41,686 nucleotides of DNA, taken from assembly GCA_016650295.1 (NCBI GenBank), contig JAENWA010000118.1, positions 1 through 41,686 on the forward strand. The letters run 5' to 3'. The notes beneath the pieces were generated by a model that was given only the letters and a program-made list of their open reading frames with translations, searched no databases and was not told the origin of the DNA. Of this stretch, positions 1 through 41,686 are shown in pieces. The DNA is from Desulfuromonadales bacterium. GTDB taxonomy: Bacteria > Desulfobacterota > Desulfuromonadia > Geobacterales > Pseudopelobacteraceae. The position numbers were made by a program, and so were the translations under genes. Within the stretch, counting starts at the first letter, position 1. The number at the start of each line of letters is the position of its first letter.

Positions 1-414
1 ATCGGATTTGCCCAGAACAAGAGCCAAATCACCCAGTGTGTATTCATGTTGTGCCCGCAGTTTCTCAATCGCTTCTGCTTCTTCAATGGCAGTCAAATTC
101 TCCCGCAAAAGATTCTCAACAATAGAAATTTCCGCTGGGTCTCCATCAGTAAATACAGCAGGAATAGTAAGACAACCGGCAAGTATTGAAGCCTGAAAAC
201 GCCGCTCTCCGGAAACAAGCAACAATGAGCCATCTGTTCCCTGCCGCACCAGAACAGGCTGTAATACACCATGTTTTTCAATCGAGGCCTTCAAATCCGC
301 CAGCGCCTGTTCATCAAAGTATTTGCGCGGTTGCTCCGAATCTGGTTGAAGTTCGGCAATGTTCAGGTCATACAGCTTGCCTTTTTCGTAGGTGACTGGT
401 GCTGGATCAGCCAT
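1..414 (-). CDS. ParB/Spo0J-family partition-like protein, N-terminal part (gene runs off the left edge)
   Basis: The 138 visible residues form the N-terminal ParB nuclease-like (CTP-binding) fold. It begins MADPAPVTYEKG, followed by a phrase of the QPRKYFDE type, then GERRFQAS (the conserved GERRxRA box, near residue 67), then VENLLRENL. The helix-turn-helix and C-terminal dimer domains would lie outside the window. GGAG sits about 8 bases before the ATG at 414, which supports the start. Known family members bind parS-like sites and either segregate DNA or regulate genes. No parA is seen next to it; the nearest upstream gene is over 330 bases away and unrelated. It may therefore be an orphan or accessory ParB-like regulator rather than the chromosomal Spo0J. 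The family is clear; the role is not. Confidence 0.85.
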   Translation of the reverse strand, partial: MADPAPVTYEKGKLYDLNIAELQPDSEQPRKYFDEQALADLKASIEKHGVLQPVLVRQGTDGSLLLVSGERRFQASILAGCLTIPAVFTDGDPAEISIVENLLRENLTAIEEAEAIEKLRAQHEYTLGDLALVLGKSD

Positions 415-454
415 GATTTGTCTCCATAAATTAATAGGATGAAAAACTGGAAAT

Positions 455-481
455 ACTATAGAGAAATCAGGACATTTGCAA
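455..481 (-). promoter_or_regulatory. Possible sigma-70 promoter for the parB-like gene
   Basis: On the minus strand TTGCAA (476-481) and TATAGT (455-460) are separated by 15 bases, about 40 bases before the parB-like start. The -10 is good but the spacing is short, so this is tentative. The rest of the 334-base gap at 415-748 holds only the palindrome at 720-738 and no convincing gene. Confidence 0.3.
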
Positions 482-719
482 TCTGAATGTGGATGGTTCT
501 GCTCCGGGGAAGAGGCGGTGATTAGAAGGAGCCTTCTCGAGTCAGGCTGCATGTGTGTGACTTCTCAAATGTGGTAAACTCCCTTGTTGCAGCTAACGTA
601 TCTTTGCGGCAACAGCTTCTTGATAAATAAAACCGCATGAGTTTTCCGACATATTGTCATACTACTCTGCGGTGAAAGCTTTCTGGTTCCGGCTCGTCCG
701 GGTCTCGCATGCCACCAGA

Positions 720-738
720 GGGCGTATGCAATACGCCC
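720..738. repeat. Short palindromic intergenic repeat
   Basis: GGGCGTAT, a three-base loop GCA, then ATACGCCC form a perfect 8-bp hairpin directly downstream of the M20 peptidase gene (stop at 749). The flanking GTAGGGGCGTAT (minus strand) resembles dispersed palindromes that I recall from Geobacter-like genomes. It could help terminate or stabilise the upstream transcript, although it has no T-run. Confidence 0.6.
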
Positions 739-748
739 CTACAGATGA

Positions 749-1903
749 TCATCCTGCAATTCCGGCGTCCTCCCACCCCATCCCCAGACAGAGGGCGGTA
801 TATATGCGGGCCGCCGTCAGCACCTCTTCGAAGACGACCTGTTCGTCCGGGGTATGGGCCGTCTCCAGATAGCCGGGGCCGAGGATCAGCGGTCTCGTTC
901 CGGCTTCGAAGAACAGGTTGCCGTCGGAATGGGAGCGGAAGGCGTCCAGCTTGGGCAACAGACCCAGTCCGGGATAAATTTCATTGATGATACCGGCCGG
1001 CCGGCTGTCGTTCCCCAGGTCGTAGCCGGGGGCGGTAAAGTCGTAACTGACCTCCACGTCCAGTTCCGGGATCCGGCGTTTCCCCTCGGCAATGGCGCTG
1101 CGAATCGCCTCATGGACCGCGGCCGGTTCCACTCCGGGGGGCAGGTGCAGGTCAATCCAGGCCTCGCAGCGATCCGGCACCACGAACCCCGCCCGGGATG
1201 AGCTCAGTTCGCGGATGGAATAGACGATCTCCGAACGCTCCCGGTCGAAGAGCGGCTCCTTCCCCAGAAGAAGCAGCAGCTGCAGCATGGATTCCACGGC
1301 GTTATGCCCCAGTTCGGGCAGGGATGAATGGCTGCGGCGGCCGCGGGTGACAAAATCAGCCTCCATGTAGCCGTAATGGGCGAAACATGCCGACAGCCCG
1401 GTCGGCTCCCCCACCACGACCCAGGGGGGGTGAAACCGTTCCAGGAAGGCGGCGCTGCCATCACCGTTCTCCTCTTCACCCACCACCAGCAACAGCCCCA
1501 CCGCGGGCCGCTCTGCCGCCGGAAACGCCTCGGCCAGGGCCAGCCACGCCTCCAGCATGGCTGCGCAACCCCCTTTCATGTCGGCGCTCCCCAACCCCCG
1601 GATGATGTCATCCTCTTCACTGGCTCCGAATTCCTCCAGGTCCCAGGCCGGGACCGTGTCCACGTGCCCGACCAGATAGAGCCGCGGTTCTCCGGTCCCC
1701 ATGGTGGCACGCAGGTTGTAGCGGTCTTCCTCCACAATCTGGCGCTCGACGCTGAATCCGGCCCGGATGAGCAGGTCTTCCAGGTAGATCTGGATATCCT
1801 CCTCCTTGCCGGAGGGTGAGTAGATGTCCAGCATTTCGAGCAGTGTCCGGCGCAACCTGGCGGGATCGATCAATCCCCAGACCCTTTCCAATTGGCTGTT
1901 CAT
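749..1903 (-). CDS. M20-family metallopeptidase (ArgE/DapE/carboxypeptidase type)
   Basis: This 384-residue protein has all the di-zinc ligands of peptidase family M20: GHVDTVP (H80, D82), GSADMKGG (D108), the catalytic GEEE (E143-E145), VGEPTG (E166) and a C-terminal AHTPDE histidine. A dimerisation lid domain lies between roughly 175 and 290. Relatives hydrolyse amide bonds of N-acyl amino acids or small peptides in the cytoplasm, for example acetylornithine or succinyl-diaminopimelate deacylation. The exact substrate cannot be read from the sequence. The ATG overlaps the stop of the upstream acetyltransferase gene as ATGA, so the two are very likely translationally coupled and may act on related N-acyl metabolites. 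argJ lies 36 kb away, so no direct arginine-operon link is visible. Confidence 0.88.
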   Translation of the reverse strand: MNSQLERVWGLIDPARLRRTLLEMLDIYSPSGKEEDIQIYLEDLLIRAGFSVERQIVEEDRYNLRATMGTGEPRLYLVGHVDTVPAWDLEEFGASEEDDIIRGLGSADMKGGCAAMLEAWLALAEAFPAAERPAVGLLLVVGEEENGDGSAAFLERFHPPWVVVGEPTGLSACFAHYGYMEADFVTRGRRSHSSLPELGHNAVESMLQLLLLLGKEPLFDRERSEIVYSIRELSSSRAGFVVPDRCEAWIDLHLPPGVEPAAVHEAIRSAIAEGKRRIPELDVEVSYDFTAPGYDLGNDSRPAGIINEIYPGLGLLPKLDAFRSHSDGNLFFEAGTRPLILGPGYLETAHTPDEQVVFEEVLTAARIYTALCLGMGWEDAGIAG

Positions 1904-2412
1904 GGTTTCTTAACCGGTTTCTTGCGGGCCTTGCGGGTAAGGTTAAGGGACATGTAGACGTGCTCCTGGATATCAGCGAAACCCTGCTTCTTGAAGAAGT
2001 TCATGGCGGACAGGTTGTCGGCGGCTGTATCGATGATGATCATCCTGACCCCCTGTTCCAGCATGCGGCGCTTGATCTCATGGAACAGCCTGCTCCCCAC
2101 GCGCCCTTTCTGGATGTCACGGCGCACCCCCAGCCAGACCAGGTAACCGTATTTCCAGGGGGAGTGCTGCTTCTTGACCGTGGTCCCCAGGGCAAAGCCC
2201 AGGATGCGCTCCCCGATCTCCGCCACCAGGCAGAGCTCGGAATCGGAATTGAAAAGGGTGGTGATCTCGTACTCGTCCCAGGTACGGTAGAGGCTCTGGG
2301 AAAACTCCACCGTAAAGACCTCCTCGCCGATGTGGAAGACCTCGGGGAAGTCATCGATGGCCATCTCCCGGATGCGGGGGGTCTCTTCGCCTGTCAAACT
2401 TGTTTCCGGCAT
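1900..2412 (-). CDS. GNAT-family N-acetyltransferase
   Basis: This 170-residue protein has a single GNAT fold. The acetyl-CoA binding region is the stretch VWLGVRRDIQKGRVGSRL (about residues 95-112), matching the R/Q-x-x-G-x-G/A motif, and is followed by the late strand around MIIIDTAADNLSAMNFFKKQGF, typical of the RimI type. It probably transfers an acetyl group to a protein N-terminus or a small amine; the substrate is unknown. GAGGTG lies 7 bases before the ATG. Its stop overlaps the M20 peptidase start by four bases, so the two form an acetylase/deacylase-like operon. Two 10-base direct repeats (TGCCTCTATT at 2464 and 2499) lie upstream and overlap a possible TACAAT -10 box. Confidence 0.85.
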   Translation of the reverse strand: MPETSLTGEETPRIREMAIDDFPEVFHIGEEVFTVEFSQSLYRTWDEYEITTLFNSDSELCLVAEIGERILGFALGTTVKKQHSPWKYGYLVWLGVRRDIQKGRVGSRLFHEIKRRMLEQGVRMIIIDTAADNLSAMNFFKKQGFADIQEHVYMSLNLTRKARKKPVKKP

Positions 2413-2550
2413 GGTGTCACCTCGTGCTGGTTAATGTGGAGCCCGACTGTGGACAACTGTTCCTGCCTCTATTGTAGCGCATTCCGGCGCATGCACCATG
2501 CCTCTATTTAGAGATCCATAAAAATGCTTAGCCTTCATCTTTGACAGCAA

Positions 2551-2674
2551 TTATGAAGGTTGAATTATGAATTATGAAAAACACCCTTTCCATCCCTCAT
2601 CCCTCATCCTTCAACCTTCAACCTTCAACCTTCAACCTTCAGCCTTCAGCCTTCAGTCTTCAGTCTTCAGTCTT
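2551..2674. repeat. Heptanucleotide tandem repeats in two opposed arms
   Basis: Arm 1 (2551-2578) is exactly four 7-base units: TTATGAA, GGTTGAA, TTATGAA, TTATGAA. Arm 2 (2591-2674) is twelve units grading through CATCCCT, CATCCTT, CAACCTT (x4), CAGCCTT (x2) and CAGTCTT (x3). GAAGGTTGAA in arm 1 is the reverse complement of TTCAACCTTC in arm 2, so the tract can fold into a hairpin between the acetyltransferase and MFS genes. The last units enter the MFS coding region. The pattern resembles the short tandemly repeated heptamers known from cyanobacteria. Confidence 0.9.
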
Positions 2675-3844
2675 TCTCAAATGCCGCACATACACAAACG
2701 CCAGCGGCGGCAGCAGCACCAGAAATCCGACCAGCAGATACCGGAAGGTCTGCCGGACCCCGGAGGCATCGGCCAGCAGGCCGACTAGCGGGCCGCTGAT
2801 GGCGAACATCAGCCGGAAGCAGAATGACTGCAAAGACAGTATTCCGGCCCGGTGGCTGGACGGGCTTTCGTGGTGGGCATGTCCCAGCATCAGCGGTCCG
2901 CGCAGCCCGCGCATGATCGTCAGCAGGTAGTAGAACAGAAATCCCCAGACACCGCCGGCTGTCCCAAGCCCGAGATACCCGCCCCACACCAGCAGCACGA
3001 ACAGCAGCAGCATGCGCCGGTCCCCCATCAAGGCCGTGACGCGATGGCTGGCCAGTGCACCCAGCGCCACACACAGGTTGGCGCCGGTCCAGACCGGACC
3101 GAACCAGGCCAGCGGCACCCCGGCATGCTGCATGTAGGGCTGGATCAGCCAGACCTGATAAAAGGAGGCCAGCCCCAGGGCGGCGTTGAGCAGGATGATC
3201 GAGCGCAGGCGGCGGTTCTCCACAAAGGCGTAGCGCACCGAGCGCAGGGCATCGGCCAGGTGGCTGGCGGGTGAGGCGATCAGGCGCGGCGGTTCCAGCA
3301 TGGTGCGGGTCAGCAAGAGGGCCAGCAGCCAGACCCCTACCTGCAGGATGAAGGGGAGCAGCGGCGCCCAGACGTACATAACCCCGGCGAAGATCGCCCC
3401 AAGCGATTCGCCGGTCTGGGCAAAGCCGCTCATGCGCCCCTGGTAGCGGGCATAATCTTGCTCACTCCCTTCGGCCTTGAGGGTCTCGTACAGCAGGGCG
3501 CTGTCCGAGCCGCTGATAAAGGCCAGCGAAATCCCCAGCAGGATCTCCGCTACCAGCACGTGGGAGAAGGTGCTGGCCAGGGTGTAGACGCCCCAGCCGG
3601 TCATCCCCAGCAGCGAGGCCAGCGACAGCGCAAACCGATAGCCGACCCGGTCACTGATATAGCCGGTCGGATACTCCATCACCACCATGACGATGGACAG
3701 TATGCTCTGCAGCAGCAGGATCTGGGTCAGGGACAGACCGATGTGATCCTTCCAGAACAGGGTGATGATCGCCATCGGAAAGAGCGTCATCTGCAGGAAA
3801 GAGAAGGCGTACAGCTTGGTGATGTTGGCATCGAGGCGTTTCAT
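2660..3844 (-). CDS. Major facilitator superfamily (MFS) transporter
   Basis: This 394-residue polytopic protein has about 12 hydrophobic segments. The MFS loop 2-3 motif appears as YPTGYISDRVGYRFAL (about residues 58-73) and a weaker partner, ASHRVTALMGDRR, follows the central loop. The family moves small solutes across the inner membrane, usually by proton antiport. The substrate is not predictable; drug/efflux-like or sugar-like members are equally possible. The ATG at 3844 gives a normal MFS N-terminus, MKRLDANITKLYAFSFLQ. The stop TGA (2660-2662) and the last codons lie inside the heptamer-repeat tract, so the C-terminal tail (RKTED) is encoded by repeat DNA. The gene stands alone, with a divergent small gene upstream. 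Confidence 0.87.
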   Translation of the reverse strand: MKRLDANITKLYAFSFLQMTLFPMAIITLFWKDHIGLSLTQILLLQSILSIVMVVMEYPTGYISDRVGYRFALSLASLLGMTGWGVYTLASTFSHVLVAEILLGISLAFISGSDSALLYETLKAEGSEQDYARYQGRMSGFAQTGESLGAIFAGVMYVWAPLLPFILQVGVWLLALLLTRTMLEPPRLIASPASHLADALRSVRYAFVENRRLRSIILLNAALGLASFYQVWLIQPYMQHAGVPLAWFGPVWTGANLCVALGALASHRVTALMGDRRMLLLFVLLVWGGYLGLGTAGGVWGFLFYYLLTIMRGLRGPLMLGHAHHESPSSHRAGILSLQSFCFRLMFAISGPLVGLLADASGVRQTFRYLLVGFLVLLPPLAFVYVRHLRKTED

Positions 3845-3946
3845 GCGGATGTTATATCATGGTCGGGCCGCCGTTTCACCCGCTTCCTCGAAAAAATACG
3901 CTACCGCCTGTGAATGCTGTGGGAAAACCTGCAGTTAATCAGTCTG

Positions 3947-3974
3947 TTGAAATAAACCGGATCGGTGGTAAAAT
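3947..3974 (+). promoter_or_regulatory. Probable sigma-70 promoter for the small membrane protein gene
   Basis: TTGAAA (3947-3952), a 16-base spacer, then TAAAAT (3969-3974) lie 26 bases before the start codon at 4000. Confidence 0.5.
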
Positions 3975-3999
3975 TATATGTACAGAACAGGAGGCGCTT

Positions 4000-4197
4000 A
4001 TGAAAGAAACGAGATTGACCATTCCCGAATTGATGCTTGTTGTCGGGACTCGTGCCGCGGCAGGGGCCGGACTCGCGCTTCTGCTTGCGGACAGACTCAG
4101 CAAGGAACAGCGCAAGGCCGCCGGTTGGTCGCTGTTCCTGTTTGGCGCTGTCACCACAATCCCGCTTGGGATGATGGTGCTCGGCAAAAGGCGATAG
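4000..4197 (+). CDS. Small hypothetical membrane protein (65 aa)
   Basis: The ATG at 4000 has a near-ideal AGGAGG seven bases upstream and a promoter-like sequence before that. An in-frame reading can be extended to 3859, but the ribosome site decides for 4000. The product begins MKETRLTIPELMLVVGTRAA. It has two short hydrophobic stretches (about residues 11-30 and 43-60) around a charged DRLSKEQRKA turn, which suggests a hairpin membrane protein with both ends on the same side. I do not recognise a family. A second short reading frame starts 10 bases after its stop. Confidence 0.65.
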   Translation: MKETRLTIPELMLVVGTRAAAGAGLALLLADRLSKEQRKAAGWSLFLFGAVTTIPLGMMVLGKRR

Positions 4198-4207
4198 GGG
4201 CTGTGCC

Positions 4208-4456
4208 ATGAAAAAGAAATGTGCCTGGTGTAACGAAGATCTGGGAGTTGTAATAAGTGATTTTGACAACCGGGATAAGACAGGCCGGAAACCCGCAAGG
4301 GAATCCGGCCTGTTTATTGCTAAAAAACGACAGTCGTTATTTACGGACAAAGTTCTAAACAAACCCGGTCCCGACCGGTCTGTTTGGCCTGGTACATCGC
4401 CTGATCGGCACGCTGCAGCAGCGTCTCCTGGCTATCCCCGCCTCTGTACGTGCTAA
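4208..4456 (+). pseudogene. Short CxxC-containing reading frame, probably a truncated gene
   Basis: The ATG has AGGGG eight bases upstream and follows the preceding small gene by 10 bases, so initiation looks real. The product starts MKKKCAWCNEDLG, a CxxC zinc-knuckle-like start. From about residue 25 the frame runs through a strong hairpin (4280-4313) and then antisense into the end of the diguanylate cyclase gene. There it reads as a shadow with no plausible domain. The simplest view is the 5' remnant of a small zinc-binding protein whose 3' part was lost. A genuine 82-residue protein is possible but less likely. Confidence 0.3.
4280..4313. terminator. Bidirectional hairpin downstream of the diguanylate cyclase gene
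   Basis: ACAGGCCGGA and TCCGGCCTGT form a perfect 10-bp stem, and the inner CCCGCAAGGG can extend it. It lies 27 bases past the stop of the minus-strand cyclase gene and also ends the short + strand transcript. U-rich tails are weak on both sides. Confidence 0.7.
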
Positions 4457-6086
4457 CGCCGATACTGACCGTTATGGAGAAGTTCTCGGATGCGTAGCTA
4501 ACCTTCGTTGCAGCCAGCTGCAAGCGCACCCGTTCTGCTGCATCGGCAGCATCCTGAAGATCGGTTTCCGGCAAGGCAACCGCAAACTCCTCTCCCCCGA
4601 TCCTTCCAAGGAAGTCACTCTGCCGAATCCCGGTTGATTGGAGCACTCGGGTCACGGTTCGGATGGCCTCATCACCGGCCGCATGGCCTCGGGTGTCGTT
4701 GACCGACTTGAAGTGATCCAGATCAAGCATCAGAACACACAGGGAGCGTCCATAGCGGTAGGCTCGTTCGATTTCCACATCAAGCAATTCCAGGAAACGG
4801 CCACGGTTGTTGACACCGGTCATCTGATCGGTGCGCGCCTGCTGACTCAGCATTTCTTCGAGACGTTTCTGTTCGGTGATGTCCCTGACCGTCTCAATGG
4901 CACCGATGCGCTCACCTTTGGTGTTGAACAACGGCGCGCCAAAGGTCCAGATCCAGGCTCCCTTGCCTCCGTAGAGAGCGGGCGCGAACGCTTCCGCGTG
5001 CAGCCTGTTTCCTTCTCGCACGACATAGCTGTATCTGGCAACGAGCTCTTTGTCGTCGATATCGAGCAGGTCCAGCAAATGCGGCCGGCGAACGCCATAA
5101 AAAGGTAACGAGTGGGCATAATCGCCCTGTCCCAAAATTTCTTCTTTGCTTATTCCGGTCATTTCCTCGATGGCACGGTTCCAGGCGATGACCCTCTTGT
5201 CATTGTCGAGGACAAAGGTCGCATCGGGCAGAAAATCTATAATATCCATCAGCTGCTGCCGGGAATCGCACAAGGCTTTTTCGTCACGCTTGCGCTTGGT
5301 GATATCGATAATTGCGCCGATCAACCCGAGGGTCCGTCCGCCGCTGTCCATGAAGGCGGCCTTGTGGAAGACCACGTCATGCAGGACTCCGCGCATGTCC
5401 TTAACCTGTGATTCGTAAATCTGTGAGCCCTGGTTCCGCAGAAGTTCGAGATCCTTTGCATGATAGACCTCTGCCAGCTCTCGTGGCGCAATGTCGAACA
5501 CGCTCTTGCCGAGCAGCTGATCGGACGTTTTGCCGATGAACTCCTCGTAAGCCTTATTGAAGCCGATATAGCGACAATTGCTGTCTTTGTAGAAGACCGG
5601 AAGCGGCAAGGTATTGAGAAGGGTGTTCAATAAGAACGTATTCTCACGCAGTGCGTTATCCGCAGCAGCATGCTCATCCTCGGCCCGCTTGCGCGCCTCG
5701 ATCTCGCGGCTCAACTCCCGGTTGGACTGCTGGAGCTGTACATGTGCCTTGCCGAGATCTTCCACCATCGTGTTGAACGCCAAAGAAAAATCGCCCATGA
5801 AGTCAACCGACTGGGAAAAATCACCGGCTGCAATCTGCTTGGTCTGCCAGGTAAGGTGGCGCAGCCCGGACTGGAGGGATTTCAACCCGCCGGCGACCGG
5901 CCCTGTAATGCCTTGCAGCGACTGGCTGAGATCGCCATTGCTCAGGGCAATGGTAAAGTGCTGGATGGCGGCGAAGTAGTGGGCCAGTCGTCGCAGCGTA
6001 TCAGCATATTCGGCGCTGTCGGGGATCTCATCGGGGATGCGGCCGGCAGCCAGATGTTCCAATATCTGTCGCGTAGTATCATTCAT
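4341..6086 (-). CDS. PAS-PAS-GGDEF diguanylate cyclase
   Basis: This 581-residue soluble protein has no membrane segment. It contains a HAMP-like helical segment (about 75-115), a coiled coil (about 115-150), two PAS domains (about 150-270 and 275-410, each ending in a DIT-K/Q-R linker) and a C-terminal GGDEF domain. The active-site motif is GGEEF at 497-501, an accepted functional variant. RQSD lies five residues before it, the spacing of the inhibitory c-di-GMP I-site, so product inhibition is expected. The enzyme should convert two GTP to cyclic di-GMP in response to a cytoplasmic signal sensed by the PAS domains. It starts only 7 bases after the V4R gene and is last in the mutS operon, with AAGGG upstream of the ATG. 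Confidence 0.92.
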   Translation of the reverse strand: MNDTTRQILEHLAAGRIPDEIPDSAEYADTLRRLAHYFAAIQHFTIALSNGDLSQSLQGITGPVAGGLKSLQSGLRHLTWQTKQIAAGDFSQSVDFMGDFSLAFNTMVEDLGKAHVQLQQSNRELSREIEARKRAEDEHAAADNALRENTFLLNTLLNTLPLPVFYKDSNCRYIGFNKAYEEFIGKTSDQLLGKSVFDIAPRELAEVYHAKDLELLRNQGSQIYESQVKDMRGVLHDVVFHKAAFMDSGGRTLGLIGAIIDITKRKRDEKALCDSRQQLMDIIDFLPDATFVLDNDKRVIAWNRAIEEMTGISKEEILGQGDYAHSLPFYGVRRPHLLDLLDIDDKELVARYSYVVREGNRLHAEAFAPALYGGKGAWIWTFGAPLFNTKGERIGAIETVRDITEQKRLEEMLSQQARTDQMTGVNNRGRFLELLDVEIERAYRYGRSLCVLMLDLDHFKSVNDTRGHAAGDEAIRTVTRVLQSTGIRQSDFLGRIGGEEFAVALPETDLQDAADAAERVRLQLAATKVSYASENFSITVSIGVSTYRGGDSQETLLQRADQAMYQAKQTGRDRVCLELCP

Positions 6087-6093
6087 GTTGCGA

Positions 6094-6627
6094 TTACCCT
6101 TCGTTCACTGTGGCGCTGAAGCGGCAGGTACGGTCCCCGCTGCACCAGCAGTCGACCTCCTTTACCGTGAATGGCTTTCCGGAGAAGCCCTCCAAAAGCG
6201 CCGCAATAAAGCCCTCGTCATAGGTGCAGAGCTGGGCGCCGAGTTCCGGCAGCCCGGAGCAGTCCAGATCCTCCGCGACGGTGATGATGAAGCGCCCCTC
6301 TTCCAGGTCGGCTTCCTCTACCCTGAGGATGCCAACGCCCAGCTCTTTCAGCACGGACTGCAGTTTTTTTATGAAATCGTTGATGTCTTCCACTGGACCG
6401 ATCAGGTTCTGATGGAACTCCTTACCGGCCAGATAGCCGGACTCATAAAAAATCCTGTCGGTCTCGTCGGCACCGAGATGCTGTTCGAGGACATCGCGAA
6501 AACTGTACTGCATCAGGCGATACATCTCGATCCTGGCATGTTGCCCCAGGTTGGGGCGACCCAGCTCGATGTTGCCAAGGAGATCCCAGAAAAACCGGTA
6601 TTTTCGTGTGTTGTCTTTAGTCATCAT
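6094..6627 (-). CDS. V4R-domain (4-vinyl reductase-like) sensor protein
   Basis: This 177-residue protein starts MMTKDNTRKYRFFWDLLG. The C-terminal two thirds match the V4R pattern: small-residue and cysteine positions in LDCSGLPE, CTYDEGFIAALLEGF, then VKEVDCWCSGDRTCRF. V4R domains bind small hydrophobic ligands, or metal through conserved cysteines, and often act as input modules of regulators such as DmpR/XylR-like proteins. This copy stands alone, with no output domain. A GTG at 6684 overlaps the mutS stop (GTGA) and would add 19 residues; I prefer the ATG at 6627 because the protein family starts there and AAGGA precedes it, though the spacing is short. The cyclase gene follows within 7 bases, which makes a ligand sensor working with that cyclase a reasonable inference. 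Confidence 0.8.
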   Translation of the reverse strand: MMTKDNTRKYRFFWDLLGNIELGRPNLGQHARIEMYRLMQYSFRDVLEQHLGADETDRIFYESGYLAGKEFHQNLIGPVEDINDFIKKLQSVLKELGVGILRVEEADLEEGRFIITVAEDLDCSGLPELGAQLCTYDEGFIAALLEGFSGKPFTVKEVDCWCSGDRTCRFSATVNEG

Positions 6628-6680
6628 GTCCTTCCGCAAAATCCTCAGCTTTGGCTTGTGGTGACCACTTATATCAACGA

Positions 6681-9293
6681 TCACACCATTCGTTTCAGTT
6701 CATCCAGCAGGTTGAGTGCTTCCAGCGGTGTCAGGGTGGCGATGTTGAGCTTCTTCAGGCGCTGGCGCAGCTGGTCTTCGTTGGTCTCAAACAGGGAGAA
6801 CTGGGGTGACGGTTCCCTGGCCGGCTTTCTGCTGCTCTTGGCCAGGCGCGGGGCACCTTCCTCGAACTCGCCGCTCTCCAGGTTGCGCAGGATCTCCTTG
6901 GCCCGTTCGATCACGTCGGCCGGCATGCCGGCCAGGCGCGCCACTTGGATGCCGTAGGAGTGGGAGGCGCCGCCCGGGATGATCGTGCGCAGGAAGATGA
7001 CCTGATCGTTCCATTCCCGCACTGCGACCGTAAAATTCTTGATCCGTTCGCGGGTCACGGCCAGTTCGGTCAGTTCGTGGTAGTGGGTGGCAAACAGGGT
7101 CCGGCTGCGGCAGGCGGGGGTGTCGTGGATGTACTCGGCCACGGCCCAGGCAATGGAGACCCCGTCGAAGGTGGAGGTGCCGCGTCCGATCTCGTCCATC
7201 ACGATCAGGCTCCTGGGGGTGGCGTTGCGCAGGATGTTGGCCGCCTCCATCATCTCCAGCATGAAGGTGGACTGGCCGCGAGACAGGTTGTCGCCGGCGC
7301 CGACGCGGGTGAAGATCCGGTCGGCGATGCCGATGCGGGCCTCACTGGCCGGCACGAAGGAGCCGGCCTGGGCCATCAGCACGATCAACGCCACCTGGCG
7401 CATGAAGGTCGATTTACCGGCCATGTTGGGGCCGGTGATCATCAGGATCTGGTTCTCGCCGCCGGAGAGAAGGGTGTCGTTGGGTACGAAGCGCTCGGAG
7501 AGCCGCATGGCCTCAATGACCGGATGGCGGCCGTCCTTGATGTCGATCACGTCCGAATCATCCACCTGCGGCTTGCAGTAGCCGCGCTCCTCGGCCACCG
7601 TCGCCAGGGAGGTCAGCACGTCCAGCGTGGCCAGCCCGTCGGCGCTGCGGCAGATACGCCCGGCCTGGGCCGCCACCTGTTCACGGATCTCCTGGAAGAG
7701 GGTGTACTCCAGTTCGCAGATGCGGTCCTCGGCCCCCAGCACCTTCTCTTCGTAGTTCTTCAGTTCAGGGGTCACGAAGCGCTCGGCATTGGCCAGGGTC
7801 TGGCGGCGGATGTAGTCGGCGGGGACATTGGCCAGGTTGCTCTTGGTGATCTCGATGGAGTAGCCGAAGACCCGGTTGTAACGGATCTTGAGGGTCGAGA
7901 TGCCGGTGCGGGCTTTTTCCTGGGCCTCCAGGCGGGCGATGAAGCCCTTGCCCTCACTGCTGATGGCACGCAGCTCGTCCAGCTCGGTGTTGTAGCCGGG
8001 GGCGATGATGCCGCCTTCGCGCAGGGAGAAGGGGGGCGTCTCGATGATACCGCCTAGAATCAGGCCGCGCAGGTCTGTCAACGGGTCGATGGAGTGCTGC
8101 AGCGCGGCGATCAGCGGCGACTGCAGGCCGCTCAGGCGTTCCAGCAGGCCGGGCAGGTGGCAGAGGGAGTCGTGCAGCGAACGCAGGTCGCGGCCGCCGG
8201 CCGAGGCCATGCCGATGCGGCCGTTCAAACGCTCCAGGTCGGCGATCTCCTTCAGTCGCGCGGTCAGTTCCTCCCGCAGCGAGGCCTCCTCCAACAGCTC
8301 CTCCACCGCATCCAGCCGCCGGCGGATCGGCTCCAGTCCCACCAGCGGGTAGGAGAGCCACTGCTTCAGCCGGCGGGCCCCCATGGCGGTGGAGGTGCGG
8401 TCCAGACACCCCAGTAGCGAGCCGCTTTTTTTCCCCTCGGCCATGCTGGCGACGATCTCCAGATTGCGGCGGGTGGCGGCGTCCAGGGCCAGGTGCTCCG
8501 TCCGTTCGTAGACCTTGATGTCGCGCAGGTGCGGCAGGGCGCTCTTGCGGTTCTCCCGCAGGTAGTACAGGGCCGCCCCGGCGGCCACCAGGCCGTTGGG
8601 CATGGATGCCAGCCCCAGCGCCTCGGCCGAGGCCGCCCCGAACTGGCCGCACAGAAGAGAGGTAGCGTAGTCGCGTTCGTAGACCCAGCCCGGAGAGCGA
8701 GAGCAGCTCCGATCCACCAGAAATGCGCGCAGTTCGGCTGCCAGGGATTCCGGTTCCAGGCTGTCGCTCAGCAGCACCTCGCGCGGATTGATGCCAAGCG
8801 CTTCGGAGGCCGCGGCCGCTCCGCCATTCAGTTCGGTCACCCGGAATTCGCCGGTGGAGACGTCCAGCCAGGCACAGCCCCACTGGTCATCGCTGCCGCG
8901 ATGGAGCGCCAGCAGGAAGTTGTTCTCCTCCGGCCGAAGGCTTTCCGCCTCGATCAACAGGCCGGGGGTTACGACCCTGACCACTTCACGCCGCACGATC
9001 CCCTTGGCCTGCCTGGGGTCTTCCACCTGTTCACAGACCGCCACCTTGTGACCGGCCTCGATCAGCTTGGCCACGTAGGGCGCGGCGGAGTGGAAGGGAA
9101 TGCCGCAGAAGGGGATCTCGTCCGGGCCCCCTTTGTTGCGCGAGGTCAGGGCGATATCCAGGATGCGAGAGGCAATCAGGGCGTCGTCCAGGAACATCTC
9201 GTAAAAATCCCCCATGCGGAAAAAGAGGATCGCGTCGGGATAACCCGATTTGATCTCCAGGTACTGTCTCATCATGGGGGTCTGTTCTGCCAT
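6681..9293 (-). CDS. mutS: DNA mismatch repair protein MutS
   Basis: This 870-residue protein, close to the 853 of E. coli MutS, binds mismatches and uses ATP to recruit MutL. The mismatch-reading FYE motif lies in [11 protein letters not shown] near the N-terminus. Connector, lever and clamp regions follow. The ABC-type ATPase starts with the Walker [10 protein letters not shown] at 621, then has the Walker [15 protein letters not shown] and the ATHYHEL histidine switch. The reading frame is open to 9380, but [13 protein letters not shown] is the usual MutS start and GAAAGG lies upstream. A dimer/tetramer C-terminal helix ([13 protein letters not shown]) is present, so the gene is intact. 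It is the first gene of an unusual operon with V4R and cyclase genes; no mutL is in the window. Confidence 0.97.
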
Positions 9294-9378
9294 ACTTGCA
9301 AGCCTTTCGTCTGCTGCGGTGCGATGAGCCGTTGTATCACAGGGTATCCGGCTTTTCAAGGCGCAGGAGGTATTATTC

Positions 9379-9441
9379 ATGGTGCGTTTTGCGCAGCTCT
9401 GCTTGTGTTTTCAGGAATTAATGGTAATAATACTCAGATAA
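9379..9441 (+). other. Short 20-codon frame with a strong ribosome site upstream of the hybrid kinase
   Basis: A perfect AGGAGG (9365-9370) lies eight bases before an ATG (9379) that opens a 20-codon frame ending at TAA (9439-9441). It is 65 bases before the hybrid kinase start, which itself has only a weak ribosome site. It may be a leader peptide or the remnant of a deleted gene; I see no homology. Confidence 0.3.
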
Positions 9442-9505
9442 GAGCCTGCCTGACGGGTAGTGCAGCGCTGCTGATTAACCTCCAGGATACAGAAAACCAA
9501 ACCTG

Positions 9506-11938
9506 ATGCTGAAACTGTCCCTGCGCAAGAAATTCATAATCGGTACGGCGCTCCTGATACTGCTGATCGGTGGAGCGCTGGGTCTCCTGGCGCGCTTCGA
9601 ACTGCACAGCCGTTTTGAGGAAGAAATCTACAAACGCGGCCTGTCGATAGCCCGTTATGTTGCGGAAGCCGCTGAAATCCCCCTGATTACCGAAAACAAT
9701 GTCAGTCTTCAAATGCTCGTCAATGACTACCGCAAGATAGATCAGGATATCGGGTACATTTTCATTGTCAGCCCCGAAAAAAAACTGAAGGTTCACACGT
9801 TCGGCTGGCAGGTACCCCATGAAATTATCGGGCAGGCCATCAAGAATGCAGACGTGTCCCGGAATTTTGTAGAACTGCATTCCACGGACGGCCTTATTTA
9901 TGATATTGCGATGCCGATCCAGGGCGGTGCTCTCGGATATGTGCATGTCGGCCTGTATGAAGCGGTGGTTCAGAAAAGCGTCAATGGTATCCTGCTGAAA
10001 ATGTTGCCGTTTGTGCTGTGCATACTCGTCATCGGCATGCTCATGGCGATTGCGTTTGCGACTGCAATTACACGCTCGATCAAGCTGCTGACTCGTGGAG
10101 TCCGGCGATTCAGTGACGGAGAATTGAACGAAACCCTTTCCGTCCGGTCAGGTGACGAGATTGGTCAGTTGGCTGCCGCATTCAACTCCATGACCGGAAA
10201 GCTTCGCGCTACAACCGTATCGCGGGAATACATGGAAAACCTGATCGACAGTATGAATGAAGCGCTGATAGTATTTTCTCCCGAAGGGGTCATCCTGAGC
10301 GTCAATCGGGCTTACTGTGAACTGTTCGAACATCAGCCGGAAGACGTTATCGGTCGTCGAATCGACGAGTTTGAGGAGCAGAATGCCCCGGTCTGTACCT
10401 ATTCAGCCTTTCTGCATGCCCTGAAACATGGTCGTGTGCAAGGGATTGAGAGTGACTGCCTCACATCAAGCGGCAGGCTGGTATCGATGCTGTTCTCCCT
10501 GGCGGTTATGAAAGATGATGAGGGGTGGCCGCAGGCGGTAATCTGTGCCGCCCAGAATATCAGCAAACTGAAAAATGTGCAGGAGGCGCTTCACCAGAAA
10601 CAGGCCGAAATAGAAGTGGTCAACCGTAACCTGGAAGAGATTGTGGCATCGCGCACCGCAGAACTGGCAATCGGCAACGAAAGCCTGCGGTCGGAGATCG
10701 CCGAGCGTCAGAAGAAAACAGAAGAACTGCGGGTGGCACGCGATGCCGCGGAGTCCGCCAATCGTGCAAAAACGGAGTTTTTGGCCAACATGAGCCATGA
10801 GATGCGAACACCGCTCAACTCGATCATCGGGGGCACCGAATTTCTTGAGGATGCCTCGTATACACCCGACCAGCTGCGTTGTCTCGAAATGATCCGTGAC
10901 GCCGGCGACAGCCTGCTGGTGCAGGTCAATGACCTGCTCGATCTTGCCCGCATCGAGGCAGGCCAGCTGGAGTTGGTCGCACATGAATTTAACCTGGCGG
11001 ATACCCTGGAAGCAACGATTCAGATGCTGGACTTGAGTGCCCGGCTCAAGCAGCTGGACCTGTCCCTTGCCATTGCGGCGGATATCCCCCATTTTGTGAT
11101 CGGCGACCAGTCCCGGCTACAGCAGGTGATGGTCAACCTGGTTGCCAATGCCATAAAATTTACCGATACCGGTGGATCGGTTACGGTGTCGGCGCGTCAC
11201 AGCCGGTCTGAGCAGGATGCGGTTGAAGTCTGCTTTACGGTTCGTGATACCGGAATAGGTATTGATCCGGGCAAGATAGAGACGATTTTCGAAACCTTTA
11301 GCCAGGCGGATTCTTCCATCACCCGCCGTTATGGCGGCAGCGGACTTGGCCTGACGATCAGCCGGCGCCTGGTGGAGGCGATGGGAGGCTGTTTCACGGT
11401 TGAGAGCGTTCCGGGAGTCGGCAGCTCGTTTGCGTTCTGCATCAGATTCCCCTTGTCTGTCCGAGCGGGAGCAGGGCTGCGTACTGTACCGGGTGACATG
11501 GACGGCGGCGGGGGAGAGCAGAACGCTGCCGGTGCTGTCAGCCCGGACGTTTTTTCACGTCTGCTTCTGGTGGATGATTCCCTGGAAAACCGGGAACTGA
11601 TGAGACTTCTGCTGAAACGGCAACCGCTGGTTATTGATGAAGCCGGCAATGGACGTGAAGCCCTGGAACTGTTTGAGCAGAACCGCTACGCGCTGATATT
11701 GATGGATATCCAGATGCCGATCATGGACGGCTACACCGCTACCCGAATGCTCCGTCAGTTCGAGGCACGCAACGGGCGCAGCCGGACACCGGTTGTGGCA
11801 TTGACCGCGCATGCCTACGATGAGGATATTCGCAGATGCAAAGAGGCCGGCTGCGACGATCATATCGCCAAGCCGTTCAAGAAAAAGACGCTGTTGCAGT
11901 GTCTCGCCCGCTATCTCCACGGGATAGATCATGACTGA
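9506..11938 (+). CDS. Hybrid sensor histidine kinase (HAMP-PAS-HisKA-HATPase-REC)
   Basis: This 810-residue inner-membrane protein has transmembrane helices at about 8-28 and 166-188 around a roughly 135-residue periplasmic sensor. HAMP (about 189-240), PAS (about 243-355) and a coiled coil (about 360-425) follow. The HisKA box is NMSHEMRTPLNS with phospho-His H431. The HATPase domain has NAIKF (N box), DTGIGI and GSGLGL. The C-terminal receiver has phospho-acceptor D734 in LMDIQMP and the KPF lysine. This architecture runs a phosphorelay His-Asp-His-Asp. The matching Hpt is encoded by the next gene, overlapping by 8 bases, but the final response regulator is not evident nearby. The sensed signal is unknown. 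An in-frame stop just upstream limits the start to 9506. Confidence 0.93.
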   Translation: MLKLSLRKKFIIGTALLILLIGGALGLLARFELHSRFEEEIYKRGLSIARYVAEAAEIPLITENNVSLQMLVNDYRKIDQDIGYIFIVSPEKKLKVHTFGWQVPHEIIGQAIKNADVSRNFVELHSTDGLIYDIAMPIQGGALGYVHVGLYEAVVQKSVNGILLKMLPFVLCILVIGMLMAIAFATAITRSIKLLTRGVRRFSDGELNETLSVRSGDEIGQLAAAFNSMTGKLRATTVSREYMENLIDSMNEALIVFSPEGVILSVNRAYCELFEHQPEDVIGRRIDEFEEQNAPVCTYSAFLHALKHGRVQGIESDCLTSSGRLVSMLFSLAVMKDDEGWPQAVICAAQNISKLKNVQEALHQKQAEIEVVNRNLEEIVASRTAELAIGNESLRSEIAERQKKTEELRVARDAAESANRAKTEFLANMSHEMRTPLNSIIGGTEFLEDASYTPDQLRCLEMIRDAGDSLLVQVNDLLDLARIEAGQLELVAHEFNLADTLEATIQMLDLSARLKQLDLSLAIAADIPHFVIGDQSRLQQVMVNLVANAIKFTDTGGSVTVSARHSRSEQDAVEVCFTVRDTGIGIDPGKIETIFETFSQADSSITRRYGGSGLGLTISRRLVEAMGGCFTVESVPGVGSSFAFCIRFPLSVRAGAGLRTVPGDMDGGGGEQNAAGAVSPDVFSRLLLVDDSLENRELMRLLLKRQPLVIDEAGNGREALELFEQNRYALILMDIQMPIMDGYTATRMLRQFEARNGRSRTPVVALTAHAYDEDIRRCKEAGCDDHIAKPFKKKTLLQCLARYLHGIDHD

Positions 11939-12245
11939 TGCCGGAGTTGAAATGATACTGGTTGAGATCGATCAGGAACTGCAGTCTGTTATTCCCGTTT
12001 ACCTTGAAAGCAGGTGCAGGGATTGTACAGAGATTAAACACCTGCTGGCTTCGGGCAGCATGGATGGTATCATGTTTCTAGGGCACCAGCTGAAGGGTTC
12101 CGGCGGCAGTTTCGGGTTTGATGAGATCTCTGAAATCGGCGAAGCCCTGGAGCATGCGGTCCGGGTCCTGGATTTTGTCGGGATCACGTCTGCGGTTGAC
12201 CGGCTGGAAAGGTATCTGGAGCGGGTTTCGGTGATATACGTCTAG
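11931..12245 (+). CDS. Hpt-domain phosphotransfer protein
   Basis: This 104-residue single-domain protein has the Hpt signature HQLKGSGGSFGF, with the phospho-accepting histidine at H52 in a four-helix bundle. It overlaps the end of the hybrid kinase gene by 8 bases, so the two are translationally coupled. It should take phosphate from the kinase receiver and pass it to a separate response regulator or chemotaxis-like target. It is somewhat divergent at its C-terminus, but the key histidine, lysine and glycines are intact. A strong terminator follows. Confidence 0.88.
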   Translation: MTDAGVEMILVEIDQELQSVIPVYLESRCRDCTEIKHLLASGSMDGIMFLGHQLKGSGGSFGFDEISEIGEALEHAVRVLDFVGITSAVDRLERYLERVSVIYV

Positions 12246-12281
12246 CGATTTGACCGGAAACAGGAGAATTGGGGTACAAGA

Positions 12282-12311
12282 AAAAGGGTGAGCCTGACGG
12301 TTCACCCTTTT
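12282..12311. terminator. Bidirectional Rho-independent terminator between hpt and pta
   Basis: AAAAGGGTGAGCC, a four-base loop TGAC, then GGTTCACCCTTTT form a 13-bp stem with one G-U pair. The A/T flanks provide a U-tract in both directions, so it serves both convergent genes. Confidence 0.85.
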
Positions 12312-12333
12312 GTGTGGAATTTACTGTGAGGAA

Positions 12334-13338
12334 TCAGCCCTGTGCTGCCTGTACAGCCGTGATGGCGACAACGTTGACGATGTCGTCCACCGAGCAGCCG
12401 CGCGACAGGTCATTGACCGGTTTGGCCAGACCCTGGATGATCGGGCCGACCGCTTCGGCGCCGGCTACCCGCTCAACCAGCTTGTAGGCGATGTTGCCGG
12501 CATCCAGATCCGGGAAGATCAGGACATTGGCCTTGCCGGCCACGCTGCTGCCGGGCGCCTTCTTTTCGCCCACCTTGGGGAGCAGGGCCGCGTCGGCCTG
12601 AAGTTCACCGTCGATCTGGATATCCGGTTTGATCTGGCGGGCGATCTCCACCGCTTTGGTGACCTTGTCCACGTCGGCGTGACTGGCGCTCCCCTTGGTG
12701 GAGAAGGATAGCATTCCCACGCGGGCTTCCACATCCAGGAAGGCCTTGCAGTTGCCGGCGGTGGCCACGGCGATCTCGGCCAGGGCCTGGGCATCCGGGT
12801 TGGGGTTGACGGCGCAGTCGGCGAAGAGGATGATGCCGTTCTCGCCGAAGGTCGGGGTCTTGGTGACCATCAGGAAGAAGGAGGATACGGTCTTGATCCC
12901 TTTGGCCGGGCCGACGGTCTGGAAGGCGGCTTTGAGCACGTTACCGGTGGTGCCGGTGGCTCCGGCCACCTCGCCGCCTGCGTCGCCGTTTCTGACCATC
13001 ATGCCGGCGTAATAGAGGTTGTCCTCGGCGGTCAGAAGTTTTCTGGCCTCATCGGCGGTCAGCCCCTTACTCTTGCGCAGTTCCACCAGGTCGGCAACGT
13101 ACTGCTCAAGTTTCGGCGATGCAGCCGGGTTCAGCAGCTCAACGCCATCCAGGCTGACCCCTTTGGCAGCGGCTTCAGCCTGAATCTTGGACGGGTCGCC
13201 CAGGATAACGATTTTCGCCAGTCCCTCCTGGACGATCTTTTCCGCGGCAAACAGCATGCGCTCGTCGTAACTCTCCGGCAGTACCACGGTCTGCAGGTTC
13301 TTCCTCGCCTTTTCCTTGATCTGGTCAACAAGATGCAT
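12334..13338 (-). CDS. pta: Phosphate acetyltransferase
   Basis: This 334-residue protein is of the short, single-domain Pta class; there is no N-terminal regulatory DRTGG/CobB-like domain. It interconverts acetyl-CoA plus phosphate with acetyl-phosphate plus CoA, linking acetate and acetyl-CoA metabolism in the cytoplasm. Typical motifs are VLPESYDERML at the start, GATGTTGNVLKAAFQ, FADCAVNPNP, SFSTKGSASH and FPDLDAGNIAYKL. The start has a full AAGGAGG at the right distance. A strong promoter and a separate terminator upstream show it is transcribed alone. Acetate kinase, often its neighbour, is not in the window. A phosphate butyryltransferase-like function is less likely, given the close match to Pta motifs. 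Confidence 0.95.
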   Translation of the reverse strand: MHLVDQIKEKARKNLQTVVLPESYDERMLFAAEKIVQEGLAKIVILGDPSKIQAEAAAKGVSLDGVELLNPAASPKLEQYVADLVELRKSKGLTADEARKLLTAEDNLYYAGMMVRNGDAGGEVAGATGTTGNVLKAAFQTVGPAKGIKTVSSFFLMVTKTPTFGENGIILFADCAVNPNPDAQALAEIAVATAGNCKAFLDVEARVGMLSFSTKGSASHADVDKVTKAVEIARQIKPDIQIDGELQADAALLPKVGEKKAPGSSVAGKANVLIFPDLDAGNIAYKLVERVAGAEAVGPIIQGLAKPVNDLSRGCSVDDIVNVVAITAVQAAQG

Positions 13339-13377
13339 GAAGCGACCTCCTTGGGCAAATAATAAAACAGGGATCTA

Positions 13378-13406
13378 TTTATAGTCGAAATAGCAGGGGT
13401 GGTCAA
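13378..13406 (-). promoter_or_regulatory. Sigma-70 promoter of pta
   Basis: On the minus strand TTGACC (13401-13406), a 17-base spacer and TATAAA (13378-13383) lie about 40 bases before the pta start. Spacing and hexamers are near consensus. Confidence 0.7.
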
Positions 13407-13410
13407 ACAA

Positions 13411-13446
13411 AAAAAACCTGAAATATCAGGCTTTAGCGAGGCTAAA
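13411..13446 (-). terminator. Terminator-like hairpins upstream of pta
   Basis: Read on the minus strand, a 6-bp hairpin (TTTAGC/GCTAAA, 13432-13446) is followed by a 5-bp hairpin (CCTGA/TCAGG, 13417-13430) and a run of T. This probably ends the mazEF transcript before the pta promoter. The stems are short. Confidence 0.45.
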
Positions 13447-13527
13447 AAACTTTATTCAGCTTTGAAATTGGTAGGCCTTGCTGAGTGTCTTTGCGGGAGA
13501 TAAGAGAGTGAGTTTCATGAGATATCA

Positions 13528-13689
13528 GGAGTCTGTCGGACTTAGGGGAAATCTACTGCAAATCCGTCTGAACGGTCCATATTTCGCCGCTTTTTTGGTC
13601 AATAGAACAACTATTGACCTGCAAAATCAGCAAAATCTGTCCTCGCTCAGCCGAATTTTCGCTACGATTTCCTAAGTCCGACAATCTCC
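13528..13689. mobile_element. MITE-like element, 162 bp, with 19-bp terminal inverted repeats
   Basis: GGAGTCTGTCGGACTTAGG at the left end (13528-13546) matches the reverse complement of 13671-13689 at 17 of 19 positions. Inside is a perfect 9-bp hairpin, GGTCAATAG/CTATTGACC (13597-13605 and 13611-13619). There is no transposase; the one open frame across it (65 codons) looks incidental. Clear target duplications were not found. It sits between the mazF-like gene and the pta regulatory region, and with the flanking signals fills the 361-base gap at 13339-13699. It is probably a non-autonomous derivative of an insertion sequence carried elsewhere in the genome. Confidence 0.7.
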
Positions 13690-13699
13690 CAGTCGTCAG

Positions 13700-14035
13700 C
13701 TAAAGTGGCAAACCCAGTTGAACCTTGATCGCCCGTTCCACCTGCTTCAAATCCTTGTTGCTGATGCTCCCGACACAATTCTGAAGACGCTGTTTGTCAA
13801 CCGTGGCAATCTGATCGGCCATAGCCTTGTTTTCAGCGTCGTTCAAAGTGACTACCGCCTCGCTTGGATAGCATTTTCCGGTATTGCTGGTTATGCTGGT
13901 TAGGGGGATGACTTGAACACGATTGAGATGGGTATTGGCGGAGTTGTTGCTGATAATGATTGCCGGTCTGACTTTTCTGGTTTCAGAACCGACAGAGGGT
14001 TCAAAATTTATCCACCAGACTTCACCTCTTTTCAT
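13700..14035 (-). CDS. MazF/PemK-family toxin (endoribonuclease)
   Basis: This 111-residue protein has the family N-terminus MKRGEVWWINFEPSVGSE, the RPAIIISNN strand with the conserved arginine-proline, VIPLTS, and DQIATVDKQRL, in the usual order. MazF-type toxins cut mRNA at short motifs and stop growth when the antitoxin is lost. The open frame extends upstream, but the methionine at 14035 is the family start and overlaps the antitoxin gene by 14 bases. It forms an operon with that antitoxin, and the MITE-like element begins 11 bases past its stop. The protein appears full length and likely active. Confidence 0.93.
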   Translation of the reverse strand: MKRGEVWWINFEPSVGSETRKVRPAIIISNNSANTHLNRVQVIPLTSITSNTGKCYPSEAVVTLNDAENKAMADQIATVDKQRLQNCVGSISNKDLKQVERAIKVQLGLPL

Positions 14036-14252
14036 TGGCACTATCCCCCACAACGGCATTTGACCACTCCAACGCCTCCTTTTCTCGAACGCTGTCAGCC
14101 GCCATCTCACTATAGGCGGCATCAAGATCATTCACCTTAAGCTGTGGTTTGACAAGGTTCTCTATAAACTTGCTGATATTGCCACGACCGACAACCCGGC
14201 ATAATTCGTCGTACACCAGTTCATTCAAGGATATAGTCAGTTTTTTTTGCAT
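14022..14252 (-). CDS. Antitoxin of the MazF-like toxin (ribbon-helix-helix type)
   Basis: This 76-residue protein begins MQKKLTISLNELVYDELCRVVG, a ribbon-helix-helix DNA-binding N-terminus, and continues into an acidic/charged C-terminal tail (about 45-76) of the kind that wraps the toxin. GGAGG lies seven bases before the ATG at 14252, which decides between this and earlier in-frame codons. The gene precedes and overlaps the toxin gene, the normal order for mazEF. It should repress its own promoter; the stretch just upstream holds the direct repeat GGTGGTAGGTGGTA, a candidate operator. Confidence 0.85.
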   Translation of the reverse strand: MQKKLTISLNELVYDELCRVVGRGNISKFIENLVKPQLKVNDLDAAYSEMAADSVREKEALEWSNAVVGDSANEKR

Positions 14253-14454
14253 GGCGCTTCCTCCATTCATACCACCTACCACCTACGTAATACGCATACT
14301 ACCATTCGTCTTTACATGAATCCAGCTTTTTGATCACCAGCCAAATCACCGTGCAACCAAAGCTGACGGTTAAATTGAATGCTTATTTCGTGCTCATATT
14401 GCTCATTCCTGCGGGAACCGGGCAAGGGCGCAGGACCAGTATAAGCATGAGTTG

Positions 14455-15132
14455 TCACTTGAGGTATTTCAGCGGATCTTTCATTCCGGCCTCTGCAAAG
14501 CCCTTCAGCCGAAGCCGGCATGAATCGCATTGTCCACAGGATAGTCCCTCGGGTGAGGGATCGTAGCAGGAGTGGGTCAGGCCGTAGTCTACACCCAATG
14601 CAAGGCCGGTCGTGATGATCTCGGCCTTGGTCATGCTGATCAGCGGGGTGTGGATATGGAAGCTGCCGCTCCCCTCGACACCGGCCCTGGTTGCCAGGTT
14701 GGCCATGGTTTCGAAGGCTGCAATATACTCCGGCCGGCAATCGGGATACCCGGAATAATCCAGCGCATTGACGCCGATAAAGATGTCGAAGGCCCCCAGC
14801 ACTTCCGCCCACCCCAAGGCGAATGAAAGAAAGATGGTGTTGCGGGCCGGGACATAGGTTACGGGAATCTCACTTCCGACACCCTGTTTCGGGACGTCGA
14901 TATCGGCTGTCAGGGCACTGCCCCCCATCAGTCGCAGGTCAAAATCGACCACCAGGTGCTCTTGTGCCCCGAGTCGCACTGCATTGTCCTTGGCAACCTC
15001 CAGTTCGTAACTGTGTCGCTGGCCGTAAGAGAAGCTGATGGCGTAGGGCGTAAAACCTTTGTCTATGGCCATTGCCAGGCAGGTTGTGGAGTCAAGACCA
15101 CTGCTGTAGAGGACAACCGCTTTTTTTTGCAT
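14455..15132 (-). CDS. queC: 7-cyano-7-deazaguanine synthase QueC
   Basis: This 225-residue protein converts 7-carboxy-7-deazaguanine plus ammonia and ATP to preQ0, on the way to queuosine in tRNA. The PP-loop is YSSGLDSTT near the N-terminus (SGGLDS in most relatives; here the first Gly is Ser). [36 protein letters not shown] and the C-terminal zinc site [19 protein letters not shown] follow, with all four cysteines present. The ATG at 15132 is the family start; an upstream in-frame ATG at 15159 is unlikely. It is a single gene; queD, queE and queF are not nearby. A divergent exported-protein gene starts 90 bases upstream. Confidence 0.96.
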
Positions 15133-15222
15133 ATCGTTACCCCATGTTTGGAATTTCATAGAAGTTGTTTTTGTGATAGTATCAGAAAACAGAGGCTGGT
15201 GAATTCTAAAATAGGAGATTGA

Positions 15223-16071
15223 ATGAAAAAGTCCATGTTCCTGTCAATATCACTGTCGATATCACTCTGTTCACTTATTGCAGCCGGTGTCATGGCTGCT
15301 GAAACGCCTTCGGCGCCTGCTGCGCCTGCTGCGGCAGTTGAAAAATCATCGCCTGAAAAATCACCTGGTCACTCAGCCATGCCTGCGGCCTCTTCAAGCG
15401 CGGCCTCTGAGACTCCGGCGGCATCCGCTCCCGTGCCGCTGGCCGGCAAGGTGCTTCAGACCATGAATGCCGGTGGTTACACTTACATCTATATCGAACA
15501 GGCTAATGGCAAGAAAACCTGGGTGGCCGTGACCGAAACTTCTGTCAAGGTAGGGGCTCGGATGCGTTTCAAACCGGGTACGGAAATGGAGAAGTTTGAG
15601 AGTAAAGCCCTGAAGCGTACTTTTGATACGGTAATCTTCTCGGATGGTGTTCTTTCCGGTGCAGCGACTTCTACTGCTGATGCCGGCAAGGGTCAGGGCG
15701 TTTCCCCGGGCAGCCGGGGTGCGGTTAAAGAAAAAACCGCCAAAATTGCCGTGACAAAGGCTAGCGGTCCCAATGCCGTAACTGTGGCGGAGGCTTACAG
15801 CAACAGCGCCAAACTGAACAAAAAAAAGGTTGTTGTTCGCGGGCAGGTGGTTAAGGTTTCAAGCGGCATCATGAATAAAAACTGGATTCATATTCAGGAT
15901 GGCACCGGTTCCGAAAAGAATAAAACTCACAATCTGGTCTGTACATCCAGCAAAGATATGGCCGATGTGGGCGATGTTGTCACGATTAGTGGTACCCTGG
16001 TCAAGGATCGTGATTTTGGTTCCGGTTACAAATATGCCGTTATCATTGAAGACGGCAAAATCTCAAAATAA
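15223..16071 (+). CDS. Exported protein with two NrfJ/OB-fold-like domains
   Basis: This 282-residue protein has a signal peptide ending near ...GVMAAE (residue 26) and an Ala/Pro/Ser-rich linker to about residue 72. Two small beta-rich domains follow. The first (about 74-145) contains [18 protein letters not shown] and KTWVAV, like NrfJ-type c-type-cytochrome-associated proteins. The second (about 180-282) contains [27 protein letters not shown], like bacterial OB-fold (BOF/nucleic-acid-binding type) proteins. It acts in the periplasm. No ligand is predictable from sequence. AGGAG is 6 bases before the ATG. The pentapeptide-repeat gene follows after 18 bases and is probably cotranscribed. 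Confidence 0.75.
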
Positions 16072-16089
16072 CAACCTGATGGAGGAAGA

Positions 16090-16512
16090 ATGATTGAACA
16101 GTTGAAGTTGGCAACTCTGGTCCCATTGTTGCCAGTAATTACGCTCTTGCTCGGTTTGACGGCCATGAATGCAGCAGCGTTTGTTCCCGAGGATCTTGCG
16201 CGTCTCAAAAGTGAAAATAAATGTCCCGGCTGTGACCTGCGGGGGGCCGACTTGCGAGGCTTGAAGCTTGATGGAGCCAATCTGGAGGGAGCCAACCTGA
16301 TGGCGGCTAATCTGGAAGGGGCCAGTCTGGAACATGCCGTCCTTGAAGATGCAAGCTGCGAAAAAACCAATCTGCGTAATGCCAAGTTGCATGCTGCCAC
16401 CATGGACCATGCAACAGTTGATGGTGCCGATTTCAAAGGTGCTGATCTTCAGGATGCTACCTGGGTCGACGGCAGGGTCTGCAAGAAAGGTTCTATCGGT
16501 ATCTGCAAGTAA
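16090..16512 (+). CDS. Exported pentapeptide-repeat protein
   Basis: This 140-residue protein has a hydrophobic signal segment (about 8-30). After a CPGC pair it carries about sixteen A(D/N)LxG-type pentapeptides (about residues 47-127: DLRGADLRGLKLDGANLEG and on), which fold as a right-handed square beta-helix. Two further cysteines follow near the C-terminus (VCKKGSIGICK). Most such proteins have unknown roles; some mimic DNA, but export argues against a gyrase target here. GGAGGA precedes the ATG. It sits in an operon with the preceding exported OB-fold-like protein and ends at a strong terminator. Confidence 0.82.
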   Translation: MIEQLKLATLVPLLPVITLLLGLTAMNAAAFVPEDLARLKSENKCPGCDLRGADLRGLKLDGANLEGANLMAANLEGASLEHAVLEDASCEKTNLRNAKLHAATMDHATVDGADFKGADLQDATWVDGRVCKKGSIGICK

Positions 16513-16541
16513 TATCTGATTAAACATGGCGGGAAAATACG

Positions 16542-16578
16542 ACGGGGCACATCTCGAAAGGGTGTGTCCCGTTTTTTT
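16542..16578. terminator. Rho-independent terminator after the pentapeptide gene
   Basis: ACGGGGCACA and TGTGTCCCGT form a 10-bp stem with one G-U pair and an 11-base loop, followed by seven T in the + direction. It overlaps the lptD stop on the opposite strand. Confidence 0.85.
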
Positions 16579-18682
16579 ATGGCTGGCTGGCCTCTCTATC
16601 CGCCGGGCCGGCAGTTGGGGAACCGGAGCCGAAGGCACCCAGCAGGTTGAAGCTGACCGTGAAACTCTGACCGGGGTTGGTGACGCGTCGATCCTGGTAT
16701 GAGGCGATGATACTCCAGCATTGGTGTCGATATTCCGCTGAATAGACCGATTCAAGGAAGTTGTGCCGGTCGAACGAATAGCGTGTTGCGTAGCTGAACG
16801 TCCAGGGCTTAAAGAGTTTTGTCGACAGCCGCCCCTCCAGGTACTCGATCTCGTTATGCGCCATGCGGTAGCTGAGCCAGGCGGTGGTGCCGCGCTTGTC
16901 ATCAAATTCCAGTCCGGGAGAGGCGCTGGAGATATAGTTGCCGTACACGTTGTAGCGTGCATCAAAGGTCAGCCTGGCCTGGGGGTGCAGCCGGGTTTCC
17001 GATTCCAGGAGCACATCCGTCCAGGAGCGATTGGTATCGACCATAGACAGCAGATCACGCCGGTCGCCGCTGAAACTGTAACCTTGGGAAATTTTCAGGC
17101 GCATCAGATCGCGGTATTCCGTCGTCTCTCCGTTGCGGAACTTACCCCCGAGAAAGCTGGTCAGCGAGTAGTAGAGTATGTTCTGGTGCACGATCCGGTC
17201 GGTGAAGTCATATAGCGGAAGACGTGACTGGTCCTGATTGAGGGTGTACTGGTAGCTGATCTCCGGTAGTATCTCATGGCGCAGCTTCTGCAGACGCTCC
17301 CCTCCGGTATCGTACACTTTGCTGAAGGAGCTGGCCATGCGTAGCCCCGTTTCCGGCAGCAGACTTCCGTCATGGTCCTTCAGGGGGCTTCCGGGCGGAA
17401 TGCTGTCGGTGTTGTAGGCCCGCAGGTGCGCGCCGGCATAGGCTGATACATTCAGGTACCCCGGCACTCCGCTTACCAGAGTGAGGCGGGGGAATCCGTA
17501 CAGGCGCTGTCCGCGGGTGCCGCTTTCCCGGTAGAAATCGGTGGCGCTACTGTCGAGGTCGAAGTAGAGCGGGGTGGAAAACAGCTGTTGATGCACTGCG
17601 GCCAGGCCGATTTCCGGCAGGGTCTGCAGGGTGCCCCTGTTGGAAGCGGCGTAATAATCCTGAGTATAGCGAAGATCGGCAGTCAGTGCGTAATGCTGCC
17701 ATGTCTTGAGGAAATTGACCGTACTGTCGTTGAACTGGCGGTTATAATCACCACTTTTCTCTCCGTAGTCGCTCAGGAATAACCGGTCGGTCGTCATGTT
17801 GATCGAGCTGCGCAGGTTCATCTCCGGCGAGAAAATCTCCCGGTGGGACTGCGTGATAACACCGCGCGGATTGTCGGTGTTTGTGTCGTAGATCAGATAG
17901 CCGCCCAGATTTCCCGTGCTGCCCCGTGTGCGCAGATAGCGATAGTCCAACCCGGTTCCGACGCCGCGCTTGCTCTGTATGTCCAGGTCAATGGTGGCTT
18001 CCTGACTGGGAGAAATTGCCCAGTAATAGAAAATGTCGGCCTCGGCCCCCTTTTTATTGGACCAGCCGAATCGTGGGAAGAGAAAGCCGGACTGGCGTTC
18101 GCGTTTGACCGGAAAAACAAGATAGGGGAAATAGAATATCGGTATGTCCTTGACATAAAAGACAACATTTTTGGCCGTGCCGTATTCGTCCACGGTCATG
18201 TTCAGATCACCGGACCCGAATTTCCAGGAGGGAATCGCAGCGTCGCAGGTCGTAAAGCTGCCCTGGTGTGCGGAATAATCATTTTCGCCGGTGCGGGAAA
18301 TGCTCTCGCCGGTGAAATGTATATTGTTCTGCTTTAAAAATATGGTTCCGCCAGCCAGTTCTCCGCGTCCGCTTTCCAAGTCCAGCTTCACCGATTCGCC
18401 CTTGATGCTGTCTCCGCCCTTGACAATGATGACATTACCGTTGGCGGTAAGGACCTTTCTCGTGCGGTCATATGAGGCCGTGTCGGATGTGAGTGTTGCT
18501 CCCTGCCATTCCAGCACAACAGTGCCTTTGGCCGTGATGATGTCTTCCGACTGGTTGTGATCCATTGTGTCGGCTTTGATGCGGATGCCGTCGTCAGGCC
18601 AACTGTTGCCTGCTCCCCAGGTCAGAGCAGCTGACAGGAAGATCAGAGAGAAGGCAGTTATGATGGTTTTGAATGTGTTCAT
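16577..18682 (-). CDS. lptD: LPS-assembly protein LptD (OstA)
   Basis: This 701-residue protein has a signal peptide (cleavage near LTWGAG, residue 24), an N-terminal OstA/LptA-like beta-jellyroll (about 30-140, IRIKADTMDHNQSEDIITAKGTV...) and a C-terminal 26-strand type barrel (about 190-690) that includes YFPYLVFPVKRERQSGFLFPRFG. It inserts lipopolysaccharide into the outer leaflet with LptE. It is shorter than the 784 residues of E. coli LptD but typical for Deltaproteobacteria. It follows folC after 12 bases in the same direction and is last in the trpA-accD-folC-lptD run. Its presence shows a Gram-negative envelope with LPS. Confidence 0.92.
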   Translation of the reverse strand: MNTFKTIITAFSLIFLSAALTWGAGNSWPDDGIRIKADTMDHNQSEDIITAKGTVVLEWQGATLTSDTASYDRTRKVLTANGNVIIVKGGDSIKGESVKLDLESGRGELAGGTIFLKQNNIHFTGESISRTGENDYSAHQGSFTTCDAAIPSWKFGSGDLNMTVDEYGTAKNVVFYVKDIPIFYFPYLVFPVKRERQSGFLFPRFGWSNKKGAEADIFYYWAISPSQEATIDLDIQSKRGVGTGLDYRYLRTRGSTGNLGGYLIYDTNTDNPRGVITQSHREIFSPEMNLRSSINMTTDRLFLSDYGEKSGDYNRQFNDSTVNFLKTWQHYALTADLRYTQDYYAASNRGTLQTLPEIGLAAVHQQLFSTPLYFDLDSSATDFYRESGTRGQRLYGFPRLTLVSGVPGYLNVSAYAGAHLRAYNTDSIPPGSPLKDHDGSLLPETGLRMASSFSKVYDTGGERLQKLRHEILPEISYQYTLNQDQSRLPLYDFTDRIVHQNILYYSLTSFLGGKFRNGETTEYRDLMRLKISQGYSFSGDRRDLLSMVDTNRSWTDVLLESETRLHPQARLTFDARYNVYGNYISSASPGLEFDDKRGTTAWLSYRMAHNEIEYLEGRLSTKLFKPWTFSYATRYSFDRHNFLESVYSAEYRHQCWSIIASYQDRRVTNPGQSFTVSFNLLGAFGSGSPTAGPADREASQP

Positions 18683-18694
18683 CAGCCGCGTATC

Positions 18695-19972
18695 CTAACC
18701 CCGGACTCCGTCGAATTCTGTGCCCGTCAGCCAGGCCTTTGCCTCACCCACGGTGAAAAGCGACCCGCAGACGAGAATCAGGTCACCGTCCCCTGCGTCC
18801 CGTTGTGCGGCCGCAATTCCGTTGCCGACACTCCCGCAGGCCACGCTTGGTATTCCCATGCCGGTACTGATGGCTGCCAGTTTTGTATCGTCCAGAGCCC
18901 GGTCAATGGCCGGGGTGACACAATAACACGTTGCTGCCAGCGGTGCCAGTGCTGATACGATCTTTTGAACATCCTTGTCGGCCATGGTTCCCAGAACCAG
19001 CAGCAGCTTCCGGTAGCGGTAATCAGCCAGGGCTTCGGCCAGCGCCAGCGCTCCGGCCGGGTTGTGTGCGCCGTCCAGAAGCAGGGGAGGGTGCCCCGGA
19101 ATTGTTTCCATGCGACCCGGCCAGCTGGCTGCGGAAATACCGCGGCGCAATGCCGATTCCGGCAGGTTGATTCCCGTCAGCGCCAAGCTTTCAGCGGCTG
19201 CCAGGGCCAGGACGGCGTTTTCTGATTGATAGCGTCCGCGGATACCGGGGGCAAGGCCTTTCAGTACTGCGGGGAGGCCGCGGTAGTCAAGTGTGCCGTC
19301 GCTGTTCCAGCTGGCGCTGACGGCAGTGTCGGTCCAGACCAGCTGCGACCGGTCCGGGGGAAAACAACCCAGGATGGCCTGTCGCACCTCTTCAGGCTGA
19401 GGGGCGATGATGACAGGGGTCTTTGCCTTGGCAATGCCGGCCTTTTCTGCGGCGATAGCAGCCAGTGTCGCACCCAGGTAGTCGCAGTGGTCCAATGAGA
19501 TAGGTGTGATGAGCGTCATGATGCCGGGCAGGGCCGCGGTCGCGTCGGAGCGGCCGCCCATGCCGGCTTCGAAAACGGCTATATCCACACCCTCCTCTGA
19601 AAAATAGAGGGCCGCCAGGGCGGTGACGATCTCGAAAAAAGTCGCTTCTTCAGGGGCCGCCGCCAAGACCGTGTTCAGGAGCGGTTCAAGTCGCTCCTGC
19701 GATATCTCGCGGCCGTCAATGCGGAGACGTTCGCTGAAGCTGACCAGATGGGGAGAGGTAAACAGTGCGGTACGCAGACCGCCCGCAGTCAGAATACTGG
19801 CGAGAAAGGCCGAGGTGGAACCTTTGCCGTTGGTGCCGACGATATGGACAGTGCGAAAGGATTGCTCGGGGTTTCCGAGGCGGTCGAGCAGGAGTCGGAC
19901 CCTTTCAACGCCTGGGCGGATGCCGAAGCGGCGTCGGGCATAGAGCTTCTTCAGCATCCTCTCCAAAGGCAT
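18695..19972 (-). CDS. folC: Bifunctional dihydrofolate synthase/folylpolyglutamate synthase
   Basis: This 425-residue Mur-ligase-fold enzyme adds glutamate to dihydropteroate and to folates, using ATP. The P-loop is VGTNGKGSTSAFLAS (about 45-59). ALFTSPHLVSFSERLRIDG and FEIVTALAALYFSEEGVDIAVFEAGMGGRSDATA are family blocks, with the C-terminal domain from about 300 (PPLLLDGAHNPAGALALAEAL). The start is three bases after the accD stop; an alternative methionine five codons in has a better GGAG site. The gene belongs to the trpA-accD-folC cluster, where accD-folC adjacency is common in many bacteria. Confidence 0.95.
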   Translation of the reverse strand: MPLERMLKKLYARRRFGIRPGVERVRLLLDRLGNPEQSFRTVHIVGTNGKGSTSAFLASILTAGGLRTALFTSPHLVSFSERLRIDGREISQERLEPLLNTVLAAAPEEATFFEIVTALAALYFSEEGVDIAVFEAGMGGRSDATAALPGIMTLITPISLDHCDYLGATLAAIAAEKAGIAKAKTPVIIAPQPEEVRQAILGCFPPDRSQLVWTDTAVSASWNSDGTLDYRGLPAVLKGLAPGIRGRYQSENAVLALAAAESLALTGINLPESALRRGISAASWPGRMETIPGHPPLLLDGAHNPAGALALAEALADYRYRKLLLVLGTMADKDVQKIVSALAPLAATCYCVTPAIDRALDDTKLAAISTGMGIPSVACGSVGNGIAAAQRDAGDGDLILVCGSLFTVGEAKAWLTGTEFDGVRG

Positions 19973-19975
19973 CTC

Positions 19976-20830
19976 TCAGGCTGCTGAGCGACAGAGCATT
20001 TTCAGGATGGAACCTATTTTTTGACGCATCTCCGCACGGGGGACGATGACATCCACCATGCCGTGGTCAAGCAGGTATTCGGCCCGTTGGAAGCCTTCGG
20101 GCAGTTTCTGGCGGATGGTCTGTTCAATGACGCGCGGCCCGGCAAAACCGATCAGGGCCTTCGGTTCTGATATGTTTATATCACCGAGCATGGCAAAACT
20201 GGCGGTGACGCCGCCGGTGGTAGGGTCGGTCAATATGGATATGTAGGGCAGTCCGGCCTTCTTCAACTTGGCCAGCGCCGCCGAGGTCTTGGCCATCTGC
20301 ATCAGGGACAGGATGCTTTCCTGCATACGGGCGCCGCCCGAGGCCGAGATGATAATCACCGGCTGACCCTTCTCCAGGCCGCGCTCGATGGATCGGGTAA
20401 TCTTCTCGCCGACCACGCTGCCCATACTGCCGCCCATAAAGGAAAAATCAAAGCAGGCGACCTGAACGGCGGTGCCCTCGACAGCCCCCTCGACGCAGAT
20501 GACCGCATCCTTGGAACCGCCCTTGGCCAGGGCGGCATTGATGCGCTCCTGATAGCTCTTGGCATCCTTGAATTCCAGGAAGTCTACCGAGGTGACATTG
20601 GCGTCAAACTCCTGCCAGGCGCCTTCATCCAGCAGGACCTCAAGACGCCGGCGGGCGGAGATACGATAGTGGTGGCCGCACTTGGGGCACACGTTAAGAT
20701 TCGCGTCAATATCCTTGCTGAGGATGGTTTCGGAGCATCCCTGGCATTTGATCCACATCCCCTCGGGGACTTTGATCTTCTTGCCGCCTGATTTATCGAT
20801 GCCTGCTTTCTCTTTTGTGAACCAGCTCAT
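19976..20830 (-). CDS. accD: Acetyl-CoA carboxylase carboxyltransferase subunit beta
   Basis: This 284-residue protein catalyses the carboxyl transfer from biotin to acetyl-CoA, the first step of fatty acid synthesis, together with AccA. An N-terminal four-cysteine zinc finger (CQGC...CPKC, about residues 29-51) is intact. The crotonase-like core has GSMGSVVGEKITR, SASGGARMQE and TDPTTGGVTASFAMLGD. GAGG lies 8 bases before the ATG. It sits directly before folC; trpA is 73 bases upstream. accA is not in the window. Confidence 0.97.
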   Translation of the reverse strand: MSWFTKEKAGIDKSGGKKIKVPEGMWIKCQGCSETILSKDIDANLNVCPKCGHHYRISARRRLEVLLDEGAWQEFDANVTSVDFLEFKDAKSYQERINAALAKGGSKDAVICVEGAVEGTAVQVACFDFSFMGGSMGSVVGEKITRSIERGLEKGQPVIIISASGGARMQESILSLMQMAKTSAALAKLKKAGLPYISILTDPTTGGVTASFAMLGDINISEPKALIGFAGPRVIEQTIRQKLPEGFQRAEYLLDHGMVDVIVPRAEMRQKIGSILKMLCRSAA

Positions 20831-20903
20831 TGGCGGACCTCGCGATATTTAGTTTCACTCAAAAAATTTATCACAAATGAAGATGCTTGGTAACAGAAAC
20901 GGC

Positions 20904-21722
20904 TCAGGGTGTCAAGTCAGTTCGCCTCGGGGTGACGGCCTGTTTGAGCGCTCCGACAAAGTGTTTCAGTTCTGTGCGAAGCTCTGTGCCGGAATACTGC
21001 TGGAAGAGTTTCACCAGTGCGCTGCCAACGACGACGCCGTCGGCCAGGGCGGCAACTTGAGCGGCCTGCTCGGGTGTGGAAATGCCGAAACCGGCCATGA
21101 CCGGGAGTGTAACCGCATTTCTGACCCGGCCCAATTCTGTTGCCAGAGTTTCCGAGACAACCTGCCGCGCACCGGTAACACCGGTGACAGTGACATAGTA
21201 AATGAAGCCGCGTCCCAGCTTGTTTACAGCGGCGATGCGGGATTTGTCAGAGGTGGGGGTCAGGAGGAAGATGACATCCAGTCCGTGAAGAACGGAGAAT
21301 CGAAGCAGTTCAGCTGATTCTTCAGGCGGCATATCAACCAGCAGAACACCGTCAACACCGGCCTCGGCGGCATCGCGGCAGAACCTCTCGCATCCGTAGG
21401 CGTGGATCGGGTTGAGATAACCCATCAGAATAATAGGGATACCGGATGACCTGCGGACATTCCTGACCGTTTGAAGGATGGCGGTCAGGGTCGTTCCCGC
21501 TGCCAAGGCGCGCTCGGAAGAAAGCTGGATGGTCGGTCCATCGGCCATGGGATCGGAAAATGGTACACCGAGTTCGATGATGTCGGCGCCCGCGTCTTCG
21601 AGCAGGTGGATCATCTCCTCTGTCGTTGACAGGTCGGGATCCCCGGCAGTGATGAAGGTTACCAGGGCTTTCGAGTCGGCTTTTTTAAGCGCCGCAAGGC
21701 GTTGGTCAAGTCTGCTGCTCAT
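20904..21722 (-). CDS. trpA: Tryptophan synthase alpha subunit
   Basis: This 272-residue TIM-barrel enzyme cleaves indole-3-glycerol phosphate to indole, which TrpB converts to tryptophan. [26 protein letters not shown] (with the catalytic Glu and Asp), MGYLNPI, and the phosphate-binding [10 protein letters not shown] are all present. I place the start at MSSRLDQ, which has GGAG at proper spacing. An upstream ATG (21746) overlaps the chemoreceptor stop as TAATG but lacks a ribosome site. The partner trpB, usually adjacent, is not here: the upstream gene is a chemoreceptor. Confidence 0.95.
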
Positions 21723-21745
21723 GGTACGGGTCTCCGCGTCAGGCA

Positions 21746-23905
21746 TTAAATCATGAAGCCGGACATCTCTTTTTCAAGCAGGTCGATCTGCCGGGAAAGG
21801 CCGTTGATCGAGCTTTCCATGACGGTGACCGCCTCGGTGTTGGCGGCGGTTGCTGTCCGGATGTTCACGATCGCTTTGGAAATCATGGCACTGCTCTGGG
21901 CCTGTGAACCGCTGGCCGTGCGAATCTGGTCGATCATGCCGGCAGCATCCTCGGTAGCCCGTGCAATCAGATTGCTGGTGAGGCTCTGTTCACGGGTGGA
22001 TGTCCGCACATGGGCTGTCAGGTCTTTCATTCGTTCTACCGCCGTGGTGATCAGCTCGCTGCTGCGGGTGTGCTCACGGGCGGAACCGGCGATCTGGCCG
22101 ACCATCTCTTCCACGCTTTCCATGGCCTCTTTGATGCTCTGGCTTCCGCGGGCCTGCTCTACGGTGGCGCGGGCGATCTCGCGAACCTGAATACTGGCCT
22201 TCTGCACACCACTGACAATCTTTTCCAGCGCGAGGCCGGAGTGCTCGGATCGTCGTTCGCCTTCAGTAATACTGGCTTCGGCCTGGCTGATGGCGTCCAC
22301 GGCCCGGCGGGTCTCTTCCTGAACGCCGTTGATGACGACGGCGATTTCGCGGGTCGAGCTGCTGGTGCGTTCGGCCAGTTCACGTATTTCGTCGGCAACC
22401 ACGGCAAAACCCTTGCCGTGTTCCCCGGCCTGTGCGGCAATAATGGCGGCATTGAGTGCCAGCAGGCTGGTCTGATCGGCAACTTCGTCAATCACCTCGA
22501 GAATCGCGCCGATGTCGTTGGCCCGCACTGACAGGTTTTCAATTGCCTCGGCGGTGATCCGTGACGAGCAGCGGATGGCCTGCATGCCGGCAATGGCCTC
22601 TTCGACGGCACATTTGCCCGTCTCCGCATCCTTTCTGACGGCTTCCGTTATGGCGGAGGTTTCGATAGCGTTTTTTTCCACCTGCCTGATGGTGGCATCC
22701 ATCTCGGCTATGGACGATGCCGTCGTGCTGGATGCGTCCAGCAGGTTGACGATACTGCTGCCGATCTCCTTGATGGAAGCGGATATCTCGATGATTGACG
22801 AGCTTACTTCATCAACGGAGTCGCCGAGCCTGTCGGCACTTATCGCCACCTCTTCAACGCTGGAGGCCATTTGAAGGATGGAGGCGGATGTCTCCGCAGC
22901 TGATGAGGCGAGTTTGTCGACCCGGTCTGACACTTCAAACACCGACACATTGATGCAATCCATGGCACGGGTTGTTTCCTCGACAGCAACCCCTTGGAGA
23001 TGGGCGGAGTTGACCAGTTTGCGGGCGGTCTTCTCGATGTTGCTGTCGATGCCGTTGAGTGCCTCGGAGGCGGAACTGACTCGTGTCACCATACTGTGCA
23101 GGTTCTGTGACATGGTGTTCATGGCAACAGCCAGGTCTGATGCTTCTCCCCCGCCCGCCACGGTCAGGCGTGCATCAAGCCTGCCGTCGGCTACCGTACG
23201 GGCAAAAGCGACGCAGCTGCGAAGTGGGCGGGTGATGGACGTAGTAATACGATACGAAAGCAGGGTGATTATGAGGATGGTCAGCAGGGTTACAATGCCT
23301 GCGGCGATGGTTTTTGACTCGATGCTCGAGGCAACCCGCTCTTCGGTCTGCTGGACATCCTTATGGAGTATCTCAGCCATCACTGCGACGTCCTTGCTGA
23401 ATGTGCTGAAACGCTGGGCCTGCACACCGGTCATCAGGTAGCTGGCCTTGAGTATATCACCCTTTCCGGCAGCCGGCAGCACCTCGTCCAGCAATGTTTT
23501 TTTATATTCCTTCCAGACAGCTTCGGCCCGGTTGATCGCTTTCCGTTTCTGGGGGGATTCAATCGACTTCAGTACAATGCCGAAATTGAGTTCGATGTCG
23601 TTTACCAGGTTCCTGATGGTGGCTTCATTCTTGTCCGCAACAGATTTGTCCGCTTCGATCATGAAGTTCTGCATCTCGCTGTTGATCTGGAAGAGGTCGG
23701 ATTTGAGAAGGGCAATGCTTTCAAGGGCATTCTTGTTATCTTTGATGATCTTGTAGGAGGGACCGCCGATCCTGGCATCGTTCAGAAGTATCATATTCAC
23801 GATAACCACAAGCAGGAAACCGATAAATGCAGCACCGGAGAGAAGCAGCATTTTGGCGCGCAGGGTAAAGCCCTTTGCCTCATCCTGAGCCGAAGACGTC
23901 TTCAC
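21746..23905 (-). CDS. Methyl-accepting chemotaxis protein
   Basis: This 719-residue receptor starts at GTG with AAGGAG nine bases upstream. Transmembrane helices lie at about 17-41 and 199-221 and enclose a helical periplasmic domain of the 4HB_MCP type. HAMP (about 223-275) and a very long cytoplasmic coiled coil follow. The kinase-contact hairpin tip is [36 protein letters not shown]. The usual NAAIEAARAGE reads [11 protein letters not shown] here, a departure at a highly conserved glutamate. There is no C-terminal pentapeptide for CheR tethering; the end is EKEMSGFMI. The ligand is unknown. The gene lies immediately upstream of trpA, in the same direction, behind its own promoter. Confidence 0.93.
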
Positions 23906-23951
23906 TGAACAACTCCTTGATAATTGTGAATATGGCTGGAAAAGCCGGGAA

Positions 23952-23981
23952 ACTATACCAGAGCGGCGCCTTTCATATCAA
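23952..23981 (-). promoter_or_regulatory. Probable promoter of the chemoreceptor gene
   Basis: On the minus strand TTGATA (23976-23981), an 18-base spacer and TATAGT (23952-23957) lie about 47 bases before the GTG start. Confidence 0.5.
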
Positions 23982-24096
23982 GCAAAAAGACCCCCTGTAC
24001 TGTCTGTGCAAAAAACGTCAGAGCGCACAAGTCGTACGTTTTCCGGGAACGGTGCACGCAGCAGAAATGTTGAAGGAGGAAGCGGGCACGGAAATA

Positions 24097-24744
24097 TCAG
24101 CGTGTTCTTATCCCGGATTCGTCCATGGCCAGCAGTTCGGTCTGGCGTTCCAGGGCGCCCCGCATCTCCTGACGGACCAGGCGAATCTTCCTCAGATATG
24201 CGTCTGCCTGGGGTCCCTGGCCACAGTACAGTTTTTTGGCCCGCTCCATGTTGCCCTGGGCCATGGTCAGCTTGGAATAGAGTTCGCAGACGGCAGCTTC
24301 GGCACATTTTTCATCATTTTCCATATCGGCGGGCGAATAACCATGGCTCTTGGCACGGTGAGGCATGAGTTGCCAGACACCCAGGGCGCCCTTGCTGGAA
24401 ACTGCGACGGCAGAGAGTTTATGGCCGCCGGTTTCGGCCAAGGCTATCTCGGCCAGGTCGAATGGCACGAAAGGGGTACCGAGGGTTTTGGTGAAGCAGA
24501 GGGCAGCCAGTTGGCGTGAACGGTGGGGTGTGGTGCGGCGTGCAAAGGCGGATTCAATGGCGGCTACCTGCCGTTTGCGCTCACCCATGGAGATACCTTT
24601 CTCCAGGTAGGCCTTGATCTCACGTTCAAGGGGCGTTTCGGTCGATACGGTAGCTGCAGGAGGCAGTTCCGTCTTTTTGACCGGGGCATTTTCGCAGCCA
24701 GCCAGGATCAGCAGGCATGACAGATACAAGAGTTTTTTTCGCAT
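24097..24744 (-). CDS. Lytic transglycosylase-like lipoprotein (SLT domain)
   Basis: This 215-residue protein has a lipoprotein signal with lipobox LILAGC (C17). An SLT fold runs from about 90 to 190: the catalytic glutamate is E104 in ALAETGGHKLSAVAVSSKGALGVWQLMP, which corresponds to the ES-x-F...S-x-x-GA-x-GLMQLMP block of soluble transglycosylases. It should cleave peptidoglycan glycan strands with 1,6-anhydro product from a membrane anchor. The second residue of the ES motif is Thr here, and the final Tyr region is degenerate, so activity is likely but not certain. It is a single gene with a strong promoter 160 bases upstream and a long leader. Confidence 0.82.
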   Translation of the reverse strand: MRKKLLYLSCLLILAGCENAPVKKTELPPAATVSTETPLEREIKAYLEKGISMGERKRQVAAIESAFARRTTPHRSRQLAALCFTKTLGTPFVPFDLAEIALAETGGHKLSAVAVSSKGALGVWQLMPHRAKSHGYSPADMENDEKCAEAAVCELYSKLTMAQGNMERAKKLYCGQGPQADAYLRKIRLVRQEMRGALERQTELLAMDESGIRTR

Positions 24745-24899
24745 AAGTAAGAGTGGGGTCGGTTGTGGGGGCGTTGCCGGACCGGCGCGAGGGCCAGCAG
24801 AAAACTTCAGAAAAATCCGGCTGGGTACTCCTTTCGTGGGAAATGCCCAAAAATGCCAAAGTCCCGGATAACCGAGACTCTGTTTGGGGTGGATACGTT
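24745..24899 (-). promoter_or_regulatory. Long, structured 5' leader of the transglycosylase lipoprotein gene
   Basis: From the predicted transcript start (about 24899) to the ATG is 155 bases. The RNA would hold an 8-bp hairpin AGTCTCGG-TTAT-CCGGGACT (24860-24879) followed by GGGCATTTCC...GGAGTACCC and a GC-rich segment near the ATG. I compared it by eye with c-di-GMP/cGAMP (GEMM), fluoride and guanidine riboswitch consensus sequences and found no match. Confidence 0.35.
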
Positions 24900-24905
24900 G
24901 ACAAC

Positions 24906-24934
24906 TTTCTACAGCAGTTTGTTGGTTATGTCAA
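24906..24934 (-). promoter_or_regulatory. Sigma-70 promoter for the transglycosylase lipoprotein
   Basis: On the minus strand TTGACA (24929-24934), a 17-base spacer and TAGAAA (24906-24911) make a near-consensus promoter. It lies about 160 bases before the coding start, which implies a long leader. Confidence 0.65.
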
Positions 24935-24988
24935 GCGATTGAGGTAAAAAATGTTAATAAACGGACTGTTGTGTGCCGCCGAGTCAGT

Positions 24989-25414
24989 TTACAAGATAGG
25001 TTCACATGGCTGTTTTTCCGCGAGTTTTTGCAGTGTCACGTTGTTCAATATGTCACGTACCTGGTGCTGCACATCGACCCAGACCGGATGCACATTGCAG
25101 GTCGTATCACGGGCGCATTCACCCTTGCTGATGACGCATCGGTTGGGAATAATGGGGCCTTCTACCGCCTCAACCACTTCCAATAACGTGATCCTGTCGG
25201 CTGCCCGACCGAGTATAAAGCCTCCCCCGGTGCCGCGATATGATTTGACCAGACCAATTTTGCTGAATTGCTGAAAAATTTTTGCAAGAAATGTGGGGGG
25301 GACATCCACGGCTGCGGCAATGTCGCTTAACAGGCAGACCTGTTCAGGCGGACGGGAGGCCAGGTAGACAATCCCGCGAATTGCATATTCTCCCTTTCGG
25401 GTAAGCTCCATCAT
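24989..25414 (-). CDS. Rrf2-family transcriptional regulator with cysteine triad
   Basis: This 141-residue protein begins MMELTRKGEYAIRGIVYLA, the Rrf2 winged-helix start, with a recognition helix near TFLAKIFQQFSKIGLVKSYRGTGGGFIL. Three cysteines, C93, C100 and C106, match the Fe-S ligand region of IscR/NsrR/RsrR-type members, with spacing C-x6-C-x5-C. It probably senses iron-sulfur status, redox or nitric oxide. No isc or nitrosative-stress genes are adjacent, so the regulon is unknown. Its ribosome site AGGGG lies within the terminal repeat of the nested element that begins five bases upstream, so expression may be set by that element. Codons and length are normal. Confidence 0.9.
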   Translation of the reverse strand: MMELTRKGEYAIRGIVYLASRPPEQVCLLSDIAAAVDVPPTFLAKIFQQFSKIGLVKSYRGTGGGFILGRAADRITLLEVVEAVEGPIIPNRCVISKGECARDTTCNVHPVWVDVQHQVRDILNNVTLQKLAEKQPCEPIL

Positions 25415-25418
25415 AAAT

Positions 25419-25609
25419 AAACCCCTAGCCCTGATAAAAAGGATAAGTGCGTTAACGAAGTTGTTTTCTGCCAGCCCCGATAAACGGAATAAGTACGATC
25501 ACGAAATCATTTCTGCAAATAAACAGCTGAAATTATTTCTATCGTACTAAAAATGCAGAAAACAAATTCTAACGCACTAAAAAGACATTTTAAGTCTTTT
25601 TAGGGGTTT
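25419..25609. repeat. 191-bp element of nested inverted and direct repeats (REP/MITE-like)
   Basis: The ends are a perfect inverted pair AAACCCCTA (25419-25427) and TAGGGGTTT (25601-25609). Inside are two direct copies of a roughly 43-base unit (25428-25471 and 25474-25516), each starting GCCC(T/C)GATAAA and ending TTCTGC. Two shorter inverted copies follow (25526-25548 and 25555-25578). The outer pair shares AGTGCGTTA and GTTTTCTGC; the inner pair shares AGTACGAT and ATTTC. The whole can fold into one long stem. It carries no gene. It lies between the pfkA stop and the rrf2 start. Confidence 0.8.
25578..25602. terminator. Terminator of pfkA within the nested repeat element
   Basis: TAAAAAGAC, a 7-base loop, then GTCTTTTTA make a perfect 9-bp stem with T-runs on both strands, 59 bases after the pfkA stop. 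Confidence 0.65.
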
Positions 25610-25660
25610 TTCAGAAATTTGTCAATAAAATTGTACGGTCTGCTTTTTTTGCGGCCGGAT

Positions 25661-26749
25661 TCAGCGTCCCATCATAATGCCGAGATCTTCGGCGGTTTTA
25701 ACGATCTCGCCTTCGGGATCGACCAGTTTCAGGTCGCGGGTCGCCTCCTCTATGGTAACCGAGGTAATGGTACGCCCTTTCAGGCAGGCCATGCGACCGA
25801 ATTCTCCGTCGGCAATCATCTGCACCGCCTTGGTGCCAAAACGGCTTCCCAGGCCGCGGTCAAAGGTTGTGGGGGAACCTCCGCGCTGCAGGTGCCCCAG
25901 GACCGTCACCCGGACATCCATATCCAGGCACTGTTCAATCTGTTTAGCTACGTACTGGCCGATGCCGCCCAGACGTTCAATTATTTGGCATTCATCGGCC
26001 GCCTTGGCAACTACCCGGTCGCCTCCGGCCGGAAAGGCGCCCTCTGCTGCAACGACGATGCTGAAACGGCTGCCCCGGGCAGAACGTTCCTTGATCGAGG
26101 AACAGATGCGCGCCAGGTCAAAGGGGATCTCCGGTATCAGGATCACATCCGCTCCCCCGGCAATGCCAGACTCCAGCGCTATCCAACCGGCATAGCGCCC
26201 CATCACCTCCAGAATCATCACCCGGTGATGGCTCTCGGCGGTGGTGTGCAGCTTGTCCAGTGCATCGGTGGCGGTTTCCAGGGCGGTGTTGTAGCCGAAG
26301 GTAAAATCTGTTTCGCACAAGTCATTGTCGATAGTCTTGGGAACTCCCACCACCTGCACGCCTTTTTTTGCCAGCTCCAGGGCGATCTTGAGCGAGCCTT
26401 CACCCCCTACCGCAATCAGCGCATCCAGGCCCAGGGTCTGGATGTTTTCCACAACACGATCGGAAATATCCTTCTGTACAATTTTTCCATCCAGCTCCAC
26501 CGGGTAGTTAAACGGATTGCCGCGGTTGGTGGTGCCCAGGATCGTGCCGCCGCGGGGCAGGATGCCGCGTACGCTTTCCAGGGTCAACGGTATGCATTTT
26601 CTCAGGTCCAGCAGGCCGTCAAAGCCGTCCTCAATGCCGATGACCTGCCAGCCATGCCGGATAATGGCGGACTTCACCACGCCGCGGATGACCGCATTCA
26701 GGCCCGGACAGTCGCCGCCACCGGTCAGGATACCGATATTTTTGCACAT
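25661..26749 (-). CDS. pfkA: 6-phosphofructokinase (mixed-substrate group III type)
   Basis: This 362-residue enzyme phosphorylates fructose 6-phosphate, the committed step of glycolysis. It has the nucleotide loop GILTGGGDCPGLNAV (about 6-20), GGEGS (115-119), PKTIDND (137-143, with the catalytic Asp D141), MGRYAGW and PEIPF. The glycine in GGEGS (E. coli 104 position) suggests ATP use, while the lysine in PKTIDND is the residue seen in PPi enzymes. The Gly/Lys pair is found in group III ATP enzymes, so ATP is more likely than pyrophosphate. It starts 13 bases after tatC with GGAGG at the start, so the two are cotranscribed. Confidence 0.93.
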   Translation of the reverse strand: MCKNIGILTGGGDCPGLNAVIRGVVKSAIIRHGWQVIGIEDGFDGLLDLRKCIPLTLESVRGILPRGGTILGTTNRGNPFNYPVELDGKIVQKDISDRVVENIQTLGLDALIAVGGEGSLKIALELAKKGVQVVGVPKTIDNDLCETDFTFGYNTALETATDALDKLHTTAESHHRVMILEVMGRYAGWIALESGIAGGADVILIPEIPFDLARICSSIKERSARGSRFSIVVAAEGAFPAGGDRVVAKAADECQIIERLGGIGQYVAKQIEQCLDMDVRVTVLGHLQRGGSPTTFDRGLGSRFGTKAVQMIADGEFGRMACLKGRTITSVTIEEATRDLKLVDPEGEIVKTAEDLGIMMGR

Positions 26750-26762
26750 ATGACCTCCTGGT

Positions 26763-27608
26763 TTACGTTACAGGAAGCTCCGGCTCAGCCTCGGGCTTTT
26801 TCTTGCCGAAAATCAGTGCGACCCATACACTGATCTCGTACATCAGGTAGAGCGGCAGCATAATTACGAACATGGTGACCAGATCGGCGTGGAAGGCGGC
26901 GACGACGGAGCTGGCCAGCAGGGCGTACTTGCGCTTGGGGGCTAGCATAGCGTAGCTGACTATGCCGAAACGGGCCAACAGCAGGGTCAGCACCGGCAGT
27001 TCGAAGATCAGGCCGAAGACCAGAATCAGGCGCAGACAGAAGTTGGCATAGGCGCTGATGTTGAACCAGCTTTGCAGACCTTCGGCTTCGTAGGAAAGGG
27101 AAAAGTTGATGATAACCGGCCAGATGACAATCAGGAAAAACATGGCTCCGGCGCAAAAGGTAACCGTGGCTGCGGTAACGAAAGGAACCACCATGCGCCG
27201 TTCTTTACGGGTAAGGCCCGGGGCAATAAAAAGCCAGATCTGGTAGAAGACAATCGGCAGGACCAGAATAAATCCGGCCAGCATTGATATCTTGCACTGG
27301 ATAAAAAACGGCTCAAGCGGTGCGCTGTAATTGAGCGGGTGTTTCTTCTGGGGGGCGTTGATCTCCTGTTCCAGCTTGTAGCGGGTGTACAGGGCCGGTG
27401 ACCATTCCTTGACCTGGCTGTAGGCCTTTTTTTTGATTTCGGTCAGGTAGGTCTTGCCGGTGAGCGGTTTCTCGATGAAATTGAGGATGTCGGTGGAGAA
27501 GTTCCAGGCAACACCCATGCCGATCACGACGGCGATGACAATAACCATCAGACGTTTACGCAACTCGACCAGATGCTCAATAAAAGGGAGTACTTTTTCT
27601 TCGGACAT
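26763..27608 (-). CDS. tatC: Sec-independent protein translocase TatC
   Basis: This 281-residue polytopic inner-membrane protein recognises twin-arginine signal peptides. The cytoplasmic start LPFIEHLVELRKRL, the first helix, the FYQIWLFIAPGLTRKER block and the later FELPVLTLLLARFGIVS match TatC, with six helices expected. The first periplasmic loop (about 40-98) is longer than the roughly 35 residues of E. coli TatC and is charged and lysine-rich. No tatA or tatB gene is in the window; the gene is coupled instead to pfkA. The start at 27608 is consistent with the family. Confidence 0.93.
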   Translation of the reverse strand: MSEEKVLPFIEHLVELRKRLMVIVIAVVIGMGVAWNFSTDILNFIEKPLTGKTYLTEIKKKAYSQVKEWSPALYTRYKLEQEINAPQKKHPLNYSAPLEPFFIQCKISMLAGFILVLPIVFYQIWLFIAPGLTRKERRMVVPFVTAATVTFCAGAMFFLIVIWPVIINFSLSYEAEGLQSWFNISAYANFCLRLILVFGLIFELPVLTLLLARFGIVSYAMLAPKRKYALLASSVVAAFHADLVTMFVIMLPLYLMYEISVWVALIFGKKKPEAEPELPVT

Positions 27609-27759
27609 GCCTCTTACCTATCACAGTGAGTGGTGGTCGTGCAATCGGTTTGATAGTTCGTTTTTGTTGAGATGCAATTATAATGCATATTTATTTTAAT
27701 TCAGCCAACGCATTTATCCTGTTTATCAGGGTTATGAGCTTGTGATAAGATGCCGGCAC

Positions 27760-29976
27760 ATGGATCCCAAGCTGACTACATATGAACGGAAAAAACGTAT
27801 CCGCGAGGCGGTTATTATCTGCCTCGCATTACTTTTGATCATCTTCCTGACACGGGCAGAGATTCGCCTTACGCAAATGAGTGCTGACGCTCCAATGGGC
27901 AGCAATATTGCTATCTTTGGTGTTATTAATATAGTGATATTGCTGGTGATTCTGCTGGTGTACCTCGTTTCGCGCAACGTAGTGAAACTCTTCATGGAGA
28001 GCAGATCAAACCCGCTCACCACGAGGTTGCGAACCAAACTGGTACTTTCCTTTGTCGGTCTTTCGCTGGTTCCCACCATGCTGCTGTTTTTTGCCGCTGC
28101 AGGTTTTATCAATAATACGGTTCACAACTGGTTCAACACCCAGGTCGAAACATCATTGAGTGAATCACTGGAAGTTGCCCAGACCTACTATAAAAACTCG
28201 GCCTCAAACGCCCTGTACTATGGCCGGCAGATCAGCGGTTTTATCAAGACACAGAAGCTGCTGAATCAGGACAATCTTCCGCGCTTGAAGGAATTGATAC
28301 GCCTGAAGCAGAAAGAGTACAACCTCGGTGTGGTAGAAGTGTATTCGGCCCAGCGAGAAGAATTGGTGCGGGCTTCCAATCCGGAGGTGCCCAAAGGCGA
28401 GTTTACCTACCCGGCCTCGGAAGACATTAACGTGGGGTTGGCGGGAAACGAACTGACCCGCATCAATCAGGCCGGCAAGGCCGATTTGATTCGCGGTATC
28501 GTACCGGTCTATTCGACCTACAATCAGAAGGATGTGGTTGGGGTTGTTGTTGTCAACTACTATGTGCCCTATTCTCTGGTCAACAAGATGAAGGAGATCA
28601 CTCAATCCTACCACGAGTTCCGCCAGCTCAAGATACTTAAGAACCCCATACGGACCGGCTATATTATTACCCTGTTCCTGATCACGGTTGTGATCGTGTT
28701 TTTTGCATACTGGATGGGGGTCTATCTGGCCAACAGCATGACCAGGCCGCTTCAGGAACTGGTTGAGGCGACTCGCTCGGTTGCCGACGGCAATCTCGAT
28801 GTTCATATCGAGTCCTATTCACGGGATGAGATCGGCATGCTGGTGCAGTCATTCAATCGCATGACGGAAGATCTCCGTTCCAAGCAGCGCGCTCTCAATG
28901 CCTCCAATCAAGAGCTCTCCCGCATCAACCAGGAGATTGAACAGCGGCGACGCTACATGGAAATCGTATTGCGCAACGTTGCCGCAGGCGTCATATCGGT
29001 CGACAGGGATGGTGTTGTCACCACCATCAATACCTCGGCGGAGAAACTTCTCAATATCAACCCCGGCTCCATAATGGGAAGAAACTTCCGGGACATTCTG
29101 CGAGAAACCCATCTTGATATTGTCAAGGAGAGTCTCAAGGATCTAGTAAAAGCCAAACAGGATACCATCAACCGCCAGATTACCCTGGATGTCCGTGGTA
29201 CAAAGCTTTCATTGCACCTGCACCTGACCATGCTCCGTGACGAGAGCGGCGATTTCATGGGGACCGTCTTGGTGCTGGACGATCTGACCCAGGTTATGAA
29301 GGCCCAGAGGATGGCGGCCTGGCGCGAGGTTGCCCGAAGGATTGCGCATGAGATCAAAAATCCGCTTACCCCGATCCAGCTTTCCGCCCAACGTCTGAGA
29401 AAACGGTATCTTTCCCGTTTTGGCGATGATGAGAAGGTTTTTGACGAATGTACCGATATGATTATCAAATCGGTTGATGAGTTGAAAAATCTGGTTAATG
29501 AATTCTCGAATTTTGCCCGTATGCCGGCTATACAGCCGGAACCGAATGACCTGAACGCGATCATCCGTGAGACCCTGACCCTCTACCAGCAGGCACACCG
29601 GGGGGTAACTTTCAACTTTACTCCGGATTACCATCTCCCGCAGCTCAAGATCGATCGCGACCAGATTAAGCGAGTCGTGATCAATCTCCTTGAAAATGCC
29701 GTGGCAGCCATGGAAGAGCAGGGTACCATAGAGATCAGCAGCCACTATGATCCTGAACTCAAAATGGCGGATTTCCGTATCGCGGACGATGGACCGGGAA
29801 TCCCGCCGGAAGACCGGTCACGACTCTTTGAACCTTATTTCTCCACAAAAAAGACCGGAACCGGTCTCGGTCTGGCAATCGTCAATAGTGTTATCACCGA
29901 TCATAACGGTTTTGTTAGGGTCAGGAATAACGTGCCGAGGGGAGCCTGTTTTGTTGTGGAGCTGCCGGCAGGGTAG
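27760..29976 (+). CDS. NtrY-type membrane sensor histidine kinase
   Basis: This 738-residue protein has four transmembrane helices (about 16-32, 50-71, 93-116 and 300-324). A periplasmic sensing region lies between the third and fourth, followed by HAMP (about 325-378), PAS (about 398-510) and a kinase core. The phospho-histidine is H530 in RRIAHEIKNPLTPIQLSAQRL, a box typical of NtrY/AtoS-like kinases. N (NLLENAVAAM), G1 (DDGPGI) and G2 (GTGLGL) boxes are intact. I use the ATG at 27760, MDPKLTTYERKK; a GTG at 27742 is also in frame and neither has a strong ribosome site. The NtrC-type gene follows, so the two form a two-component system. Confidence 0.9.
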   Translation: MDPKLTTYERKKRIREAVIICLALLLIIFLTRAEIRLTQMSADAPMGSNIAIFGVINIVILLVILLVYLVSRNVVKLFMESRSNPLTTRLRTKLVLSFVGLSLVPTMLLFFAAAGFINNTVHNWFNTQVETSLSESLEVAQTYYKNSASNALYYGRQISGFIKTQKLLNQDNLPRLKELIRLKQKEYNLGVVEVYSAQREELVRASNPEVPKGEFTYPASEDINVGLAGNELTRINQAGKADLIRGIVPVYSTYNQKDVVGVVVVNYYVPYSLVNKMKEITQSYHEFRQLKILKNPIRTGYIITLFLITVVIVFFAYWMGVYLANSMTRPLQELVEATRSVADGNLDVHIESYSRDEIGMLVQSFNRMTEDLRSKQRALNASNQELSRINQEIEQRRRYMEIVLRNVAAGVISVDRDGVVTTINTSAEKLLNINPGSIMGRNFRDILRETHLDIVKESLKDLVKAKQDTINRQITLDVRGTKLSLHLHLTMLRDESGDFMGTVLVLDDLTQVMKAQRMAAWREVARRIAHEIKNPLTPIQLSAQRLRKRYLSRFGDDEKVFDECTDMIIKSVDELKNLVNEFSNFARMPAIQPEPNDLNAIIRETLTLYQQAHRGVTFNFTPDYHLPQLKIDRDQIKRVVINLLENAVAAMEEQGTIEISSHYDPELKMADFRIADDGPGIPPEDRSRLFEPYFSTKKTGTGLGLAIVNSVITDHNGFVRVRNNVPRGACFVVELPAG

Positions 29977-30037
29977 GAGTCTGTCGGATGTTTTCCGATT
30001 TCATCTTATAGAGTAAAATGCGTGCGTGGGGTGTCAT

Positions 30038-31411
30038 GTGTCAAAAACAATACTGGTAGTAGATGACGAAAAGGATATCAGGATTTCACTGACCGGAGTT
30101 CTCGAAGATGAAGGTTACCAGGTCGTGACGGCATCCAGTGGAGCCGAAGCACTGGAAAAAGCACGGGAAGATCTGCCTGACCTTGTGCTCCTCGATATCT
30201 GGATGCCGGGTATGGATGGGCTTGAAACACTGGAAAAACTGAAAACCTCGATGCCGTACATCACGGTCATCATGATATCGGGGCATGGAACCATCGAAAC
30301 CGCCGTGCGCACAACCAAGCTGGGCGCCTACGATTTTATCGAAAAACCGCTGTCACTGGACAAGGTGCTGATTGCCGTGAGTAATGCCTTGCGCATGAAA
30401 GATCTCAGCATCGAAAACGCTGAACTCAAGCGGGCGGCTGGTAACGAACATGAATTGATAGGCGGCACTGCGGTCATGGGAGAATTGCGGGAGCAGATCA
30501 TGCGTGTCGCCCCGACGAATGCTTCGGTGCTGGTGAGCGGAGAAAATGGAACCGGGAAGGAGCTGGTGGCGCGTTCGATTCATTATTACAGCCAGCGACA
30601 TGACAAGGCTTTCGTGGCCATCAATTGCGCAGCCATCCCGGAAGAGCTGATCGAGAGTGAGTTGTTCGGCCATGAGAAGGGTGCCTTTACGGGGGCTCTG
30701 GCCCAGAAAAAAGGTAAATTCGACCTGGCTGATGGCGGTACGCTCTTTCTGGACGAAATCGGCGACATGTCACTCAAGACCCAGGCCAAGGTGTTGCGCA
30801 TCATTCAGGAGCGCTGTTTTGAAAGGGTCGGCGGGACCCGTCTGGTAAAGGTTGATGTCAGAATTATTGCCGCCACGAACAAGGATCTCGATGAGGAAAT
30901 CCGTGGCGGGCGGTTTCGGGAGGACCTCTATTACCGGCTCAATGTGGTTCCATTCAAGGTGCCCGCGCTTCGCGAGCGACCTGATGACATCCCCCTGCTG
31001 GTGCAGCACCTTGTAAGTCTGTTATTAAGAAAAGAGGGACGTGAGCCGAAGCATTTTCTTCCTGAAGCCCTGGTAACGCTCAAACAGTACCATTGGCCGG
31101 GAAATGTCAGGGAACTCAGGAATATCATAGAGCGGATTCTGATCATGACGCCGGGCCGCACGATCACCAGTGAAGACATACCCGACCTGCGGGAAGGGCA
31201 CATTGAATCGAGAGTCCCCTGTCCCGTGCCTGAAGGATCGTTCGCTTTGTCAACCCTGAGGGAGGCCCGCGAAGAGTTTGAACGTGAGTTCATTATCCGG
31301 AAACTTGAGGAAAATGACTGGAACATCTCGCGTACGGCAGATATCATCGAGCTGGAGCGAAGCAACCTGCACCGCAAGATCAAAAGTTATGGGATTGATG
31401 TGCATAAGTAA
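30038..31411 (+). CDS. NtrC-family sigma-54-dependent response regulator
   Basis: This 457-residue protein has a receiver (1-125, phospho-acceptor D53), a sigma-54 AAA+ domain (about 145-385) and a Fis-type HTH (about 415-455). The AAA+ Walker A is GENGTGKE, the sigma-54 contact loop is GAFTGA, and Walker B is LFLDEIGDM; all are intact, so it should activate sigma-54 promoters when phosphorylated. The start is GTG (MSKTILVVDDE) with GGGG 6-8 bases upstream, 60 bases after the kinase gene. It is the likely partner of the NtrY-type kinase. Its targets are unknown; ctpA downstream is a candidate. Confidence 0.94.
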   Translation: MSKTILVVDDEKDIRISLTGVLEDEGYQVVTASSGAEALEKAREDLPDLVLLDIWMPGMDGLETLEKLKTSMPYITVIMISGHGTIETAVRTTKLGAYDFIEKPLSLDKVLIAVSNALRMKDLSIENAELKRAAGNEHELIGGTAVMGELREQIMRVAPTNASVLVSGENGTGKELVARSIHYYSQRHDKAFVAINCAAIPEELIESELFGHEKGAFTGALAQKKGKFDLADGGTLFLDEIGDMSLKTQAKVLRIIQERCFERVGGTRLVKVDVRIIAATNKDLDEEIRGGRFREDLYYRLNVVPFKVPALRERPDDIPLLVQHLVSLLLRKEGREPKHFLPEALVTLKQYHWPGNVRELRNIIERILIMTPGRTITSEDIPDLREGHIESRVPCPVPEGSFALSTLREAREEFEREFIIRKLEENDWNISRTADIIELERSNLHRKIKSYGIDVHK

Positions 31412-31470
31412 GGCCGCGCCTTGAAGGATATGGAAACAGTCTCAATATTTTTATTGGAGTTATTATCCTC

Positions 31471-32853
31471 ATGCGGAACCCTTTGTCAAAACTCCTGACC
31501 AGTGTCGTCCTGACGGGTATCATTCTCTGTCTGGCACTGATCCTTTTCAATCGTTGGAATCCGCGGGGAAAACATCCCGATGCCGACTACCTGTCACTTC
31601 TGCAAGAAGCATATTCCGCCGTTACCAAGCACTATGTGGACAAGCCGGACGACAAAAAAATGGCAAAGAGCATGATTGACGGCATGCTTGCATCACTGGA
31701 TCCTCATAGCGCGTATCTGCCCCCCGAACCCTATAAGGAGATGGAGGTCCAGATGTCGGGGGCTTTTGGCGGTGTCGGTATTGAGCTGGGAACGAAGGAT
31801 GGCCGGCTGACAGTAATCGCTCCCATAGATGATACGCCGGCATTCCGGGCAGGAATCCAGGCCAATGATCATATCTGGAAGATTGACGGCACGCCGACCC
31901 TCAACATGAACATCTCCGCGGCAGTCAAGCGTATGCGCGGCGAAAAGGGCACCCCGGTTACGCTGACAATACTGCGGGGAGACTCTTCCAAGCCGCTGGT
32001 GTACAACCTGATTCGCGACATCATAAAAATAAAAAGCGTCAAGTCACGGCTGCTGGACCAGGGCTATGGTTTTATACGGATTGCACAGTTTCAGGAGCGC
32101 ACCGGCAGTGAGTTCAAGCAGGCGCTTCAGGAGCTGAACGCAGCCAACGGCGGTCATCTCAAGGGACTGGTTATCGATCTTCGTTACAACCCCGGCGGCC
32201 TGCTGGGCTCGTGTATTGATGTGGCCAACTGCTTTATCGGTGACGATATCAAGAATACACTGATCGTATCCACCAAGGGACGGCTTCCCGAATCCAACCA
32301 CGCCTTCAATGCCACTCTGGGCAGCAAGGAGTCGCGTTATCCGATTGTCGTCCTGATCAACGGGGGCAGCGCCAGCGCTTCGGAAATCGTTGCCGGTGCG
32401 CTCCAGGATCACAAGCGGGCGATCATCATGGGCAAACAGAGTTTTGGCAAGGGATCGGTGCAGAGTATCTTTCCCATGCGGGAAAATGCGGCTCTCAAGT
32501 TGACCACAGCCCGCTACTATACCCCCAGCGGCCGTTCCATCCAGGCCAAGGGCATTGTTCCGGATATTGTTGTGGACAGCATAAAGCCCGTACCGGCTAA
32601 AGGGAGTGTTGACGGCGTATTCAAGGAGAATGATCTTGAGAATCGTCTGGCGCCGGAGGGGGGGACGGAACCGTTACGGAAGGAGGCTGTACCTGTACAG
32701 AAAGCCGCTCCTGCGCCGGCACCTCAAAAGAGTGTGCCGGTGTCACCGCATACTGCTACGAGAGATGTTGACCCGGACAAGGACTACCAGCTCAATCGAG
32801 CACTTGAGTTGTTGCGGTCACTGAGTCTGCTCAAGGAGCAGGGGTTCAGCTAA
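31471..32853 (+). CDS. Carboxyl-terminal processing protease (CtpA/Prc, S41)
   Basis: This 460-residue protein has a single N-terminal signal anchor (about 8-26). A CTP helical region with GMLASLDPHSAYL (about 71-83), a PDZ domain (about 95-180) and an S41 catalytic domain follow. The catalytic serine lies in GGSASASE (298-305) and the lysine is K327 in GKQSFGKGSVQ. Such proteases trim or degrade exported proteins from the C-terminus in the periplasm. The tail (about 375-440) is Pro/Ala/Lys-rich and ends in a helix with RALELLRS. It lies 59 bases after ntrC and is probably cotranscribed with the two-component pair, which suggests an envelope-stress circuit. Confidence 0.93.
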   Translation: MRNPLSKLLTSVVLTGIILCLALILFNRWNPRGKHPDADYLSLLQEAYSAVTKHYVDKPDDKKMAKSMIDGMLASLDPHSAYLPPEPYKEMEVQMSGAFGGVGIELGTKDGRLTVIAPIDDTPAFRAGIQANDHIWKIDGTPTLNMNISAAVKRMRGEKGTPVTLTILRGDSSKPLVYNLIRDIIKIKSVKSRLLDQGYGFIRIAQFQERTGSEFKQALQELNAANGGHLKGLVIDLRYNPGGLLGSCIDVANCFIGDDIKNTLIVSTKGRLPESNHAFNATLGSKESRYPIVVLINGGSASASEIVAGALQDHKRAIIMGKQSFGKGSVQSIFPMRENAALKLTTARYYTPSGRSIQAKGIVPDIVVDSIKPVPAKGSVDGVFKENDLENRLAPEGGTEPLRKEAVPVQKAAPAPAPQKSVPVSPHTATRDVDPDKDYQLNRALELLRSLSLLKEQGFS

Positions 32854-33076
32854 GGCCGCGGTTCCGGAAGATCCGCATCAGCAGGACGCCGAGGATGGAA
32901 AGGCACAGTCCCACGCAGGTGAACAGGTAGCCGATTGACCGCCCCTCACCCCATCCCCACAGGTCGCGTCCTTTCATCATGACGATCAGCGCTACTCCGC
33001 TGAAACAGCCCACACCACCGACGATATAGACGGCAAAGGCGACCAGTGCCAGTCCGATGCCCTGTTTTTTTGCCAT
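32846..33076 (-). CDS. Small two-helix membrane protein (76 aa)
   Basis: The product MAKKQGIGLALVAFAVY... has two hydrophobic helices (about 8-33 and 48-68) joined by a KGRDLWGWGEGRS loop, and a basic tail. AGGG lies about 8 bases before the ATG. It is next to trpC and overlaps the convergent ctpA gene by 8 bases at its end. I recognise no family beyond a small hypothetical inner-membrane protein. Confidence 0.7.
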   Translation of the reverse strand: MAKKQGIGLALVAFAVYIVGGVGCFSGVALIVMMKGRDLWGWGEGRSIGYLFTCVGLCLSILGVLLMRIFRNRGLS

Positions 33077-33099
33077 AAGTGAATCCCTTTTGGAAATCT

Positions 33100-33906
33100 T
33101 CAGTCGTTCAGTAGTTCCTGCAGTTTTGCCCCGATATCATCTTCACGCATCAGCGATTCGCCGATCAGGAAGGCCCCGGCGCCGTCGGCCTGCAGACGGG
33201 TGATGTCGCTCCGGCTGTTGATGCCGCTCTCGGCCACCAGCAGGCGATCCGGCGGCATCATCCGCGCCAGACGCCCCGTTGTTCCCAGATCGGTCACAAA
33301 GGTCCTCAGATTGCGGTTGTTGACGCCGATCAGGGAGCAGTCGGTCCGGAGAGCTGTCTCCATCTCGGCCTCGTCGTGTACCTCCAGCAGAACATCCAGA
33401 TGCAACTCACGGGCAAGCGCATGGAACTCCCGCAACTGAGCCAGTTCAAGACAGGCGGCGATCAGCAGTATCGCGTCGGCCCCGGCGGCGCGGGCCTCGT
33501 AGATCTGGTAGGGATCGCAGATGAAGTCCTTGCGTAAGAGCGGCAGGGAGACGGTTTCCCGAATCAGGACCAGAAATCGCAGGTGCCCCATGAAGAAATG
33601 TTCGTCGGTCAGCACCGACAGGCAGGTGGCGCCGTTGTTCTGGTAGATCTCGGCGATATCCAGGGGATCAAAATCAGGGCGGATGATCCCCTTACTGGGG
33701 GAACCTTTCTTGACCTCGGCAATGATAGCGGTCCAGTTCGAGGCAGCGGCCTCGCGCAGATGCCGCTCAAAGCCGCGCGGCACATCCTCCAGGTCGGCGA
33801 TGCGGGACTTCAGTTCGCTGACCGAAACGGCCGCCTTGGCTGTCGCCACTTCGTGCTGCTTGTGCTCCATGATGTTTTTCAGGATGTCAGGTGTTTTGGT
33901 GGTCAT
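33100..33906 (-). CDS. trpC: Indole-3-glycerol phosphate synthase
   Basis: This 268-residue TIM-barrel enzyme makes indole-3-glycerol phosphate from CdRP. IIAEVKKGSPSKG, SVLTDEHFFMG, LLRKDFICDPYQIYEAR, LEVHDE, IGVNNRNLRTF and ESGINSRSD carry the conserved catalytic lysines and glutamates. It stands alone in function (not fused to trpF). Upstream on the same strand lies a toxin-antitoxin pair, then trpD. trpF and trpB do not follow. Confidence 0.96.
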   Translation of the reverse strand: MTTKTPDILKNIMEHKQHEVATAKAAVSVSELKSRIADLEDVPRGFERHLREAAASNWTAIIAEVKKGSPSKGIIRPDFDPLDIAEIYQNNGATCLSVLTDEHFFMGHLRFLVLIRETVSLPLLRKDFICDPYQIYEARAAGADAILLIAACLELAQLREFHALARELHLDVLLEVHDEAEMETALRTDCSLIGVNNRNLRTFVTDLGTTGRLARMMPPDRLLVAESGINSRSDITRLQADGAGAFLIGESLMREDDIGAKLQELLND

Positions 33907-33990
33907 GGTTTGTTCTTTCTATTGGATTAGTTGCGGGGCGGCGTTTGACCTGCGTGGCGTGCTCTTGCCTCGTCACGGGCCGAAGCGATG

Positions 33991-34341
33991 TTACAGCAAT
34001 TGCCGATAGTCGCAGTGCAGAGCCTCGGCCATTTTCTTTGCGCGTTCTTTGCCGATAACTCGTTTGCCGTTTTCCATCTCGCTGATATGGTGTTGCGGTA
34101 TGCCGGTCAATGCGGAGAGCTGTTTTTGAGTAAGGTTTTCACGAGTGCGATATGCCCGCAGTGCAACTTGCGTTTCCTTGCCGACGTATTCCGGGAAAAC
34201 CTCGGCAATGGAGTAGGTTCGGTCTTCCTCTGACTCAACAGTCTCCGCGTAGCGTTTTATCAAAGGTGCATTGTGGCGATGAACCCGCAGTTGCAAGGTA
34301 ATCATGTCATCAATAGGGAGCTTTTTCGTGAGTGCCTGCAT
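33991..34341 (-). CDS. HigA-type XRE antitoxin
   Basis: This 116-residue protein has an extended N-terminal region (about 1-50) and a C-terminal XRE helix-turn-helix: YRTRENLTQKQLSALTGIPQHHISEMENGKR (about 60-92). It is second in order, after the toxin, as in higBA/relE-xre pairs, and its start overlaps the toxin's end by 32 bases. The start MQALTKK is chosen over MITLQLRV 12 codons later; either is possible. It should neutralise the toxin and repress the promoter just upstream of the toxin gene. Confidence 0.85.
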   Translation of the reverse strand: MQALTKKLPIDDMITLQLRVHRHNAPLIKRYAETVESEEDRTYSIAEVFPEYVGKETQVALRAYRTRENLTQKQLSALTGIPQHHISEMENGKRVIGKERAKKMAEALHCDYRQLL

Positions 34342-34588
34342 AGGTAACCTCCACAAACCGGATCTTGCCCTTGTCTTCCCGCCAGACTGCCACAAAGGTC
34401 GGTTGCCCCTTTTTGATGTGGCAATGGTGCTCGCCATCGGAAAGTTTTGAATAGTTTGGCCAATCTCCTCTGACCGGACCAGTAGCCTGAATATCTCTTA
34501 CCAACTGAAACAGAAGTTCCTTGACGCGAACAGGTAACTTTTCCTTCTGCTTCCGTGCTTTGGTTGAGAATTCAACGGTCCAGTCCAT
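34310..34588 (-). CDS. RelE/HigB-type toxin
   Basis: This 92-residue protein, MDWTVEFSTKARKQKEKLP..., has the RelE/ParE-like fold pattern with LFQLVRDIQATGPVRGDWPNYSKL, HCHIKKG and FVAVWRED, ending in VTYAGTHEKAPY. Relatives cut mRNA on the ribosome. A near-consensus promoter and an inverted repeat sit immediately before the ATG. A GTG at 34636 is in frame but would include the promoter in the coding region, so I favour 34588. It lies 54 bases after trpD and is a cassette inserted in the trp gene order. Confidence 0.83.
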   Translation of the reverse strand: MDWTVEFSTKARKQKEKLPVRVKELLFQLVRDIQATGPVRGDWPNYSKLSDGEHHCHIKKGQPTFVAVWREDKGKIRFVEVTYAGTHEKAPY

Positions 34589-34593
34589 AATCG

Positions 34594-34623
34594 TATATAT
34601 CCCTTTTATGGGTATATTGTCAA
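34594..34623 (-). promoter_or_regulatory. Promoter and overlapping operator of the toxin-antitoxin pair
   Basis: On the minus strand TTGACA (34618-34623) and TATATA (34594-34599) are 18 bases apart. The spacer and -10 contain the imperfect palindrome TATACCC-ATAAAA-GGGATATA, a natural site for the XRE antitoxin to repress. The -10 ends only five bases from the ATG at 34588, so the transcript would have almost no leader. Confidence 0.55.
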
Positions 34624-34642
34624 TGGTTAACAACACGATGCG

Positions 34643-35698
34643 TTACCCCTGATTCGTCAACTCCGCCAGTTTTTCCAGCTGCTGCAGCGCCCGGCCGGAA
34701 TCGATGGCATCAGCAGCCAGAGCTATTCCATCGAACGGGGTTGCTGCCTTGCCGGCGGCCACCAGGGCATAGCCGGCGTTGAGCAGGACTATCTCCCGGC
34801 GCGGTCCAGGCTCTCCCGCCAGCACAGCTTTGACGATCAGGGCGTTGGCCGCGGCATCGCCGCCTTTCAAGGCCTCCATGGCGCAGCGGGTCAGGCCGAA
34901 CTGTTCCGGCGTGATGGTCGTCAGTTTGATGCCGGCCGGTGAAACCTCCGCCACCAGGGTTTCAGCGGTCAGGGTGATCTCATCCATGCCATCCTTGCCG
35001 TGTACCACGAAACCGTGGCGGCAGCCCAGTTTGTGCAGAACACCGGCCAGTTTTTCCACCAGGTTTTCGTTATAGACGCCCAGTACCTGGCTGTCGGCTT
35101 TGGCGGGGTTGGTCAGCGGGCCGAGTATATTGAAGATTGTGCGGATACCGATCTCGCGGCGCGGACCGATGGCGTGCTTCATGGCGCTGTGCAGGGCCGG
35201 CGCGAAGAGAAAGCCGACGCCGATCTCGGCGATGCATTTCTCCACCGTATCGGGAGGGATGTCCAGGTTAACACCCAGCTTCTCCAGCACATCGGCGCTG
35301 CCGCACATGGAGGAGACCGAGCGGTTGCCATGCTTCGCCACCTTGACTCCGCAGGCCGAGACCACGAAGGTCACGGTGGTGGAGACGTTGAAGGTGTTGG
35401 TGCCGTCACCGCCGGTGCCGACCACGTCCAGGATGGTCTCCCGGTCGATGTTGATGTCGTCGCGGTCGATGTCCAGTACTCCCGTGCCGACCCGAATCGG
35501 GGTGGCTCGTTCACGCATGACCCGCGCCGCGCCGGCGATCTCCTCGACCGTCTCACCCTTCATGCGCAGGGCGGTGATAAAAGCGCCGATCTGGGCCGGG
35601 GTGCACTCGCCGGACATGATCTGGTTCATGACCTCAATCATCTCACCTTCGCTTAGATCCTCTCGTTCCACGACTCTGGCAATTGCTTTTCTGATCAT
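34643..35698 (-). CDS. trpD: Anthranilate phosphoribosyltransferase
   Basis: This 351-residue enzyme joins anthranilate to PRPP. The PRPP-binding [16 protein letters not shown] (about 91-106), [21 protein letters not shown] and the anthranilate-contact region DEITLTAET are intact. It begins with GGAG before the ATG. It follows a strong terminator, so it must have its own promoter or rely on readthrough. trpE and trpG are not in the window. A toxin-antitoxin pair separates it from trpC. Confidence 0.96.
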
Positions 35699-35716
35699 AA
35701 ATCATCTCCTGGATAT

Positions 35717-35746
35717 AAAAAAAATGGGGATGCATACACATCCCCA
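35717..35746 (-). terminator. Rho-independent terminator of the REC-proline-rich gene
   Basis: TGGGGATG and CATCCCCA form a perfect 8-bp stem with a 6-base loop, followed on the minus strand by eight T. It ends the upstream receiver-protein gene just before trpD. Confidence 0.88.
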
Positions 35747-35783
35747 GGTTTTTCTGCTTATGAAAGAGATGTGCAGATTGCTG

Positions 35784-36842
35784 CTACACCCCTTCCTTGA
35801 TCTTGCGGATAGCTTCCTTTATCATGACCTCTGCCAAGTCGGGAACAACCTCCCAGACAATCCGTTCGATGACCTCTTTGGACGCTGACTTCAGAGCTTC
35901 TCTGAGCTGATCTTCGGTCAAGGCTGCGGGTACAACCGTAGATACCGGTGTTACAACAGTCGGCGGTTCAACTGGCGGTGCAACAGGAACAGGCGGCACA
36001 ACAGGCGGCGCTGCCGGTTCGGCAACAACAGGAGCCGGTTCAGTAAAGAAAGCTTCCGCCGGTTCACTGAAAGCGGGTGCGGCCGGCGTCATGACGGGAG
36101 TAACTTCTTCAGTAACAGTCTGCATGGAAGCAGGAGCTTCAAACAGTACATCCCCGAAGGCGCTCTCTTCAACGACAAGCTCCGGTTCATTCACGGCGGG
36201 TGCCGGCGGCTCAACAACAGTATCTTCCTCGAATTCAAAGGTTTCTTCCTCAACCGGAATCCACTGGGAGCCGGTGGGTTCGGGTTCGGTTGCCGTCGCG
36301 GGTGCCGTCTCGACAGGGGCTGGTTTTTCAGGCTCAGTAAAGGCATCCCAGATGTCGCCAGTTGCGATTGTTTCTTCAATAATGGGAAGAGCAGGCGGTG
36401 TATCGGCAGGTTTGGAAACAACAGGCGCTGCAGCAGGCTGCGGCTCGGGCGCCGGTGTGGCGGTCCTGGAGGACCCAATTTCAAAGAGTTCCTTGACTTT
36501 GGATACAATCTGCTGCGATTCAAATGGTTTGGATAAAAAATCGTCGGCGCCGCAGCTTTTTGCCTTGTCTTCATCAAACGGTTCAAAAGAGCCGGTCAAA
36601 AGGAGGATCGGTTTGGTCGAAAGCGCCGGGGTTGCCCGGACGGCCTCGCAGACTTCGTAACCCGACATGCCGGGCATCAGGGCATCTATGAGTAGAACAT
36701 CGGGGTTGATTTCCCGTGCCGTTTCGACAGCGGCCTTGCCATTATCCACCACGGTGAGGGCGTATTCATCACCCCCGAAAATGATACCGACCACCTTTTG
36801 AATGGTGATGCTGTCATCGGCAAGGAGAATCTTTATGCTCAT
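35784..36842 (-). CDS. Response regulator with long Pro/Ala/Glu-rich region and conserved C-terminal helix
   Basis: This 352-residue protein starts MSIKILLADDSITIQKVV with AGGAGG before the ATG. The receiver spans 1-125 with phospho-acceptor D53 in LLIDALMPGMSGYE and the KPF lysine. A low-complexity, acidic and Pro/Ala-rich region follows (about 130-300) with no fold. The last 50 residues, LTEDQLREALKSASKEVIERIVWEVVPDLAEVMIKEAIRKIKEG, form an amphipathic helix. This layout resembles delta-proteobacterial regulators such as RomR. It has no DNA-binding domain, so it probably works by protein contact, for example in motility or polarity, but that is inference. The gene is single, with a likely promoter and its own terminator. 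Confidence 0.82.
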   Translation of the reverse strand: MSIKILLADDSITIQKVVGIIFGGDEYALTVVDNGKAAVETAREINPDVLLIDALMPGMSGYEVCEAVRATPALSTKPILLLTGSFEPFDEDKAKSCGADDFLSKPFESQQIVSKVKELFEIGSSRTATPAPEPQPAAAPVVSKPADTPPALPIIEETIATGDIWDAFTEPEKPAPVETAPATATEPEPTGSQWIPVEEETFEFEEDTVVEPPAPAVNEPELVVEESAFGDVLFEAPASMQTVTEEVTPVMTPAAPAFSEPAEAFFTEPAPVVAEPAAPPVVPPVPVAPPVEPPTVVTPVSTVVPAALTEDQLREALKSASKEVIERIVWEVVPDLAEVMIKEAIRKIKEGV

Positions 36843-36890
36843 GTATCCCTCCTGAACAGGCTCATAATAGCACACGGAAAAATCAAAAAA

Positions 36891-36919
36891 AAACTACCAT
36901 ACCGCATATAACGTGTCAA
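36891..36919 (-). promoter_or_regulatory. Possible promoter of the REC-proline-rich gene
   Basis: On the minus strand TTGACA (36914-36919), a 17-base spacer and a weak TAGTTT (36891-36896) lie about 50 bases upstream of the start. Confidence 0.4.
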
Positions 36920-36940
36920 GTTTTAAGCGGTTCATGGTCG

Positions 36941-38107
36941 TTACATATTTTCCGGTACGCCGGTTGTGTTCATGGCGTGTGAAAAAACCGATGCCGCAAT
37001 CGTGGATATATCGCTTCGAAGCCTGTTGATATGCCGGATGTCGCGGAAGTTGAATCGCACGGTGAGCAGGATAACGAACATGTCGCGTTGCGGGTCGATC
37101 CAGATGGAGGAACCGCTGTAACCGGTGTGACCGAACGACATTTCAGAGAAATAACTGCCCCGCGGTGAAGAGTAGGGCGAGTTCATATCCCATCCCAGAC
37201 CCCGCACGACAGAGCCGTTGCTGTAGAAATAGGGTGCCGTCATCTGTGCCAGCACCCGTTCGCTCAGCACCCGTTTGCCGTATAGCTTGCCGTCATTGAG
37301 TATCATCATGGCGAAACGGGATAGATCGGAGGCACTGCTGAAAAGTCCGGCGTGACCTGCTACGCCACCCAGGTGACGGGCGTTTTCGTCCTGTACAATC
37401 CCGGTAAGCAGTTCGTTAGAGGTTCCGAGGGTCGGAGCAATGCTGCCGGTCAGTTCGTGAGGCGGGAGAAACATGGTCTCCCCCATGCCGAGCGGCCCAT
37501 AGAAATTTTCCATGCAATAGCGGTCGAGAGACACCCCCGAGGCGCGCTGTACCAGTTCCGACAGCAGAATAAAGTTGATGTCGGCGTACAGAAAACGACC
37601 GCCGGGGAGTCTACCGCTTTTTTGAAGAGCTATCTTGTGGATAGCCGTTTTGATGGGATCAACCGTGCTGATGGCCACATCGTTGAAGCCGGAGGTATGA
37701 GTCAGCAGGTTCAGTATGGTGACCTCTTCTCCATCGGTTCCCTCAAATTCGGGAAACCAGCGGGTGAGCGGGTCGAGCAGGGTAATACGCCCCTCCTCCA
37801 GCAGTTTCATAATTGCCGGAGCCGTGGCTATGACCTTGGTGAGCGAAGCTATATCGAAGAGCGTCCGTTCGTTGAGTGCGGGGGCTTCCGGTGCAGAGCC
37901 GGTTCTCCCGCGTGAAGCCGTGTAGGTGATGCCCTGGCTATTTCCGACCATAACTACGCCGCCGCCAATGAGTCCTTGCGATACGGCTCGTTCCAGCATG
38001 TAGTCAATGGTGGCTGCTCGACCGGCATCCAGCAGGTCATCCGCAGCCAGAAGCGGAGATGTTCGGGAAAGCAGCAGGATTATAATTATGGTGCGAACAA
38101 TGCGCAC
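36941..38107 (-). CDS. Exported serine hydrolase, beta-lactamase class C/DD-peptidase family
   Basis: This 388-residue protein has a signal peptide (about 1-21, cleaved near LLAAD). The nucleophile motif is S88-x-x-K91 in ASLTKVIA; YAD-N (about 165) and GHTGYSGS (about 322) supply the Tyr and KTG-like elements. The family includes esterases and peptidoglycan carboxypeptidases as well as beta-lactamases; nothing here shows antibiotic hydrolysis. GTG start with GAGG 8 bases upstream. It stands between argJ and the receiver gene with no clear partner. Confidence 0.85.
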   Translation of the reverse strand: MRIVRTIIIILLLSRTSPLLAADDLLDAGRAATIDYMLERAVSQGLIGGGVVMVGNSQGITYTASRGRTGSAPEAPALNERTLFDIASLTKVIATAPAIMKLLEEGRITLLDPLTRWFPEFEGTDGEEVTILNLLTHTSGFNDVAISTVDPIKTAIHKIALQKSGRLPGGRFLYADINFILLSELVQRASGVSLDRYCMENFYGPLGMGETMFLPPHELTGSIAPTLGTSNELLTGIVQDENARHLGGVAGHAGLFSSASDLSRFAMMILNDGKLYGKRVLSERVLAQMTAPYFYSNGSVVRGLGWDMNSPYSSPRGSYFSEMSFGHTGYSGSSIWIDPQRDMFVILLTVRFNFRDIRHINRLRSDISTIAASVFSHAMNTTGVPENM

Positions 38108-38197
38108 GAAACTACCTCTTTTGTTCAGGCTGACAGGTGTTCGAGAGAGACCTCACTACGGTGCAGGATTTCCGGCTGGCCCATGGAAATGGCTGTG

Positions 38198-39379
38198 TCA
38201 GGTGCGGTAATCGGCGTTGATGCTGACATAATCATGGGACAGGTCGGATGTATAGACCGTTGCGGTCCCGTTGCCAAGTCCGAGATCGACTTCGACGGAA
38301 AACTCCTCCAGTTTCATTACCTCCGTGCCGCGCGCTTCGGCATCTCCACCGGCAAAGACGCCGTTTCTGGCCATGACGACATCGTTAAAACGGAGTGAAA
38401 GCCGCGACTGGTCAACTGTTGCACCCGAGTATCCCACGGCGGCAAAGATACGTCCCCAGTTGGCATCCTGCCCGAAAAACGCCGTCTTGACCAAGCTGGA
38501 ATTGGCAATCGACAGAGCCGCCCGTTTGGCATCGGCGTTACTGGCGGCGCCGGTTACCCGGACCTCAACGAACTTTGTTGCGCCTTCGCCGTCTTTAACG
38601 ATCTGCTTTGCCAGGGAGAGCAGTACATCGTGCAGTACTTTTTCAAACTCAGCGGATTCGGGAGTTCCGGGTGCAATGGTCGGATTTCCGGCCATGCCGT
38701 TGGCCATGATCAGGCAGGTGTCGTTGGTGGACATGTCGCCGTCCACGGTAATGGCATTGAAGGAGGATTCGACCGCGTTCCGGAAAGCGGTTTCCAGGAA
38801 AACCGGTTCCACGGCGGCATCGCTGATGATGAACGAGAGCATGGTTGCCATGTTGGGCATGATCATGCCGGCCCCTTTGGCGACCCCGGCCACACTGTAG
38901 CTGATATCCCCGGCCCGGGCGCTTCGGGCCTCCATCTTGGGAAAGGTATCGGTGGTCATGATGGCCTGGGCGATGTCATCCAGCGTACCGGAGCTGAGGC
39001 CCTCTATCAGTGCCGGTACCGCGGCCATAATCCGGTCGGCCGGCATCTGCACGCCGATTACACCGGTGGAGGACACCTGTACCGCTTCGTCCGGGATACC
39101 CAAGCCTTCGGCCACCAGGCGTGATGTCTCCCGTGCCACGGTCATCCCCTGGTCGCCGGTACAGGCATTGGCGTTGCCGCTGTTGACGAGCAGCGCCTGG
39201 ACACGGCCGTTGCGTATCCGTTCGGCTGAAAGCAACACCGGCGCAGCCTTGACGGCATTCACCGTGAAGACGGCACAGGCCTGTGCCGGTACCTCGGAGA
39301 AAATCAGGGCCAGATCCTTCCTGCCCGGTTTCTTGATGGCCGCCTCGACGGCTGAAAACTGAAATCCTTTGATGTCCAC
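38198..39379 (-). CDS. argJ: Bifunctional ornithine acetyltransferase/N-acetylglutamate synthase
   Basis: This 393-residue protein moves the acetyl group from N-acetylornithine to glutamate, the cyclic arginine route, and may also use acetyl-CoA. Self-cleavage occurs at Ala178-Thr179 in [10 protein letters not shown], and the new N-terminal threonine is the nucleophile. SGNANACTG (about 67-75), STGVIG and DGDMSTNDT are intact. GTG start with GGAG six bases before. It follows secA after a 120-base gap holding a repeat hairpin. The arg cycle partner genes are not in the window. Confidence 0.96.
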
Positions 39380-39410
39380 GAGGTCTCCCTTGGAGACAGA
39401 TAAAGACAGA

Positions 39411-39455
39411 GGAAAAGGTAGAGGTAAAGGTAGAGAAAAAACTATACCTTTACCT
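39411..39455. repeat. Short tandem and inverted repeat between secA and argJ
   Basis: GGTAGA, GGTAAA, GGTAGA tandem hexamers (39417-39434) precede a perfect 11-bp inverted pair AGGTAAAGGTA (39422-39432) and TACCTTTACCT (39445-39455). It may end secA transcripts or protect the 3' end. Confidence 0.7.
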
Positions 39456-39499
39456 GCGAGCGCAGCGAACGAATACCTCTGCCTGTTACCTGCTTCTTG

Positions 39500-41686
<2,187 letters not shown>

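Follow-up and report, generated by a model that had tools for sequence, protein, structure and literature searches.

What kind of sequence is the 191-bp block (25419-25609) flanked by pfkA and rrf2 in the window (the whole stretch of 41,686 nucleotides that was analysed), and what might it do to rrf2? The most probable answer (probability about 0.8, judged from sequence comparison) is a non-autonomous, dispersed palindromic repeat that was inserted in a conserved palindrome of the rrf2 promoter region, with the promoter and the Shine-Dalgarno sequence left in place. The features on which the analysis draws were the following:

24989..25414, minus strand: rrf2, gene for an Rrf2-superfamily regulator (Pfam PF02082, E 6.9e-36; NCBIfam rrf2_super above cut-off)
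25661-26749, minus strand: pfkA (Pfam and NCBIfam)
25620..25625, minus strand: predicted -35 TTGACA of rrf2 (TTGAC 57-63 nt from the ATG in 22/23 relatives)
25597..25602, minus strand: predicted -10 TAAAAA of rrf2, 17 nt after the -35 (a TA-starting hexamer likewise spaced in 19/23 relatives)
25594..25609, minus strand: 5' arm AAACCCCTAAAAAGAC of the older palindrome, including one 9-bp end (equal arm in repeat-less relatives, e.g. G013, G017 and G022)
25577..25586, minus strand: inner part of the 3' arm, GTCTTTTTAG, now severed from the outer part (sequence and relatives)
25419..25427, minus strand: outer part of the 3' arm, TAGGGGTTT (adjoins TTTTTAG directly in relatives such as G022 and G021)
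25422-25426, minus strand: Shine-Dalgarno-like AGGGG of rrf2, within the outer 3' arm (sequence)
25425..25583, minus strand: inserted repeat, long nested form, in which the A-type outer arms are at 25555-25583 and 25425-25471; ends placed only to within a few bases
25470..25551, minus strand: inner (B-type) unit in the loop of the outer unit (covariance-model match, 80.8 bits, E 1.7e-13)
27663..27736, plus strand: second, degenerate unit just before an NtrY-like kinase gene (weak model match, E 0.009)

The block is separated by four bases (25415-25418) from the rrf2 ATG (25412-25414). Two direct copies and two shorter inverted copies, arranged as outer and inner arms, had been described in the earlier note and were borne out by shuffle-tested pairing: the direct copies (25427-25471, 45 nt, and 25473-25516, 44 nt) were aligned equally well in 0/2000 shuffles, the outer arms (25446-25471 and 25555-25578) paired equally well in 0/2000, and the inner arms in 1/2000. 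The predicted folds were strong for the block as single-stranded DNA (-43.6 kcal/mol, z -9.8) and for the RNA of 25415-25660 (z -5.75). The perfect 9-bp ends that the note had reported are present at 25419-25427 and 25601-25609; they are not the ends of the element, and correspond instead to the outer arms of an older palindrome that flanks it. In sequence terms, two things are fused in the block: this older promoter palindrome and a repeat inserted at approximately 25425-25583.

The older palindrome was recognised by comparing the DNA upstream of rrf2 in 23 relatives of the same family (L091-L113; six loci from the same order were left out). The usual order in these relatives was TTGAC, 17 nt, a TA-hexamer (19/23), mostly an arm like TTTTAGGGG, and the ATG. 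The distance from TTGACA to ATG was 57-63 nt in 22 of the 23, 128 nt in G001 and 211 nt in the window. In five relatives (G009, G013, G017, G021 and G022) AAACCCC..TAAAA...TTAGGGGTTT forms a single palindrome, with five C opposite five G in G021; G003 and G010 are among those in which the left arm is weak or missing. Since the palindrome occurs in relatives without the repeat, AAACCCCTA and TAGGGGTTT of the window were assigned to its outer arms. The predicted -10 is placed in one arm and the Shine-Dalgarno sequence in the other, and the palindrome, which overlaps both and recurs in the family, is a candidate autoregulatory Rrf2 operator, through which rrf2 may control its own expression. The rrf2 product contains three cysteines, C-x6-C-x5-C, a spacing which we take to be IscR-like, and is scored by the NCBIfam IscR model below its cut-off. 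At three loci (L093, L094 and L102) a motif like AAAGAC-N6-GTCCT was seen past the rrf2 stop, towards the neighbouring gene; the regulator may have a second site there.

Second copies, which the earlier note had proposed to look for, were abundant in this and related genomes. A covariance model built from single units, with copies counted at E<=1e-4, detected 56 copies in the genome of the window and at least one copy in 20 of the 57 genomes searched, this genome included; the same-genus genomes G001, G002 and G003 contained 36, 45 and 0 copies respectively. An exact 31-base pattern matched 104 stretches in a species-genome collection. All of the 80 listed were titled as metagenome-assembled genomes, and among the matches listed were Geobacteraceae, Desulfuromonadaceae and Pelobacter, and also Syntrophaceae, Smithella and Desulfobacterales, a range that binning errors may inflate. 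The same exact-pattern search gave 0 matches in viral contigs, so that carriage by viruses was unsupported. Over a consensus set of 137 copies (57 from the genome of the window and 80 from other genomes, picked by score) the unit reads (T)TTAGTAAGTTAGAA-stem-loop-stem-TTCGTTAACGCACTTATCCTGTTTATCAGGGYTAG, an asymmetric palindrome of approximately 83 nt with some 16 extra bases and a small hairpin at one end. The A-type units showed a mean identity of 74%, a value that does not point to recent mobility.

The copies adjoin many unrelated genes: 27 of the 30 best copies of this genome were intergenic by gene calls, and none was inside a called gene at the 72 analysable loci of the 80 named. At these 72 loci the distance was at most 25 nt from the right end to a start in 14/44 cases and to a gene end in 9/25, and from the left end in 18/38 and 15/30 respectively, so that no preference for start codons is claimed. 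Clustering of the genes neighbouring the 80 loci gave one largest cluster (22/80; kinases and regulators by eye), the remaining clusters looking like orthologous neighbourhoods. The degenerate unit at 27663-27736 sits 2 kb from the rrf2 repeat, in the window; the gene downstream of it encodes kinase domains and NtrY_N (Pfam). Three copies (G000:C57:4379, C101:11472 and C68:93244) have near-identical flanks, with GAGGCACT before and a TTATGTCTGTGGGG-like sequence after the unit, and were probably multiplied within a larger repeat. Two further loci (G000:C114:93911 and C96:23622) are right-hand modules without the usual left arm, one of them with an unrelated hairpin instead.

By the aligned sequences, the unit is under structural constraint and its stem covaries. 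Pairing was possible in 96.2% of the cells of 82 aligned matches (two of them reverse-strand rereadings of included copies); shuffles reached 89.8%, and slid controls 52.4% at the most. In these matches 114 cells were changed on both sides, against 24.9 in shuffles, a kind of count that relatedness among copies can raise.

Orthologous sites with and without the unit were found at 11 sites plus rrf2, as is characteristic of MITEs. The joined flanks of 24 copies of this genome were searched in G001-G003, which gave 52 rows; the 22 rows spanning the joined flanks, together with L245, were aligned (one spanning row, G002:C39, was left out), and in these 23 alignments the flanks met without a unit, at 11 of the 24 queried sites. 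The unit model found no unit at these empty junctions, its two weak matches lying elsewhere (E 0.012 and 0.32). Several other rows, split by a gap roughly as long as a unit, look like occupied orthologous sites; G001:C29 is an example, and does contain a unit. Possible short remnants of a right end were noted by eye in G003 at C42:32598 and in G002 at C22:12012, but 137/300 and 45/300 shuffles scored as well, so that they are not established as remnants. The kind of element named in the earlier note, a MITE- or REP-like repeat, is supported by the many copies and the empty orthologous sites; full membership of either class is not.

Two junctions were clean: at rrf2, TTTTAG|GGGG has become TAG-unit-TAG, and at C27:5433, TATCAG of G003 has become CAG-unit-CAG, which suggests a 3-bp YAG target duplication. 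Some empty sites had diverged so far that their junctions were unreadable, and all junctions other than these two were too diverged or without YAG. Across the copies a left CAG was paired with a right CAG in 5/8 cases, against 21/129 (p 0.006, in a test chosen after the cases had been seen); the left TAG was nearly invariant, and many right ends were non-YAG. A strict TTAG target was rejected: the relatives have TTAG at rrf2 and C33:15321, but TTCG, TTAA, CTAT, TTGT or CAG elsewhere. G001 holds a degenerate single unit at the matching point of rrf2, and the outer insertion is therefore probably common to G001 and the window by descent; the inner unit was either lost in G001 or gained in the window.

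The rrf2 copy is of a long form, in which a B-type unit of approximately 83 nt occupies the hairpin loop of an A-type unit. Such nests were found in 4 of the 57 copies of this genome and in 0 of the 80 other-genome copies chosen for high score, those of other genomes having been found by separate analyses. In all, the long form was present at 12 loci in six genomes (G000, G001, G002, G021, G028 and G035), from which three truncated nested copies (L434, L435 and L436) were excluded. In the 12 aligned long forms, 11 of 40 predicted pairs were doubly changed, including pairs of the outer stem. Head-to-tail units at L007, L432, L441, L382, L390 and L401 are joined through a single CTAG or CAG, as would be expected if each unit's right end had been targeted by the unit that follows.

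The strong fold and the place of the block just before the start codon would suit a native rrf2 leader or riboswitch without any insertion, yet the extra length is absent in 22/23 relatives, the copies lie beside many unrelated genes, and an Rfam search of 24000-27000 returned no match up to E 1, so that the block was not placed in any regulatory-RNA family; we consider this explanation extremely improbable. The nested form, for its part, could arise anew each time by insertion of one unit into the loop of another. At C42:27672 the two unit types are swapped, which requires at least one separate nesting; the inner unit of L034 matches a lone unit best; and the common junctions of the head-to-tail pairs agree with repeated nesting as well. 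Against it, a tree of 80-nt sequences groups eight inner units of B type, along with a single lone unit, in one clade, and these inner units are 77% alike mutually versus 68% to lone B-type units. Because the inner units nearly form one clade, the long form probably spreads as a unit, and a fresh origin at every locus, although possible, seems doubtful.

Which enzyme might have moved the repeat was considered for two families. A true REP/REPIN of a RAYT (TnpA-REP), for which a Y1 transposase would act on single-stranded DNA, would be expected to share the abundance, the extragenic position and the imperfect palindrome with conserved pairing that were found here, and it draws further support from the asymmetric end (a small hairpin, then CTAG), from nine Y1 gene matches in the genome of the window, and from 15 identities in a 17-column alignment to the one REP consensus compared, that of E. 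coli (PMC12306157); for two consensus units, 0/5000 and 1/5000 mononucleotide shuffles were as good. The tag itself does not fit, GTAG being absent: in the 137 copies neither GTAG nor GTRG stood beside the palindrome, and the other-strand end was mostly CTAG or CTAA. Nor did the neighbourhoods. The RAYT transposase gene that the earlier note suggested near copies was not found beside them in three adjacency checks: no unit flanked 30 Y1 loci (up to 1.5 kb, some ending at contig ends, in draft genomes and as a subset of many Y1 matches), none flanked five further Y1 loci of this genome, and 598 kb around 80 copies contained one RAYT-like ORF, 4.5 kb from a unit. The Y1 genes of this genome nearest to a unit were at approximately 1.6 kb (C42) and 2.7 kb (C27). 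G035, with 52 copies, gave a single Y1 match, and G029, with 0 copies, encodes a very similar protein. A YAG target duplication is not expected from the single-stranded DNA chemistry of Y1 enzymes, and its occurrence at two sites does not suit them. A MITE-like element moved by a DDE-type transposase with a 3-bp YAG target duplication is favoured by those clean duplications (TAG at rrf2 and CAG at C27:5433) and by the post hoc association of left and right CAG. It is opposed by the near-invariance of the left TAG alongside so many non-YAG right ends, by ends that differ (TTTAGTAAG versus CTAGCCCTGATAA; one with the extra bases and small hairpin) where a MITE has terminal inverted repeats, and by the neighbourhoods of the 80 copies, 2.5 kb deep, in which by eye no transposase-like family recurred. 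The second clean YAG site makes the RAYT explanation less likely and the DDE explanation more likely: the former appears improbable, the latter conceivable but still on the unlikely side. No mobilising enzyme, RAYT or other transposase, was linked to the repeat around the copies scanned.

Returning to the insertion of a dispersed repeat at rrf2, some enzyme would have dispersed the repeat, which would have entered after TTTTTAG of the 3' arm of the palindrome and would now lie between the predicted rrf2 promoter and the start codon. Transcription of rrf2 would start near 25590 and give a leader of approximately 175 nt, in which messages from the rrf2 promoter would have gained about 150 nt as nested hairpins just before the ribosome site. 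The predicted RNA from approximately 25590, including 30 nt of the gene, folds with -63.3 kcal/mol (z -4.9); in the predicted folds only pfkA read-through RNA can pair the Shine-Dalgarno sequence in the 9-bp stem. The leader may have an effect on rrf2, at the level of translation or mRNA stability. The proposal that the element lies in the 5' leader of rrf2 is supported by the comparison. The combination that would have refuted the earlier note, no second copy and a transcript start downstream of the element, is contradicted by the many copies, and a conserved promoter-like sequence is located upstream. The further proposal of a terminator for pfkA found no support: the sole terminator-like match of the scan was on the plus strand, the palindrome predates the insertion, and no terminator-like site was found on the rrf2 strand. 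A bolder view, of a new class of mobile hairpins whose own loop is the preferred landing site, whose units nest to a two-tier long form spreading as a unit, and which at rrf2 splits the promoter palindrome so that the outer 9-bp stem hides the Shine-Dalgarno sequence in pfkA read-through RNA but not in RNA started at the rrf2 promoter, is put forward as speculation that is probably wrong in this full form.

With these results a family of small repeats of a mobile type is added for the Geobacter group and its related bacteria; the nested long form preserves the trace of a repeat that landed in its own loop. At rrf2, where 22 relatives lack the repeat and one has a degenerate unit, there is a clean natural experiment on what a folded insertion in the leader does to an Rrf2-type regulator. 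No description of the family was recognised in the accessible portions of the open literature, and the part of PMC3543383 at hand contained nothing on it. Geobacter bemidjiensis and G. metallireducens have unnamed multicopy palindromic intergenic families, in G. bemidjiensis often with several multicopy sequences in one intergenic region (PMC2996986 and PMC2700814, from partial texts); these resemble the present family in being palindromic, intergenic and of the same bacterial family, a likeness of descriptions and not of alignments, and no pattern record among the 80 listed of 104 matches was titled with either species. The REP/BIME sequences of TnpA-REP (RAYT) systems, as far as excerpts of PMC8266576, PMC2817692 and PMC3733652 describe them, share with the present repeat the many copies, the extragenic position, the imperfect palindrome with a bulged stem and a short match to the E. 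coli REP consensus; unlike them, the present repeat lacks the GTAG tag and a flanked RAYT gene in the loci scanned, has a much longer stem and nests in loops. The closest analogues are ERIC and NEMIS. According to the available part of PMC2229807, ERIC/IRU and NEMIS/Correia elements are shorter than 200 bp, dispersed and mostly intergenic, form long RNA stem-loops and duplicate their target, their movement by a transposase being a hypothesis only; NEMIS occurs in forms of approximately 107 and 155 bp, the longer one with an internal segment. The present repeat is likewise short, dispersed and mostly intergenic, with a long stem-loop and a suggested target duplication, but it has no terminal inverted repeats, bears an extra small hairpin at one end and belongs to another bacterial group, and the internal segment of its long form, unlike that of NEMIS, is a second unit of its own family. 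Small repeats of a mobile type are known elsewhere; the nested form of the present family is unusual.
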